From: Nitrosopumilus adriaticus
GTDB taxonomy: Archaea; Thermoproteota; Nitrososphaeria; Nitrososphaerales; Nitrosopumilaceae
Direction of reading: 5' to 3'
Length of the DNA stretch: 64,000 nucleotides
Assembly: GCF_000956175.1 (NCBI RefSeq)
Contig: NZ_CP011070.1
Span: 1,730,147 to 1,794,146 of the forward strand
In this document: in pieces, positions 1 through 64,000 of the stretch
Layout: each line of letters begins with the position of its first letter
Numbering within the stretch: position 1 is the first letter of the stretch
The notes under the pieces: generated by a model
Told to the model about the DNA's origin: nothing
Databases searched by the model: none
The model's input: only the letters and a program-made list of their open reading frames with translations
Translations under genes and position numbers: made by a program

Positions 1-884
1 TCAATTGATTTTATCGAATGTTCGTCTAAATACTGTTTCCTATGCTTTACTTCAAAATAATTCATAATTCTATATTGAAGCATTCTAAAACGTGTTTTAC
101 CTATATTTTTGTAAATTTTTTCAGAATTATGAAAGATTTTTCCAATTAAATATTTCATTTTTTTTGACATACTTGAGATTTCATAATGATAACTTAATTT
201 GATTTTTAGTGATTCAGTATGATCTAGATTTTTGATATATTCATCATCATAAATTTCAGAAGAATCATTAAAATTAGAAATTATTTGATTGAATTTATCA
301 GAGATTTCAGAATTTGTAAGATTGTTTGAAATGAGTATTCTATTTTTCATATGTAATACATTTGGCATTAATGTTGTTATTGACATCTTTTTTGCAATTC
401 GATAAAGTAACAGATTAGAAATATTCTCTCCTGCTTGTTGCATAAATACTAATTTTGGTCTATAAGTTTCAAGTACATCCACAAAAAATTCAATAGAATT
501 TTCAATAATAGGAAAAATTTCTTCTTTTGAAAATTTATGGAATTCAGTCCAATATTTATAAAAACTTCGTTCGGTAAAAACATCTAACCATAAATTAAGA
601 TTAAATTCCTTTTCAAATTTCTTTATTTTATCTATATTAAAAAAGGGTTTATTTTGATAACATGTTGGATAATAAATCAATTTTTTAAAAGGAATTAATT
701 TTTGATTTTTAAAGAAACTGATGTCTTGTTGCGTAGTTACAATACCTATAAAATTAAATTTTTTTACTTTTGATAATGCAAGTATTATTCCAAAATTTGT
801 ATATGCATAAGTATCAAAATCCAACCATACTACAATATTTGGATTTTCTTCATCAATTTTGTTATCTTTGATAGGTGTATTCAT
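1..884 (-). CDS. Polysaccharide-biosynthesis-like protein, partial (runs off left edge)
   Basis: An open frame starts at an ATG at 882-884 and runs without a stop through the left edge, giving about 294 residues of an incomplete protein. It begins MNTPIKDNK and includes VVWLDFDTYAYTNFG, a central FMQQAGENISNLLLYRIA segment and a basic FRMLQYRI...KHRKQYL stretch. No catalytic motif is certain. The layout (Rossmann-like start, QxGEN segment, basic C-terminal part) resembles capsule or surface polysaccharide biosynthesis proteins. Its place beside a deacetylase and glycosyltransferases supports a glycan role, but the family call is inference. Confidence 0.55.
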   Translation of the reverse strand, partial: MNTPIKDNKIDEENPNIVVWLDFDTYAYTNFGIILALSKVKKFNFIGIVTTQQDISFFKNQKLIPFKKLIYYPTCYQNKPFFNIDKIKKFEKEFNLNLWLDVFTERSFYKYWTEFHKFSKEEIFPIIENSIEFFVDVLETYRPKLVFMQQAGENISNLLLYRIAKKMSITTLMPNVLHMKNRILISNNLTNSEISDKFNQIISNFNDSSEIYDDEYIKNLDHTESLKIKLSYHYEISSMSKKMKYLIGKIFHNSEKIYKNIGKTRFRMLQYRIMNYFEVKHRKQYLDEHSIKSI

Positions 885-909
885 GATTATAATATTTATT
901 GTTTTGAAT

Positions 910-923
910 ATATAGCGCTATAT
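910..923. promoter_or_regulatory. Perfect 14-bp palindrome upstream of the left-edge gene
   Basis: ATATAGCGCTATAT is a perfect 14-bp palindrome with a GCGC core in otherwise AT-only sequence. It lies 26 bp upstream of the minus-strand start at 884, where an archaeal box A would be expected. It could be an operator overlapping the promoter, or chance in AT-rich DNA. Confidence 0.3.
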
Positions 924-1010
924 TAAGAATTAAAATACTATCTAGCAAAAACAATTTTAAACTAATAAAAGAGTCAAACAAAAAATCTTAGGTTAAAAAT
1001 ATTGAGATCA

Positions 1011-1882
1011 TTAATTATGAATTTTAGATATATACGAATCAAATCTAGTAAATTCAAATTCATTCAATAGTTTTTCCATTTTAGAAAATGTTTTTTCAAT
1101 TTTATGAAAAGTTATAAAATGATTTTTTGTTGGTAATTTTATTTTAGGTATTAATTCTGGAGTCAATTCCCATGAATGAATATAAAAACTCCCAGGGATT
1201 TCTTTACGTTCATAAGATTTTATGGCATTTTTAATAATTTTCAAAGGTAGTGTTCTTAAGTAAAATCCTCCAGCTGCAGGTATAGTTTTACCTAAAAATT
1301 TTGTAACCAATAAAGGAAATTCTATTAATTTTCCATTATCATTATCTTTATCTAAATTAGAATTAGAAATCATGTAAGGGGACTTGGGTGCTTGTGGCAT
1401 TCCATACATACTAGTTTTTGCAGGAATTATACTACTATCATATTTGTAATTAGAATTTAATAACTCGTCAATAACCCAAGAACTTTTTTCATTCAAAGAA
1501 AATGTAGGTGCTCTAAAACCTATGGATTTTTTTGAAGTTAGTTTTTCAAATTTTTTAATTCTTCTTTAAATTTAGATTGAAAATCAAGAGAATCTAATCT
1601 AGTATGTTTCATAGTGTGAAAGCCAATCTCATGTCCTTCGGAAATTATATCATCAAGCATTTCAGGATTAAATTCTAACAGCTCTCCTACAAGAAAAAAA
1701 GTAGCTTTAGAATTAGTTTTTCTCAAAAGATTCAAAATTTTATCAAGTCCTTTATACATTATAGGAATTTTTTCTTTTTCCGAAACGAAAGGTTCTACAA
1801 GTTGTGGATGATACCAATCCTCAAAATCTATTCCAAGTAAATTCAAATTATATGATCTCCTATTTGTAGTAAAATTTACCAA
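1011..1882 (-). pseudogene. Polysaccharide deacetylase family protein, frameshifted
   Basis: Two reading frames make up one polysaccharide deacetylase (NodB-fold, carbohydrate esterase 4-like). The N-terminal part (TTG start at 1882, stop at 1538) has the metal-site signature GIDFEDW and the HTMKH motif (HxxxH). The C-terminal part (to 1011) continues in another frame with GFRAPTFS, a typical deacetylase motif. Adding one A to the A6 run at 1551-1556 (T6 on the plus strand) joins them through KKFEKLTSKK into about 290 residues, a normal length. The product would remove N-acetyl groups from a surface or lipid-linked glycan. The break may be a sequencing error, because four other genes here show the same defect. 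Confidence 0.8.
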
Positions 1883-1978
1883 GATTTATTTTCAACTATG
1901 CATTCTTATTTGTATAATTTTCTTTGAATTTGAAAATGATTAAAAAGACTTTAATTAAAAATTTGTTTATATAGAAAA

Positions 1979-2956
1979 ATGACTAAAGTTTTCATGATCA
2001 CTGAACACAAAATTGATGGAATTAATGCAAGTGGTAACAGGGCTAAATGGGAAGTTGAGGCACTTAAAAAAAAGAATTTTTCAGACATTGAACTAATAGA
2101 TAAATTTGATAAAACAAAAATTCCTAAAATTTCAAATAAATTAGTTCATGCTCAACAACTAAGTGGGAGATTACTTGAAAATATTCAATATATTGTCGAT
2201 GCACATGGACTTGAATATGTGTATTCTGCACAAATGTCTCATGGATATCCATTACATTCATGGCGTAGATGGGCCTTTAAAGTAAAATCCTATCATTATG
2301 AAAAATTAGAAACAAAAATTTTTAGAAATTCTAAACATATTATATGTGCTGGAGAAAAAATTTATGAAAAAGTTAAAAATATTCAAAATGCTACAGTTGT
2401 AAGAAATTCTGTTTTTCCCGAAAATTATATTCCAACTAAATGTAAAAATTTGAAGATAGCTTTAGTAGGTCCTTTCTTACCAGGAAAATTAAACTATTTT
2501 GGATTAGATATGATTAAATTTATTGTAGAAAAATTTAACAATGTTGAATTTGTATTCATTGGTCCTACTGACAAAAATTTTCGAGATACATTAAATTTTA
2601 AAAACACTACATTTACTGGAAAAGTAAATAATTACATTGAAACATTACGAACTTGCAGTGTTTTATTAGCACCATATCCTGATTTTGCTTATTATTTAGG
2701 TTCAAAAACAAAATTTATTGAAGCAGCAGCTTGTCAAATACCAATAGTTACTACACCAGTAGGAAATATTGATTTTCAAAATGATTATGTTTGCATAGGT
2801 AAAACAAAAAATGAACTTGTAAATCAAATTCATTATTTAGAAGATGAAGACATACGTACTGATTTAGGAAAAAAATTAAGAAATCTAATTTTGAAAAAGT
2901 ATAATGCAGAAATCGAAATTGAAAAAGTAATTAAAATTTATAATGAATTACTTTAA
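1979..2956 (+). CDS. Glycosyltransferase family 4 (GT-B) protein
   Basis: 325 residues. The C-terminal half has the GT-B donor-site pattern: ALVGPFLPGK opening the second Rossmann domain, VLLAPYPDFAYYLGSKTKFIEAAACQIP with the conserved acidic E, then IVTTPVGN. The N-terminal half is less conserved. It probably transfers a sugar from a nucleotide donor to a growing surface glycan on the cytosolic side. An AT-rich box A-like stretch (TTTAATTAA, about 1950-1958) lies about 25 bp before the ATG, which suggests a leaderless transcript. Donor and acceptor cannot be told from sequence. Confidence 0.82.
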   Translation: MTKVFMITEHKIDGINASGNRAKWEVEALKKKNFSDIELIDKFDKTKIPKISNKLVHAQQLSGRLLENIQYIVDAHGLEYVYSAQMSHGYPLHSWRRWAFKVKSYHYEKLETKIFRNSKHIICAGEKIYEKVKNIQNATVVRNSVFPENYIPTKCKNLKIALVGPFLPGKLNYFGLDMIKFIVEKFNNVEFVFIGPTDKNFRDTLNFKNTTFTGKVNNYIETLRTCSVLLAPYPDFAYYLGSKTKFIEAAACQIPIVTTPVGNIDFQNDYVCIGKTKNELVNQIHYLEDEDIRTDLGKKLRNLILKKYNAEIEIEKVIKIYNELL

Positions 2957-2983
2957 TAAAAAATATATTTTTATTAATTTATT

Positions 2984-3979
2984 TTATTTTTCAATATCTT
3001 CTAAATAAACAAACTTCTTCTTTTTATTCGACAATCTTACTGCTTCTAAAATTTTAGCTTGTTTTAATAAATCATCTTCAAAATTAAAATCACATTTTTT
3101 AATATTTGAGATTTCTTCAAAAAAGGTTTTTATCATAAGAGCAGTTTGATCTACTGGTTCAATCATGATAATTTTTTTACTATCATTTTTTATTAAATGT
3201 ATTTCTGTTTCAAAATTTTTTGGAACTGCAAATGCACGATTTAATTTAATGTTACCTTTTGAACACCAAATTTCATAATTAGATTTAAAATTTCTATCAA
3301 ATCCTGATTCGGCATATGCATTTTTTTTATCATAGATTAGAAAGACACTAGAACTAATATCAATGCCTAATGTAGCATCAATCAGTAAATTACTCATCAC
3401 ACCAACAGGTTCTTCATTGAAAATAATTCTACTGGCACAAATTGGATAACAACAAGCATCATTTAATATTCCTCCACCTAATTTTTTTTGCAATCGAATG
3501 TTATTATCATTGGGTCTTGGATATCCAAAATTTCCAATAAAATTATGAATGTTTCCTAAATTATGCTCTTGAATTAAATCTAATACTTTTTTATGTTGTG
3601 GGTGAAATCTAAATGAAAAACATTCTATAATTCGTGTTTTAGATGATTTACTAGTATTAACCATATTTTTTGCTGATTCATATGATGTTGTAGATGATTT
3701 TTCACATAAGACATGTAGACCTGCTTCTGCAGCTTTAATAGTCCATTTTTCATGTAATCCATCGGGTAATGAAATATAGACACAATCAATGTCAGATGAA
3801 ATAACATCTTCATAGCTACCAAAAGTTTTACAACCTATCTCTTTTGAAAATTGTTTTGCTTTAGAATCTGTTCTACTTCCTACGATATCTATTGAAGCAA
3901 ATTCTAAAGAGTTTATTGCAGGAATGAATTTATTTTTTGCAACTCTTGAACAACCAATTATACCAATTTTAAAAGTCAT
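2984..3979 (-). CDS. Gfo/Idh/MocA family NAD(P)-dependent oxidoreductase
   Basis: 331 residues from the ATG at 3979. An upstream in-frame start at 4024 would run into the preceding gene, and the family start is MTFKIGIIGCSRVAKNKF. The N-terminal Rossmann domain has GIIGCSRVA, and CEKSS replaces the usual EKP of the catalytic loop. The C-terminal alpha/beta domain carries the GGGILNDACCYPI region, where the family has its catalytic D/H. Members oxidise, reduce or epimerise sugars or nucleotide sugars. It follows the cupin gene by 7 bp, so the two form one transcription unit. Substrate is unknown. Confidence 0.85.
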   Translation of the reverse strand: MTFKIGIIGCSRVAKNKFIPAINSLEFASIDIVGSRTDSKAKQFSKEIGCKTFGSYEDVISSDIDCVYISLPDGLHEKWTIKAAEAGLHVLCEKSSTTSYESAKNMVNTSKSSKTRIIECFSFRFHPQHKKVLDLIQEHNLGNIHNFIGNFGYPRPNDNNIRLQKKLGGGILNDACCYPICASRIIFNEEPVGVMSNLLIDATLGIDISSSVFLIYDKKNAYAESGFDRNFKSNYEIWCSKGNIKLNRAFAVPKNFETEIHLIKNDSKKIIMIEPVDQTALMIKTFFEEISNIKKCDFNFEDDLLKQAKILEAVRLSNKKKKFVYLEDIEK

Positions 3980-3986
3980 TTTATGG

Positions 3987-4418
3987 CTATGTTGAATTGA
4001 AATACGGAGAAGAAGGATCTCCATGATCTCCCTTACCCATTCCCATATCTACATGAATAATAGGATCTTTACAATCATCCCATTTTTTAGTTAACATTGC
4101 AACAGCTATACAATCGGTTATTGCCAAAAAAACATGTTTGGTACCTTTTGGAGTATGTGTACAGTGCCCTTTACTTAAAAAAATAAACTCCTCTTCTGTA
4201 TTTTCATTTTCTCTTGTAACAAGTACGCCCTCTCCTTCTGTAATTAAAAAATATTCATCAAATTCTGGATGATAGTGATTTCCACGAATTTTTCCTGCTT
4301 TAATATAATTAAAATTAAATTCTACAATTGGATCTTTTGGTATAAACGTAAAAATCCCACCTCTACCATCCTTTACTGTATTTAGATTTGCTGTAGGAAA
4401 CAATCTTTCAATTTTCAT
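3987..4418 (-). CDS. Cupin-domain protein (sugar epimerase/isomerase-like)
   Basis: 143 residues. A single cupin barrel shows the two metal motifs as GNHYHPEFDEYFLITEGEG (motif 1, His-x-His plus Glu) and HTPKGTKHVF (motif 2, His). The opening line with DGRGGIFTF resembles WxcM/FdtA-like and RmlC-related proteins that isomerise dTDP- or UDP-keto sugars. It lies just upstream of, and codirectional with, the Gfo/Idh/MocA gene, so a joint role in making one modified sugar is likely. Whether it acts as an enzyme or a binding protein cannot be decided here. Confidence 0.75.
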   Translation of the reverse strand: MKIERLFPTANLNTVKDGRGGIFTFIPKDPIVEFNFNYIKAGKIRGNHYHPEFDEYFLITEGEGVLVTRENENTEEEFIFLSKGHCTHTPKGTKHVFLAITDCIAVAMLTKKWDDCKDPIIHVDMGMGKGDHGDPSSPYFNST

Positions 4419-4498
4419 ATAGAAATTTTATTTACAATCAATTTATCTTTTTATGTTAATTTTCAATATGTAATTTCATATTTTGAAGAAATACCACC

Positions 4499-5383
4499 TC
4501 AGATATAGGAATTATATGTGATTTCTAATCCCTTCTTCAAAGAAATCTTTGGTTTCCAATTGAAGTCTGATTTCATCTTAGAAATGTTAGCACAAATATC
4601 TGATATCTCGTTTTTCCGGCGTTTTTCTTTAGAAGAAATCAACTTGGGATTTTTATTGTGTATGTTAAAACAGGTTTTTACTAGTTCTTCAATAGAAATG
4701 CTTTTTCCACTTCCAAGATTATATACTTGAAATCCTCTTTTTTTAGAATTTATAATTTGAATTAAACCGTTTATTACATCATCAATAAAAATAAAATCTC
4801 TTTTAGGAGAAACATTACCTAATTTTACTTTTGAATCATGAATCATTTGATTAATTATATTAAAAACAAGGTTTGATTTTGAACTTGATGGTCCATATAC
4901 TGAAAATATCCTTGCAACACGTATATCTAAATCATAGGTTTTTGAATATGTTTCACATAGTATTTCACTCATTTTTTTACTTGATGCATAATGGGTAAAA
5001 GGATGACATGGATCAATTTCTGCAATTGGAAGTTTTTTTGGATTTCCATATACATGACTTGAACTTAAGAAAATAAAACTGGAGTCTTTTTTTCTTGCAA
5101 TTTCTAACATTTTTAGTGTCGAGTTTACATTTAATTCATAACATTTTGTTGGATTCAGATTGCAATAATTTACATCACTATAAGCTGCCATGTGAATAAT
5201 CTTGGAAAAATGATTTTTTAATATAATATTAGATTTAGTAATATCTAGATTATGTGAATAGAAGTTTTTAGAAGATTTTATTTTATTTTTAGATATACCA
5301 AAAATTTTATAATTTTTATTTAATGCCGAAACTAGATGATTTCCAATAAATCCAGTAGTTCCTGTTATGAGTATTTCTTCCAA
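4499..5383 (-). CDS. NAD-dependent epimerase/dehydratase (extended SDR)
   Basis: 294 residues from a TTG at 5383. The glycine-rich NAD motif is GTTGFIG near residues 7-13. The catalytic serine region is FLSSSHVYGNP and the catalytic pair is YASSKK (YxxxK). Extended SDRs of this type interconvert nucleotide sugars (4-epimerases, 4,6-dehydratases, 4-reductases). It belongs to the glycan region and is divergent from the Gmd gene, with about 90 bp of shared promoter DNA. The exact reaction cannot be read from sequence. Confidence 0.85.
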   Translation of the reverse strand: MEEILITGTTGFIGNHLVSALNKNYKIFGISKNKIKSSKNFYSHNLDITKSNIILKNHFSKIIHMAAYSDVNYCNLNPTKCYELNVNSTLKMLEIARKKDSSFIFLSSSHVYGNPKKLPIAEIDPCHPFTHYASSKKMSEILCETYSKTYDLDIRVARIFSVYGPSSSKSNLVFNIINQMIHDSKVKLGNVSPKRDFIFIDDVINGLIQIINSKKRGFQVYNLGSGKSISIEELVKTCFNIHNKNPKLISSKEKRRKNEISDICANISKMKSDFNWKPKISLKKGLEITYNSYI

Positions 5384-5474
5384 AATTTCAACCTATTTTA
5401 TTAAATGATATTTTTCAATTTCACTTTTTTCATTTATTATATAACCTTAAAAAGTGAATGTAAGTGGGTATTGT

Positions 5475-6479
5475 ATGACTAGAGCTTTAATTACTGGAAT
5501 TACAGGTCAAGATGGGGCATATCTAGCACGGTTCTTACTAAAAAAGGGATATACTGTTTTTGGGACATTTAGAAGACAATCTTCCAGTAATTTTTGGAGA
5601 TTACATTATCTTAAAATCGCTAATAAAATAAATTTAATTCCTGCAGATGTGTTAGATTCAACATCTGTTTATCGTGCCTTAGAAGAATCAAATCCAACAG
5701 AAATTTATCATTTAGCTGCACAAAGTTTTGTTGGTGCATCATTTGATCAACCACTCTACACAAGTGATGTCACAGGATTTGGTACTGTAAGAGTATTAGA
5801 TGAAATTTTAAAATTTAATAAAAAAATAAAGTTTTATCAAGCATCTTCAAGTGAAATGTTTGGGTCTGAAAAATCTCCTGTAAAAAATGAGTCCTCTCCA
5901 TTAATGCCATCTAGTCCATATGCCATTTCAAAACTATATGCTTATTGGCAAACAAAGCTATATCGTGAGGCATATGATGTTTATGCTGTTAATGGAATTT
6001 TATTTAATCATGAATCACCTTTACGTGGATTAGAATTTGTTACAAGAAAAATTTCAAATGAAGTTGCAAGAATTTCTCTTGGAATATCAAAGAAATTAGA
6101 ATTAGGAAATATTTTAGCTAAACGTGATTGGGGTTATGCACCTGAATATGTTGAAGGGATTTGGAAGTCTTTACAAGCTAAAAAGCCAGATGATTATGTA
6201 ATGGCTACAAATGAAAACCACACGGTAAAAGAATTTGCAGAAAAAGCATGTAAAATAGCTGGGATATCTACAAAATGTATTTCAGTAAGTAAAAAAAATC
6301 TTAGACCATTTGATGTTAATAATCTAAAAGGGGATTACTCAAAAGCTAAAAGAAAATTAGGATGGAATCCTAAAACTAAGTTTAATGGTTTAGTTAAGAT
6401 TATGGTTGAAGAAGACATCCATAGATGGGAACAAAGATTGAAAGGGGAATATCTTCCTTGGGACGCAGGAACTGCATGA
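5475..6479 (+). CDS. gmd: GDP-mannose 4,6-dehydratase-like protein
   Basis: 334 residues from the ATG at 5475 (MTRALITGITGQDGAYLA); an in-frame ATG seven codons upstream looks less natural. Visible motifs are the NAD loop GITGQDG, the FRRQSS segment that binds NAD(P) in GMD, the active-site SSSEMFG, the YAISK catalytic pair, and NHESPLRGLEFVTRKI, a GMD substrate signature. Gmd dehydrates GDP-mannose to GDP-4-keto-6-deoxymannose, the precursor of GDP-fucose, rhamnose or perosamine. The gene starts a plus-strand run with the Gfo/Idh/MocA and SDR genes. Confidence 0.9.
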   Translation: MTRALITGITGQDGAYLARFLLKKGYTVFGTFRRQSSSNFWRLHYLKIANKINLIPADVLDSTSVYRALEESNPTEIYHLAAQSFVGASFDQPLYTSDVTGFGTVRVLDEILKFNKKIKFYQASSSEMFGSEKSPVKNESSPLMPSSPYAISKLYAYWQTKLYREAYDVYAVNGILFNHESPLRGLEFVTRKISNEVARISLGISKKLELGNILAKRDWGYAPEYVEGIWKSLQAKKPDDYVMATNENHTVKEFAEKACKIAGISTKCISVSKKNLRPFDVNNLKGDYSKAKRKLGWNPKTKFNGLVKIMVEEDIHRWEQRLKGEYLPWDAGTA

Positions 6480-6528
6480 TTTCATAACAAATAGAAATTA
6501 AATATAGAGAAGTTAAACTTATTTTAAT

Positions 6529-7512
6529 ATGAAAATTGTTGTTATAGGGTATGGTTCTATTGGAAAAAGGCATGTAACTAATTTACTCAAAATCTCTAAA
6601 ACAGAAATAATAATTTGCACAAAACAAAAAATTAAAAACCCTTCTCTTAAGAGAATAAAAATTTTTGAATCCATTTCAGATTGTCTTAAAGAAAAACCAG
6701 ATATAGGAATAATTGCTAATGAATCAAGTTTTCATATTCCAATTGCAATTAAACTTGCCAAGGCAGGAATTGATCTATTTGTTGAGAAACCATTATCAAA
6801 TTCTCTTAAAAATTCAAAAGAATTACTTTCAATTATTGAAAAAAAGAAAATAATAACTCAGATGGGATGTCAGTTACGTTTTCACAAATGTATTAAAGAA
6901 ATCAAAAAAATAATTTCAAGTAATAAAATCGGGAAAGTAATTTCTGTTAGAGCAGAATGTGGTTCATTTTTACCTGATTGGCACCCATATGAGGATTATA
7001 AAAAAAGCTATGCTGCAAGAACTGAATTAGGAGGAGGAGTAGTATTGACAAATATTCATGAGATTGACTATCTTTATTGGATATTTGGAGACGTTAAAGA
7101 AGTGATTTCAGTGACGGGCAGCTATAGCGATTTAAAAATTTCTGCAGATGATCTTTCTGTAGGGATATTGAAATTTAAGAATAATATTATTGCAGAATTG
7201 CATTTGGATTATTTTCAAAAACCCGATTTTAGAAGTTGCAAAATAATTGGAAGTAAAGGTACCGTGTTTTGGGATTCGGATTCAAATATGGTCACATTAT
7301 ATGATAATCAAAAAAATAAATGGATTAAAGTTTTAAAATGGTCCAAATATGATAGGAATTTAATGTATAAAGAAGAACTAATTCACTTTTTAGATTGTGT
7401 AAAAAAACGAAAGATCACAATTAATCCTGTTGAGATAGATGGAATTAAAACATTGAAAATTGGACTCGCGATAATAAAATCTTCTAAATCACGGAAAATG
7501 ATCAAAGTATGA
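6529..7512 (+). CDS. Gfo/Idh/MocA oxidoreductase, PtmF-like
   Basis: 327 residues. The Rossmann loop is VIGYGSIGKRH (about residues 5-15) and the catalytic-loop signature is VEKPLS near residue 87. Its stop overlaps the ATG of the next gene (ATGA at 7509-7512), so the two are translationally coupled. The next gene is a close match to PtmA of the Campylobacter legionaminic pathway, where PtmF (Gfo/Idh) and PtmA (SDR) help make the GDP-glucosamine precursor. That context suggests a PtmF-like role; the family call is firm and the specific role is inferred. Confidence 0.85.
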   Translation: MKIVVIGYGSIGKRHVTNLLKISKTEIIICTKQKIKNPSLKRIKIFESISDCLKEKPDIGIIANESSFHIPIAIKLAKAGIDLFVEKPLSNSLKNSKELLSIIEKKKIITQMGCQLRFHKCIKEIKKIISSNKIGKVISVRAECGSFLPDWHPYEDYKKSYAARTELGGGVVLTNIHEIDYLYWIFGDVKEVISVTGSYSDLKISADDLSVGILKFKNNIIAELHLDYFQKPDFRSCKIIGSKGTVFWDSDSNMVTLYDNQKNKWIKVLKWSKYDRNLMYKEELIHFLDCVKKRKITINPVEIDGIKTLKIGLAIIKSSKSRKMIKV

Positions 7513-8329
7513 AAAAGCAATATAGTTTGGAATTATTTGATCTTACCGACAAAGTTATAGTTTTAACAGGAAGTGCAGGTCGTTTAGGAACAAATTTTGC
7601 ACATATCCTTAGTGATGCAGGTTCTAATGTAATTCTTATAGATATAGATAATAAAAAAATAATCAATTAGAAAAATCATTATCTGAAAAATATAATACTG
7701 ATCCATTTGCATGTAAGATAGACATTACAAAAAAAGATCAATTACAAAAAATTAGTAAACAAATTTTAAAAAAATATGGAAAAATAGACGGATTAGTAAA
7801 TAATGCATTTTATAGTCCTAGATCAAATGTGAAAAAATCCGCAAAGAGATTTGAAGATTTTCCATTAGATTTATGGAATGATGTAGTGTCAGTAAACTTA
7901 ACTGGAGTTTTTTTGTGCTCACAGATATTTGGTAAAATTATGTCAACACAAAAATCAGGAGGAAAGATTGTAAATATTTCATCAATATATGGAATTAATG
8001 GAGCAGATCAGCGCATTTATGGAGATAGTGAATTAAATTCTCCACCATCATATGCAGCAACTAAGGGGGCAATAGTTAATTTTACAAGATATTTAGCTGC
8101 ATATTGGAACAGAAAAAATATTCGTGTAAATACGATGACATTAGGCGGGGTGCTTGACAAAGAGTACATGAATAAAAAATTCATAAAAAATTACTCTGAA
8201 AAAACAATGATTGGACGAATGGCAAACAATAATGAGTATAACGGAGGATTATTATTTTTGTTATCAGATGCTTCATCCTACATGACTGGGGCAAATCTAA
8301 TATTAGATGGAGGATGGAGCGCGTGGTAA
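7509..8329 (+). pseudogene. Short-chain dehydrogenase, PtmA-like, frameshifted
   Basis: The N-terminal frame begins at the ATG at 7509 and has the SDR dinucleotide loop TGSAGRLG, but stops near 7670 after IDIDNKKIIN. The other frame resumes with LEKSLSEKYN and carries NNAFYSPR, NISSIYG, the catalytic YAATK pair, and ends DGGWSAW. Adding one A to the A7 run at 7653-7659 restores 273 residues, a full classical SDR. The NISSIYG...DQRIYGDSELNSPP...TRYLA pattern is characteristic of PtmA-type flagellin-glycan SDRs. The ATG overlaps the stop of the upstream Gfo/Idh gene. Confidence 0.85.
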
Positions 8330-9028
8330 TTAAAAAGAAATCAATTTCTGTTTTATCATCATTTCTGCCAACCTAAATTCAATTTCTGTATCGATCATAA
8401 GACCACACTCAGGAGGGATTTCTACAGGTAATGATCGTGGTAAGATAGGTGTTTTGTATTTAAGAAATTGTTTAACATCATATGCAAATAATCCATTTAG
8501 TTGATAAACAATGGGTGCATCTTGTCTACGCTTTGGTCTATTTTTTAATTTTTTAGATAACTTGAGAAAACCCTTTGAATCTAATTCCATCATATTAAAA
8601 TATGGATTAAAGTGCTGTTGATAGACACCATAAACTGCGTATGGTTTTTTATTTTTTAATATTCTTAGAGCATTTTTCATATCAGATATTCTGAAGAAAG
8701 GAACAGTACAATCACGATTAACTAAAACATCAAATTCATAACCTAATCCTCTGAGTTCTTTAATTCCATGAAGCATCACATTGGCAAATCCAGCTGAATC
8801 TGTTGCGAGGTTTTTAGGACGTTTGAATGGAACTTCTGCACCATATTTTTTTGCAACTTTTGCTATTTCAGTGTCTTCTGTTGAAACAACTACATTGGTA
8901 AATATTTTTGATTTGAGTGCAGATTCTATGGCGTAAGATATCAATGGTTTATTATCGAGTTTACGAATATTTTTACCAGGAACACCTTTTGAACCACCTC
9001 TAGCCCCAATAAAACAAATTGCTTTCAA
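8330..9028 (-). CDS. CMP-nonulosonate (NeuA/LegF-like) cytidylyltransferase
   Basis: 232 residues from a TTG at 9028. The nucleotide-binding signature of CMP-sialic acid synthetases is present as GARGGSKGVPGKNIRKL at residues 8-24, followed by KPLISYAIESA and VVVSTEDTEIA. The C-terminal MIDTEIEFRLAE motif is also typical of NeuA-like enzymes. The reaction activates a nonulosonic acid to its CMP form for transfer to glycans. It lies between the PtmA-like gene and the LegB/LegI/LegG genes, on the opposite strand. The exact sugar is unknown. Confidence 0.88.
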   Translation of the reverse strand: MKAICFIGARGGSKGVPGKNIRKLDNKPLISYAIESALKSKIFTNVVVSTEDTEIAKVAKKYGAEVPFKRPKNLATDSAGFANVMLHGIKELRGLGYEFDVLVNRDCTVPFFRISDMKNALRILKNKKPYAVYGVYQQHFNPYFNMMELDSKGFLKLSKKLKNRPKRRQDAPIVYQLNGLFAYDVKQFLKYKTPILPRSLPVEIPPECGLMIDTEIEFRLAEMMIKQKLISF

Positions 9029-9124
9029 AATTACTCTTTTTCTTCAATCCACGTATTAAATAAATTCTTGTTAATTGATTTTTAGATAAGATTAAAAATA
9101 GACTTTGTTGTATTGTAGTAATTT

Positions 9125-10012
9125 ATGAGTAAAACAAAGCAAAAAACTGCAATGACTAAAGAATTAAAGAATAAATCAATTTTAGTTACTGGAGGGGCAG
9201 GTAGTATTGGTTCTGCGCTAGTTGAAAAACTATTAGAATTTCCTATCCAATCAGTTAGAGTTTTTGATAATAATGAATACGCATTAGCCAAATTAAATAA
9301 AAAATTGAAAGATTCTAGACTAAGAATTATCTTAGGGAATATCTTAGATCAGGACAGAGTATCTATTGCATGTGATGAAATTGACATAGTTTTTCATCTT
9401 GCAGCAATTAAAAATATTGAGATTTCAGAATTTAATCCGATTGAAACAATTGATACCAATGTAAATGGAACTGTAAATATGATAAAAATGTTAATTGAAA
9501 AGAAACCAAAAAAATTTATCAATATTAGCACAGATAAAGCTGCTGATGCATCTACTCTTTATGGAAATACAAAACAGTTAGGTGAAAGACTAACAAGTTG
9601 GGCTGGTTCTCATACATATCCACGAACAAAAACCGCAACAGTCAGATTTGGAAATGTTATAGAATCTAGAGGAAATGTTTTTGAAATATGGAATGAGGAA
9701 AAAAGTAAGAACAAACCTCTGTCAATCACAGAGCCTTCAATGAAAAGATATTTCATTCATGCTAATGAAGTAGTAGATTTTATCTTAACTGGTTTATTGT
9801 TAGCTAAGAAAGGAGAAATTTTTATTCCAAAAATGAAAAAATTTAACATAAAACAACTTGCAGATAAAATATCAAAATCACAAAGAATTATTGGATTACG
9901 TCAAGGAGAGAAATTAGAGGAAATTTTATTAAATTCTGATGAAAAAAGTAAGGCGACTGAAAAAAACGATATGTGGGTAATAGAACCAAATAAAGGTAAA
10001 TTAGTACGTTAA
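9125..10012 (+). CDS. Nucleotide-sugar 4,6-dehydratase (LegB/PseB/CapD-like)
   Basis: 295 residues. The extended-SDR NAD loop is GGAGSIGS, followed by AAIKNIEISEFNP, NISTDKA (the TDKA signature of the FlaA1/PseB/CapD group) and a YGNTKQ catalytic pair. The C-terminal MKRYFIHANEVVDFI and LRQGEKLEEIL also fit this group. These enzymes form 4-keto-6-deoxy derivatives of UDP- or GDP-GlcNAc, the first committed step to legionaminic or pseudaminic acid. It leads the run followed by NeuB- and NeuC-type genes, which favours a LegB role. ATG at 9125 is used; a second in-frame ATG at 9155 is possible. Confidence 0.87.
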   Translation: MSKTKQKTAMTKELKNKSILVTGGAGSIGSALVEKLLEFPIQSVRVFDNNEYALAKLNKKLKDSRLRIILGNILDQDRVSIACDEIDIVFHLAAIKNIEISEFNPIETIDTNVNGTVNMIKMLIEKKPKKFINISTDKAADASTLYGNTKQLGERLTSWAGSHTYPRTKTATVRFGNVIESRGNVFEIWNEEKSKNKPLSITEPSMKRYFIHANEVVDFILTGLLLAKKGEIFIPKMKKFNIKQLADKISKSQRIIGLRQGEKLEEILLNSDEKSKATEKNDMWVIEPNKGKLVR

Positions 10013-10054
10013 ATAAATCATAATTAATTAATACATAGCATTGAAAATTAAAAA

Positions 10055-11089
10055 TTGTTGAATGAGATTAAAATTCGAAGTATAAAAATTGGTTCAAAAC
10101 ATCCAGTTTTTGTAATTGCAGAAGCAGGAATTAATCATAATGGTTCTTTTTCTATAGCGAAAAAATTAGTTGATATGGCAAAAAAAGCAGGTGTTAATTG
10201 CATAAAATTTCAAACACATATTACAGAAGAAGAAATGACAAAAACAAAAATTCTACCAGGTAAGATTTCAAAAAAACCATTGTGGGACATAATTAAAAAT
10301 TGTGAATTAACAGAAAACGAAGAAGTAAAACTGAGTAAGTATTGTAAAGAAAGAAAAATTCTTTTTTTATCTACTCCATTTTCTATCACTGCCGTAGAAA
10401 GATTAGAAAAAATAAAAATGCCAGCATATAAAATTGGTTCTGGAGAACTAACAAATATTCCATTCTTAGAACATATTGCAAAAACGAAGAAACCAGTAAT
10501 TCTTTCTACAGGTATGTCAGAAATGAATGAAATAAAAACTGCAGTCAGATTGTTTAAAAAATATAAAACTCCACTTGCTTTACTTCAAACAACATCAGAA
10601 TATCCATGTGACTATAAGGATATTAATTTAGGAGTTATAGAAAAATATCAAAAAGTATTCAAAATTCCAATTGGAATTTCTGATCATTCCATTGGAATCT
10701 ATACTGCATTAGGGGCCGTTGCAAAAGGTGCATGTATTGTTGAAAAGCATATAACATTAAATAAAAAAATGTCAGGACCGGATCAGAAATTATCTTTAGA
10801 ATATAAAGAATTATCAGAATTAGTTAAAGGGTGTAAAGCAATTAAAGAAGCATTAGGAAACTCTAAAAAAATTCTAAAAAAAGAATTACCCGTTTTACGA
10901 TTTGCAAGAGAATCAGTTGTTACATTAAACAAAATTTCAAAAAATGAAAAGTTTACCCATGATAATTTAACCACAAAAAGGCCAAATACTGGTCAAATAC
11001 CTGCAAAAGATTTCCACAAAATTATTGGTAAAAAGGCTAAAAAAGATCTTCATAAAAATAAACAATTGAAATATAGTGATATTATTTGA
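10055..11089 (+). CDS. neuB: Nonulosonic acid synthase (NeuB/LegI family)
   Basis: 344 residues from TTG at 10055. The NeuB barrel starts FVIAEAGINHNG, followed by CIKFQTH and the active-site stretches KIGSGELTN, LSTGMSEM, GISDHSIG and EKHITL. A C-terminal SAF (antifreeze-like) domain ends the protein (RPNTGQIPAKDF). The enzyme condenses phosphoenolpyruvate with a six-carbon N-acyl sugar to form a nine-carbon nonulosonic acid. Its TGA overlaps the TTG start of the next gene (TTGA), so synthase and epimerase are translationally coupled. Neu, Leg or another product cannot be settled from sequence alone. Confidence 0.93.
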   Translation: MLNEIKIRSIKIGSKHPVFVIAEAGINHNGSFSIAKKLVDMAKKAGVNCIKFQTHITEEEMTKTKILPGKISKKPLWDIIKNCELTENEEVKLSKYCKERKILFLSTPFSITAVERLEKIKMPAYKIGSGELTNIPFLEHIAKTKKPVILSTGMSEMNEIKTAVRLFKKYKTPLALLQTTSEYPCDYKDINLGVIEKYQKVFKIPIGISDHSIGIYTALGAVAKGACIVEKHITLNKKMSGPDQKLSLEYKELSELVKGCKAIKEALGNSKKILKKELPVLRFARESVVTLNKISKNEKFTHDNLTTKRPNTGQIPAKDFHKIIGKKAKKDLHKNKQLKYSDII

Positions 11090-12228
11090 AAAGAAAAATT
11101 TTGTTTGTTACTGAAAGAAGAGCAGATTATTCTAAATTACGACCAGTAATTAGTGCAGTAAAAAAATCAAAAAAATTTGAATATTATTTAGTTGTAACAG
11201 GTAGCCATTTATCAAAAAAACATGGAAGTACTATTGATGAAATAAAAAATGATGGATTCAGGATTTATAAAAAATTTCATATGTTTTATGATAATGAGGA
11301 TGACTCCCCTGCTACAATGACATTAGCATTTGGAAGAGCTATTGAAAATTTAACCAAGATTATAAAATCATTAAAACCAGATATTGTATTTTCTGGTTTT
11401 GATATTGGTGCAAATTTTGCTGCAGCAATTGTTGGTGCACATATGAATATTCATGTAGCACATTTAGAAGGAGGAGAAATTACAGGAACAATAGATGAAT
11501 CAATTCGACATGCAACAACAAAATTTTCACATATTCATTTTACTAGTAGTAAAGAGGCGTCAAAGAGGCTTATCAAGTTAGGAGAATCCCCCAAGAATAT
11601 CTTTACAGTAGGAAATCCATCATTAGATGTAATAAAATCTATTAAATTTTTATCAAAAAATGAACTTGAGAAAGAATTTGACATAGATCTTAAAAAACCA
11701 TTTTTATTAGTTGTTCAGCATACAGTTACTACAGAAATCAATAAAATTGACAGATATTTCTTAGAAACAATTAATGCTATCAAAGAATCAGACATACAAT
11801 CAATTATTATCTCTGGAAATATTGATGCAGGCTCGCAGAGAATAAAAAAGATCATTAAAAATTCAAAAATTTCTCATTATGAACACTTACCATTTAAAAA
11901 ATACATTAGTTTGCTTTATCATGCTTCAGCAATAATTGGTAATTCAAGTAGTGGAATAATGGAAGCACCATTTTTACATATTCCATCAATAAATATAGGA
12001 ACTAGACAGGAAGGAAGAAGTAAAAACAAGAGTATCATAAATGTAACTTATAATAAAGAAGAGATTAAAAAGGCAATCAGAAAAATTCTTAATGATAAAA
12101 AATTTTTAGTGCAAATTAAGAAGCAAAAACCTCAACATGGTAAGGGTGAAGCATCAAATAAAATTGTAAAAATATTAGAGGATTTAGATTTAGAAAAAAT
12201 ACCTATTCAAAAGAAATTAGCATACTAA
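11086..12228 (+). CDS. neuC: UDP-GlcNAc 2-epimerase, hydrolysing (NeuC/LegG family)
   Basis: 380 residues from TTG at 11086, overlapping the NeuB stop. Recognisable segments are FVTERRADYSKLRPV, TGSHLSKKHG, HLEGGEITGTIDESIRHATTKFSH and the C-terminal GNSSSGIMEAP substrate loop. The family releases UDP while epimerising C2, giving ManNAc or the diacetamido-trideoxymannose used by LegI. Together with the two preceding genes it gives three consecutive steps of a nonulosonate pathway. Usual length and an intact catalytic region make the call firm. Confidence 0.92.
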   Translation: MKRKILFVTERRADYSKLRPVISAVKKSKKFEYYLVVTGSHLSKKHGSTIDEIKNDGFRIYKKFHMFYDNEDDSPATMTLAFGRAIENLTKIIKSLKPDIVFSGFDIGANFAAAIVGAHMNIHVAHLEGGEITGTIDESIRHATTKFSHIHFTSSKEASKRLIKLGESPKNIFTVGNPSLDVIKSIKFLSKNELEKEFDIDLKKPFLLVVQHTVTTEINKIDRYFLETINAIKESDIQSIIISGNIDAGSQRIKKIIKNSKISHYEHLPFKKYISLLYHASAIIGNSSSGIMEAPFLHIPSINIGTRQEGRSKNKSIINVTYNKEEIKKAIRKILNDKKFLVQIKKQKPQHGKGEASNKIVKILEDLDLEKIPIQKKLAY

Positions 12229-12250
12229 ATTATGTTAAATACGTAACAAA

Positions 12251-13717
12251 CTAAAATCGGAAATAAATAAAATCTTCAGGATTTCCATCAAAGAAAAATA
12301 GAATAGAGGACATAATAATTATTAGAATTAGAATCCAATATGAAAGTCTCATATTAGAAATACTTTCAACCAAATTAGGTTTCTTGAAAGTTATAAAATT
12401 CAAAATAACAAATAATATAATCAATCCAATTGCAAATCTATGTTGAGAAGCAGTTGTAAAAAGACTAATTAATTGAAAATCTATCAAAACATATTTTTCA
12501 ATTGAATACATCATACTGTCTACATCATGTACTCTAAATGGAATCCATGCTAGAAACACAAAATACTGTGTGACTGATATTGAAACTATTTTTCCTATTT
12601 TTGATTTGAAAAATGAATTGTTTTTAAGAATTGGGAATTTATTTAGAATTAATTTGTGAACTGCAAGATATAATCCGTGTAATAATCCCCAGACAACAAA
12701 ATTCCATGATGCTCCATGCCATAATCCTCCTAGGAACATAACTGTCATCAAATTGAAATATGTTCTGCCTGTAGATTTCTTGTTTCCACCTAATGGAATG
12801 TACAGATAGTCTCGAAGCCAACTTGACAGTGAGATGTGCCATCTTCTCCAAAAATCTGATGGAGAGGTTGCAAAATACGGTTTGTTGAAGTTCAGGGGCA
12901 ACTTGAAGCCTAGAATTAGTGCAGCTCCAATTGCAATGTCAGAATAACCTGAAAAATCACCATAGATTTGAATGCCAAAAGCTATTGTGCCTAAAATAAT
13001 TGTAAATGACTCTAAGCCAATAGGATTTGAAAATATATCATTTACCATAGGTGCGATATTATCTGCAAAAAACATTTTCTTAAGAAAACCAAACGCCATA
13101 ATTGTTATGCCTAGTTTGAGATTTCTGTCATGAATTGAGATCAGAGATAGTCTGTTGGTTCCAAAGTTCTCCATCTTTTCTCTTAGTTGGGGCAAAAAGT
13201 CCTTGGCTCTTACAATGGGTCCTGCAACTAGCTGTGGGAAAAATGCCACAAACAAAGCAAATTCTCTTAATGTTTTACTAGGCTCTAATTTCCCTCGATA
13301 GATATCAGCAGTATAACTAATTGTTTGAAACGTGTAAAATGAAATTCCTATGGGTAATGCAAGATTGAGAAATGGAATTGATTCGAATCCTAACGAATGA
13401 GATACTGCATTGATTTGAGATATTCCAAAATCAGCATACTTGAAGAATCCCAATAATCCAAGGTTTCCAGCAAGACTGATTGAGAATATTATTTTTTTGC
13501 GGGTAATATTTTGTGATTTCCAAATTTCTCTACCTGCATAAAAATCAAGAAGTGTAGAAAATATCAGTAGAATAATCAGATAGTTACTGGTATAATAAAA
13601 GAAAAAGTATGATGCAACAAGTAAGAAGAGATGTTGAAACTTTCTATATTTGAAAATTACAACTACTGATACTACAAAAATAAAAAATATTATAAAATCA
13701 GGGGAATTGAAAAGCAT
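12251..13717 (-). CDS. MBOAT-family membrane O-acyltransferase (AlgI/DltB-like)
   Basis: 488 residues with many hydrophobic segments. The MBOAT core is clear: PIGISFYTFQTISY, DFWRRWHISLSSWLRDYLYIP and the catalytic-histidine segment LGGLWHGASWNFV. AlgI/DltB-type proteins pass an acyl group (often acetyl) across the membrane to an exported polymer. Its ATG overlaps the TAA of the upstream SGNH-like gene (TAATG), so the two are translationally coupled, like AlgI with AlgJ/AlgX. It probably acetylates an exported glycan. The acceptor is unknown. Confidence 0.9.
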   Translation of the reverse strand: MLFNSPDFIIFFIFVVSVVVIFKYRKFQHLFLLVASYFFFYYTSNYLIILLIFSTLLDFYAGREIWKSQNITRKKIIFSISLAGNLGLLGFFKYADFGISQINAVSHSLGFESIPFLNLALPIGISFYTFQTISYTADIYRGKLEPSKTLREFALFVAFFPQLVAGPIVRAKDFLPQLREKMENFGTNRLSLISIHDRNLKLGITIMAFGFLKKMFFADNIAPMVNDIFSNPIGLESFTIILGTIAFGIQIYGDFSGYSDIAIGAALILGFKLPLNFNKPYFATSPSDFWRRWHISLSSWLRDYLYIPLGGNKKSTGRTYFNLMTVMFLGGLWHGASWNFVVWGLLHGLYLAVHKLILNKFPILKNNSFFKSKIGKIVSISVTQYFVFLAWIPFRVHDVDSMMYSIEKYVLIDFQLISLFTTASQHRFAIGLIILFVILNFITFKKPNLVESISNMRLSYWILILIIIMSSILFFFDGNPEDFIYFRF

Positions 13718-14643
13718 TATGTTTCCTCGATAATCATTTTTGCAATGTCTTGATTAAAGATAAAACCTTTAGGACCATGAACAATATGGTTTGGTGAACT
13801 CCAGATCTCAGATTTTGTGTAATTAGTTAACAATGAATTAACATGTATATCGTATTTATTTTCAATAAATTCAATTATGTTTTCAAAGTTCTTTTTATCA
13901 ACATCATTTAATGTCTCCAGATATTCTGAATTATGAGGCGTGATAAATAAAATCACATCAATGTTATTATTTTCAAATTGATTTAGCAAAAAAATCAAAG
14001 ATTGTAATTGTAAATTATTCTCAGGCTCAGGTATCTTAGTTACTTCAGCATTATTCTTATAAAAAATTCCTATGTCTTCAAGATACATGATATTAGAATG
14101 TCTTTCAGAATATGGAAAAAAAGGAGTGGATGTCATACTGGTAGCATGAGATGGCGTTACTCCAACAATATTTCTAATAACATTCAAAGTAGTTAGTTTA
14201 GGATTTTGAAGAAAATCAGCTTCAAAATAAAAGGAATTTTTAATAAAATTTTCCGGATTAGGAAGTGGATATTCATTATTAATTGGAGTTATGCCTGCAA
14301 AATCCCTAAACCCAAGTCCATAGACCACTAGAATTGGTTTCAATGAATGAATTTGTGAAAAATGTTTTAATCTCTTTGTAGGTGTATCAGAACCCTTGGC
14401 CAGATTATAGATTTCAAATTCCTCAGAATGATTTTCATTAATAATTTTCTCAATTTCCTCAGAATCAAGCATGCCAACATGACTAGAACCAATTAATAAT
14501 ATTTTATCAGAATCATCAAAAGTTCTGGAGAAAAATTGTGTTTCATTAGTAGTCATTTCTTTTTGAAAAATATATTGAAATGAAACAAAAAGAGAAAATG
14601 AGATTAATAATGCTAAAGAAATTGATAATAGAATTTTTTTCAA
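13717..14643 (-). CDS. SGNH-like (AlgJ/AlgX/DltD-type) membrane-anchored protein
   Basis: 308 residues with a single N-terminal hydrophobic helix (about residues 4-25) that should anchor an extracytoplasmic domain. The block I motif is ILLIGSSHVGML (Gly-Ser-Ser-His). A later PNHIVHGPKGF segment may supply the block V His. DltD and AlgJ/X partners of MBOAT proteins share this plan and complete acyl transfer outside the membrane. Start is a TTG at 14643. Coupling to the MBOAT gene is the strongest support; overall similarity is modest. Confidence 0.65.
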   Translation of the reverse strand: MKKILLSISLALLISFSLFVSFQYIFQKEMTTNETQFFSRTFDDSDKILLIGSSHVGMLDSEEIEKIINENHSEEFEIYNLAKGSDTPTKRLKHFSQIHSLKPILVVYGLGFRDFAGITPINNEYPLPNPENFIKNSFYFEADFLQNPKLTTLNVIRNIVGVTPSHATSMTSTPFFPYSERHSNIMYLEDIGIFYKNNAEVTKIPEPENNLQLQSLIFLLNQFENNNIDVILFITPHNSEYLETLNDVDKKNFENIIEFIENKYDIHVNSLLTNYTKSEIWSSPNHIVHGPKGFIFNQDIAKMIIEET

Positions 14644-14728
14644 TGTGAGATATTTAAGAATAATCCATTATACATATTTAGATTCAAAAAAAGAATAACT
14701 TTTAGAGTAACATAAGGAAGTAAATTTA

Positions 14729-15561
14729 ATGAGGAAAATTCTTGTCACAGGATCTACAGGATTTATTGGAAAAGATCTCACAAAGAAAATCCCCAATTCA
14801 ATTATTATTAAAGATTTTAGAGAAAATGAAAAAATTAATTTACAAAATAAAAATGATGTAATGAAAATTGAATCTGTAGATACAGTAATTCATCTTGCTG
14901 GAAAGACACCACTAAAACAAATAGAAGATATAGAATATTTTAGAAACAATCTTAGTGCTACAACAAACATTTTAGAATATTGTATAAAAAAAATATTAAA
15001 AAATTAATTTATGTAAGTAGCTATGTATACGGAAATCCGAAATATTCTCCAATCGATGAAAATCATCCAATTCACCCACATAATGCATATACAGAAAGTA
15101 AATACCTAGGAGAAAGATTATGTGAGTTTTTTTCAAAAAATTCAGAATTAAGTGTAATTATATTAAGGCCATTTAATATTTTTGGAGAATCAATGAAAGA
15201 AGGATATTTGTTGAGTAATTTGATAAATTCTGCAAAAACTGATAAAAAAATTAAAATCCTAAATAAAAATTCTAAAAGAGATTTTCTATATATTGATGAT
15301 TTTGTGGATGCGATTTTAAAAGCTTTAGATTATAATTGCAAATTTGAAATATTTAACGTTGGTTATGGAAGATCATTCTCCTTTATTGAAATAATTTCTA
15401 AAATAGAAAATTTTCTCAATAAAAAACTCAATATTGAGTATGAATATGATGAAAAACAATTAATCCCAAAAATTGAAGCAAACATAACAAAAATTAAAAA
15501 TAATTTAAAATGGGAACCAAAGATGAATTTTGAAGACGAATTATTCAGATTGTTAAAATAA
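14729..15561 (+). pseudogene. NAD-dependent epimerase/dehydratase, frameshifted
   Basis: The first frame (ATG at 14729) has the NAD loop GSTGFIG and VIHLAGKTPL but stops at 15007. The second frame continues with KKLIYVSSYVYGNP and YTESKYLGERL (YxxxK) and ends at 15561. Adding one A to the A8 run at 14986-14993 joins them as YCIKKNIKKLIYVSS, giving 277 residues, a normal extended SDR. As with the other SDRs here it should act on a nucleotide sugar. It is close in style to the gene at 4499-5383. Confidence 0.82.
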
Positions 15562-15567
15562 ATTATT

Positions 15568-16590
15568 TTATGATTGTGTCAATTTTTTATATAATTCTAG
15601 ATATTTTTTTCCAATATTAGACCAATCATACTCTTGAACTAGTTCAAAAGCATTGTTAGAAAGTTTTTGTAACTTTTCTGTATTATGTATTATTGAATTT
15701 ATTGAATTGAGTAACTCAACAGAGCTGTTAGGTTCAATTAAAATTCCAGTCTTATTATTTTCAAATAATTCTACATTTCCACCTATAGCAGTAGCAATTA
15801 CTGGAGTTTTACATGCCATTGCTTCAAGTAATGTTGCACTAATTCCTTCAGCAAGTGAAGGCTGGATTAATAATTTAGATCCACGGATTAAAGGAATTGT
15901 TTTTTCTTTAGGTTGATACCCCAAATAATGAATATTTTTATTAGTTTTAATTGATTCTGTTACAGTTTCTTTTTCTGGTCCATCACCTACAATCAATAAA
16001 TGAATATCTTTAGGAAGATTTTTTGCAGTTTCAAGTATTGTTAGAATACCTTTTTCTTTTGATAAACGACCAGCAAAAATTATTTGTTTTTCATACCTAG
16101 TATCAATGCCAGAAGGTATTGATTTGATATCAATTGCGTTTGGAATGAAAGTGACTTTTGGGCCTAATTTACTATAATATTCAAATGCTTCTTTAGAACC
16201 TGCGGTAACAGCATCAGCCCATTCAAAAGCATTTTTTTCGTATTTATTTGAAAAATTTGAACTTGATTGCCCATGAAGCATTCCAATTTGTTCACTATAA
16301 ATTCCATGAATGGTAAGAATTTTTTTTCCAGAAATATTTTTCATTGCAAGTGCAGCTATTGGATGCTGTGCATGAACTATATCATAAGGTTTCATTAATT
16401 TTGCTTTTAAAAAAGAAGAAATCAAAAAGCTGGGATTTTTTAATTTTTTAATTGGAATTACAGGAGTATTTTCTGAAGAAAGTACATCCACATGATGGCC
16501 ATTTTCTTTAAGAAATTTTATTAAATCTCTAACATGTTGTGCCACTCCACCAATTCCTTTTAATGTTGGTGAAATAAGGAGAATTTTCAC
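15568..16590 (-). CDS. Glycosyltransferase family 4 (GT-B)
   Basis: 340 residues from a GTG at 16590. The N-terminal acceptor domain has SPTLKGIGGVAQHVRDL; the donor domain has IIFAGRLSKEKGI, LLIVGDGPE and the EX7E-type signature LIQPSLAEGISATLLEAMACKTPVIATAIGG. It is a typical retaining GT4 enzyme that probably extends a lipid-linked or surface glycan. It converges with the frameshifted epimerase, leaving only 6 bp between them. Donor and linkage are unknown. Confidence 0.9.
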   Translation of the reverse strand: MKILLISPTLKGIGGVAQHVRDLIKFLKENGHHVDVLSSENTPVIPIKKLKNPSFLISSFLKAKLMKPYDIVHAQHPIAALAMKNISGKKILTIHGIYSEQIGMLHGQSSSNFSNKYEKNAFEWADAVTAGSKEAFEYYSKLGPKVTFIPNAIDIKSIPSGIDTRYEKQIIFAGRLSKEKGILTILETAKNLPKDIHLLIVGDGPEKETVTESIKTNKNIHYLGYQPKEKTIPLIRGSKLLIQPSLAEGISATLLEAMACKTPVIATAIGGNVELFENNKTGILIEPNSSVELLNSINSIIHNTEKLQKLSNNAFELVQEYDWSNIGKKYLELYKKLTQS

Positions 16591-16608
16591 ATAACAAAAT
16601 TAGTTGGT

Positions 16609-16622
16609 GACCTTTTAAGGTC
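16609..16622. promoter_or_regulatory. Palindrome overlapping the likely box A of the GT4 gene
   Basis: GACCTT-TT-AAGGTC has perfect 6-bp arms around TT. It lies 19-32 bp upstream of the minus-strand GTG at 16590, so the TTTTAA core is placed where a box A would be. It is either a promoter with an operator-like frame or a chance palindrome. Confidence 0.3.
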
Positions 16623-16639
16623 TTGGATTAAAAATCCTT

Positions 16640-18304
16640 TTACATTGTAGCTTGTGCAGCATCATGGAACATCTGACTCTTTGCACAGCCAGCAGCAAGT
16701 TCATCACCTGCTCCACGTCTCATGAGACCACGATATAATCCATCTTCAAGTTTAACGCCTTCTCTTTCTTCCCATTCCTCTACAGTGATAGAATATTTCT
16801 TTTGGATTCTGTCTCTATACCATTCTGGAATTACATTGAATGCACAGAATGGAACTATTCTAAGATCTGGAGTTAGATAGTGAATATCACATCTTTGTAA
16901 TCTTTCAAGATCTTCATTGTATTTGTCTTGAAAGTGCATCATACCAAGGAATAATCCTTTGACATGCCATGAACCAACTGAATCAAATGATCTCTTCATA
17001 AGGATATTACCAAACATTTTTGCTAAATCCAATCCTGCTGGTTGTTTCTTTGTATCAACAAAGCCTTTGAGTTTTCTTACAACTTCTAGCATTGTAAAGT
17101 ATTTGTTTTTACCAGAACGAATCTCTTCTGCTTTATCTTCAAATAATTCTAACATTCCTTGAATGTCACAGAATTTTGTTAATGGGACAAACTTCTTTGT
17201 ATCTGCATCTTCAAAGATGTATGTTCCTGCACCACAAGCAAAGTGAATTGATAATTCGTATTTTGGTTTGCTTGAGAATGCTTCAATTACATTTGTTAAT
17301 GGCATGCAACTTGGGACTGGGAACCAGTCATCAACTGTTACTTCCCCGTTAGTTTGTTCCTCAATTCTTTGAACACAATCAGGAACTGTGATTCTATATT
17401 TTTCACGTTCAGATTTACCCATTCTTCCAGTTAATGATACTGGTTGAAAGTTTACAGCGTGCACTACATCCATGTTCTTTTGTGCATATCTGATAATCCC
17501 ACCTAATTCATGATCATTGATTGATTTGATTACTGTTGGAACAAATACCACAGTAGTACCTGTCTTTCTGCAACTATCAAGTGCATATGGAATTTCCCAG
17601 TGGTTCTTTGGATTTGTTCTTGCAGTTACACCATCAAAGGAAAGATACAAGTTGTTACATCCAGCAAGTCTTACTTCTCTTGCTGCTTCCGGATCCATGG
17701 CGTGTCTAATACCATTGGTATTCATCTGAATATGGTCAACACCTTCTTCTTTCATTATTTTAATAACATCAGCAATATCTTCTCTAAGCATTGGTTCTCC
17801 ACCAGTAATTTGCATAGAGTTTCCTGGAATTGGTCTTTCAGATCTTAGTGTCTTCATCATTGCTCTGACTTGAGTATGATCTGGTTCATACATGTAAGCG
17901 CCTTCAAGGCCTTTTTTTACATAGAAAAAGCAATACCAACATGTCAAATCACATCTATTAGTTACAATCATGTTTGCAAGTCCACTGTGTGATAAGTGAT
18001 TTGAGCATAATCCACAGTTATTAGGACATGAACATTTGTCAATCATTACGTTTGGAGAATGGGCACCTTTTCCATCCATCCAGTATGTACTAAATTTCTT
18101 GTACATTTCATAAGAACCAAAGTATAATTCCTCACATTCACCGTGAGTTGGACAAACTTTAGACATGAAGACCTTGTTATCTCTCTCAAAGACTTCAGCA
18201 TCCAGAATCATGTTACAGTCTGGACAAATACTTTGAGTGAATCTAATTGTGGATTTTTTACCTAAATTTTTTGTTGATTGATTGGATATCTGAATTAGTG
18301 CCAT
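16640..18304 (-). CDS. tes: Radical SAM protein, tetraether lipid synthase (Tes)-like
   Basis: 554 residues. The radical SAM CxxxCxxC motif is CDLTCWYC (C118, C122, C125), followed by the SAM-binding ITGGEP. The N-terminal region carries many cysteines: CPDC (27, 30), C51 and C57, then C91, C93, C97 and C100, suggesting an extra metal site plus auxiliary iron-sulfur clusters. This order, with SHSGLANMIVTNRCDLTCWYC, matches the MJ0619-type family shown to join two archaeol chains into the C40 chains of GDGT membrane lipids. Thaumarchaeota make GDGTs, so the role fits. A box A (TTATATAG on the minus strand) about 30 bp upstream implies a very short leader. Confidence 0.85.
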   Translation of the reverse strand: MALIQISNQSTKNLGKKSTIRFTQSICPDCNMILDAEVFERDNKVFMSKVCPTHGECEELYFGSYEMYKKFSTYWMDGKGAHSPNVMIDKCSCPNNCGLCSNHLSHSGLANMIVTNRCDLTCWYCFFYVKKGLEGAYMYEPDHTQVRAMMKTLRSERPIPGNSMQITGGEPMLREDIADVIKIMKEEGVDHIQMNTNGIRHAMDPEAAREVRLAGCNNLYLSFDGVTARTNPKNHWEIPYALDSCRKTGTTVVFVPTVIKSINDHELGGIIRYAQKNMDVVHAVNFQPVSLTGRMGKSEREKYRITVPDCVQRIEEQTNGEVTVDDWFPVPSCMPLTNVIEAFSSKPKYELSIHFACGAGTYIFEDADTKKFVPLTKFCDIQGMLELFEDKAEEIRSGKNKYFTMLEVVRKLKGFVDTKKQPAGLDLAKMFGNILMKRSFDSVGSWHVKGLFLGMMHFQDKYNEDLERLQRCDIHYLTPDLRIVPFCAFNVIPEWYRDRIQKKYSITVEEWEEREGVKLEDGLYRGLMRRGAGDELAAGCAKSQMFHDAAQATM

Positions 18305-18329
18305 ACCTGTAATCGAAATTCTTCTGAAA

Positions 18330-18340
18330 TACTATATAAT
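18330..18340 (-). promoter_or_regulatory. Probable box A for the Tes-like gene
   Basis: On the minus strand this reads as a TTATATAG-type TATA element, centred about 32 bp from the start codon at 18304. That distance predicts a nearly leaderless transcript. Confidence 0.5.
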
Positions 18341-18342
18341 CC

Positions 18343-18368
18343 ATTTCACACTCACCCCCGTGTGGAAT
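18343..18368. promoter_or_regulatory. Imperfect palindrome between the Tes-like and TrmB genes
   Basis: ATTTCACAC (18343-18351) and GTGTGGAAT (18360-18368) are inverted arms matching at 8 of 9 positions, separated by TCACCCCC. The element lies between the divergent box A elements of the Tes-like gene and the TrmB-family gene. A two-fold symmetric site here could be an operator for the adjacent regulator. Confidence 0.4.
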
Positions 18369-18389
18369 TTAGTAATTAGGCATACCTGA

Positions 18390-18397
18390 TTTAAATA
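18390..18397 (+). promoter_or_regulatory. Probable box A for the TrmB-DtxR pair
   Basis: TTTAAATA lies 26-33 bp upstream of the ATG at 18423, an ideal archaeal TATA spacing for a leaderless transcript. Confidence 0.55.
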
Positions 18398-18422
18398 CCA
18401 AAACTGATCGACTAGATCGCAT

Positions 18423-19190
18423 ATGAGTATCTCTGATAAAACAAGAAAGGCATTAGAAAAAATCGGTCTAACTAGTTATGAAATTAGAACATTCTCTGCA
18501 TTACTCAAATCTGGTGAGTTGACAGCTTCAGATCTTAGTCAAAAATCAGGAGTACCATATTCAAAAATTTACGAAGTATTAGGAACTCTAGAGGATAAGG
18601 GATGGATAGGATCAGATGATTCAAGACCAACAAAATACTTTGCAAAATCACCTTCTACCGGACTAGAAACTACTAAACAAAAAATGGAAAATGATTTTTC
18701 TCAAAATCAGAATGTAATATTAAATGAGTTAGTTCCATTATATGAAAAAAGTGGAACTAGTGAAAGACCAGATATTTGGGTACTTTCAGGTGCCATTAAC
18801 ATTGCAGCTAAAATTTTAGAGATGGTAGATACTTGTAGAAATGAAGTAATGATTGCATTACCTGAAGCTGGAGTAGATTTAGTAAAACAAGCATTACCAA
18901 AATTAAGATCACTTCATGATAAAGGTGTAGACATTACAATTCTTACTTCAGATAAGATGGACAAAGAATCAATCAAGGCAATCAAGCGTGTTTCAACTGT
19001 AAAAATAAAAAAAGGTCTATTTGGAGGAGGTATAATTTCTGATAAAAGATATGTTGTAATTTTATTAGGTCCAGAAATAGGAGGTGCCAATACTTCAGAA
19101 GTTGTAGCAATTTGGGCAGATCATGCAGGATTGGCAGGATTTGCACGTCAATACTTTGAATATTTATTAAAAGATTCAAAGGTGATATAA
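18423..19190 (+). CDS. TrmB-family transcriptional regulator
   Basis: 255 residues. The N-terminal winged helix is ALEKIGLTSYEIRTFSALL followed by ELTASDLSQKSGVPYSKIYEVL, the TrmB signature. A linker helix and an effector-binding, phospholipase-D-like domain follow (VMIALPEAGVDLV, VDITILTSDK). TrmB proteins act as repressors or activators that respond to sugars or other metabolites. It is divergent from the Tes-like gene across about 118 bp with a palindrome, and one base pair separates it from the DtxR-family gene, so both regulators are probably co-transcribed. Effector and targets are unknown. Confidence 0.88.
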   Translation: MSISDKTRKALEKIGLTSYEIRTFSALLKSGELTASDLSQKSGVPYSKIYEVLGTLEDKGWIGSDDSRPTKYFAKSPSTGLETTKQKMENDFSQNQNVILNELVPLYEKSGTSERPDIWVLSGAINIAAKILEMVDTCRNEVMIALPEAGVDLVKQALPKLRSLHDKGVDITILTSDKMDKESIKAIKRVSTVKIKKGLFGGGIISDKRYVVILLGPEIGGANTSEVVAIWADHAGLAGFARQYFEYLLKDSKVI

Positions 19191-19191
19191 T

Positions 19192-19641
19192 ATGGATGCA
19201 ATAGATGAAGAAACTCTTTTTGTAGGTACTGCTGAAGCTGAACATGTAGAGATGTATCTTAAGGCAATCTGGCATATCAAAGAAAGAGGTGAAGATGTTA
19301 AGATCAGTACCATTGCAAAAATGCTCAATGTCAGACAACCAAGTGTAGTTCAAATGCTCAAGAAATTAAATTCCAAAAATCTGGTAAATTACAACAAGGC
19401 AGGTGTAAAACTTACAGAGGATGGTGAGCGTATAGGTGCGAGTATGATGAGAAATAGTAGATTACTTGAAGTTCTCATGGATAGTGCATTAAAAGTAGAA
19501 ATTGATGAAGAAATGGTATGTGGAATCGAACACCATATGAATAAACAATTTACAGATGCACTTTGTGTAATGTTGAAGCACCCAAGAAAATGTCCACATG
19601 ATCACGATATTCCAATGGGCGAATGCTGTAAATCAACATAA
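19192..19641 (+). CDS. DtxR/MntR-family metal-dependent regulator
   Basis: 149 residues. The N-terminal HTH has EHVEMYLKAIWHIKERGEDVKISTIAKMLNVRQPSVVQMLKKL, the DtxR fold. The dimerisation/metal region has MVCGIEHHMNKQFTDAL, with Cys, Glu and two His as likely ligands, and the C-terminus is rich in Cys and His (CPHDHDIPMGECC). It lacks the SH3-like third domain, as in MntR. It probably senses Fe or Mn. It follows the TrmB gene with no gap. Confidence 0.9.
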   Translation: MDAIDEETLFVGTAEAEHVEMYLKAIWHIKERGEDVKISTIAKMLNVRQPSVVQMLKKLNSKNLVNYNKAGVKLTEDGERIGASMMRNSRLLEVLMDSALKVEIDEEMVCGIEHHMNKQFTDALCVMLKHPRKCPHDHDIPMGECCKST

Positions 19642-19690
19642 TTGAAATTACATCCCAAAAGATATATCATCTTAGAAACTAAATTTATTC

Positions 19691-19855
19691 ATGGCATGTT
19701 TCTGTGGCTGTGAAATTTATGAAAAAAATGAAGATGGATTCAAAATTGCATGTGTAAAATGTGGACATGGGCCTCAAAATCATGATGAAGAATTCAGAGC
19801 CGCTGCAAGAAAGAATGAATCACAAAGTCAAAAGCGTGATGCAGACTTTGGATGA
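19691..19855 (+). CDS. Small cysteine-rich (zinc-ribbon-like) protein
   Basis: 54 residues, beginning MACFCGCEIYEK and containing CVKCGHGPQNH. The CxC near the start and the CxxC about 20 residues later make a plausible zinc site, followed by a charged helical tail (EEFRAAARKNESQ). Its TGA abuts the convergent YjbQ-family stop with no gap. No function can be given; many short proteins of this type occur in Thaumarchaeota. Confidence 0.65.
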   Translation: MACFCGCEIYEKNEDGFKIACVKCGHGPQNHDEEFRAAARKNESQSQKRDADFG

Positions 19856-20275
19856 TTACTCACCAATTATTTTTACTAAAACTCTTTTTGGTCGTTTACC
19901 ATCAAATTCACCATAAAAAATTTCTTCCCATGGTCCAAAATCTAATTTTCCATTAGTTATTGCAATAACAACTTCTCTTCCCATAACTTGTCTTTTGAGA
20001 TGAGCATCTGCATTATCTTCACCAGTTTTGTTATGTTCATATTGAGTGGTTGGTTCGTGAGGAGCTAATCCTTCCAACCATTTCTCATAATCATGAAGCA
20101 ATCCTCCCTCATTATCATTAATGAAAACACTTGCAGTAATATGCATGGCATTTACAAGACAAAGTCCTTCCTTGACTTTACTTTTTGTTACAAGATTGTT
20201 TACATCATTTGTAATATTGACAAATGCTCTTCGTGTTTTAACTTCAAATGTAAGATATTCTGTAAGGAATTTCAT
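19856..20275 (-). CDS. YjbQ/UPF0047 family protein
   Basis: 139 residues from the ATG at 20275; an in-frame start four codons upstream is less family-like. The signature run is [26 protein letters not shown], with [22 protein letters not shown]-like continuation and [16 protein letters not shown] at the end. UPF0047 proteins are trimeric and have been linked to thiamine-phosphate synthase side activity. The box C/D sRNA lies just upstream on the same strand. Confidence 0.88.
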
Positions 20276-20310
20276 ATTTTTAAACACAAATTAATCATTA
20301 AAAACCTAAG

Positions 20311-20371
20311 GCAGGCTCAGAACTCAAGATCCTCATCATCATTTCAAAGGGATAGGTTCATCACTGCCTGC
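20311..20371 (-). ncRNA. Box C/D guide sRNA
   Basis: Read on the minus strand, all C/D elements are present in order. Box C is GTGATGA (20358-20364) and is followed by a guide of about 10 nt. The D' box is degenerate (TTGA, 20344-20347). Box C' is ATGATGA (20333-20339), followed by a 12-nt guide GGATCTTGAGTT and box D CTGA (20317-20320). The ends form a perfect 6-bp terminal stem, GCAGGC with GCCTGC (20366-20371 with 20311-20316). The size of about 61 nt is typical of archaeal 2'-O-methylation guides assembled with L7Ae, Nop5 and fibrillarin. The target is not identified. Confidence 0.75.
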
Positions 20372-20445
20372 ATGCATAATTCAGGCAGATTCCTATTGAG
20401 TCTTTCAAGAAGCTTGATAAATGGCTAATAGTTCAATCTTTCAAA

Positions 20446-20862
20446 ATGGTTGCAATTGATACTCCCGCCTCATTGGAAAGCTTTAGAAGATTTATAATTT
20501 CGAGTACTTGTAAATCCTACGCCCCAAGGAGTTATTTGGAAGATTCGGAGGTGTTTGCAGAAAGAGAAGACAGTCTTGGTGCAATTTACGTAGAAGCAGC
20601 TGATAAAGTAACTTTGAAAAAAATAAGAGATATTACATTTGTTAATGCAAGAGATATTCTAGGAATTATATATAATTCAAAAAGTGGAAACACATCTTTG
20701 AAATGGCGTCAATTAAGACGAAATAATGGTAAAGTTTCTGGCGAAGCTTCTGCAAACTCTCTTACAAATCTAGCAGAATCAGGAGTTCTTACTTTAGATT
20801 GGGTTGAAAATTATCTAAAGAAAAAAACAGAAGAAACAAAGACTAACGAAGTCACAGGCTAA
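20446..20862 (+). CDS. Conserved hypothetical protein
   Basis: 138 residues, family not recognised. The N-terminal part (MVAIDTPASLESFRRFI...YAPRSYLEDSEVF) is mixed alpha/beta and the C-terminal third is charged and helical (WVENYLKKKTEETKTNE). No membrane segment or metal motif is visible. It lies 32 bp upstream of the Pelota gene on the same strand and may be co-transcribed with it. A function is not proposed. Confidence 0.7.
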   Translation: MVAIDTPASLESFRRFIISSTCKSYAPRSYLEDSEVFAEREDSLGAIYVEAADKVTLKKIRDITFVNARDILGIIYNSKSGNTSLKWRQLRRNNGKVSGEASANSLTNLAESGVLTLDWVENYLKKKTEETKTNEVTG

Positions 20863-20894
20863 ACTCTTTTCTTTTTGTAGATTAAAGCATAATT

Positions 20895-21938
20895 ATGATT
20901 ACAAAGACTATTGATGATAATTCAATTTCAGTAATAGCAGAAGATTCAGATGACCTTTTGAATTTACGTCGGATTATTAAGAAAGATGATAAAGTTATTG
21001 GAGATACAACAAGAGTACTAAAACAAGATAAAGATTATTCAAGACCAGACAAAGGAGAAAGAATCAAAGTAAGAATTGCATTAACTGTTGAAAAAATTTC
21101 ACTTGATGATGTCCTTGACAGATTGAGGGTTGGTGGAACTATTTATGAATCAAGTAATGAATCAGTACCTCATGGATCACATCATTCATTTATTTTAAAA
21201 ATTAATGATGGAATAACAATTTCAAAGAAAAAATGGTCACCAATTGAAAAGAAACTTTTAGAATCAAACAATAATCAAATTGCTTTTGTACTTGTAGCTA
21301 TAGATACTGCTGACTGTGGAATTGCAAGATTGAGAGGAACACATTTAGAATTTATGCCAAATATTTATTCAGGTTCTGGTGGTAAAAGATACAAAACTAA
21401 TTTTAATATTGAAAAATTCTTTGATCAAGTCCAACAAGCAGTATTATCCATTAGAAAAAAAGAAGACATAATAATAATTTTTGGGCCAGGTGAAACTAAA
21501 AAAAGACTAGTAAATTTTATTCAAAAATCACAAAAATTCAAAATTCAGATTGTTGAAGGAATTGATTCAGGTGGTGAAGATGGAATATACACATTCACAA
21601 AATCTCAAGCGATGCAGGAAATAATGTCTGATAGTAACTTAGCCAAGTCTTCATCTATTATTAATGAAGTAATGGTTCTTGCAAATAAAAAAAGTAGCAA
21701 GTTTACTATGGGATTTGATGAAACTTTTCATGCAAATCAAATGAGCGCTGTTGAATCTCTTGTTTTCTCAGATAAAGCAATACAAGATAATGATGAGCAA
21801 AAAATTATGGATTTTCTCAATGATGCTGAAAGTAAAGGAGTCAAAATTTACAGTGTTGATTCATCAACAGATATTGGTCTTAGGGTTTCAGGTTTGGGAG
21901 GAATAGTTTCCTTGTTACGATATGCAATTGAATCTTAA
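20895..21938 (+). CDS. pelA: Pelota/Dom34 mRNA surveillance protein
   Basis: 347 residues, the normal length for archaeal Pelota. The N-terminal Sm-like domain has DDLLNLRRIIKKDDKVIGDT and KVRIALTVEKI. The central and C-terminal eRF1-like domains include IARLRGTHLEF, IIFGPGETKKRL and SVDSSTDIGLRVSGLGGIVSLLRY. Pelota enters the A site of stalled ribosomes and, with an aEF1A- and ABCE1-type partner, splits them. Its stop overlaps the convergent CutA stop by 4 bp. Confidence 0.95.
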   Translation: MITKTIDDNSISVIAEDSDDLLNLRRIIKKDDKVIGDTTRVLKQDKDYSRPDKGERIKVRIALTVEKISLDDVLDRLRVGGTIYESSNESVPHGSHHSFILKINDGITISKKKWSPIEKKLLESNNNQIAFVLVAIDTADCGIARLRGTHLEFMPNIYSGSGGKRYKTNFNIEKFFDQVQQAVLSIRKKEDIIIIFGPGETKKRLVNFIQKSQKFKIQIVEGIDSGGEDGIYTFTKSQAMQEIMSDSNLAKSSSIINEVMVLANKKSSKFTMGFDETFHANQMSAVESLVFSDKAIQDNDEQKIMDFLNDAESKGVKIYSVDSSTDIGLRVSGLGGIVSLLRYAIES

Positions 21939-22246
21939 TTTGTAGAATCAATTAACCATTTAAGATAGGACTTGTTCATCGAAGTTACTTCAACTTCAAC
22001 TATTTCTGGAACATCATAAGGGTGAGATTCCAAAATTTTCTTTTTTAGCAATTTTTTATTTTTTGTCATGGTTTTAAAAATTGCAAGATATTCTGTTGTA
22101 TTTTCAATTTTTTTATTCCAAGAATAAATTGAAGAAATTTTTGAAATGTTTACGCATGCAACAATCTTATTATTTACAAGTTCATTTGCAATTTTAGAAA
22201 TTGATTTTTTGTTAGGATATGTTGAGATAATTACTGTAGGTTTCAT
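21935..22246 (-). CDS. cutA: CutA1 divalent-cation tolerance protein
   Basis: 103 residues from the ATG at 22246, which gives the usual family start MKPTVIIST. Family motifs are CVNISKISSIYSWNKKIE, EYLAIFKT and HPYDVPEI. CutA1 is a small trimeric ferredoxin-like protein that binds divalent metals; its physiological role is not settled. It converges with Pelota. Confidence 0.92.
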   Translation of the reverse strand: MKPTVIISTYPNKKSISKIANELVNNKIVACVNISKISSIYSWNKKIENTTEYLAIFKTMTKNKKLLKKKILESHPYDVPEIVEVEVTSMNKSYLKWLIDSTN

Positions 22247-22290
22247 AGTAACCGATAAATGTACGTACCTTAAAAAAATTAACAATTAGT

Positions 22291-23487
22291 TTGGAACTTG
22301 ATTTTATTACACAAAATTCGATAATCTATGTCTTAATTGCTTGGGTCATTATAGTCATAATTGCAAAAGGGCTAAAATTAGAAAAATATGGTTTTGAAAT
22401 AAAGGCTTACAGTTTAGTATACAAAAACAGAGGGGTAGATTTAGTTCTAAATAAAATTCTCACTCGAACAAAAAGAGGAATCAGAGTTTTTGCAGATACG
22501 AGTGTAATTGCAGGTTTTATTATGATGGGTTTTGCATTTTGGTTTTTGCTCAATAATGTATCAAACTTTTTTGTTGCACAATCTGAATTCTCAGAATTAA
22601 CAGTTCTTATTCCAGGAGTGACATTAACATCTGCATCATCAATCACATACTTTTTACTATCAATTCCAATTGTTCTCGTAGTTCATGAGGGAGCACATGG
22701 AATAGTTGCTGCTTTGGAAAAAATTAAGATCAAAACAGGTGGCTTTGCAATATTTATCGCAATGTTTGCAGGATTTGTAGAGCCAGATGAAGAAGAATTT
22801 GATAAGGCAAAAAAGATTTCAAAATTAAGAGTAATAGGTGCAGGGGCAACATCAAATGTAATTTTTGCATTTGTATTAGGAGCTATATTATTAACAAACC
22901 CATTTTTTGCAATGGTATTACCTGAACCGCTTCTCAGTGCATTTTATGAATTACCTGACGGAGTTTTGATTCTATCTATCATAGAGAACTCAGGAGCTGA
23001 ACAAGCAGGATTGCTTGCAAATGATATCATTACATCAATTAATGGTATACCGATCTTGAGTCCAATTGATTTTCCCAGTTTGAATCCAGGTGAAACAGCA
23101 AGTGTGACAGTAATAAGAGATAGTCAAACATTAGAATTTGGAGTTGAGATAATCCCATCTCCAGAAGATCCTGAGAGAGGATTAATTGGAATAATGAGAG
23201 ACAATACATTTGCATACAAACCAATAATGAATTTCATCACATGGAATGATCCAAATGTTTCAATGTTTTTGTTATGGTTATGGATGATTTCATTTTTCAT
23301 AGGAATTATCAATATGCTTCCTCTACCAATTTTAGACGGGGGAAAATTCATTCATACAATTATTGACAAAAAAATCTCGGATAAATCAGTTAATGTAGTC
23401 ATGTGGGGAATTTACGCATTCACGTTTACCCTATTTGGACTTAACATTGCATTATCATATTTAAAATCTGGCTGGTTTACAATATAG
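22291..23487 (+). CDS. Site-2 protease-type (M50) membrane metalloprotease with PDZ domain
   Basis: 398 residues from a TTG at 22291. Membrane segments flank the zinc motif VVHEGAHG (HExxH). A PDZ domain follows (NSGAEQAGLLANDIITSINGIPI), and a second active-site motif PLPILDGGKFIH (LDG) lies near the C-terminal membrane segment. This is the S2P/RseP plan of intramembrane proteases that cut membrane-bound regulators. No obvious substrate gene is adjacent. Confidence 0.9.
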   Translation: MELDFITQNSIIYVLIAWVIIVIIAKGLKLEKYGFEIKAYSLVYKNRGVDLVLNKILTRTKRGIRVFADTSVIAGFIMMGFAFWFLLNNVSNFFVAQSEFSELTVLIPGVTLTSASSITYFLLSIPIVLVVHEGAHGIVAALEKIKIKTGGFAIFIAMFAGFVEPDEEEFDKAKKISKLRVIGAGATSNVIFAFVLGAILLTNPFFAMVLPEPLLSAFYELPDGVLILSIIENSGAEQAGLLANDIITSINGIPILSPIDFPSLNPGETASVTVIRDSQTLEFGVEIIPSPEDPERGLIGIMRDNTFAYKPIMNFITWNDPNVSMFLLWLWMISFFIGIINMLPLPILDGGKFIHTIIDKKISDKSVNVVMWGIYAFTFTLFGLNIALSYLKSGWFTI

Positions 23488-23530
23488 AATTCACCTAAAG
23501 AATCATTAATGAAAAAATATCAAGAAATTC

Positions 23531-24445
23531 ATGATATGTGATAGTTGTCAAAATCCAGCTGTCTATACGAGAAAATATTCAGGTCAAAAATTATGTTCAC
23601 CATGTTTCTCAAATTCTATTGTTAGAAAAACTGCTAAAACAATTTCAAAATATAATATGATTCAATATAATGAATTAGTAGCTGTTGCTGTTTCTGGTGG
23701 AAAAGATTCCTTGGCGTTACTGAAAATTATTCATGAAATGGCATCTACACATCAGTTTAGAATAATAGTAATTACCATTGACGAAGGAATTCCAGGATAT
23801 AGAAATGAGGCTTTAGAAATTGTTGAAAAATTTTGTTCCGAACTTAATGTAGAGCACAAAGTTTATGCATACAAAGAGCTTTTTGAATTGACATTAGATG
23901 AAGCCTTAGATTTACGAGAAAATGAGAAAACTTCATCATGCTCAATATGTGGAACCCTTAGAAGAAGGGCAATAGATTATGCTGCAAAGGATGTAGGTGC
24001 AGATGTGATAGCAACTGGGCACAATCTAGACGATACATTACAAACATTTGTCATAAACATGCTTTCAGGAGATACTACTAAGATTGGTTGGATGGATCCA
24101 GATACATCCTCAAATTCTTTAAGAAAAATAAAACCGTTTTGTGAAATTTATGAATCTGAAATAGTGTTTTATGCATTTACAAATAATATTCCATTTCAAT
24201 CAGAACCTTGTCCACACATGAATGAAGGTATTAGAACAGAGATTCGTGAATTTCTAAATTCTCTTGAAACTCAGCATAGTGGAATTAAAAATAACTTGTA
24301 TCAATCAATTCTCAAAGTTTCTCAAATTGTAAAGACTTCAAATTCAAAAGAAAAAATATCTTGTAAAAAATGTGGAACAGAATGCACTGGGGATATATGC
24401 TCAGTTTGCAATATCGTTTTAAAACTAAAAGAAAATCAAACCTAA
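23531..24445 (+). CDS. tRNA 2-thiolation protein (TtuA/Ncs6/TtcA family)
   Basis: 304 residues. An N-terminal zinc ribbon (CDSCQNPAVY...CSPC) precedes the PP-loop ATP site SGGKDSLALLK. The catalytic cysteine region is SSCSICGTLRR, and ATGHNLDDTLQTF follows. A C-terminal zinc ribbon (CKKCGTECTGDICSVC) ends the protein. This architecture is that of TtuA/NcsA enzymes, which install 2-thiouridine in tRNA, often using an iron-sulfur cluster. The SRP RNA follows immediately downstream with its own promoter. Confidence 0.9.
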   Translation: MICDSCQNPAVYTRKYSGQKLCSPCFSNSIVRKTAKTISKYNMIQYNELVAVAVSGGKDSLALLKIIHEMASTHQFRIIVITIDEGIPGYRNEALEIVEKFCSELNVEHKVYAYKELFELTLDEALDLRENEKTSSCSICGTLRRRAIDYAAKDVGADVIATGHNLDDTLQTFVINMLSGDTTKIGWMDPDTSSNSLRKIKPFCEIYESEIVFYAFTNNIPFQSEPCPHMNEGIRTEIREFLNSLETQHSGIKNNLYQSILKVSQIVKTSNSKEKISCKKCGTECTGDICSVCNIVLKLKENQT

Positions 24446-24449
24446 TGCA

Positions 24450-24460
24450 AATATAACATA
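24450..24460 (+). promoter_or_regulatory. Probable box A for SRP RNA
   Basis: The AATATAACATA element lies about 20-28 bp upstream of the predicted RNA 5' end at 24478, the normal archaeal TATA spacing. Confidence 0.5.
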
Positions 24461-24477
24461 CTTTTTTTAGAATAAAC

Positions 24478-24793
24478 GGTAGTAGGTAGGATTAGGGTGC
24501 CAGCCGTGCCCTGTTCTGAAACCGGCTATATGCAGAGATCAGCAACTGTTGGGTAAATCTCTAGATGGGTAATTCCCGCTTGGTGTGCGGAAATGAAATC
24601 ACGCCGAGGCGGGTGGTTGCAGGACTAGAAATATCCGAAGGGATAACTTCTAAGACCGAACCATCGAAAGGGATGAGGTCCGGGAGGGAGCAATCCTAAG
24701 GTGGAGCATCCACGCTTCCTCGTCAACGTGGCGGATCTTGTATGCCTTGAAATGGGGCTATTCGTCTAGACTGGAACCAGCAGATCTACTACC
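24478..24793 (+). ncRNA. ffs: Archaeal 7S signal recognition particle RNA
   Basis: About 316 nt, much more GC-rich than its surroundings and without a reading frame. The ends pair: GGTAGTAG (24478-24485) with CTACTACC (24786-24793), as in helix 1 of archaeal SRP RNA. The SRP54-binding helix 8 is recognisable near 24678-24710 (AGGTCCGGGAGGGAGCA...CCTAAGGTGGA), including a GGAG-type tetraloop. The RNA binds SRP19 and SRP54 for co-translational targeting. Ends are set by pairing and could be off by a few bases. Confidence 0.93.
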
Positions 24794-24816
24794 TTTATAA
24801 TTTCAATAAAATCAGT

Positions 24817-25155
24817 ATGTTCATGGAAGGAATAATCTCATTTGGAAATAAAAGAGATTATGAAGACTTTAAGAAGCAGATTCCTAGTTCAGTATTACCT
24901 CTTTTCAATTCTATCAGAGATTTTTGCTTATCTTTAGGAGATAATGTAGTTGAAGACATTAGGATGCACAGAGTTGTTTTTTGTAAATCAATTACTTTTA
25001 GATGGTTTGCAGATGTAGAGCCTCAAAGAGAAGGAGTGATAATTAAAATTCAAAAAAGTAGAAAAGAACCCATTGAGATTATTCAGATCAGTAAAGAACA
25101 AAATATTTTAGAATTTGGCAATGTAATTAAAGAAGCCTTTGAAAAAATTCACTAG
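24817..25155 (+). CDS. Conserved hypothetical protein (DUF5655-like)
   Basis: 112 residues. A helical N-terminal half (LFNSIRDFCLSLGDNVVEDIR) is followed by a beta-rich part (VVFCKSITFRWFADVEPQREGVIIKIQ). This helix-then-sheet layout resembles DUF5655 proteins of unknown function; the match is judged by eye. An in-frame ATG two codons later is an equally possible start. It overlaps the convergent acylphosphatase stop by 4 bp. Confidence 0.6.
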   Translation: MFMEGIISFGNKRDYEDFKKQIPSSVLPLFNSIRDFCLSLGDNVVEDIRMHRVVFCKSITFRWFADVEPQREGVIIKIQKSRKEPIEIIQISKEQNILEFGNVIKEAFEKIH

Positions 25156-25430
25156 TATGCAACATCAAACTTTGAAAATTCGCCACTAAATTTTTCATTT
25201 CGTATTTCTATATCTTCAACAATTGCATTTGCAGGTCCACCATGAGCCCATTCAACTAATCTTGTAACATTTTCTGTATCACCTTCTAAAACGGCTTCAA
25301 CACGACCATCCTTCAAATTTTTGACCCAACCATAAACATTGTTTTGTTTTGCTTTCGCTTTTAATGTCTGACGAAAAAAAACTCCTTGTACTCTACCAGT
25401 TACAAAAATTCTAATTCGTTGTTTTGACAT
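25152..25430 (-). CDS. acyP: Acylphosphatase
   Basis: 92 residues, the family length. The phosphate-binding loop is GRVQGVFFRQTLKAKA with the catalytic Arg, and the catalytic Asn is in GWVKNLKDGRVEAVLEG. It hydrolyses carboxyl-phosphate bonds such as acetyl phosphate. It lies downstream of ribosomal protein L2 on the same strand, 51 bp away. Confidence 0.95.
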   Translation of the reverse strand: MSKQRIRIFVTGRVQGVFFRQTLKAKAKQNNVYGWVKNLKDGRVEAVLEGDTENVTRLVEWAHGGPANAIVEDIEIRNEKFSGEFSKFDVAY

Positions 25431-25481
25431 TAGAGATAGATTTCAAAGAGTCATTAATCAATTTTAGGCTATAGAAAAAAA

Positions 25482-26216
25482 CTATTTCCTTTCTTTGATT
25501 CTAGCTCTACCAGTCTTTCTAGCAGCAATACTTCCCACTTTAGCACCTGGAGGGGCATCTCTTGAAACGGTTGAGCTTTGTCCAACATGTTGATGACGAC
25601 CACCACCGTGTGGGTGAACGTAAGCTGCTTGAGCAACACCTCTAACAATTGGATATTTCTTTCCTTTAGCCTTAAAACTACGCCACTTGTTGCCTGCACT
25701 CATAAAGTGTCGTTCACTTGCTCCACCACCAGCTAGAGTACCAATCATAGCCCTATTCTTTGGATTTAGAGTAGTAAATCTCCCAGATGGTAGTTTAACA
25801 GTAACTCCCTCATCACCATGAGAGAAAATAGTTGCATCAGTACCTGCAGATTTTACAATAGCACCACCATCACCAAAATGCTTTTCAATATTACAGACAA
25901 TTGTACCGTCAGGGATATTTTGTACACTAATTACATTACCCTTCTCAATCTTTGATTTTAATCCAAATTGTAAAATTTCACCTACTTTAGCTCCCAAAAT
26001 TGCTGGAACGTATGATACGGATCCATCTTCAAATCTAATCTTGGCTAATGGTGCTTCTCGTCCACGTTCGTGAACCAAATCGATAATTTCCCCTTCATGT
26101 TGTTCTGCAAGTGGAAATCGAGGGTAATTTGCTTTGGAGCCTACTTTTCCAGTAGATGTAGATCTAAACTGCATTCCTCCACGGCCACGTCTTCGAACTA
26201 ATGGTCTCTTACCCAT
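25482..26216 (-). CDS. rpl2: 50S ribosomal protein L2
   Basis: 244 residues. MGKRPLVRRRGRGGMQFRS opens the protein, and the conserved peptidyl-transferase-proximal region is VRGVAQAAYVHPHGGGRHQHVG with the invariant His. It is encoded alone, away from the S10/spc ribosomal operons, as in some Thaumarchaeota. A TTTCC-TAC-GGAAA inverted repeat (26225-26237) lies just upstream of its start. Confidence 0.97.
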   Translation of the reverse strand: MGKRPLVRRRGRGGMQFRSTSTGKVGSKANYPRFPLAEQHEGEIIDLVHERGREAPLAKIRFEDGSVSYVPAILGAKVGEILQFGLKSKIEKGNVISVQNIPDGTIVCNIEKHFGDGGAIVKSAGTDATIFSHGDEGVTVKLPSGRFTTLNPKNRAMIGTLAGGGASERHFMSAGNKWRSFKAKGKKYPIVRGVAQAAYVHPHGGGRHQHVGQSSTVSRDAPPGAKVGSIAARKTGRARIKERK

Positions 26217-26290
26217 GTTGATCGTTTCCTACGGAAAGAGGATTTTAAGCTTGTGATGGCTATTGTAAGTTAAGAAAATTACCACAAAGG

Positions 26291-26299
26291 TATAAAAAT
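26291..26299 (+). promoter_or_regulatory. Probable box A for the Cdc48 gene
   Basis: TATAAAAAT is 21-29 bp upstream of the ATG at 26320, placing the transcription start at or just before the start codon. Confidence 0.5.
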
Positions 26300-26319
26300 T
26301 AGACAGAGGGCATTTCTGT

Positions 26320-28506
<2,187 letters not shown>

Positions 28507-28538
28507 TTTTAATTAAATAACAAATCTAATTCTCATAA

Positions 28539-29827
28539 ATGTCAGAACACAGAGGATATGAAGGTAATTCACTAGATTTTCTTAAGGCAAATAAAATTAT
28601 AGTGGGGGATTCTGTTAAGATCACTGCAGATATTACGTATTCAGGCATAATAATGCCAAGATATGAACATAGTGATGATAAACATATTGTTTTGAAATTA
28701 AAAAACGGATATAATATAGGATTAGAAATTTCTGAAATAAAAAAAATTGAAAAAAGTGAAAGTATAGAAAAAATAATTGAAAAAAGTGAAAGTATAGAAA
28801 AAAGTGAAGGGCTACCAAAAATTTTACTTTTATCAACTGGAGGAACAATAGCTAGTAAGGTCGATTATAGAACAGGATCAGTAACTCCTGTATTAACAGC
28901 TAAAGAACTTAATGCATCTGTACCAGAGCTTGCTAAAATTGCTAATATTGATGCAGAAGTAATATTTTCAGAGTATTCTGAAAACATTCAACCTAAACAA
29001 TGGTTACAAATTGCTGAGAAAATAAACCAATATTCAAAATCAGATTATGTTGGAATAATTATTGCACATGGTACAGATACTATGCATTATACATCATCAT
29101 TTCTTTCATTTGCATTAGCAGGATTTTCAATTCCAATTGTACTTGTAGGTTCTCAAAGATCTTCAGATCGTGCTTCATCTGATGCGGCATTAAATTTGAT
29201 TGGTGCAGTAAAATTTATCACTACAAGTAATACTAAAGGAGTCTACATTGCAATGCATCTAGATGAAAATGATGAAACAATTGCATGCCATATTGGAACC
29301 AGGGTGAGAAAAAATCATACTAGTAAAAGAGGTGCGTTTGAAACAATTGGGGATGATCCTGCATTCATAATTGCAGAAGATCAAATTCAAAAAATATTAA
29401 AGAAGATTTTTTTAAAACAAAAGAGTTTCTTCCAAAAATTAAGCTAGATACTAATGTTGCATTAGTAAAATATCATCCTGGATTTAATCCAGATTTGTTA
29501 GAAAAAATTATTGAGATGGGATATAAAGGAATAATTTTTGAAGGCACAGGACTAGGACATATTGGGAAAACAATGTACAAAAGTGTAAAAAAAGCTAATG
29601 AAAAAGGAATTTTTCTAGGCATGACTTCTCAATGTATTGACGGAAGAGTTAGAATGACAGTATATGAAAGTGGTCGTGATTTGCTTAATTTAGGAATAAT
29701 TCCATTAGAAAATATGATTCCTGAAGTAGCATTAGTTAAGACAATGTGGGCAATAGGGAATATACAAAATATGGAAGAGGTGAAAAAAATTATGCTTCAA
29801 AATATTGCTTCAGAAATATCAAATTGA
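28539..29827 (+). pseudogene. gatD: Glu-tRNA(Gln) amidotransferase subunit D, frameshifted
   Basis: The N-terminal frame (ATG at 28539, stop at 29447) holds the GatD barrel and the L-asparaginase-like part: LLLSTGGTIASKVDY, IIAHGTDTMHYT and GSQRSSDRASSDAA. The rest (KLDTNVALVKYHPGF onward) lies in another frame and ends at 29827. Adding one A to the A6 run at 29389-29394 restores QKNIKEDFFKTKEF and a 429-residue protein of normal GatD length. GatD supplies ammonia for GatE, which follows immediately. An archaeon using GatDE cannot easily lose it, so the break is probably a sequence error. A linker near residues 70-90 repeats IEKSES. Confidence 0.92.
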
Positions 29828-29840
29828 GAGAGTGAAAAAT

Positions 29841-31748
29841 GTGTCAGAATTCTCAATTAGTGAAGTTGGATTAAAAGTAGGACTAGAAATTCATCAACAA
29901 CTAGCAACAAATAAGAAATTATTTTGCAATTGTAGACCAATTGAATCAGAAGAATACTCAATTAAATTTCAAAGAAAATTGCGTGCAGTTAAAAGTGAAT
30001 TGGGAGAATATGATCCAGCTGCATTATTTGAAAAGTCAAAATCTAAAACAATAGTCTACTATGCAAATAAAGAAAGCAGTTGTTTAGTTGAACAAGATGA
30101 AGAACCACCACATAACTTAGATAATGATGCAAAAGATCTTGCACTTGTAATTGCAAAATCACTGAATTCAAAAATTTTTAATGAAATTTATCCAATGAGA
30201 AAAACAGTAATTGATGGCTCAAACACAACAGGTTTTCAGCGAACTATGTTGATTTCACAAGGAGGTCATATTGAAGTTGAGGGTGATAAAGTAGGAGTGC
30301 AAGCTATTTGCCTTGAAGAAGATGCAGCAAAACTTCTTGGTGATAAAGGTAACATTAGAGAATATAGTTTAGATAGACTTGGCGTTCCTCTTTTAGAGAT
30401 TGCATTAGATCCTGTAGAAGGAGATTCTAAAAAAATTAAGAAAATTGCATTGTCTTTAGGTAGGCTACTACGAAGTACTAAAAAAGTAACCAGAGGAATC
30501 GGATCAATTAGACAAGATGTCAATGTTTCAGTTAGAGATGGAGGGGCAGTAGTAGAAGTAAAAGGAGTTCAGCAATTGGATCAATTGGAAAAAGTAGTAG
30601 AATTTGAGGCTAAAAGGCAATTTGGATTAGTAAAAATTGCTGAGAAGTTGAGAAATTCTGAGTTTAAAGGAATTTCAAAAAAAGAAAATATTTTTGATAT
30701 CACTGAAAATTGGAAAAATTGTAAATCTAAAATAATTCAAAAAGCATTAAAAGATAATTCAATTATCAAAGCAATAAAAATTGAAAATTTTTTGGGAATG
30801 TTTGGTTATTCCCCATTTGAAGGAATAAGATTAGGAAAAGAAATAGGACAATTAGTAAAGTTTTATGGTATTGGTGGTGTTTTTCATTCAGATGAATTGC
30901 CAAACTATGGAATAGAAGATGAAGATATCACGATTGTTAAAAATATTTTAAAAGTAAATCAAAATGATGCATTTTTGATAATTGCTGCTCCTTCTTCAAA
31001 AATAGATTTTGCAATTAATTCAATTATTAACAGATTAGAAGTGGCAAAGAAAGGTGTTCCTGCAGAAACTAGATTGGCCACACAAACTGGTGAAACTGTT
31101 TTCTTAAGACCCCGTCCAGGTGCATCAAGAATGTATCCTGAGACAGACATTCCACCGATCTCAGTTTCAAATGAAGAATTAGAAAATGCTAGTAAAAATA
31201 TTCCAAAATCATGGGATGAATCACTTTTAGAATTACAAAAAAAATATGAATTGAATCCTCAGCTGTCTGAGCAGATTTTTGATTCACGATATATTGAATT
31301 ATTTGAAAAAATTGTTGAAAAAATTAAAGTCAATCCCACTTTTGTAGCATCAATTTTATGTTCAACGATTACTAATTTAGAGAGAAACGGTCTTGATTCT
31401 GAACTATTAACAGAAAAAAACATTGTAAAATCATTTCAGTTATTAGAAGAAGGGAAAATTGCAAAAGAATCAATTGAGATAATCTATGAAAATATCATGT
31501 CTGGTAAGTCTCAGTCTATTGATGAAGCTTTGAAAAATGCATCAATTGAGGCTATTGATGAAGTGAAAGTGGAAGAAATTATCTTGGAAATAATTGAAAA
31601 AAATCAAGAAATTGTAAAAAATCAAAAGGAACGTTCAGTAGGGCCTTTGATGGGTATAGTTATGAAGGAATTAAGAGGAAAAGTTTCTGGTGAAATAGTT
31701 AACAATCTTCTTTTAAAAAATATTAAGAAAAAATTAGATAATATTTGA
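29841..31748 (+). CDS. gatE: Glu-tRNA(Gln) amidotransferase subunit E
   Basis: 635 residues from GTG at 29841. A GAGAG Shine-Dalgarno-like run ends about 8 bp before it, whereas GTG at 29832 would leave no spacing. The GatB/E core is visible as VGLEIHQQLATNKKLFCNC, EIYPMRKTVIDGSNTTGFQRT, CLEEDAAK and GSIRQDVNVSV. A GAD-like insert and a C-terminal YqeY-like tail follow. GatE phosphorylates and amidates Glu on tRNA(Gln) with GatD. The tRNA-Gln gene lies at 38637. Confidence 0.95.
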   Translation: MSEFSISEVGLKVGLEIHQQLATNKKLFCNCRPIESEEYSIKFQRKLRAVKSELGEYDPAALFEKSKSKTIVYYANKESSCLVEQDEEPPHNLDNDAKDLALVIAKSLNSKIFNEIYPMRKTVIDGSNTTGFQRTMLISQGGHIEVEGDKVGVQAICLEEDAAKLLGDKGNIREYSLDRLGVPLLEIALDPVEGDSKKIKKIALSLGRLLRSTKKVTRGIGSIRQDVNVSVRDGGAVVEVKGVQQLDQLEKVVEFEAKRQFGLVKIAEKLRNSEFKGISKKENIFDITENWKNCKSKIIQKALKDNSIIKAIKIENFLGMFGYSPFEGIRLGKEIGQLVKFYGIGGVFHSDELPNYGIEDEDITIVKNILKVNQNDAFLIIAAPSSKIDFAINSIINRLEVAKKGVPAETRLATQTGETVFLRPRPGASRMYPETDIPPISVSNEELENASKNIPKSWDESLLELQKKYELNPQLSEQIFDSRYIELFEKIVEKIKVNPTFVASILCSTITNLERNGLDSELLTEKNIVKSFQLLEEGKIAKESIEIIYENIMSGKSQSIDEALKNASIEAIDEVKVEEIILEIIEKNQEIVKNQKERSVGPLMGIVMKELRGKVSGEIVNNLLLKNIKKKLDNI

Positions 31749-31753
31749 TGAAA

Positions 31754-31838
31754 TGCGGGAAGTGGGATTTGAACCCACGAACTCCTAGAAGATAAGGATC
31801 TGAACCTTACACCGTTGACCAGGCTGGGTGACTCCCGC
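31754..31838 (-). tRNA. tRNA-Leu (CAG anticodon)
   Basis: On the minus strand the acceptor stem GCGGGAG pairs with TTCCCGC plus discriminator A. The anticodon loop TTCAGAT reads CAG. A long variable arm (class II) and a T arm GTGGG-TTCAAAT-CCCAC are present. CCA is not encoded and no intron is seen. Confidence 0.95.
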
Positions 31839-31915
31839 AATGTGAATTTTTGAAATCTAGAATAAGTTTCTTTATTATACTATGAATAAAGTATTCAAAT
31901 CAATCAAGTGAAAAA

Positions 31916-32080
31916 ATGGAATTTAATGAAGTGTATTGTTCAAATTGTAAAAAAGTTTTAGGGCAATATAATGTAAAATTCTACAATGATGAAAAAGTTA
32001 AGGAGTTATTGAATACAACTCATTCTTCTCATGTTAGAAATGGGCATCAAGTAAATATTAGAAAACTTGTAAAAGACTAA
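31916..32080 (+). CDS. Small conserved hypothetical protein
   Basis: 54 residues, beginning MEFNEVYCSNCKKVLG, with one CxxC (YCSNCK) and a His-containing second half (NTTHSSHVRNGHQVN). A CxxC plus downstream His residues could bind a metal. Its stop overlaps the convergent nucleotidase stop by 4 bp, common in this compact genome. Function is unknown. Confidence 0.6.
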   Translation: MEFNEVYCSNCKKVLGQYNVKFYNDEKVKELLNTTHSSHVRNGHQVNIRKLVKD

Positions 32081-32616
32081 ACAGTTTTAATTTTTTCTAT
32101 AGCTTCTTCAAGAATTGAAATTCTATGTACATTATTATCAGAAATATGTTGATTCCAAGGTTGTGAGTACAGAATTACTGTTTTGTTATTTTTAAGAAAT
32201 TTTTTTGTATTTAATGGTGAATCATCAATAAAAATATCATAATCTAAATCAGCTTTCATAGGGCCATCTATTACAGACACATAATTATCAAAAAATATTT
32301 TATGATGATTTAACCAATTTTTTACAAAAGAATCTGTCGAACGTTCTCTTGCAGTTACAATATCTACCTGACCTAGTTTCAAAAGATTTTTTGTTACGGA
32401 AGATAGACTCTCTTGAGTTGGAGGTATTGAATTCCAATTTTTCCAGCATGAACTTAATTCTGTGTAGAAATCATATTGATTGATTTGATATTTCTTCCAA
32501 AAATCCCAATCTGTGATATCATTTTTTGAGATTTTAGGCCTAATTTTATTACTAAAATTTAACCAAGGTACTATTACATCAGCAAGTACGCCATCAACAT
32601 CCAAAGCAATTTTCAT
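32077..32616 (-). CDS. HAD-family 5'-nucleotidase-like hydrolase
   Basis: 179 residues from the ATG at 32616, which places the HAD motif at the N-terminus: ALDVDGVLAD (DxDGxxxD). Later motifs are DIVTARER (motif II Thr) and DIFIDDSPLN (motif IV acidic pair). This is the NT5C/5'(3')-deoxyribonucleotidase-like plan, which dephosphorylates nucleotides; other HAD substrates are possible. It begins 4 bp after the DnaJ stop and is probably the last gene of the chaperone operon. Confidence 0.8.
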   Translation of the reverse strand: MKIALDVDGVLADVIVPWLNFSNKIRPKISKNDITDWDFWKKYQINQYDFYTELSSCWKNWNSIPPTQESLSSVTKNLLKLGQVDIVTARERSTDSFVKNWLNHHKIFFDNYVSVIDGPMKADLDYDIFIDDSPLNTKKFLKNNKTVILYSQPWNQHISDNNVHRISILEEAIEKIKTV

Positions 32617-32620
32617 TAAT

Positions 32621-33706
32621 CTAGTCACTATCTTTTTTAAATTCCTCTAGAAGCTTTTTTTGATGCTTACTAAGTTTTTTTGGAATATTTACAACAATTC
32701 TAACATATTGATCTCCCTTACCTCTAGAATTAATGTGTGTGACTCCTTTTCCCTTTAGTTTGATTATAGTATTTGGTTGACTACCAGAATCTACTTTAAT
32801 TTTTTCATTTCCATGTAAAGTTGGAACAATAATATCACATCCTAATGTAGCATCAATCATTGAAACATCCTGATCATAAAAAATATCTTTTCCATCTCTT
32901 TTGAATTTTAAATGAGGTTGAACTCTAACTCTTACTATTAAATCACCATTTGATCCTTCTGGAACCTCATTTCCTTCATTAGGAACTGTATAATCTCCTG
33001 AATCAATTCCAGGTGGGATTTCAAAAGTTATTTTTTTATTACCTTTTTTCTTCCCTTGACCATTACATTCGTTGCATGGAGTCTCAATAATTGAACCTTG
33101 ACCATTACATGTAGAACATGGTGCTGCAGTTACAAAAGATGCAAAACCCATGTTTCGAGTTTGTCTTACTTGTCCTTGACCATTACATGTAGAACATGTT
33201 TTCTTATTAGTTCCAGGTTTACATCCACTCCCGTTACAATTATCACATTGGACTTGTTTTTCTAAATCAATTTCCATTTTTTTTCCATGTAAAACATCCT
33301 CTAATGTTACTGAAGTTTCATATAGAATATCAGATCCTCTTTGCTGATTAAAACCAAATCCGCCTCCACCACGACCAAATATTGATTCAAAAATAGAATC
33401 AAATCCGCCTCCACCACGACCAAATATGTCACTGAAATCTCCACGAGCCCCTTGAAAAATATCTTCACTAGAATATCTTCCATCTACACCTTCATGACCA
33501 TGCTGATCATAGAGTTGTTTCTTTTCAGGGTCGGAAAGCACTGCATATGCTTCAGAAATTTCTTTAAAATGCTCGCTGGCGTCAGAAGATTTGTTACGAT
33601 CAGGATGAAATTTTAAAGCTAGTTTTCGATATTGTTTTTTTATTTCATCTGTAGAAGATGTTTTTGAAACTCCTAAAACCTCATAATAATCACGTTTTGC
33701 TGCCAT
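32621..33706 (-). CDS. dnaJ: DnaJ (type I Hsp40) co-chaperone
   Basis: 361 residues. The J domain has the HPDRN motif ([13 protein letters not shown]), then a Gly/Phe-rich segment with FGRGGGGF repeats, then four CxxCxGxG zinc motifs ([16 protein letters not shown] twice, CNECNGQG) and a C-terminal substrate-binding domain. It stimulates the DnaK ATPase and delivers substrates. The gene follows dnaK by about 49 bp. The DnaK system of mesophilic archaea is of bacterial origin. Confidence 0.97.
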
Positions 33707-33754
33707 GAATCATACCTGTACAATTATTACCGTATAAATGATTGAATTTTAAAA

Positions 33755-35737
33755 TTAGTTAGTTTTGGTTTCATCGTTTGAAGATGATTCGTTAGGTTGA
33801 TTTTCAGCACTTTGTTGTCCTTCAGCACCTGCACTTTGTTGTCCTTCAGCACCTGCACTTTGTTGTCCTTCAGCACCTGCACTTTGTTGTCCTTCAGCAC
33901 CTGCACTTTGTTGTCCTTCAGCACCTGCACTTTGTTGTCCTTCAGCACCTGCACTTTGTTGTCCTTCAGCACCTGGTGGAGGTGAAGCATTTTTGTATAG
34001 TTCTGTAGTTACTTCGTTGACCAAAGTTTGTAATGCTTCAAGTTTAGGTTTTAGTTCATTTGGTTCTTTATCTAAGACTTCTTTCACTTCTTTTACAGCA
34101 TCAGTAATTTTAATTCCTTGTTCTTGAGAGATTTTATCTTTTAAATCATGATTGACTAATTTTTCTGTAGTGTAAATGTAACTTTCTGCCTCATTTCTAA
34201 GATCAATTTTTTCTTTTTTCTTTTTATCTTCATCAGAGAATTTTTCTGCATCTTCTTTTAATTTTTCAATTTCTTCTTTTGATAATTTTGATGTAGATTC
34301 AATGGTAATTTTTGCTTCTTTTTGAGTTCCAAGATCTTTAGCAGTTACATTGATAATTCCGTTTGCATCAATATCGAATTTTACTTCGATTTGAGGGATT
34401 CCTCTTGGAGCAGGAGGTAAATCAGTTAGATTAAAGCTTCCTAATGAAACATTATCAGTTGCCATTGGACGTTCACCTTGAACAACATGAATAGTAACAG
34501 CTGTTTGATTATCAGCTGCTGTAGTGAAGACTTTACTTTTAGAAGTTGGAATAGTTGTATTTCTTTCAATCAGTGGTTCCCTTACACCACCTAAAGTTTC
34601 AATTCCTAATGTTAGTGGAGTTACATCAAGTAGAACTATATCGCTAGTAACATCTCCAGCAATAATTCCTGCCTGAATTGCTGCTCCCATTGCTACAGCT
34701 TCCATTGGATCAACTCCTGATTCAGTTTCTTTTCCAATAATATTACTTACAAATTTTTTAACTAATGGAATTCTTGTTGGTCCTCCAACCATGACAATTT
34801 TATTTATATCAGAATTGGAAAGTTTTGCATCTTCTAGTGCTTTCAATATAGAAGGCTTACATCGTTCAACGATTGGGCCAATTAACTCATCCAATTTAGC
34901 TCTTGTTAATCGGAATTCAAGATTTTTTGCACCTGATGAAGGATCATGTGCAATAAATGGTAAATTGATATCAGTTTCCATAACTGTCGATAACTCAATT
35001 TTTGCTTTTTCAGAAGCTTCTCTTATTCTGGTCATTGCAGTTGTATCTTGTGATAGATCCACACCTTCTTTCTTTTTGAATTCATCAACAATAAAATCAA
35101 TGAGAACTTTATCCATATCCGTTCCACCTAACTGAGTATCACCTGATGTACTCATAACTTCGAATACACCTCCACCCATTTCCATAATAGTCACATCTAA
35201 TGTACCACCACCAAAATCAAAAACGAGAATTTTCATGTCTTCTTTTGCTTTATCTAATCCAAATGCGAGAGATGCTGCAGTTGGTTCGTTAATAATTCTG
35301 ACTACATCAAGACCAGCGATTGTTCCTGCGTCTTTAGTTGCTTGACGTTGATTATCATCAAAATAGGCAGGTACTGTAATTACTGCTTTTTCTACTGGTT
35401 CACCAATAAAAGCCTCAGCATCTTTTTTGATTTTTTGAAGAATGAATGATGAAATTTGTTGAGGTTTGTATTCTTTATCTAAAATTTTAAAAGTGTAATC
35501 TGTTCCCATTTTTCTTTTGGCAGCAACAATAGTACTATCAGGATTTGTAACTGCTTGTCTTCTTGCAGGCTCACCTACTAGGCGTTCCCCATCTTTAGAA
35601 AATGCTACAACTGATGGGAATGCTTTACCTCCAACAGTGGATCCTTCAGCAGCTGGAATAATGGTTGGCTTTCCACCCATTATTACTGCAGCAGCAGAAT
35701 TACTTGTTCCTAAATCAATACCAATTATTTTTGCCAT
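33755..35737 (-). CDS. dnaK: DnaK (Hsp70) chaperone with repetitive C-terminal tail
   Basis: 660 residues. The actin-like ATPase has [25 protein letters not shown] and VGGPTRIP. The substrate-binding domain has [13 protein letters not shown]. The C-terminal lid ends in an unusual tail of seven exact GAEGQQSA octapeptides before [15 protein letters not shown]. The bacterial EEVD-like end is absent. It forms a grpE-dnaK-dnaJ operon on the minus strand, with only 6 bp between grpE and dnaK. Confidence 0.97.
33806..33973 (-). repeat. Seven tandem 24-bp repeats in the dnaK tail
   Basis: Seven consecutive 24-bp units each encode GAEGQQSA. All units appear identical except the last codon of the C-terminal copy (GCT instead of GCA). 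Such identity implies recent expansion by slippage or unequal crossing over. The repeat is open in several other frames, which are shadows. Confidence 0.95.
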
Positions 35738-35743
35738 TTTTTA

Positions 35744-36301
35744 TCATCCTTTTTTTGAAATTTCTACTAGTGTCGGTCTTATAACTCTCTCATGAGAAAT
35801 ATATCCTTTCCTGATCTCCTTTGTGATTGTGTTATCATCCAAGTCAGGATCAGTAATAATAGAAATTGCTTCATGGAGATTTGGATTAAAGATTTCTCCT
35901 AGAGATTCAATAGGAATTACATGATATTTTTTTAATAATGAATCCATATTTTTTAAAATAGAATCTAATCCATCTGAATTTATTTTATTGCCAGACAAGA
36001 CTTCCTTTGCACGAATAAAATCATCATATATTTTTAGAAAATCCAGTATGAATTCATCTACTTTTGTATTAACACCTTTTTCTATATCAGATTGTGTTTT
36101 TTTGTTTTGATTTTCAAAGTCTGCCAATATGCGTTTTAATTTGTCTTCATATTCAGACACTTTTGCTTTTTCTTCATCAAGTAATTTTGTTAGTTCTTCA
36201 ACAGTTTTGTTACTTGATTCTTCTGGTGAATTTTCAGAATATGTTTGTTTTTCAGATATTATATTTATTGGTATTTCATCAGAATTATTTTCACTTGACA
36301 A
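35744..36301 (-). CDS. grpE: GrpE nucleotide exchange factor
   Basis: 185 residues from a TTG at 36301. An acidic disordered N-terminus is followed by a long coiled coil (VEELTKLLDEEKAKVSEYEDKLKRILADFENQNKK) and a C-terminal beta domain (IPIESLGEIFNPNLHEAI). GrpE releases ADP from DnaK. First gene of the grpE-dnaK-dnaJ operon. Confidence 0.95.
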   Translation of the reverse strand: MSSENNSDEIPINIISEKQTYSENSPEESSNKTVEELTKLLDEEKAKVSEYEDKLKRILADFENQNKKTQSDIEKGVNTKVDEFILDFLKIYDDFIRAKEVLSGNKINSDGLDSILKNMDSLLKKYHVIPIESLGEIFNPNLHEAISIITDPDLDDNTITKEIRKGYISHERVIRPTLVEISKKG

Positions 36302-36336
36302 ATCAAAGAAAATAATTTGTTAGCTAATTTATACTA

Positions 36337-37476
36337 TTATTGAATTGTTTCGCATAAGGGGTTAGCTTTCACGATTATTAATTCAGAGCCTTGTTTGGTT
36401 TTTTCAATAATATCAAAATCATTTTTTGAACAAGCTACAACAATTGTGGTTTTATCACTATGAAATAAATCAAAATTCGGATCTTCATAGGCTTCAACAT
36501 CACCAATATAATCACGCAATCTAGATGTCAAATTTTGAAGCATTTCGATTTTATCACCACGCATAGCATGTTGATCAAGAGTCCATGACAATGCAATTTT
36601 TGTTCTACTTGCTTTGAGATCATTTTTCTTTAACGTAGATCGAATTTCATCAATTAATCGTTTGATATAGCCATCAATGCCCTTTACACTTCCATTAATT
36701 AGGTACATGAGGGAATTTGCACCTTCAAATGAAGAACCCAAGGATTTCAGATCAAAAAGACCGCTGACCATATTATCAAGGAATATCTCCTGAAAATCAT
36801 CTGAAGAAAGATCATTTTTAGTTATATCATCTTGAGCATATTTGCAAACTTCCAAAACACTACACAAACTAGAAAATCTAGATAGGATGTTGATGGCATG
36901 AAAATGTTCTGATGATGAAATAGCTACAAATTTTTTCTCTTTTTTGCCTAGAGTAAGTAAATCATGAAGCACAGGATCTTCCTTTCCATTAAATGAGCCA
37001 ATGATTTTTGGTTGTTGGTTTAGATCCTCTAACGGATAATAAAAGTAAGAAATGTGTTTTCCGGCCTCAAGACCGGTTACATGTTCAAGTAATGAAATAT
37101 TCTCATTATTACCACCAAATCCTGTTGGAAGTGTAAAAACAACAGAGCTGTTTTTCTTTAGTGAAGTAACTGCATCCTTAAATTTTGAATGGATTTCAGT
37201 TTTGATATCTTGTCCTGTTTTTCTAATTCTTGGTGTAAAGAAAAGATATTGAGCTTTAGAAATGGCCACATCAATTGGCTCCATGGCTAAAAGAGGTTCA
37301 TCTTCTTTAAGGGAAGATACATTAGGATATGTTTTAGCTATTTCTGCTTTTAGAGAAATTGCTGATGGAGTAGATTCATCTATTATGTAAACATCTGCAC
37401 CTTTGATTGCCATTTGTGATGCAATTGCATAACCTTCTGTACTGAGACCATAAACGACAACTTTTGCTCCCCCCAT
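36337..37476 (-). CDS. Conserved Rossmann-fold protein of unknown function
   Basis: 379 residues. A Rossmann-like start, VVVYGLSTEGYAIASQMAIKGADVYIIDE, resembles the NAD-binding end of nucleotide-sugar dehydrogenases, and TPRIRKTGQD and TLPTGFGGNNE follow. The rest lacks the active-site GGHC of UDP-glucose dehydrogenases. It lies just upstream of the grpE operon on the same strand. A dehydrogenase relative is plausible, but no reaction can be assigned. Confidence 0.6.
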   Translation of the reverse strand: MGGAKVVVYGLSTEGYAIASQMAIKGADVYIIDESTPSAISLKAEIAKTYPNVSSLKEDEPLLAMEPIDVAISKAQYLFFTPRIRKTGQDIKTEIHSKFKDAVTSLKKNSSVVFTLPTGFGGNNENISLLEHVTGLEAGKHISYFYYPLEDLNQQPKIIGSFNGKEDPVLHDLLTLGKKEKKFVAISSSEHFHAINILSRFSSLCSVLEVCKYAQDDITKNDLSSDDFQEIFLDNMVSGLFDLKSLGSSFEGANSLMYLINGSVKGIDGYIKRLIDEIRSTLKKNDLKASRTKIALSWTLDQHAMRGDKIEMLQNLTSRLRDYIGDVEAYEDPNFDLFHSDKTTIVVACSKNDFDIIEKTKQGSELIIVKANPLCETIQ

Positions 37477-37538
37477 ACATTTACACTGATAATGGACTAA
37501 GAAAAACTTATTGAACTAACTAGAATTATGAAAATAAC

Positions 37539-38567
37539 TTGAAAATATGGATAGATATTCTAACTCCTAAACAATTATTGTTTTCTGAACCAATAATTGA
37601 GAAATTAGGAAAAAAACATAAAATTTTGTGTACATCTAGAGACTATAATGAAGTTTCAAAATTAGCAAAAATACGTGATTTTGACCTTATTTTTGTTGGA
37701 AAACATGGAGGGGGGGATAAAAAGAGTAAGCTTCAAGCCAGCATTATCAGAATGGAGAAACTTTTCAAAATAATTGAGAAATTTTCGCCAGAAATGGCAA
37801 TCAGTTTTTGTTCTCCAGAAGCTGCAAGAATTTCATTTGGATTGGGAATTAAACACATGGCATTTTGTGATTCACCACATGCTTCTGCTGTAATGCGATT
37901 AACATTACCATTAATTCAAAAATTATTGATTCCTAATGTAATACCAAAAAATGAATTTTCAAAATACGGGATTGATAAAAAAGATATTATTTCATACAAT
38001 GCTATAGACGCATTTGTTACAATTAAAAGAAAAATTAATCAAAAAAAGGTATCTCCATTTAAGAAAAACAATAGGAAAAATATTTTGATTAGAATAGAAG
38101 AAGAGGAAGCATCATATGCTTCAAAATCAAGTAAAATAATTCCAATTATCAAACGAATTGTAAATGAGTATGACAATGAAAATATCGTAATTTTGGGCAG
38201 ATATACAAAACAAATTGAAAGTATTCAAAATATAATTGGTAAAAAGGCCAAAGTTGTAAAAATGACATTTGATGGAAAACACTTGCTGAGTAATACAGAT
38301 ATTTTTATTGGTTCAGGAGGAACCATGACAGCTGAATCAGCATTAATGGGAATTCCAACGATATCATATAATGCAGTTCCAAACATAATTGAAGATTTTT
38401 TGGTGAAAAAATATTTGATTAAAAGAGAGACAAATCCAATTAAAATTTCAAGATATATTAATAATATTTTTGAATCATCAAACAGTAAAAATCAAAAAAG
38501 AGCAAGAAAAATAATTGGGCAAATGGAAGATCCCATTGAAAAACTAATCGAAATTATCAATCAATAA
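37539..38567 (+). CDS. DUF354 family protein (GT-B-like)
   Basis: 342 residues from TTG at 37539. The opening MKIWIDILTPKQLLFSEPII and the segment DLIFVGKHGGGDKKSKL match DUF354, whose fold resembles GT-B glycosyltransferases. The C-terminal IGSGGTMTAESALMGIPTISY looks like a nucleotide-sugar-binding loop. DUF354 proteins commonly sit in archaeal glycan gene sets. The enzymatic role is not established. Confidence 0.8.
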   Translation: MKIWIDILTPKQLLFSEPIIEKLGKKHKILCTSRDYNEVSKLAKIRDFDLIFVGKHGGGDKKSKLQASIIRMEKLFKIIEKFSPEMAISFCSPEAARISFGLGIKHMAFCDSPHASAVMRLTLPLIQKLLIPNVIPKNEFSKYGIDKKDIISYNAIDAFVTIKRKINQKKVSPFKKNNRKNILIRIEEEEASYASKSSKIIPIIKRIVNEYDNENIVILGRYTKQIESIQNIIGKKAKVVKMTFDGKHLLSNTDIFIGSGGTMTAESALMGIPTISYNAVPNIIEDFLVKKYLIKRETNPIKISRYINNIFESSNSKNQKRARKIIGQMEDPIEKLIEIINQ

Positions 38568-38636
38568 TTTTAGTTAATTTAAGACTCAAATTCAGCTAAA
38601 AAGTTCATTAAGGGAATGAGAGTGCTCGATTTAGCA

Positions 38637-38707
38637 GCCCGGTAGTGTAGCGGTCAAGCATAGAGGCCTTTGAAGCCTTTGACCCCAGTTCGAGTCTGGG
38701 CCGGGCT
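38637..38707 (+). tRNA. tRNA-Gln (UUG anticodon)
   Basis: Acceptor stem GCCCGGT pairs with GCCGGGC. The anticodon stem GAGGC/GCCTT encloses loop CTTTGAA with anticodon TTG. The T arm is CCCAG-TTCGAGT-CTGGG. CCA is not encoded. In this lineage it is charged with Glu and then amidated by GatDE. Confidence 0.93.
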
Positions 38708-38709
38708 AC

Positions 38710-38717
38710 TTTTTTTG
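38710..38717 (+). terminator. Oligo-T terminator after tRNA-Gln
   Basis: A run of eight T residues starts 3 bp after the tRNA 3' end, the usual archaeal intrinsic termination signal. Confidence 0.6.
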
Positions 38718-38775
38718 TATAATATGATTTCGTAACAAGAATATATCACAGATAGTTTTTTTGGAATTAGGCATA

Positions 38776-39512
38776 ATGACTGACATTATTTTGGGAATGG
38801 GTGAAGTAGGGGAAACACTATTTCATCTTCTAGAAGAAAAAAATTTTGATAGTATAGGAATTGATGTAGATATTTCAAAATGTAGGAATTATTCAGAGAG
38901 TAAAGAGATTGAAAATCCTGAATATCTTCATATTTGCTTGCCAGGAGAAATACCAGAATTTGTGGATGTAACAGTGAATTGGATTAATAAGATTGATGGA
39001 ATTAAAGTTGTCCTAGTACATTCAACTGTGAAACCTGGAACTACAAAAATGATTCAAGATAAATCCAAAGTCTTAGTTTTATATTCACCAGTTCGTGGAG
39101 TACATAGAAGATTTTTAGAAGATATTAAAAAATATACAAAATTTATTTCTTCAGATGAAAAAAAATAGATCCTAAAATTAAAAATGATCTAGTAAATAGA
39201 TTTGAAAAAATTGATTGGATGTCTACAACAAAAACTGCAGAATTAGCAAAGATATTGGTGGATACTACCTATTATGGATGGTTGATCAATTATGCACAAA
39301 TAACAAAAATGATTTGTGAAAAAGAAGACGTTGATTTTGATGAGATGTGGAAATTTGCAGATGAAATTCATGAAAATTTGGGTAATAGACCTAAAATGTA
39401 TCCTGGGATTATTGGTGGTCACTGTGTAATCCCCAATCTAAATTTAATAGACTATGAGAATCTGGATATAATTAAAAAAATAAATGAAATGTATAAACAA
39501 TTTAAAAAATGA
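38776..39512 (+). pseudogene. UDP-glucose/GDP-mannose dehydrogenase-like protein, short and frameshifted
   Basis: The first frame (ATG at 38776, stop at 39168) has an NAD loop ILGMGEVGETL and HSTVKPGTT. The second frame (to 39512) has STTKTAELAKILVDTTYYGWLIN and the active-site Cys in GGHCVIP. Adding one A to the A8 run just before 39166 joins SSDEKK to IDPKIKND, giving 245 residues. It lacks the C-terminal nucleotide-binding domain of full-length dehydrogenases. It resembles short archaeal relatives of this family; the substrate is unknown. Confidence 0.75.
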
Positions 39513-39521
39513 TTTTAAATT

Positions 39522-40283
39522 CTAAAAATCTAATTTAGTTAAAAGTCTAGATGCAATTACAAATAATATTGAAGCAATCACAACAAGAACTATCATTTCA
39601 ATTATAACAAATTCAGTAACAGTTCCAAATATTCCTGCCCTTATTACATCAACAAGGTATGTTAATGGATTTAGATAAAATGCTGTTCGTAATGGTTCAG
39701 GTGCACCACCTGCAGGATAAAATGCTGTACTAACAAAGGCAAAGAAAAGAAAAACAGTATTAATTATTACATTAAATCCTTCACTTGATCGTAATCTAGT
39801 AGAAATAATTGAGGCCAGTGAACCAAAAAGTACTGAGCCTGTTATCGCACCAAAAACGATTATTGGGATTGTAACAAGAGAAAATTCTACGGATTCAAAA
39901 AATACAGGATATCCAACTACTGCTATTAATGATGCACTAACTAATCCAATAATTCCAATTGTGCAAATATTGCTAAGAATATAATGACTTCTAGTAAATG
40001 GACCTGACATAATTTGTTCAAACATTCCATGCTTTCTATCATTCCAAATAATGATACCAGAAATTAGTGTACTGTTCATAATATTAAACCCAATCATTCC
40101 TGAAGCTAAGAATGCAGGATAGTCAAGATCTTTATTTCCAAATGGGACTGCACTAATTAATGGTGCATAAGCAAATCCTGCTACAAAAATATAGATTAAA
40201 GGAAAAATAACCTGCCAAATTAAAAATCCAGGATTGAGAGAAATTGTTAGATTTCTATTTACTAATCTAATAATTGGATGCAT
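39522..40283 (-). CDS. ABC-2 type transporter permease
   Basis: 253 residues with about six hydrophobic segments (WQVIFPLIYIFVAGFAYAPL, GIIGLVSASLIAVVGYPVF, ILFVIASRLL). The YPAGGAPEPLRTAFYLNPLTYLVD motif is typical of DrrB-like ABC-2 permeases. It overlaps the ATPase gene by 17 bp. The pair probably exports lipids, glycans or drugs; the substrate is not evident. Confidence 0.9.
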   Translation of the reverse strand: MHPIIRLVNRNLTISLNPGFLIWQVIFPLIYIFVAGFAYAPLISAVPFGNKDLDYPAFLASGMIGFNIMNSTLISGIIIWNDRKHGMFEQIMSGPFTRSHYILSNICTIGIIGLVSASLIAVVGYPVFFESVEFSLVTIPIIVFGAITGSVLFGSLASIISTRLRSSEGFNVIINTVFLFFAFVSTAFYPAGGAPEPLRTAFYLNPLTYLVDVIRAGIFGTVTEFVIIEMIVLVVIASILFVIASRLLTKLDF

Positions 40284-41205
40284 TTTCTCTCACCATGTTT
40301 AAAAATATCTCTTCAAGATTTGTTGGAACTGCTGATAGATCTTCTATCTCAATTTTATTTTCATTAAGTATTTTCAAAACTTGTAGTAGAACTAATTCTG
40401 ATTGTTCTGAACGAATAACTATGTTGGTTCCAGTTTCAAAATCAATTTTACAATCTGAGATCCTAGATAAAAGAGAAGGGATGTCTGATTGTTTTTCTAA
40501 CAAATGAATTTTAATAGTTTTTTCTTTTCCAAATCTATTTTTTAAGGAATCAGGAGAATCGACGGTTACGATTTTACCTTTATCAATAATAGCTATTTGA
40601 TCGCAAAGATATTCTGCCTCAGATAAAATATGAGTAGTATAAAAAATTGTTAACCCTGTTTTAACTTTATTTTTTAAATAATCTAACAATTTTCTTCTTG
40701 CGCTAGGATCTAATCCAACAGTAGGTTCATCTAAAAATAATAATTCCATATCGTGCATAAATTCTCGTGCAACCTGTACTCTTCTTCTTTGACCTATAGA
40801 AAGATCCTCATTTCTTTTTTTACGAATTTCAAGAAGATCAAAGTCTTTCAATAGTTGTTCCATTCTTTTTTTGCATTCAGTTTTTGGAACATTCCACATC
40901 ATTCCATATTTATCAAGAGATTTTTCAACTGATAATGTAGGTTCATAGCTTGGTTGTTGTAAAACAACTCCTATTTTATGACGAATTTTAAGGGGATGGG
41001 CAACAGCGTCAATGCCTAAAATTGACAGGGTTCCACTTGAAGGAGGGATTAGAGTGGTAAGAAGTTTGATTGTAGTAGATTTTCCAGCACCGTTAGGACC
41101 TAAAAATCCAAAGACTTGTCCTGCTTTTACCGATAATTTAAGATCATTTACAGCATAAATTGAACCATACGATTTAGACAGATGACTAACATCAATGCAG
41201 GACAT
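40267..41205 (-). CDS. ABC transporter ATP-binding protein (DrrA-like)
   Basis: 312 residues. Walker A is GPNGAGKST, the signature is LSIGQRRRVQ, and Walker B is LLFLDEPTVGLDPSARR, with a switch His in YTTHILSEAEYL. A C-terminal extension typical of DrrA-type proteins follows. It is co-transcribed with, and overlaps, the permease gene. Confidence 0.95.
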   Translation of the reverse strand: MSCIDVSHLSKSYGSIYAVNDLKLSVKAGQVFGFLGPNGAGKSTTIKLLTTLIPPSSGTLSILGIDAVAHPLKIRHKIGVVLQQPSYEPTLSVEKSLDKYGMMWNVPKTECKKRMEQLLKDFDLLEIRKKRNEDLSIGQRRRVQVAREFMHDMELLFLDEPTVGLDPSARRKLLDYLKNKVKTGLTIFYTTHILSEAEYLCDQIAIIDKGKIVTVDSPDSLKNRFGKEKTIKIHLLEKQSDIPSLLSRISDCKIDFETGTNIVIRSEQSELVLLQVLKILNENKIEIEDLSAVPTNLEEIFLNMVRENASNY

Positions 41206-41427
41206 AACAAAATTGCGATCTTCCTATTAATTTACTTAATGAGGTAAATCAGGTGCATTCTTAAGAAAATTAAATTATCTAAGAATAATCATGAAGAAAT
41301 TTGATTAAAAGAAGTTTTTTAGAATTTCATCATTAAAAAAAGAAGTTAAAAGCGATCATTCTTCTCATCTAAAAAAATTAGAAACTAATGAAATTTTTAT
41401 TAATACATCAAGTTTACAGAAAATGAA
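41206..41427. other. 222-bp gap between divergent genes
   Basis: The gap separates the ABC ATPase (minus) from the RPA-like gene (plus) and should hold both promoters. No RNA fold or complete reading frame was found. A frame with protein-like composition near 41320-41440 lacks a start codon. Confidence 0.4.
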
Positions 41428-42825
41428 TTGTCAGAGATAGAAAATTTGATGAATAAATTACTTGAGCAGAAACCTGAACTGACAAAAGAAGACATAGAAG
41501 AACAAATTAAAATTAAAAAAGAAAAAATTGGTGCTGGGTATCTAACAGATCAAGGGGCAATATTTTTGATTGCTTCTGATTATGGAGTTACTTTATCTGA
41601 GCCATTAAAAGTTGAAATGGGTTTAAAAGATCTTTATGCAGGAGCAAAAGAAATTTCTTTAGAAACAAGAGTTTTGAATCTTTCACCGGCAAAACAATTT
41701 TCAAGAAAAGATGGTTCTCCATTTTATCTTAGAACAATGACAGTTTACGATGAAAATTCTACTGCTAGTGTGAAATTATGGGATGAAAAAGCAAATTTAC
41801 CAGGTCTAGAAAATCTAAAACCAGGAGATTTAATTAAAATCATTAAAGCCTACGTAAAATCAGATCTTGATGGCTCACCAACAATAAACATTGGTTCTGG
41901 TTCAAATATTGAAACTACAGATAGTCAAAGTGAAATTCCAACTATCGATACTATTACAAAAGACATTAGCGGATTACAAGAAGGTCAAAAAGATCTTGTA
42001 ATTTCAGGAATGATTGATGGTGTAATTAGCGGAATGGAATTTACTAACTCTCGAGGCATGCCTGGAAAAGCACTTAGAATGAGACTTAAAGATAAAGACG
42101 GAAATGGTATCAGAGTAGTGCTTTGGGGCAAAGATGAATCATCTATTCCTAACATGATATCACAATCTGCAAAAGTAAGATTACTAGGAGTTAGAGTCAA
42201 ATCAGGAAATCAGGGATTAGAAATTCATGGAAATGATGCAACAATTATTGAAATTGAAGGAGGAAAAGAAGCAGAACCAGTTATTGCAAGAGTTCTTTCT
42301 ATAACACCAACAGAGAAAGGAAATAATATGATTTTAGCAGTAGATAACAAAAAGAACTTATACAACATTAGTGATTTTTCAAATTCAACTAGTATTTGTG
42401 TAGAAGGTGATGTAATCGAGTGTATGCCATCAAAAATATATGGGAATTCAATTACACTGGATGATAATTCTTTTGTAAGAAAACTAGATAATGATGATTC
42501 TATTCCATCATTATCTCAGATTAGAACAAAAATTAATGATGTCAAAGTAGATGGAAGTTATTGTATTGAAGCAATTATTTTAAAAGTTCCTGAAAGACGT
42601 GAAGTTCAAACAAAATCTGGTGAATCAATATCACTTTCAGAAATGTTTGTAGAAGATGATACAGGTCAAATTTGGGTAAAAGGATGGAGAAATCAAGCAA
42701 GACTTATTGATAAATGTGAATTAGGTGAAATTGTTTCAATAACTGGATTAAATGCAAAAGCAGGATTAGAAGGTAGAATTGAATTGTTTATTTCTGCATT
42801 TTCCAAAATTACTAAGAAAAATTAA
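41428..42825 (+). CDS. RPA-like single-stranded DNA-binding protein (OB-fold)
   Basis: 465 residues from TTG at 41428. A helical N-terminus is followed by repeated OB folds: ETRVLNLSPAKQFSRKDGSPFYLRTMTVYDENSTASVKLWD, then GKALRMRLKDKDGNGIRVVLWGKDE, and a third copy near the C-terminus (FVEDDTGQIWVKGWRNQARL). This is the archaeal RPA41-like plan used in replication and repair. No zinc finger is seen. It converges with Lhr, overlapping its stop by 4 bp. Confidence 0.88.
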   Translation: MSEIENLMNKLLEQKPELTKEDIEEQIKIKKEKIGAGYLTDQGAIFLIASDYGVTLSEPLKVEMGLKDLYAGAKEISLETRVLNLSPAKQFSRKDGSPFYLRTMTVYDENSTASVKLWDEKANLPGLENLKPGDLIKIIKAYVKSDLDGSPTINIGSGSNIETTDSQSEIPTIDTITKDISGLQEGQKDLVISGMIDGVISGMEFTNSRGMPGKALRMRLKDKDGNGIRVVLWGKDESSIPNMISQSAKVRLLGVRVKSGNQGLEIHGNDATIIEIEGGKEAEPVIARVLSITPTEKGNNMILAVDNKKNLYNISDFSNSTSICVEGDVIECMPSKIYGNSITLDDNSFVRKLDNDDSIPSLSQIRTKINDVKVDGSYCIEAIILKVPERREVQTKSGESISLSEMFVEDDTGQIWVKGWRNQARLIDKCELGEIVSITGLNAKAGLEGRIELFISAFSKITKKN

Positions 42826-45563
42826 GAATCCCAAAACCCTCTTGTTACAACATATTGTCTTTCTGCTTCATAGATTTGTTTGAAGAGATGTTCTTCATCA
42901 ACCATATTTCGTAAAATTCGTGCAGCTGTGTCAGCACCAACACCATATCCAGATATTACAGTAATGGCTATTTTACCAAAATTTTCCACCAAAGATGAGA
43001 CTTTCCAGGCACGATCAAACTTGTGTTTTTCATCGGTTGATAGCCTTTTTCCTTCATGTTTCTTTCTGATAATTTTTGGGAGATCATAATCAGAATGATA
43101 AGTAGCAGTGATTTGTCTTCCCTTACAATAAGGACAGATTAAGATATTTTTAACTTCGTGCGTTTCAACTAATCGTTCCCATTTACCACATCTCGCACAA
43201 ATTAGACGATGCTTTGTTTTTTGAAGTCGAGCTTTGACAAGATCAAGAATTCCTTTATCAAGATGTGCAGGGGATGAATAATATTTTGCTGTATGATCTA
43301 AGATAGGTTCTGCTAATTTTGAAAAAGTGTCAACTTCTAACCATTTAATATGGATTTGATCTTTACGGATTTTTTTTAAAATATTTTCAGAATTTTTAAG
43401 ATCATATTTGTCATGAAATAACTCACGAAGTGCTTCACGTACAAGTGCAGTTTTAGAATATCGTTCATACAAAAACCTGGCAGATTTTCTTTCATAAATT
43501 GCTCCACGTCCGACAATACCAAATTTTTTAGCAACACACCATGTTCTCCAATTTACATTATGGGTTCCTGTTAGTGATGCACTAATGATTGAATGTAGAT
43601 CATAGTCATCTTTAATTACTTCAATGAAAAGTTTTTCTGAGATACGCGATCTAGAAGATAAAACAATTCTATAACCATCTGAGCGTGAATCAACTATCGA
43701 ACCCAATAATGATGAAATAAATGAAGAAAGTAATGTGGATATTGTAGAATTAATTTTAGTTCCAAAACATGAATGAATAACAATTGAACCTTGAGATCTA
43801 TTTGATTCAACAACAATATTTGTTTCATCAGGAATTATATCAAAATTTAATTTTTCAATTAGTTTATTGTTTAAAATTAATGATCCAGTCTTAACTCTAC
43901 TACGAAAGTTTCCTACTTTTCTTGCAGTTTTATAATCAATTGGAATACTTTCACCCTCCCAGTATGGAACAGTTATTCCACCTCCTCTAAATGGCTCAAC
44001 ATTTACAGTAAAAGATTTTTCATCCACATTTAATATTCTCCATTGTGAGCCTTTTAGCACAAAAATATTACCAGAATCTCCAAAATCCCCTACAAATCTT
44101 TGATCAAGTGAACCAATAATTTTTTTACCTACACTATCAAATACTTTGAATTTTAAAATATCTGGAATTGTTGAAAGGTTCTCAAAATAATATTTGAAAG
44201 AACGGCCCTTCTTCCAAAAAGTCATTTTTGTTCGATCAAAAAATATCAGATAATTGGAATCTAGTAAATCTAGTACATCTACAAGATCTTTGATTTGTAA
44301 ATTCCTAAACGGATATGCTTTAGTAACCAAATCAAAAGCTTGTTCAACTGAAATTTCACCACTTTGCATTGCAAATCCAACTAAATGATGAGCCAAAACG
44401 TCCAGGGAACCATCATGAATTTTTTGTTCTTCAATTGAGCCTTCCTGAATACGATCAAGTATTGCTTGTGCTTCAAATTCATCATCAGGATTATTTGTTA
44501 TAATTAATCCCTTAGCTGATGCGTCACGATTATGTCTACTTCTTCCAATTCTTTGTACGAATTTTGATACTTGTCTAGGCGAACCATAATGAATCACCAA
44601 TTCAATAGATCCAATATCTAGTCCTAATTCTAATGAGGAGGTGCATACAACAATACCTCTTCTTCCGTCACGTAAAGATGATTCAGTTTCTTCTCTAACT
44701 TCTTTTGAGAGTGAACCATGATGTAATTCAATAGGAATTGATGATTTATCTTTTAAAATTGAGGCTAGAAATTCTGCTTCGCCTCTAGTATTAGTAAATA
44801 GCAATACAGGGGAATCTAATTCCAATTCTATAACATAATCAATAATTTTTTCTGCAACATCAGAAATTGTACCTTGTACAAATTTTATTTCTACATCATA
44901 TTTTCTTACTGATGTATCTCTAATTATCTCACATTTTCTTTTAGTCCCAACAACAAATTTTCCTGCCTCCTCAAAATTTCCCACTGTAGCAGATAATCCT
45001 ATTTTGGTGAGTGGGAATTTGGAATTGAATTCCAATCTTTCAATACTTAATGAGAGTTGAGAGCCTCTTTCGCTAGAAAGTAATTCATGGACTTCATCAA
45101 TTATTATCCATTCCAAATCAGATAATGCATTGAGCATTTTGATTTGTGTCAAAAGTATAACTAGAGTTTCAGGAGTTGTAATTAGAATATCTGGAGGATT
45201 TTCATTGATTTTTTTCCTATTTTTTTGAGTTGTATCTCCATGTCGGATTGCAATAGACAATTCATTTTGTTTGGCATAGTTTGTAATTCTTCGAAATACA
45301 TCACGATTTAATGCACGTAGAGGAGTTATGTAAAGAGCTTTGATTTTTCCTTGTTTTTTAGATTTTTTCATGATTGAAAAAATAGGAATTACAGCACACT
45401 CTGTTTTTCCTGAACCAGTTGGGGCTATTACTAAACAATCTTTTTTTTGTAGAATAAATGGGGAAGCTTGTTTCTGAATTTCAGTTAGTTTAGAAAATCC
45501 AAATTTTTTAAATAAAGATTCAAGAATCTGATTCGTCTGTTGTGTTTCTTTGTGATCTCGCAT
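42822..45563 (-). CDS. lhr: Lhr-type superfamily 2 helicase
   Basis: 913 residues from the ATG at 45563. Motifs are LTEIQKQASP (Q), APTGSGKTE (I), TTPETLV (Ib), DEVHEL (II), SATVGN (III) and QRIGRSRHNR (VI). A C-terminal zinc ribbon CARCGKWERLV...CPYCKGRQ follows the winged-helix region. Lhr translocates 3'-5' on single strands and unwinds forks or RNA-DNA hybrids. Its start overlaps the small membrane-protein gene by about 44 bp. Confidence 0.93.
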   Translation of the reverse strand: MRDHKETQQTNQILESLFKKFGFSKLTEIQKQASPFILQKKDCLVIAPTGSGKTECAVIPIFSIMKKSKKQGKIKALYITPLRALNRDVFRRITNYAKQNELSIAIRHGDTTQKNRKKINENPPDILITTPETLVILLTQIKMLNALSDLEWIIIDEVHELLSSERGSQLSLSIERLEFNSKFPLTKIGLSATVGNFEEAGKFVVGTKRKCEIIRDTSVRKYDVEIKFVQGTISDVAEKIIDYVIELELDSPVLLFTNTRGEAEFLASILKDKSSIPIELHHGSLSKEVREETESSLRDGRRGIVVCTSSLELGLDIGSIELVIHYGSPRQVSKFVQRIGRSRHNRDASAKGLIITNNPDDEFEAQAILDRIQEGSIEEQKIHDGSLDVLAHHLVGFAMQSGEISVEQAFDLVTKAYPFRNLQIKDLVDVLDLLDSNYLIFFDRTKMTFWKKGRSFKYYFENLSTIPDILKFKVFDSVGKKIIGSLDQRFVGDFGDSGNIFVLKGSQWRILNVDEKSFTVNVEPFRGGGITVPYWEGESIPIDYKTARKVGNFRSRVKTGSLILNNKLIEKLNFDIIPDETNIVVESNRSQGSIVIHSCFGTKINSTISTLLSSFISSLLGSIVDSRSDGYRIVLSSRSRISEKLFIEVIKDDYDLHSIISASLTGTHNVNWRTWCVAKKFGIVGRGAIYERKSARFLYERYSKTALVREALRELFHDKYDLKNSENILKKIRKDQIHIKWLEVDTFSKLAEPILDHTAKYYSSPAHLDKGILDLVKARLQKTKHRLICARCGKWERLVETHEVKNILICPYCKGRQITATYHSDYDLPKIIRKKHEGKRLSTDEKHKFDRAWKVSSLVENFGKIAITVISGYGVGADTAARILRNMVDEEHLFKQIYEAERQYVVTRGFWDS

Positions 45564-45663
45564 AAACAATAACACCTATCAATCCAAGTGCAAATAGAAC
45601 AACAGTGATAATTGGAATTGAATCAAAAATTCCTGCCATTGATAAAATATTATGATTGACCAT
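45520..45663 (-). CDS. Small single-span membrane protein
   Basis: 47 residues: MVNHNILSMAGIFDSI, then a hydrophobic span (PIITVVLFALGLIGVIVY), then a basic and acidic tail (ARSQRNTTDESDS). The ATG shares one base with the TAA of the upstream RadB-like gene (TAATG), so it should be translated by reinitiation. It overlaps the Lhr start by about 44 bp. The N-out/C-in guess rests on the ARSQR stretch after the span. Function is unknown. Confidence 0.65.
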   Translation of the reverse strand: MVNHNILSMAGIFDSIPIITVVLFALGLIGVIVYARSQRNTTDESDS

Positions 45664-46322
45664 TAAATATCTTCAGAATTGTGTGATAAACCCATTTTAT
45701 TGATTGTATAAGAAAAAGATTGTTTATCAAATGCCCAATAAATTTGGCCTTGAAATTTTGAGGAGTTTTTAGTTAAATGAATTTTGATGTGTGTAAAAGG
45801 ATCAACTGCACTTTTCATATTTTCTACTTCTTTATCATCAAGGATTCTAATCATATTAGTAATTATAATTGGAATTTTGTTAGTAATTGCAAATTTTGAT
45901 AACTGATTCAAATATTTCATAAATAATGAATTTTTTTCAAATATTGATTCATCATTTTTGTATTCATAAGAAAATAAATCAGTAATATTATCAATGACGA
46001 TTAAAGAGAAATGGTTTTTTCCAAAATTGTTAATTGATTTTATTTGTTCTGAAGTATTTCTAATCCTAGATACAGTAATTTTTTCAAGACAATCAAATTC
46101 TATTCCAAACTGTTTCTGAATTTCTAAAATTCTTTCTGGTCTAAATCCACCTGTAGTATCCAAATACAAAACACTTCCACCATTTTTAATTGAATTTATA
46201 CATAATTGTAAAAGAAGTTGAGTTTTTCCAGTCCCATTCCCACCAAAAATATCAACAATCACGCCATCAGGAATTCCCCCAGACAAGAATTCATCTAATT
46301 TTTCTAAACCAGTAGAGATCAT
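45663..46322 (-). CDS. RadB/RadA-like RecA-family ATPase
   Basis: 219 residues from the ATG at 46322, giving MISTGLEKLDEFLSGGIPDG; an extended upstream start would add a hydrophobic leader not expected here. Walker A is GGNGTGKTQ and the Walker B region is HFSLIVIDNITDLFSYE. The size, without an N-terminal HhH domain, is that of RadB-type paralogues. It probably helps recombinational repair. It is followed by the coupled membrane peptide and Lhr. Confidence 0.85.
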   Translation of the reverse strand: MISTGLEKLDEFLSGGIPDGVIVDIFGGNGTGKTQLLLQLCINSIKNGGSVLYLDTTGGFRPERILEIQKQFGIEFDCLEKITVSRIRNTSEQIKSINNFGKNHFSLIVIDNITDLFSYEYKNDESIFEKNSLFMKYLNQLSKFAITNKIPIIITNMIRILDDKEVENMKSAVDPFTHIKIHLTKNSSKFQGQIYWAFDKQSFSYTINKMGLSHNSEDI

Positions 46323-46430
46323 TTGTATAATTATTAGAAAAAGAAGAAAAAATTTAAGGAATTTCAATTTTATCAAAGGAGGTAAGGCTTTTATTCAAGA
46401 GAAAAAAGTTTCAAAACAAGTGAACAATTA

Positions 46431-46676
46431 GTGTCCCAATCAAATAGTGCAAAAAGACCTCTAACAACTCTTCAAAAAAGTACAAAGAAGAAAGTTACAG
46501 TGAGACTGAAAAACGAAGTAGAGTACAAAGGGAAAATGGACAATGTTGATTCATACATGAATTTGATTATGACTGATGCTGAAGAGCTTCATGATGGTAA
46601 AACGATTGCAAATTATGGAAGAGTTATCGTAAGAGGCAATAACGTATTATTTATCAAACTAGAAAATGAACTCTAG
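46431..46676 (+). CDS. Sm-like archaeal protein (SmAP/LSm)
   Basis: 81 residues from GTG at 46431. The Sm1 part is RPLTTLQKSTKKKVTVRLKNEVEYKGKMDNVDSYMNLIM and the Sm2 part is VIVRGNNVLFIKL. SmAPs form heptameric RNA-binding rings. Its stop is 17 bp before MetK. Confidence 0.95.
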   Translation: MSQSNSAKRPLTTLQKSTKKKVTVRLKNEVEYKGKMDNVDSYMNLIMTDAEELHDGKTIANYGRVIVRGNNVLFIKLENEL

Positions 46677-46692
46677 TTAATAGGGTGATTTA

Positions 46693-47859
46693 ATGACTAA
46701 CAGTTTTCTATTCACATCTGAATCAGTAACCGAAGGACATCCAGATAAAATATGCGATAATATTTCAGATGCATTCTTAGATGAATTTCTCAAACAAGAT
46801 CCAGATTCAAGAGTTGCTGTTGAAACAATGGTAACTACAGACTATGTAGCAGTTGCAGGAGAGGTAACATCTAAAGCTAATTTTGATAAAAAAGCTCAAG
46901 AAGAATTAGTTAGAAAGACAATTAGAGATATCGGATATGACAACAAAGATTTAATGTTTGATACAGAAACTTGTGAAATAACTTTACGACTGCATTCTCA
47001 AAGTCCAGATATTAGTCAGGGTGTTACAGCTACTGAAGAAAAAGAACAGGGTGCTGGAGATCAAGGATTGATGTTTGGCTATGCAACAAATGAAACTGCA
47101 GAGCTTATGCCAATGCCAATTTTACTTTCACAAAAACTTGCACAGAAATTATCTGAAGTTAGAAAAAATCATGTTCTTCCTTGGACAAGACCTGATGGAA
47201 AAACCCAAGTTTCTGTTAGATATGAAAACAACAGACCAGTGAAAATTGAAACTGTTGTGGTTTCAACACAACATGCACCAGAAATTTCTCAAGAAGAGAT
47301 AACAAATGAAATTATTGATAAGGTAATCAAACCAGTTTTAGGGAATCTTTGGAATGATCAAATCAAAATACACATCAATCCAACTGGAAAATTTGTAATT
47401 GGTGGCCCACATGGTGATGCAGGCTTAACTGGAAGAAAAATTATAGTTGATACCTATGGAGGATTTGGAAGACATGGAGGGGGAGCTTTTTCAGGTAAAG
47501 ATCCTTCCAAAGTAGATAGATCAGCATGTTACATGTGTAGATACATTGCCAAGAATCTTGTTGCAGCAGAATTAGCAGATAGATGTGAGGTTCAATTAGC
47601 ATATGCAATTGGAGTTGCAGAACCAGTATCACTTTATGTAAATACATTTGGAACAAACAAAATTCCAGAAAATCAAATCGAAGACTTAGTTAGAAAGAAT
47701 TTCGATATGAAGCCTTCAGGCATTATTTCTCAATTAGATTTGAAAAGACCAATTTATAAAAAAACTGCTTCATATGGTCATTTTGGAAGAAATGAGCCTG
47801 AATTTACTTGGGAAAAAACAGACAAGGCTGAAGCATTAAAGCAATCTGCCGGATTCTAA
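46693..47859 (+). CDS. metK: S-adenosylmethionine synthetase, bacterial/eukaryal type
   Basis: 388 residues with all classical MetK motifs: [15 protein letters not shown] at the start, [12 protein letters not shown], and [22 protein letters not shown]. This is the bacterial/eukaryal family, not the separate archaeal MAT. It makes SAM, needed by the Tes-like enzyme and the CbiX-CbiC corrin methylation route. It overlaps the convergent SDR stop by 24 bp. Confidence 0.96.
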
Positions 47860-48705
47860 TAGTTTCATGACAGATTCAAATTTCATACCTGTGAGTTTTT
47901 TTAGTTTGGTGTGATTACCTTGGAAATTACCAATTAGAATATTGAGATCGTCAATTCCAAAATCTGATTTTGGATTAGTTATTGCATTATGATAAGAATC
48001 TTCCAAATTAATTTTTTTAATATTAGTGTTAGTGCCTTTAGAAAATAGTTTAACATATTTTTCAAAAGTAATAGTCTCAGAACCTACAAGATCAATAATT
48101 TTATTCTTAAATTTTTCTTCAGAAAGTGATTTAAAAATAATTTTTACAACATCATCGATATGAATTGGTTGAATTGAATACTTTCCAGAGCCGGGAATTT
48201 TGATTTCACCCTTTTTAACTTGTTTTTTTAGATATTTTGTAAAATAATCATCTTTTCCAATAATATATGATGGTCTAAAGATGGTAAAATTTAATCCAGA
48301 CTTGAGAATTTGCTGCTCAGCATTATATTTTGAAATAAAATAACCTATTGAAGTATTTGAAGAAACGCCTAATCCACTCAAATAAACAATTTTTTTAATT
48401 TTAGCTTTTTTACTCAAGTTAACCATATAGTTTGTTAATCCAGTATTCACTATATGATAATCAGTGTTAACAGATTGTTTACCTATTCCTACAAGATGAA
48501 TTAGCACATCTGAATTTTTAATTTTTGTAAGAAGATTCTTTTCATCAAAATAGTTTGAGATAATTTTAGATTCACATTTGAATTTTTTGAAATCATTTCT
48601 GGATATTGAGATAAATTCAATGTTCTTTGCAGATAGATGTTTCCTAAGATTTTTAGCAATGAATCCACTTGCTCCTGTTACAACAACCTTCGGATAATTA
48701 ACCAT
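47836..48705 (-). CDS. Atypical SDR (NAD-dependent, NDUFA9-like)
   Basis: 289 residues. The NAD loop is [14 protein letters not shown], with [20 protein letters not shown] and [15 protein letters not shown] following. It lacks a clear YxxxK in the usual place. These features suit the atypical SDR group that includes NDUFA9-like and NmrA-like proteins. The substrate is unknown. Confidence 0.8.
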
Positions 48706-48784
48706 AATTGAACCTAGTTTGATTTAATTTTAAATCTATTTAGTTGATTCTCAAAAATTTTGAAATAAGAGTTAATACCATAAA

Positions 48785-49888
48785 ATGAAATTAACATATG
48801 TGGAAGAAGAAAAGGTAAAATTAAAGACAGGTTACACTACAGGAAGTTCAGCTACTGCTGCTGCAAAAGCCGCATTATTATCAATAATTAATCAGGAAAA
48901 AATAGAAAGTATAGAGATTCTATTACCAAAACGATCTTTTATTCAGATTCCTGTACATTCATGTGAATTTGAATTGAATAATGCAAAATGCTCTGTGATT
49001 AAAAATGGTGGAGATGATCCAGATGTCACTCATGGTGCAGAGATTATTGTAGAGTTATCAATAACTAAGAAAATTAACAAAATTGAAATTGATGGTGGAG
49101 AAGGAGTTGGAATTGTAACCAAACCAGGGTTAGGTTTGGAAATTAATAAACCGGCAATAAATCCTGTACCCAAAAAAATGATTACAGAAAACTTAAGAGA
49201 AATAGGAAAAGAAATTCTTTTGAAAAATGGAATTAGAGTCTTAATCTCAGTTCCTAAAGGTAAAGAGTTAGGGCCTAAAACAGATAATCCTAGATTAGGA
49301 ATTATTAACGGAATTTCAATTTTAGGAACTAGTGGGATAGTAATTCCATTTTCAACTGCATCTTATGCAGCATCAATTAGGCAAAATCTTGATGTTGCAA
49401 TTGCAATGGGAAATGATACAGTTGTACTTACAACTGGTGGTAGAAGTGAAGATTTTGCAAAAAAAATTGTAGATTTGCCTGAACATTGTTTTGTGCAGAT
49501 GGGTGATTTTTCAGGGTACACTATTCAGCAATGTGGTAAAAAAGATATCAAAAAAGCATATGTTGTTGGTTTTATTGGAAAACTTGCAAAAATGGCAGCA
49601 GGTGTTAAACAAACACATGTTAAGGGATCAAAAGTTGACATGGCTTTTCTATCTGAATTAGCAAAGAGATGTGATGCAAATGAAAACGTTATTCAAAAAA
49701 TCAAAAAGGCTAATACAGCAAGACATGTGTCAGAAATAATTATTGAAAATAAGATAGAAGGTTTTTTTGATTTAATTTGTAGTGAGACGTTTAAACATAT
49801 GAGAAAACATTCAGAAGAAAAGGTTCCAATTGATGTCATATTATTTGATTTTGATGGAAATATTTTGGCTAGAAAATATGAAGAGTAA
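48785..49888 (+). CDS. cbiD: Cobalt-precorrin-5B C1-methyltransferase CbiD
   Basis: 367 residues. The N-terminal signature is LKTGYTTGSSATAAAKAAL, with GGDDPDVTHGAEI and TTGGRSEDFAKK later. CbiD methylates C1 in the anaerobic (early-cobalt) route to cobalamin, using SAM. First of the codirectional run cbiD-cbiG-cbiX-cbiC. No cobalamin riboswitch is seen upstream. Confidence 0.96.
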   Translation: MKLTYVEEEKVKLKTGYTTGSSATAAAKAALLSIINQEKIESIEILLPKRSFIQIPVHSCEFELNNAKCSVIKNGGDDPDVTHGAEIIVELSITKKINKIEIDGGEGVGIVTKPGLGLEINKPAINPVPKKMITENLREIGKEILLKNGIRVLISVPKGKELGPKTDNPRLGIINGISILGTSGIVIPFSTASYAASIRQNLDVAIAMGNDTVVLTTGGRSEDFAKKIVDLPEHCFVQMGDFSGYTIQQCGKKDIKKAYVVGFIGKLAKMAAGVKQTHVKGSKVDMAFLSELAKRCDANENVIQKIKKANTARHVSEIIIENKIEGFFDLICSETFKHMRKHSEEKVPIDVILFDFDGNILARKYEE

Positions 49889-49919
49889 GGTATTTTATTA
49901 AAGCTGGGAGATTTTGATT

Positions 49920-50972
49920 ATGGAAAAAACTTCATTACTTGCTATTACAAAAAATGGAGTAAAAATTGGTGAAAAGATAAATGAGCTATTTCCAGACTGG
50001 AAAATTTTTGCACCTTCAAAACTATCAAATGGGAATAATGGAATAATATGGTATTCTGAGCCTACATCTGAGAAAATTATTGAACTTTTCAAAAGTAGTA
50101 ATGCATTAATTTGTCTTTTTTCATTAGGTGCAGTAATTAGATTAATTGCACCACATTTGAAAGATAAGAAAACTGATCCTGCAGTAATTGTAATTGATGA
50201 TAAAATGAATTTTGTAATCAGTGTTTTATCTGGACATATTGGAGGTGCAAATGAACTTACAGAAGAAATTGCAGAAAAACTTGGAGCAATATCGGTAATT
50301 ACTACTGCAGCAGATGTAAACAAAACTATAGCTGTTGATTTGGTAGGAAGGGAGTTTAATTGGAAAATTGATGATGATTCTACTGTAACAAAAATTAGTG
50401 CACACATGGTAAATGAAGAGCCAATCGGCGTTTTTCAGGATATAGGAGAGAAAAATTGGTATAAAAAATTACCAAAGAATGTTGTGATCTATGAGAATAT
50501 AGAAGATTTAAAAAAATCAAATTCAAAAGCACATTTGATAATTTCTGATAAAATAATTGATGATGATATTATAAAAGAATCTGTAATTTATCGTCCACCA
50601 AGTTTAGTTATTGGTATTGGATTACATTGGGATACTTCAAAAGAAACTATTAGAGAGGGGGTTGAAACTTGTTTGGAAAAATTCAAACTTAGTTCAAAAT
50701 CCATTGTAAAATTAGTTTCAATAAAAAAACCACAAGATGTACAAGGGTTGATAGATCTTGGAAAAGAAATGGGAATTCCAGTAGAGTACGTAGACAGAGA
50801 AGATCTGGCAGAAATTTCTGCACCAAATCCTTCTGAAACAGTTAAAGCATTTGAGGGAACTGCAAGTGTTTCTGAAGCTGCTGCAATTAAGGTTTCAGGA
50901 GGAGAATTAATCGTAGAAAAGCAGAAATTCCCACCAAATTTGACTATAGCAATAGCGAGGATTATGAATTGA
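49920..50972 (+). CDS. cbiG: Cobalt-precorrin-5A hydrolase CbiG
   Basis: 350 residues from ATG at 49920, 9 bp after a GGGAG Shine-Dalgarno-like run; a TTG six bases upstream leaves too little space. Core motifs are SVLSGHIGGANELTEEIA and the C-terminal VGIGLHWDTSKETI. CbiG opens the delta-lactone and removes the C20 unit. It overlaps the CbiX start by 4 bp (TTGA). Confidence 0.95.
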   Translation: MEKTSLLAITKNGVKIGEKINELFPDWKIFAPSKLSNGNNGIIWYSEPTSEKIIELFKSSNALICLFSLGAVIRLIAPHLKDKKTDPAVIVIDDKMNFVISVLSGHIGGANELTEEIAEKLGAISVITTAADVNKTIAVDLVGREFNWKIDDDSTVTKISAHMVNEEPIGVFQDIGEKNWYKKLPKNVVIYENIEDLKKSNSKAHLIISDKIIDDDIIKESVIYRPPSLVIGIGLHWDTSKETIREGVETCLEKFKLSSKSIVKLVSIKKPQDVQGLIDLGKEMGIPVEYVDREDLAEISAPNPSETVKAFEGTASVSEAAAIKVSGGELIVEKQKFPPNLTIAIARIMN

Positions 50973-51721
50973 AACGAGGATTATTACTTATTGATAGAGG
51001 AAGTAGAGAAAGAGAGGCTTCTGAAGAATTAGAGGCGATTTGTAAAGGAATCAAGGCTAAAGGAGAGTATGTTTTTACTGATTATTGTTTTCTTGAGGTA
51101 GAACCACCATATATCGAGGATGGGATTCCTAAATGTCTAAAACAAGATATAGATTCGTTAACCATAGTTCCATACTTTTTGTATCCTGGTAAAAAAGTGA
51201 AAAATGCAGTAACAGATGTAATGAAATTTCAAAAAGATACCAAAGTGAAATTTCTAGTTACAAAACAAATGAGCATGCATAAAACTTTGGTAGATGTTGT
51301 TGAAAATAGAATATCTACAACACTAAAAGAAAAGAAAATTACACTTTCAAATAAAGAAGTAGATGTTATGATTATTGGGCACGGTAGTAAAGATCCTAAT
51401 GCACAAAGATCATTGGATTACATTGTAAATGAATTAACAGACTCCTACAGAAATGTCAGTAGATGTTGGCTAGAAATAGAACAACCGGATATTTTTGAAG
51501 GAATTAAAAAATGTGAAAAAGATAAACCCAAAGTATTGATAATTGTCTTTTATTTTCTTCATGAAGGTGCACATGTAAAAACTGATATTAATAATGATTT
51601 GATACCAGCCCTTGAAAAATCTACTATAGAAAAAGCATACATTACAAAACATATAGGAACAGATCAAAAAATGATAGATTTGATATTAGAGAGAGCAAAA
51701 GAGGTTGAAGATGCAAACTAA
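50969..51721 (+). CDS. cbiX: Sirohydrochlorin cobaltochelatase CbiX, two-domain
   Basis: 250 residues from TTG at 50969. Two homologous halves are visible. The C-terminal half has both metal-binding His motifs, IIGHGSKDP and LHEGAHVKTDI. In the N-terminal half the aligned positions read LIDRGSRE and YPGKKVKNAV, so both His are lost. It inserts cobalt into sirohydrochlorin, the first committed step of anaerobic cobalamin synthesis. It overlaps CbiG and CbiC. Confidence 0.9.
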   Translation: MKRGLLLIDRGSREREASEELEAICKGIKAKGEYVFTDYCFLEVEPPYIEDGIPKCLKQDIDSLTIVPYFLYPGKKVKNAVTDVMKFQKDTKVKFLVTKQMSMHKTLVDVVENRISTTLKEKKITLSNKEVDVMIIGHGSKDPNAQRSLDYIVNELTDSYRNVSRCWLEIEQPDIFEGIKKCEKDKPKVLIIVFYFLHEGAHVKTDINNDLIPALEKSTIEKAYITKHIGTDQKMIDLILERAKEVEDAN

Positions 51722-52352
51722 GAAAGGTCAATCAATCGAAGATGCAAGTATGCAAATGATCGAAGATGAAATAGGATCACATGAATTCAATGAAAAAGAA
51801 TGGCCTATTGTTAGAAGAATTATTCATTCAACAGCTGATTTTGATTTTGCAAACAAAAACAAGTTAATTTTTCACAAAGATGCAATTCAAAGCGGTATGA
51901 ATGCTTTGAAGAATGGGTGTAGCATAGTAGTTGATGTTAATGGAGTAATTGGAGGAATGAATAAGCAAAATCCTATAGATTTTGGAAATAACATTGTTTG
52001 TAATATTTCAAAACCAGAAATTATGGAATTAGCAAAAAAAGAAGGTAAAACTCGTTCCCAAGTATCCATGAGGGAAGCTATCTCAGACATTGATGGAGGA
52101 GTTGTAGCAATAGGAAATGCCCCTACAGCACTTCAAGAAGTAATTCAAATGGTCAAAGAAGGCATAGTAAGACCTGCTCTAATTATTGGAATTCCAGTAG
52201 GATTCATCTGTGCTGCAGAATCAAAAGCAGAGCTAGCAAAGTTGGATGAAGCCCCATTCATCACAAATATTGGAAGAAAGGGTGGTAGTTCTTCAGTATC
52301 TGCTACAATTAATGCTCTTTTCAAACTAATAAGAGCAGAATCATCCCTTTGA
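51711..52352 (+). CDS. cbiC: Precorrin-8X/cobalt-precorrin-8 methylmutase CbiC
   Basis: 213 residues from the ATG at 51711, inside the end of cbiX. Motifs are IVRRIIHSTADFDFA (catalytic His) and GVVAIGNAPTAL near the middle. It moves the C11 methyl to C12 to form cobyrinic acid. It converges with cbiA, overlapping by 12 bp. Confidence 0.96.
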   Translation: MQTKKGQSIEDASMQMIEDEIGSHEFNEKEWPIVRRIIHSTADFDFANKNKLIFHKDAIQSGMNALKNGCSIVVDVNGVIGGMNKQNPIDFGNNIVCNISKPEIMELAKKEGKTRSQVSMREAISDIDGGVVAIGNAPTALQEVIQMVKEGIVRPALIIGIPVGFICAAESKAELAKLDEAPFITNIGRKGGSSSVSATINALFKLIRAESSL

Positions 52353-53714
52353 ATACTTTATACAGTTTTTAACAAAAATTTCTGCATAGTTTGAGCTATC
52401 AAAATAGAGATGACCATACGATGCCAAAGTATTGTCTTGAATTAATCCATCTTGATGATTTTTAATTCCTTCACCTATTTTTAAAGAATAAGCAAATTTT
52501 GAATCAGACGATACAGAATCCAGTTGTGAGTAGTGAAATTCATGTCCTTGAAAACTATGTAATTTTTCAGATATAGGATTTTTTGAAATAATCTTACCTT
52601 TTGTATAATTTAATCTCATTGTCTTTGTCATTTTAGTTTCAGCATCAAATAGACCAATCATTTTGTATTTTTTATCTTTAGATAATATGGATTTTGTCAA
52701 ATACATCAATCCACCACATTCGGCATAAATAGGAATGTTATCTTCAGATAATTTTTTTATTGCTTTTTTCATTATTTGATTTTTTTCAAGAGAATCACCT
52801 AAAACTTCAGGGAATCCACCACCAATGTAAAGACCATCACACTTTGGGATTTTTTTATCTTTGACAGGACTGAAGAATTTTAATTTTGCACCTTCACGAC
52901 GTAATGCTTCTAAGTTATCTTGATAATAGAAATTAAATGAGGTATCAAGTGCAACTGCAATAGTAGTTTTTGGTTTCTTGTGTATTGGTTTAGATATTTT
53001 TGTAAGAGCAGATAAATTTTTTGCGATTTTAATAATTTGGTCAATATCAATATTTTCTGAAATAATTTTAGATATTTTTTCAATTTGTTTTTTGAGAATT
53101 TTACTCTCCAATGTTGAAATTAATCCAAGATGCCTAGCTGGCATTTTCAATAAAGAGTTTTTTGGAATTACACCAATTATTGGGATTTTAGTTTTTTCTA
53201 GAGCAGTTTTACACAAAAGTTCATGTTTTTTACTGCCTATTTTGTTAAGAATAATCCCAGATATGCGAGAGTTTCTATTAAATTTCAAAAATCCAAGTGC
53301 AGTTGCAGCAATGGAACGAGAAGTTTTGCTTGCATCTAGAACCAAAATAACAGGGGATTTTGTTAAAGATGCTACATGATGAGTACTTGCATAGTTTGAA
53401 TCACCGCCAAATCCATCATAATATCCCATTACACCTTCTATAACAGAAATATCAGATTTTGAGTTTGAAAGAAAGCTATTCAAAAGTTGATTTTCGCCCA
53501 TTAACCAAGCATCCAAGTTGTATGTTTGATGTTTAGAAATACTTGATAGATAACCGGGATCAATATAATCAGGCCCAACTTTAAATGGTTGAACAGTAAA
53601 ACCTTTTTTTTGTAATCCATAGATTATTGAGCAGGTAATTGATGTCTTTCCTACTCCACTAGTAGCACCTGCAATTACAATTCTAGGGATTCTCAATTGT
53701 GTGACTAGGACCAA
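52341..53714 (-). CDS. cbiA: Cobyrinate a,c-diamide synthase CbiA
   Basis: 457 residues from TTG at 53714, with another TTG at 53696 possible. The N-terminal ATPase has AGATSGVGKTSITCS and PFKVGPDYIDPGY. The C-terminal class I glutaminase has the nucleophile in YAECGGLMYL and a late GHLYF His. It amidates the a and c side chains of cobyrinic acid. It is divergent from the adenosyltransferase gene across 66 bp. Confidence 0.95.
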   Translation of the reverse strand: MVLVTQLRIPRIVIAGATSGVGKTSITCSIIYGLQKKGFTVQPFKVGPDYIDPGYLSSISKHQTYNLDAWLMGENQLLNSFLSNSKSDISVIEGVMGYYDGFGGDSNYASTHHVASLTKSPVILVLDASKTSRSIAATALGFLKFNRNSRISGIILNKIGSKKHELLCKTALEKTKIPIIGVIPKNSLLKMPARHLGLISTLESKILKKQIEKISKIISENIDIDQIIKIAKNLSALTKISKPIHKKPKTTIAVALDTSFNFYYQDNLEALRREGAKLKFFSPVKDKKIPKCDGLYIGGGFPEVLGDSLEKNQIMKKAIKKLSEDNIPIYAECGGLMYLTKSILSKDKKYKMIGLFDAETKMTKTMRLNYTKGKIISKNPISEKLHSFQGHEFHYSQLDSVSSDSKFAYSLKIGEGIKNHQDGLIQDNTLASYGHLYFDSSNYAEIFVKNCIKYSKG

Positions 53715-53780
53715 TTTTTATTTAAAGTGATAGATTGCTAAATCCTCAATGTTTTTAGTTAGAATCATTTGTTGTAATTT

Positions 53781-54314
53781 ATGGAAGAAGATGGGCTAAT
53801 CATTGTTTATACTGGCAAAGGTAAGGGTAAAACAACTGCAGCTTTAGGAATTGCATTACGTGCAGCAGGATATGAAAAGAGAACCTGTATGATTCAATTT
53901 ATCAAAGGTTCATGGCATTATGGTGAAATGGATTCATCAAAAAAACTTGAACCAGAATTTGAAATGGTTGCAGTTGGAAAAGGGTTTGTTGGCATAATTG
54001 ATGATAAAAGTCCAAAAGAAGATCATCAACAAGTTGCAAAAGAGGCCATAAGGATCAGTAATGAAAAAATTCAGTCAGGAAACTATGACATAGTAATTTT
54101 AGATGAGATTAACTATGCAGTAAATCTCAATCTAATTTCAGTTGATGATGTTTTAAACATTATAAAATCAAAACCAAAAGGCATTGATTTGATACTAACT
54201 GGCAATTATGCTAAAGATGAAGTGATTGATGCTGCTGATTTAGTTACAGAAATGAGAGAGATAAAGCATCCCTTTCAAAAGGGCATAAAGGCTAAGAAAG
54301 GCATTGATTTCTAG
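53781..54314 (+). CDS. cobO: Corrinoid adenosyltransferase (CobO/BtuR-type)
   Basis: 177 residues. The P-loop is YTGKGKGKTTAALG, followed by GSWHYGEMDSSKKL and VILDEINYAV. It transfers 5'-deoxyadenosyl from ATP to cob(I)yrinate. Divergent from cbiA and directly before the aIF2-alpha/Nop10 pair. Confidence 0.95.
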   Translation: MEEDGLIIVYTGKGKGKTTAALGIALRAAGYEKRTCMIQFIKGSWHYGEMDSSKKLEPEFEMVAVGKGFVGIIDDKSPKEDHQQVAKEAIRISNEKIQSGNYDIVILDEINYAVNLNLISVDDVLNIIKSKPKGIDLILTGNYAKDEVIDAADLVTEMREIKHPFQKGIKAKKGIDF

Positions 54315-54354
54315 CCAGCAACATTAATTTACGTATTGAAGAGTTTTAGAAGAA

Positions 54355-55152
54355 ATGTCTACTGAAATCCAAGAAATGCCAGAGCAAGGAGAGATTATAC
54401 TTGCCACAGTTACCAAGGTAATGGATCATGGAGCATATGTAACATTAGATGAATATGATGATATCCAAGGATTTTTGCATATTTCAGAGATTGCTCCAGG
54501 TTGGATTAGATCAGTGAGTAGATTTGTCAAAGATGGTGAAAAAAAAGTCCTACTAGTAAAAAAAGTCAATTCTAAAAGGGGAGATATTGATCTCTCATTA
54601 AAACAAGTATCAAAAGATCAGAAAAAACAAAAACTAAAAGAAGTTAAAAAGTTTGAAAAGGGTAAAACGCTATTACAAAATGTACAGGACAAGGCAAAAC
54701 TCACGGATGAGGAAATTGAAAAATTAGAGGATAGTATTTATTCAAAATTTGATTCTGTATATGATGCATTCATAGAGATTGCAAGAAATGGCATAGAATC
54801 TGTAAAGGATCTTAAACTTGCAAAAAAAACTGCAACAGTAATCGGTGAGATATGTTCTAAAATAAAACTTCCATCAGTGGAAATTAGAGGAATTATGGAG
54901 ATTACTAGTATTAAATCTGATGGAGTTGAAATAATTAAAAAGGTTTTACTAGATGTTTTGAAAAAAGATCCGACAATAGATATTACATATTTAGGAGCAC
55001 CAAAATACAGACTGTCGATTACTTCTGAGAATTTTAAATCAGCAGAAAAATCATTAAAGCCAATCATTGAAGAAATTCAAAATAATATCGAAAAAAAGAA
55101 AGGCTCATTCAAATTTACTAGAGAAGAATCAAAGAAAACAAGAGAAAATTAA
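54355..55152 (+). CDS. eif2a: Translation initiation factor aIF2 alpha
   Basis: 265 residues. The S1-type OB domain has [40 protein letters not shown] helical middle domain and the C-terminal domain that binds aIF2 gamma ([13 protein letters not shown]) follow. It stabilises initiator tRNA binding. Nop10 follows after one base pair, a conserved archaeal pairing. Confidence 0.96.
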
Positions 55153-55153
55153 A

Positions 55154-55309
55154 ATGAAATTTCAATTAAGAAAATGTATTAAATGTAATCAATATACTTT
55201 GAAAGAAAAATGTACAAAATGTAATGAAAAAACAATTTCAGCACATCCAGCAAAATTTTCACCTGATGATAAATACATGAGATATAGACTAGCTGAAAGA
55301 TATAATTAA
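55154..55309 (+). CDS. nop10: H/ACA RNP component Nop10
   Basis: 51 residues from the ATG at 55154. The zinc ribbon is [17 protein letters not shown], followed by the conserved [20 protein letters not shown]. It stabilises Cbf5 in H/ACA pseudouridylation particles. It is immediately downstream of aIF2 alpha and convergent with AglB. Confidence 0.96.
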
Positions 55310-55314
55310 AAAAA

Positions 55315-57447
55315 TTAATTTATGGAGTTTTCCTTATTAATTTCATAAACAAATACTCCAATAACTTGTCCTCCTTTTTCAATGTCAAAGCTTGGTGAAG
55401 AATATACTAATCGTAATGGTCCATCTCCATCTTCTGGGAATTTAATATCTTTAGTATAAATTCCAGTAAAACCTGGTTGATAATTTTGAGATTGTTGATT
55501 AGTTGCAAGATTCACATAGCCTAAAGGAGTGAATGGAATCATTTTACCCAATAATGTCTCATTCCAGAAATAATCGGTTCCACTAATTCCATCAGATTGT
55601 AGATATTTAGATACAGGCTCATTAGCAATTTTCATAAACCATTGTTTTTTTGATTCATCCCCACCACCACCAAGAGTGTAAAGAGGCTGATCACCATTAT
55701 CAATCCCTAGTCTTTGACCAACAATAAAAATAACAATATAATCAGATTCCATTTGAAGTAGCATATTTTTACCCTCATCAGGAGGACTTAGAAAAGCAGT
55801 TGCAATTTTTTCGATTATACTGGTAATCAAGGTTGAATTATCTGCAAGAGTTGCACGTTCTGCTTTAGTTTGAATCCAATACCCATAATCCCACCACGTC
55901 GCTATTACTGCATCTTTTTCAGTATTGTTCTTAATCCAATCTAAAGTGTCAACCCAGTCAGTAGTACTTACTCTATATGAACTTCCACCATTTAAAATTG
56001 TGGGAGGATTATTGACAGTAGAAAAAATATTTCCATTAACAGGAAAAAGTAATGGTACTATCAGTAACAACATAATTCCAATAGCAAATGATGATTTAAT
56101 TACAATAATTTTAAATTTTTTGATTTCTATTTTATTTGAAAAAAATTCTTTAAATAATGCTGATAAACCTAAAGAGGATAAAATGATTATAGATAATGAT
56201 GCAAATACTTCTAATCTTACAAATGCAGAACTTACATAAACGCCAATTAATCCAAAAATTAATGCAAATGATATCATATCATTTTTTATAAAATTTGATT
56301 TGTTATGATTTTTTAAAATTAACCATATACCAATTCCAGCAAATATCATCAATACTGAATGGAAGAGGAAAGATTGAGATATTGTAGTTGTTGCATGCTC
56401 GGAGACTGAATCAACTAGAGGATCCGTAGTTGTTAACAATGGATTTATTGCATTTAGATATCTATGAGTAGGTAAAGGAATGAATTGTGAATCATGATTT
56501 AGTATAAGTATACCAGAAGAAATAATCAAAATTGCTGCTAGAAAAAATAAGCCATTTCTATTTTTAGTATACTCATTACTTTTATTTTGGATAAAAATAC
56601 AAGTCACTAAGAAAATTGTAGGGATAATTAATGATAATCCTCCTAATCCCACTACAAACTGTATTCCTAATCTTTCAAATCCTAATGATGCAATTAAAGA
56701 AGATATTGTAAAGATGGGTATGATCCATATCAAAAATTTGTGATCTTTTCTTAAGAATGGTAAAGTCATTATAAAAAGTCCTAAGGGTATAATGAAAAAT
56801 TGATCCCCTCCCCAAGCAGACAAACCAAATACAATAAAAATTCCAGCCGCAACCATTTTTGGAATTGTGATTTTATAATTTTTTGATTTTAATGCACTTA
56901 AAAAAAGATAAACTGCTAGAATACTGAAAAATAATCCAAGTGGTTCTGATTTGAACCAACCTACTTGGCCTCTAATAATTATTGGGAGTGAAATAGAAAA
57001 CAATAATGCAGAAAATAATCCGGATGTCGTCCCTCCAATTGTTCTAACTAATGCAAAAACTACAACAGTTGTTAAAGAACCAATAATTACTGGAAATAAA
57101 ATTGTAAAATCATAAAGATTTACACTACTGCCAAATATCCAATAAGTTGTTGCTGCTGTAATGTGTAACATCACTTGAGATGTATGAGAAACATCTCTTC
57201 CATGTGGATACCAGCTTAGATCATCATTCCATTGAAAATATGAATCAAATCCATTTTCAACAATATATTGTGTTGCTCGGTAGTTAAAGTAAGGATCAAA
57301 CTCATTTAACTCCCATCCATAATTTGCAGGTTCTGATCTAATCATAAATGACATTGAAAAAGAAATTGCTAGAATTCCAATGATCAACAGATGTTGTAAT
57401 TTGAAATCAAATTTTCCAATTGAAAATATATTAGCATGGGAATTCAA
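55315..57447 (-). CDS. aglB: Oligosaccharyltransferase AglB (STT3 family)
   Basis: 710 residues from TTG at 57447. About a dozen membrane segments precede a soluble domain with the STT3 signature ATWWDYGYWIQ. The first loop has EFDPYFNYRATQYI with the catalytic Asp, and HTSQ follows. It transfers lipid-linked glycans to Asn of exported proteins, so it probably uses sugars made by the left-end genes. Confidence 0.96.
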   Translation of the reverse strand: MNSHANIFSIGKFDFKLQHLLIIGILAISFSMSFMIRSEPANYGWELNEFDPYFNYRATQYIVENGFDSYFQWNDDLSWYPHGRDVSHTSQVMLHITAATTYWIFGSSVNLYDFTILFPVIIGSLTTVVVFALVRTIGGTTSGLFSALLFSISLPIIIRGQVGWFKSEPLGLFFSILAVYLFLSALKSKNYKITIPKMVAAGIFIVFGLSAWGGDQFFIIPLGLFIMTLPFLRKDHKFLIWIIPIFTISSLIASLGFERLGIQFVVGLGGLSLIIPTIFLVTCIFIQNKSNEYTKNRNGLFFLAAILIISSGILILNHDSQFIPLPTHRYLNAINPLLTTTDPLVDSVSEHATTTISQSFLFHSVLMIFAGIGIWLILKNHNKSNFIKNDMISFALIFGLIGVYVSSAFVRLEVFASLSIIILSSLGLSALFKEFFSNKIEIKKFKIIVIKSSFAIGIMLLLIVPLLFPVNGNIFSTVNNPPTILNGGSSYRVSTTDWVDTLDWIKNNTEKDAVIATWWDYGYWIQTKAERATLADNSTLITSIIEKIATAFLSPPDEGKNMLLQMESDYIVIFIVGQRLGIDNGDQPLYTLGGGGDESKKQWFMKIANEPVSKYLQSDGISGTDYFWNETLLGKMIPFTPLGYVNLATNQQSQNYQPGFTGIYTKDIKFPEDGDGPLRLVYSSPSFDIEKGGQVIGVFVYEINKENSIN

Positions 57448-57519
57448 TATTTTGGATGATTACTGTGTGTTTATTACTCTTTATAAAAAATTAATATTCT
57501 TTTCAAAAATCAAGTGTTC

Positions 57520-57975
57520 TTATGGAGCATATTTTCCTTCAAGTTTTGTTTCAGTAAGTATATGGTTTTTTATGGAATTCTCAACATCTGATTTTGTTGA
57601 ATTCTTTTCTAAATCAAGCTGAATATCTAGAGCATAAAGTTTGAAAACATAAAGATGTTCTTTATCGGGAGGCGCAGGTCCACCATAACCAATTTCATCA
57701 AAATCTGTTTTTCCCTCAATTGAATTTTTTGGGATAGAATTTTCAGGAACTTCTTGAGTATTTGGAGGAATATTCCACAATATCCAATGGACCCAAACTT
57801 TGCCAACTGCACCCATTGCATCTGGATCATCCATTATCAAAACTAGGGATTTAGTTTTTTCAGGAACTTCACTAATTATCAATGGAGGGCTTAAATTCCC
57901 ATTTTTGTATCCAAATTTTTTTGGAATTGTACCACCATGTTGAAATGCAGGGCTCTCTAAAATCAATATGATCAT
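57520..57975 (-). CDS. PEBP/YbhB family protein
   Basis: 151 residues from the ATG at 57975; an in-frame start at 57996 would add seven residues. Family motifs are SPPLIISEVPEKTKSLVLIMDDPDA, VHWILWNIP, and GYGGPAPPDKEHLYVFKLYALD. PEBP proteins bind anions or small ligands; the cellular role here is unknown. Confidence 0.9.
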   Translation of the reverse strand: MIILILESPAFQHGGTIPKKFGYKNGNLSPPLIISEVPEKTKSLVLIMDDPDAMGAVGKVWVHWILWNIPPNTQEVPENSIPKNSIEGKTDFDEIGYGGPAPPDKEHLYVFKLYALDIQLDLEKNSTKSDVENSIKNHILTETKLEGKYAP

Positions 57976-58007
57976 TAATCTTAGAATATTCTTCAAGTTA
58001 AATTTTT

Positions 58008-58376
58008 CTAAGATTCTAAGATAATTTTATCATTTGACAAAGAAAGTATTGAACCCCCAGCTTGTTTAATTTGTTTTTTTAATGCTTTATCCATTGTTCC
58101 AATTATTGAGTTATAATTTTTAACATATTCTAATAATTCCTTATCAGCAAAATTCCCATTTAGAGGAATTATCTTCAAATTCTTTATAAAATTTAAAGTC
58201 ATTGTAACATATTTTTTTTTTGCAGGTATTTTTTGTAATTTCTTTAGTTCTGTTATTACCACTTCTGGAACAACAAAAGAAATTGAGCCTATTTCAACAT
58301 CAAGATTATCAATATTTTTTATTCGTTTAGTTGCTAAATGGATTAGAAAATTTGTATCACAGAGTACTTCAACCAA
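58008..58376 (-). CDS. PIN-domain protein (Fcf1-like)
   Basis: 122 residues. The first acidic motif is LCDTNFLIHLA, with ELKKL and NYNSIIGTMDKALKK giving the other acidic positions. It overlaps the aIF2 gamma stop by 8 bp. An intact A10 run within it (KKK at 58211-58220) argues that long A-runs are not always miscounted here. PIN proteins of this context may process rRNA. Confidence 0.82.
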   Translation of the reverse strand: MVEVLCDTNFLIHLATKRIKNIDNLDVEIGSISFVVPEVVITELKKLQKIPAKKKYVTMTLNFIKNLKIIPLNGNFADKELLEYVKNYNSIIGTMDKALKKQIKQAGGSILSLSNDKIILES

Positions 58377-59631
58377 TTATTCCTGCACCAATAAGTCTCC
58401 ATCTTTCATCTATTCTTCTACTGATTGCCACATTTCCACCTTCGAATATACAAGCTGGTCGTCTAAGCTCAATTTCAATATTTTTTGATTTTAATTTAGT
58501 GACCTTACCTAATACTGGAGCAGTTCCAATATTGAGTCTAAGTAGTTCACCAGATTGAATTGGTTTGACTTTAATATCCTCAGTTATTCCTACTGCTACA
58601 TCAAATAGATTTACTTCTAGTTTTAACAATGTAGAGTTTTCCGGAAGAGTTCCTGGTTTTCCAATGACTGAACCAATAAAAGAATCACTTCTAGTCATGG
58701 AAGGATCTAGTTTTGTTCCAATGGCAACTAACCCACCAGGTTTGACTGATTCAACTATCCCTGCAGCAGTTCCCAAAGATGTTATTTCTGTTAGTAAGGG
58801 TTCGTATGATTTTTTCTTTTCATTCATAATTCCAGGTTTTATTTCAATTTCATCTCCAATTTTAAAAATTCCTTGTGTTAAGCTACCACCAATTACACCA
58901 CCTTTGATATCTTTCAATTTTATTCCAGGTTTGTTTACATCAAAAGAACGTAAAACATGCATTACAGTATCCTTCTTTTCATCTCTTTCTGGAGTTTTTA
59001 TTGTTGATTCAATCGATCCAATTAATGCATCAATATTCAATCCAGATTGAGCAGAAATTGGAATGATTGGTGATTTTGCAGCAAAAGTTCCTTTGACAAA
59101 TTTTGTAATATCTTGATAGTTTGCCATCACTTCCTTGTAAGGTAGTAAATCAACTTTATTTTGAACTACAACTATTTGTTGGATTCCAAGTGTTTGAAGA
59201 GCTAAAAGATGTTCTTTGGTTTGAGGTTTTGGAACTTTTTCATTTGCTGCAACTAACAGCAAAGCTCCATCCATTAATGCAGAACCTGACAACATATTTG
59301 CCATTAAACTTTCGTGTCCAGGACTATCTACAAAACTTACAACTCTGGATAATTCGCTTTCTTTTCCACAATTATTACATTTTGGTGTTGTGGAATAACC
59401 TAAAGGCTCCTCACAACTTTTACATTTGTAAAATGCTGCATCAGAATACCCTACACGGATTGTAATTCCTCGTTTTAATTCTTGACTATGAACACTTGTC
59501 CATGAACCAGTTAATGCTTGAATTAGAGTTGTCTTTCCATGATCTACATGCCCTGCAGTTCCAATGTTAACACATGGTTGATAACCATATTTTTTTATGT
59601 ACCAATCAGGAAGTGTTTCTCGCCAATGCAT
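58369..59631 (-). CDS. eif2g: Translation initiation factor aIF2 gamma
   Basis: 420 residues. G1 is GTAGHVDHGKTTLIQ, G3 is VDSPGHE and G4 is QNKVDLL. The zinc knuckle characteristic of aIF2 gamma is CKSCEEPLGYSTTPKCNNC. It binds GTP and initiator Met-tRNA. The PIN gene overlaps its stop; S6e lies upstream on the same strand. Confidence 0.97.
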   Translation of the reverse strand: MHWRETLPDWYIKKYGYQPCVNIGTAGHVDHGKTTLIQALTGSWTSVHSQELKRGITIRVGYSDAAFYKCKSCEEPLGYSTTPKCNNCGKESELSRVVSFVDSPGHESLMANMLSGSALMDGALLLVAANEKVPKPQTKEHLLALQTLGIQQIVVVQNKVDLLPYKEVMANYQDITKFVKGTFAAKSPIIPISAQSGLNIDALIGSIESTIKTPERDEKKDTVMHVLRSFDVNKPGIKLKDIKGGVIGGSLTQGIFKIGDEIEIKPGIMNEKKKSYEPLLTEITSLGTAAGIVESVKPGGLVAIGTKLDPSMTRSDSFIGSVIGKPGTLPENSTLLKLEVNLFDVAVGITEDIKVKPIQSGELLRLNIGTAPVLGKVTKLKSKNIEIELRRPACIFEGGNVAISRRIDERWRLIGAGIIG

Positions 59632-59662
59632 TATTCAAAATGAAGAATCGGTATATGTTAAG

Positions 59663-60064
59663 TTATTCTTTTTTATCTTCAGTTTTTTCTTCTGTAGATT
59701 CTTCTGCAGGAGCTTCAACTGGTAATTCTCCATCAAATTTACAATTTACTTGATAAATTTCTTCAGATACTGTATTTCCACGCATTAATTTTCTCTTTCT
59801 TTGTCCAATCTCTGCATCCTGTAGACCTACGCCTTTAGAGAGTAAAACTTTTTTTCTTGCAGAACCATGAACATCATTTCTCATTGGAACTCCAGATTTA
59901 TCACTCCCTCCAGTGAGTTTTAATTTCCCTGACAGTCCAACAATTGATGCGTCAGTTTCATTTCCAAGTTGTAATCCCAGTAAAGGATTGGCATCACTAT
60001 CTTTTAGTTCCTTAGAAACTGACTTTCCTTTAATATCTGAAATGGTAACTTTGAAGTTTGTCAA
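59663..60064 (-). CDS. rps6e: 30S ribosomal protein S6e
   Basis: 133 residues. The core is LGLQLGNETDASIVGLSGKLKLTGGSDKSGVPMRNDVHG, which is S6e-specific, followed by RRKLMRGNTV-like text and an acidic Glu/Lys tail. It is upstream of aIF2 gamma on the same strand, a common archaeal order. Confidence 0.96.
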   Translation of the reverse strand: MTNFKVTISDIKGKSVSKELKDSDANPLLGLQLGNETDASIVGLSGKLKLTGGSDKSGVPMRNDVHGSARKKVLLSKGVGLQDAEIGQRKRKLMRGNTVSEEIYQVNCKFDGELPVEAPAEESTEEKTEDKKE

Positions 60065-60129
60065 TTATTCCAAAAAAAAGTTGAACGACTAATTAACCTT
60101 TGGACATTATTTTTAAATCAAGATACACT

Positions 60130-60261
60130 ATGAAGTATATGGCTGAAGATATCAGATGTCCAAGGTGTGAGAAAATCATGGTAGATATGCAAGCTTGTCA
60201 TATGTTTTGTCCAAATTGTGGAGCTCATTTAGATTGTTCTGATAAAGGAAATTATTGGTAA
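60130..60261 (+). CDS. Small zinc-ribbon protein
   Basis: 43 residues (39 from an alternative ATG at 60139). Two CxxC pairs, CPRCEK and CPNCGAH, make a zinc ribbon, ending HLDCSDKGNYW. Its stop at 60259-60261 abuts the convergent gene. Function unknown. Confidence 0.7.
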   Translation: MKYMAEDIRCPRCEKIMVDMQACHMFCPNCGAHLDCSDKGNYW

Positions 60262-60435
60262 TTACATTCCAGGTCGATCTGGAATATAGTCGGATGCCAT
60301 GTTAATTGCCTGATCTTTCATGATTTCAAGATACGAATCGTAATCGGTTTCAAAGTTACAATGAGGACATTTAACATTGGAAATATCATCGTCTAAGATT
60401 GCAACTTTTTCACATTCAGGACATTTTGCATCCAT
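60262..60435 (-). CDS. Small zinc-ribbon protein
   Basis: 57 residues. MDAKCPECEKVAILDDDISNVKCPHCNF has two CxxC pairs for one zinc site; a helical tail (YLEIMKDQAINMASDY) follows. It is tail-to-tail with the gene at 60130 with zero spacing. Function unknown. Confidence 0.7.
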   Translation of the reverse strand: MDAKCPECEKVAILDDDISNVKCPHCNFETDYDSYLEIMKDQAINMASDYIPDRPGM

Positions 60436-60487
60436 ATACTAGTTTTCCAATTAAGATATTTAATCATAATCAATCAATTGGTCTTAA

Positions 60488-60561
60488 GCGGAGTTAGTTT
60501 AGTCTGGTATGACGTCAGCTTCCCAAGCTGAAGGCCGCGGGTTCAAATCCCGCACTCCGCA
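60488..60561 (+). tRNA. tRNA-Gly (CCC anticodon)
   Basis: Acceptor stem GCGGAGT pairs with ACTCCGC plus discriminator A. The anticodon stem TCAGC/GCTGA encloses loop TTCCCAA (anticodon CCC). The T arm is CGGG-TTCAAAT-CCCG. CCA is not encoded and no intron is seen. Confidence 0.93.
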
Positions 60562-61524
60562 TTATAACTCTCTAATTGCCTGCTCAATTACTCCTCTATC
60601 AGGAGCCTTTGGATTAAATTTTAAATAATTTTTAAGATCATCTTTTGCTTCAGCATTCTTGTTTTGTTTTTCTCTTAGATATGCCCTATTTTTATAAATT
60701 TTAGCAGATCTTTTTGGATTAATTTCGATTGCTTTTGTATAATATTTTTCTGCTTTTTCAAATTGATTTGTTTTAAGATAATAATTTCCAAGACCATTAC
60801 AAGTCAAATATGATCTTTTATTTATTTCCAAACATTTTTCATAAAATTTTACACATTCAGGGGAACTTTGTTGATTCATTAAAGATCCTAATTGTTGTAA
60901 AGCAGTAGAATTTTCTGGAGAAATTTCTAAAGATTGTTTTAATAATTCTATTGCATCTGAAGAATTTTTAAGAATATTTTGTCGTTCAGAAATGAGACAT
61001 AGTCGATTTGATTTATCAGTAGAATCATTTTCTAGTTTTAAAGAAGATAAAATATCAATTGGTGCTAACAATATTAATAATCTCCCATCTTCAGACCATT
61101 CTTTGTCAAAAATGTTTTCAGGTATTGCTCCTTCCTGTTGTTCACCTTCTCGGTTACCTTTCTGAATATAATGCAGAATAGTTTTTTCTTCTTTATCATA
61201 ACCTGTAATGATTGATGCATGTTGTGTAATTTCTGGAATCCCTGGCAGAATGACAATTGGAGGTATTCCAGTATCAATAATTTTTTTTAGTTCGGATAAA
61301 GATGAATTTACTATCTTACATGTTAGGCCATATCTTTCAGCTAATTCTATTCCTTCTATAATTATACTACCATTAAATTCTGAATATTTTTTGGCAGTCT
61401 CAATAGCTTCTGCCATTGGTAATTCTACATTCCAATATTTTGATACGACGTTAATTGGTAATGGAAGACAGATATTTTCTTCGTCAACTAGAGGTAAAAG
61501 TAATTCGTGATCTTCTTGCTCCAT
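60562..61524 (-). CDS. C39-like peptidase domain fused to TPR repeats
   Basis: 320 residues. The N-terminal half resembles C39/papain-like proteins: ENICLPLPINVVSKYW aligns with the usual CGPAAL...YW, keeping the Cys. ITQHASIITGYD supplies the His, and a D follows. The C-terminal half has tetratricopeptide repeats (CNGLGNYYLKTNQFEKAEKYYTKAIEINP). No signal peptide is seen. It could process a peptide bound by the TPR part. It converges directly with the tRNA-Gly gene. Confidence 0.75.
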   Translation of the reverse strand: MEQEDHELLLPLVDEENICLPLPINVVSKYWNVELPMAEAIETAKKYSEFNGSIIIEGIELAERYGLTCKIVNSSLSELKKIIDTGIPPIVILPGIPEITQHASIITGYDKEEKTILHYIQKGNREGEQQEGAIPENIFDKEWSEDGRLLILLAPIDILSSLKLENDSTDKSNRLCLISERQNILKNSSDAIELLKQSLEISPENSTALQQLGSLMNQQSSPECVKFYEKCLEINKRSYLTCNGLGNYYLKTNQFEKAEKYYTKAIEINPKRSAKIYKNRAYLREKQNKNAEAKDDLKNYLKFNPKAPDRGVIEQAIREL

Positions 61525-61558
61525 TAATCAAAGAAATTTTTAGAGTTATTAAAATCAA

Positions 61559-62101
61559 TCATAGAAAACAGAATTTTTCAATTAAATCATTACCATCATT
61601 TGTCATTTCGGGATGAAATTGGGTTCCAAAAATTGGTTTTTTATCATATTGAATAATTTCATATTTACAATTATTTGATTCTGCAAGAGGAATTAAAATA
61701 GGAGGTAGTCGTGATATCTCGAATCCATGACTCTCAAAAACATTAAGGGATCCATTACAAACTAAATTCTCTTTTGATATACTGATTAATTCATTTCCTT
61801 TTTGAAGTAATTTAGTTTTTCGAATTGTTCCACCTAATGTAAGGGCCAAAATTTCTGCACCATAACAGATTCCAAGTAATTTGATATTATTTTTAATGGA
61901 AAAATTAATAATTTTGGAATTGATTTCGTTAATCTTTTTTTCATTTTTTCTTCTTCCAGATAGAATAAAACCATCATAATTTGAAAGAGAGTTCAGGTTT
62001 AGAATGTGAGGAGTTTGTTTTTTAAATGAAATATTTTTTTGAGTTAGAAATTCAGTTAAATTTTTTGTGTAGATAGAACCGTTATCAACAACTAAGATCA
62101 A
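61559..62101 (-). CDS. Class I glutamine amidotransferase (GuaA N-terminal-like)
   Basis: 180 residues. The nucleophile elbow is LLGICYGAEILAL, and the His-Glu pair is in FGTQFHPEMT. The length and the VVDNGSIYTKNL start match the separate glutaminase subunit of archaeal GMP synthase. The GMP synthase ATPase partner is not in this window, so a different amidotransferase remains possible. It abuts the UPF0182 gene. Confidence 0.75.
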   Translation of the reverse strand: MILVVDNGSIYTKNLTEFLTQKNISFKKQTPHILNLNSLSNYDGFILSGRRKNEKKINEINSKIINFSIKNNIKLLGICYGAEILALTLGGTIRKTKLLQKGNELISISKENLVCNGSLNVFESHGFEISRLPPILIPLAESNNCKYEIIQYDKKPIFGTQFHPEMTNDGNDLIEKFCFL

Positions 62102-64000
62102 TTAGTTGCCTACCTCAATTGAGACATAATGTATCTCAGATATTCCATCCTTGACAAATATTGTTCCAATGTTGAGATTATTTTCTTCTTGCCACATGAA
62201 TACTCTATCGCTACGTGGTTTTACAAAGTCATCAATGAATTCATGGAGGAATTCTTCAGTATTTTCACGATCACTTTCAGTAAAGAAGAAGATCTCACCT
62301 TCGTTAAATGATAATGGAATCTGAATTGATGTTGGTTCAGATACAGTAATGTTACTTTCTTCAAATACCGATTTTATTATTTTAATCCTATCACTCCTAA
62401 CTAATTCAACATAATTGTCATCTGCTGTAGTTACAGTTGGTGCTACTCCAGAAACTTTTTTGAGATAAGCTTCAAAGGCTTTTTCCTGAGTTTCACCTAA
62501 TCCAACAAAATATTCTCCATTAAATGCTGCACCTACTGCTGCAATTGTACCTAATTGTGCAACTACACCACCAGCTCCTGCAGTATATACTGGAATAAAG
62601 TAGATATCATGATCACCTACACGATACAAAATATTATCACCAATTCTTGGATTTCTCAAGAGTGTTTTTAGTTGAGCAAATTCTGGATCTCTATCAAGTG
62701 CCTCTCTAACTGCGGTAGGACCAATTAATTTGGTTGTAGAGTTTAGTGGAACTTCATAGAATTGGAGATTTCCTAGATTAGTTAGATCATTTTCAACTAC
62801 CATGTATCCTGCAAGGTTCCTTCCTTGAGAACCTCTTAATTCTAATGATAGTAAGCCCAAGAATTCAGTTTGTGCAAAACCAGGAGGTTTTGCCTCAACA
62901 TAATAGGTATCTAATCCACGTGGAATTTCATAGAATTCATTAGCTTGGATAAATGTCTCAACATTAGTAACATGGTAGATATTGTACATCTCTGTTTTCC
63001 AATTAAATAATTCAACAGGGTATCTGATTTGTTCTTCTAGCCAGGTAGGCATTGGTTTGAATTGGTCAGAATATTGACTAGCAAACATATCTGAAAAGAA
63101 ATCATCTCCAGTCTTTAGTAATTGAATATCACCATTGTAAGTGTCTACTAGTGCATATCCAACCAAACGTAAGTATGGATTTCCAACAGACCATGGAACA
63201 TCATTTGTATCAAATCCAATAATTAATGGAATTAGCCAATAGGAATTAGTTCCATCAGTAACAGGAAGTGAATCTAGTTCTTTTCCAAATAAATCATAAA
63301 GAAAGTAAGGATACAATATTTCCATTCTATCATGCACATCTTTGTATCTCATAATGTGAACTGATTCAGCAGGAAATGAAAGTAAAAAGTTTGGCTCAAA
63401 TATCCAACTTAGAGGTGGTGAAACATCCAATCCACCTAAACCAGAATAAGATACTCCTCCTAATTCTGCACTGTTTTGACTATCTCGTGAATTTGGATAG
63501 CCAGACCAAGTTTGCTCAAATAATCCACCTTCACCATAGTAAATCTCTCTTTGTTTGAAAAATTCACCACTATCAACTATTTGACCATCAGTTGCTTCAA
63601 GGGTTAAGAATCCATTAGGAACGTGAGTGTAAACTAGATGTTCGTTATACCATCTATTTTCAAGACTAACTGATGTTGGTAAAATTGGTTTCATTGAGGC
63701 TGTCCAATAAAGCGTATTGTTAAATCTGAGAATATCATTATCCTCAAAGTCTACATAAGGAATAAGACCAATTTCAGGCTTTAATTTGGCAAAAGCTGCT
63801 TCCCAATCCCAAACTCTAATGACATCTAATACATCGCTATGTTGATTAACATAATTTTTTATATTATTTGCAGAAACAGATGTTAGTTTTACATCATGAA
63901 TATTTTCTTGTATATTGTTTAGTTCGCCAAGATATCGATTCACTCCTATTTGTTGAGCTGTGTATGGACCCAAAAATTCTATCTTTTTGGCATCAGCTAT
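62102..64000 (-). CDS. UPF0182 family membrane protein, C-terminal part (runs off right edge)
   Basis: The frame is open from the right edge to the TAG at 62102, giving about 632 residues of the C-terminal part; there is no internal start requirement. Characteristic segments are VIRVWDWEAAFAKL, GLDVSPPLSWIFEPN and GGVVAQLGTIAAVGAAFNGEYFVG. UPF0182 proteins have N-terminal membrane helices and a large outer domain of unknown role. The N-terminus lies outside the window. Confidence 0.92.
   Translation of the reverse strand: MADAKKIEFLGPYTAQQIGVNRYLGELNNIQENIHDVKLTSVSANNIKNYVNQHSDVLDVIRVWDWEAAFAKLKPEIGLIPYVDFEDNDILRFNNTLYWTASMKPILPTSVSLENRWYNEHLVYTHVPNGFLTLEATDGQIVDSGEFFKQREIYYGEGGLFEQTWSGYPNSRDSQNSAELGGVSYSGLGGLDVSPPLSWIFEPNFLLSFPAESVHIMRYKDVHDRMEILYPYFLYDLFGKELDSLPVTDGTNSYWLIPLIIGFDTNDVPWSVGNPYLRLVGYALVDTYNGDIQLLKTGDDFFSDMFASQYSDQFKPMPTWLEEQIRYPVELFNWKTEMYNIYHVTNVETFIQANEFYEIPRGLDTYYVEAKPPGFAQTEFLGLLSLELRGSQGRNLAGYMVVENDLTNLGNLQFYEVPLNSTTKLIGPTAVREALDRDPEFAQLKTLLRNPRIGDNILYRVGDHDIYFIPVYTAGAGGVVAQLGTIAAVGAAFNGEYFVGLGETQEKAFEAYLKKVSGVAPTVTTADDNYVELVRSDRIKIIKSVFEESNITVSEPTSIQIPLSFNEGEIFFFTESDRENTEEFLHEFIDDFVKPRSDRVFMWQEENNLNIGTIFVKDGISEIHYVSIEVGN

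Follow-up and report, generated by a model that had tools for sequence, protein, structure and literature searches.

A Box C/D sRNA Gene between Two Divergent Protein-Coding Genes

The window, a 64,000-nucleotide stretch of the genome of Nitrosopumilus adriaticus, an archaeon of the ammonia-oxidizing type, contains a short intergenic element on the minus strand at positions 20311–20371. Judged by its sequence, this is a real, canonical archaeal box C/D sRNA gene of 61 nt that has gone unannotated. It sits between a gene for a UPF0047 (YjbQ) protein (PF01894), which lies downstream, and a divergently transcribed conserved gene.

Read from 20371 to 20311, the minus strand runs GCAGGC-A-GTGATGA-ACCTATCCCT-TTGA-AATG-ATGATGA-GGATCTTGAGTT-CTGA-GCCTGC. 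Box C (GTGATGA, 20358–20364) fits the RTGATGA consensus, and its TGA core is invariant in relatives. Box C′ (ATGATGA, 20333–20339) was read directly and aligns in relatives, and box D (20317–20320) is CTGA, as in 85 of 105 tabulated segments. Box D′ (TTGA, 20344–20347) departs from CTGA by one mismatch, and many relatives have CTGA at this position. The 5′ arm GCAGGC (20366–20371) and the 3′ arm GCCTGC (20311–20316) close the RNA with a terminal stem of 6 bp. Between the boxes lie two putative guides, the D′ guide ACCTATCCCT (20348–20357) and the D guide GGATCTTGAGTT (20321–20332). The first-pass annotation had described perfect or near-perfect boxes C, C′, and D, a degenerate D′ box, a 6-bp terminal stem, and this D guide, all of which we find as described. 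The order C, D′, C′, D within 61 nt is that of archaeal C/D RNAs (about 50–70 nt), and the covarying 6-bp stem brings boxes C and D together, as in a k-turn. Across the 1.8 Mb genome, the pattern TGATGA-N16..30-TGATGA-N9..14-CTGA matches five times, at four places; its reversed control matches nowhere. The gene itself is single copy.

About 21–35 nt upstream of the stem lies a BRE/TATA-type element, GAAAGACTCAATAGG (20392–20406, minus strand). It is conserved in the genus, and both its position and its sequence resemble those of tRNA-gene promoters of this genome, for example GGAAAGATTAAATC before tRNA-Asn; it is probably the sRNA's own promoter. Six nucleotides after the stem, a T-run (20300–20304, minus strand) is a possible terminator. 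This run precedes the UPF0047 gene and lies in a TTTTTAAT box, possibly the promoter of that gene.

The divergent gene (20446–20862, plus strand) encodes a conserved 138-amino-acid protein without a Pfam family and is immediately upstream of a pelota/eRF1-like gene. In several congeners, insertions have entered at one point just upstream of the sRNA promoter, after TTTAT and ending GTTCACC (L055:1167–2370, L016:1621–2871, and L044:1431–1679). Two of these contain TnpB-type genes, so that IS605-type TnpB elements lie directly upstream of the promoter (Pfam OrfB_IS605 is confirmed for L055). In G013, the insertion has a small RelE-like ORF with no Pfam match.

The Element Is Conserved across the Class and Its Terminal Stem Covaries

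A DNA search with the sRNA region matched 71 of 120 relatives, a count that includes the window's own genome; 63 of the matches are in the same genus, and several of the congeners lacking one are incomplete genomes. The element is thus kept in most congeners searched, and the same boxes and D guide were present at the 70 loci that we read. The first-pass annotation had made its prediction hinge in part on conservation of the boxes in close relatives, and on this evidence the prediction survives. It had also proposed looking for covariation, and the terminal stem does covary: across 33 divergent sequences, 93.9% of cells are paired, and five of the six pairs show changes on both sides. None of 500 shuffles reached as high a covariation, and shifting the partner columns abolishes the signal.

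These data bear on whether the element is instead protein coding, by way of an overlapping 111-amino-acid ORF on the plus strand, or a promoter or other regulatory DNA with only a chance resemblance to a C/D RNA. The location between the UPF0047 gene and a divergent gene would suit regulatory DNA. Chance resemblance is nevertheless excluded by the retention of boxes and guide in relatives while the terminal stem covaries, and the element is present in distant families of the class. Relatives also differ by 1-nt indels between D′ and C′, which excludes coding constraint from the ORF, itself without a Pfam family. We therefore regard the probability of a coding or chance origin as next to nil.

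At E ≤ 0.01, a covariance model built from the relatives had hits in 258 of 300 genomes of the class, but a paralogous sRNA is counted among them, which makes the figure too high for orthologs alone. The window sRNA scores 93 bits against this model, its own sequence being among the model's sources. When loci were read singly, almost every family inspected, also in other orders of the class, proved to have homologs with the guide ATCTTGAG. Anatomy, covariation, and class-wide conservation together support assignment to the box C/D class, as the first-pass annotation had proposed. In Rfam, the sRNA falls below the gathering threshold of every family. Its best match is RF00095 (snoPyro_CD), with which it shares the C/D architecture and aligns end to end, but the score of 38 bits is under the curated gathering score of 45 and the guides differ; matches to the sR families are far below threshold.

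The D guide has a strongly conserved core. Positions 3–11 (GATCTTGAG) occur at all 70 loci read and at nearly all others, and are near-invariant among homologs. In the 105 tabulated segments, which were selected for containing ATCTTGAG and in which that core is constant by selection, the G before it is constant as well, and guide positions 1, 2, and 12 vary. As a sequence pattern, a constant core with variable positions 1, 2, and 12 is the footprint expected of a C/D guide duplex.

A GC-rich subgroup (L062, L063, L064, and L068) and one further locus (L218, genome G074) have hairpin insertions between D′ and C′ and keep the D guide. An apparent intron in G074 was rejected, being such a hairpin insertion followed by an intact guide.

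The D Guide Is Predicted to Pair with the Anticodon Loop of tRNA-Leu(CAA)

The D guide most likely directs 2′-O-methylation of C34, the wobble base of tRNA-Leu(CAA), which reads UUG. All 12 nucleotides of GGATCTTGAGTT can pair with nucleotides 30–41 of this genome's mature tRNA-Leu(CAA), through 11 Watson-Crick pairs and one G-U pair. The sequence AACTCAAGATCC, which the first-pass annotation had deduced for a target, is present there as GACTCAAGATCC. By the box C/D rule, the target is the nucleotide that pairs with the fifth position of the guide, counted upstream from box D. That position is the G at 20325, and since it faces C34, Cm34 is the predicted product. A 12-nt pairing directly upstream of box D also agrees with the 8–12 nt of a C/D guide. 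The duplex with the mature tRNA (−18.9 kcal/mol) is the best for this guide among all tRNAs, that with the precursor reaching −16.5 kcal/mol. When shuffled D guides were matched to all tRNAs, none of 1000 did as well as −18.9 (shuffle mean −12.2).

The D guide could in principle target rRNA rather than a tRNA, for example the 3′ region of 16S rRNA at AACTTGAGGTTC (about position 1400), where it makes a 12-nt match. Four of these pairs are G-U, however, as is typical of its weak rRNA matches, and the energy of −12.8 kcal/mol is at chance level, being equaled by 48 of 100 shuffled guides, against −18.9 for the tRNA. Moreover, among the scanned rRNAs and tRNAs, only tRNA-Leu(CAA) offers a full Watson-Crick complement to the core GATCTTGAG. 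An rRNA target is accordingly most improbable.

The tRNA-Leu(CAA) gene (G000:C1:1350239–1350339, minus strand) has a 16-nt intron at 37/38, which we placed by reading the anticodon stem; the ends given by ARAGORN differ. The intron begins with the same letters as the following exon (ATC), so that the junction reads CTCAAG/ATCT in the precursor and CTCAAG/ATCC once spliced, and the guide would be able to pair with both forms. The tRNA-Leu(CAA) segment ACTCAAGAT is kept in most of the 120 relatives, whether or not the gene has an intron. Where introns are present they often begin ATC(C/T), a feature shared by many congeners, and the target thus reads nearly alike before and after splicing.

The anatomy, its conservation, the covariation of the stem, and the full-length complementarity in register are seen in the sequence, as is a gene for fibrillarin elsewhere in the genome (PF01269, E = 1.8e−87). 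Considered together, they make it very likely that this single-copy guide RNA acts on C34 in the following manner. Its own promoter would drive transcription of the sRNA, and the box C/D proteins, fibrillarin among them, would assemble on it. Within this RNP, the D guide would pair with the anticodon loop and the 3′ strand of the anticodon stem of tRNA-Leu(CAA), and fibrillarin would 2′-O-methylate C34, giving Cm34 in the UUG-reading tRNA. Nitrososphaeria genomes thereby gain a previously unannotated RNA gene, and Cm34 in tRNA-Leu(CAA) is the direct prediction that follows.

In bacteria, the Cm34/Um34 modification of tRNA-Leu is made by TrmL. The predicted modification and tRNA are the same, but TrmL is a protein-only enzyme that works without a guide RNA. 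Guide RNAs like this one have been described before in other archaea. A passage of PMC7994747, citing D’Orval et al. (2001), describes a Pyrococcus C/D sRNA predicted for C34 of tRNA-Leu(CAA), one of four guides for wobble positions. In P. furiosus, C34 of tRNA-Leu(CAA) is among the predicted sites and absent from the detected ones (PMC7668247). The Pyrococcus RNA is of the same class and has the same predicted target tRNA and nucleotide, but the window sRNA comes from the class Nitrososphaeria, and the two are likened by predicted target. Another Pyrococcus RNA, sR49, and a Haloferax sRNA likewise guide Cm34 formation at a wobble position, but in tRNA-Met (PMC2584109) rather than tRNA-Leu(CAA). 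The open-access papers searched included none that connects Nitrosopumilus with box sRNAs and no dedicated box sRNA study for Thaumarchaeota. The retention of the guide core across an archaeal class suggests that the importance of wobble methylation of tRNA-Leu(CAA) extends far past the hyperthermophiles from which such guides were described.

The D′ Guide Is Conserved by Lineage

Within the genus, the D′ guide has the form TATCC(C/T)T; across the rest of the order and class, most families have (T/A)AGCCC. The first-pass annotation had called for a search of rRNA and tRNA with both guides, and the tRNA-Leu(CAA) complement of the D guide has no convincing counterpart for D′ in either kind of RNA, where its matches are several of 7–9 bp. 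Candidates at 23S AGGGATA (∼2537), 23S GGGGTAGG (∼82), and tRNA-Ala(GGC) GGATAGGT were set aside, none being clearly above shuffled guides, which do as well in 29 of 200 cases for tRNA and 17 of 100 for rRNA. In the cross-species rRNA scan, three of nine loci had a motif count of 0 and were probably wrongly oriented, which makes the result for other families unreliable. Also rejected was a pairing of D′ with AGGGA on the 5′ side of the tRNA-Leu(CAA) anticodon stem, since inspection by eye showed no covariation between families.

That the D′ core (TAGCCC, or TATCCC in the genus) is conserved in most of the class might indicate that the RNA is box C/D-like and acts mainly through this guide on some other RNA, the tRNA match being secondary. 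We consider this very unlikely: from one lineage to another the D′ guide changes and the core of the D guide does not, and no rRNA or tRNA site consistently fits D′. A D′ guide lacking a target would not be unusual for an RNA predicted to act on tRNA-Leu(CAA) through its D guide, since tRNA-guiding sRNAs of Pyrobaculum are alike, with one guide for tRNA and the other without a target, as described in a passage of Breuer et al. (PMC7994747), after Lui et al. (2018). The conserved D′ guide may give the sRNA a second role.

The D Guide Is Interrupted in Two Relatives

In two genomes from another, related family within the order, the homologous sRNA gene is interrupted within the D guide (L217:1501–1589 in G082 and L235:1501–1589 in G095, both plus strand), which reads GGAT[23 nt]CTTGAG. 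By eye, both inserts form a 4-bp helix between two 3-nt bulges, each of which would be cut after the second nucleotide, and both keep GAGG-AT/A-GGC ... GCC-CCTC-AG/C, while the intron loop has diverged. Both predicted folds include the GAGG/CCTC helix. The outer helix is weak. The insert lies exactly opposite the 37/38 splice position of the tRNA, and the tRNA-Leu(CAA) genes of both genomes appear intronless. A scan of the collection for interrupted guides returned one named carrier, a Nitrososphaeria MAG.

We consider it reasonably likely, from these sequences, that in this family a 23-nt bulge-helix-bulge intron divides the sRNA gene within the guide, opposite the 37/38 splice site of the tRNA, and that the tRNA splicing endonuclease would have to cut the transcript before a guide could exist. 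The spliced guide is predicted to read GGATCTTGAG. We found no report of such a guide-RNA intron in the literature searched; if true, an intron-interrupted guide RNA would link tRNA splicing to tRNA modification.

A Second sRNA Probably Guides Methylation of tRNA-Met

The same genome contains a second box C/D sRNA (G000:C1:1332411–1332478, minus strand; locus L220), whose guide GGATTATGAGTA can pair with ACTCATAATC in elongator tRNA-Met(CAU), which places C34 in register. It probably guides Cm34 in this tRNA and is an apparent counterpart of the sR49 and Haloferax tRNA-Met guides. A match of GGATTATGAGTA to tRNA-Val(UAC) is better in energy than that to tRNA-Met(CAU), and the assignment rests on register and on the sR49 precedent (PMC2584109), not on energy. 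Similar sRNAs are found in G011, G163, G185, G215, and G116.
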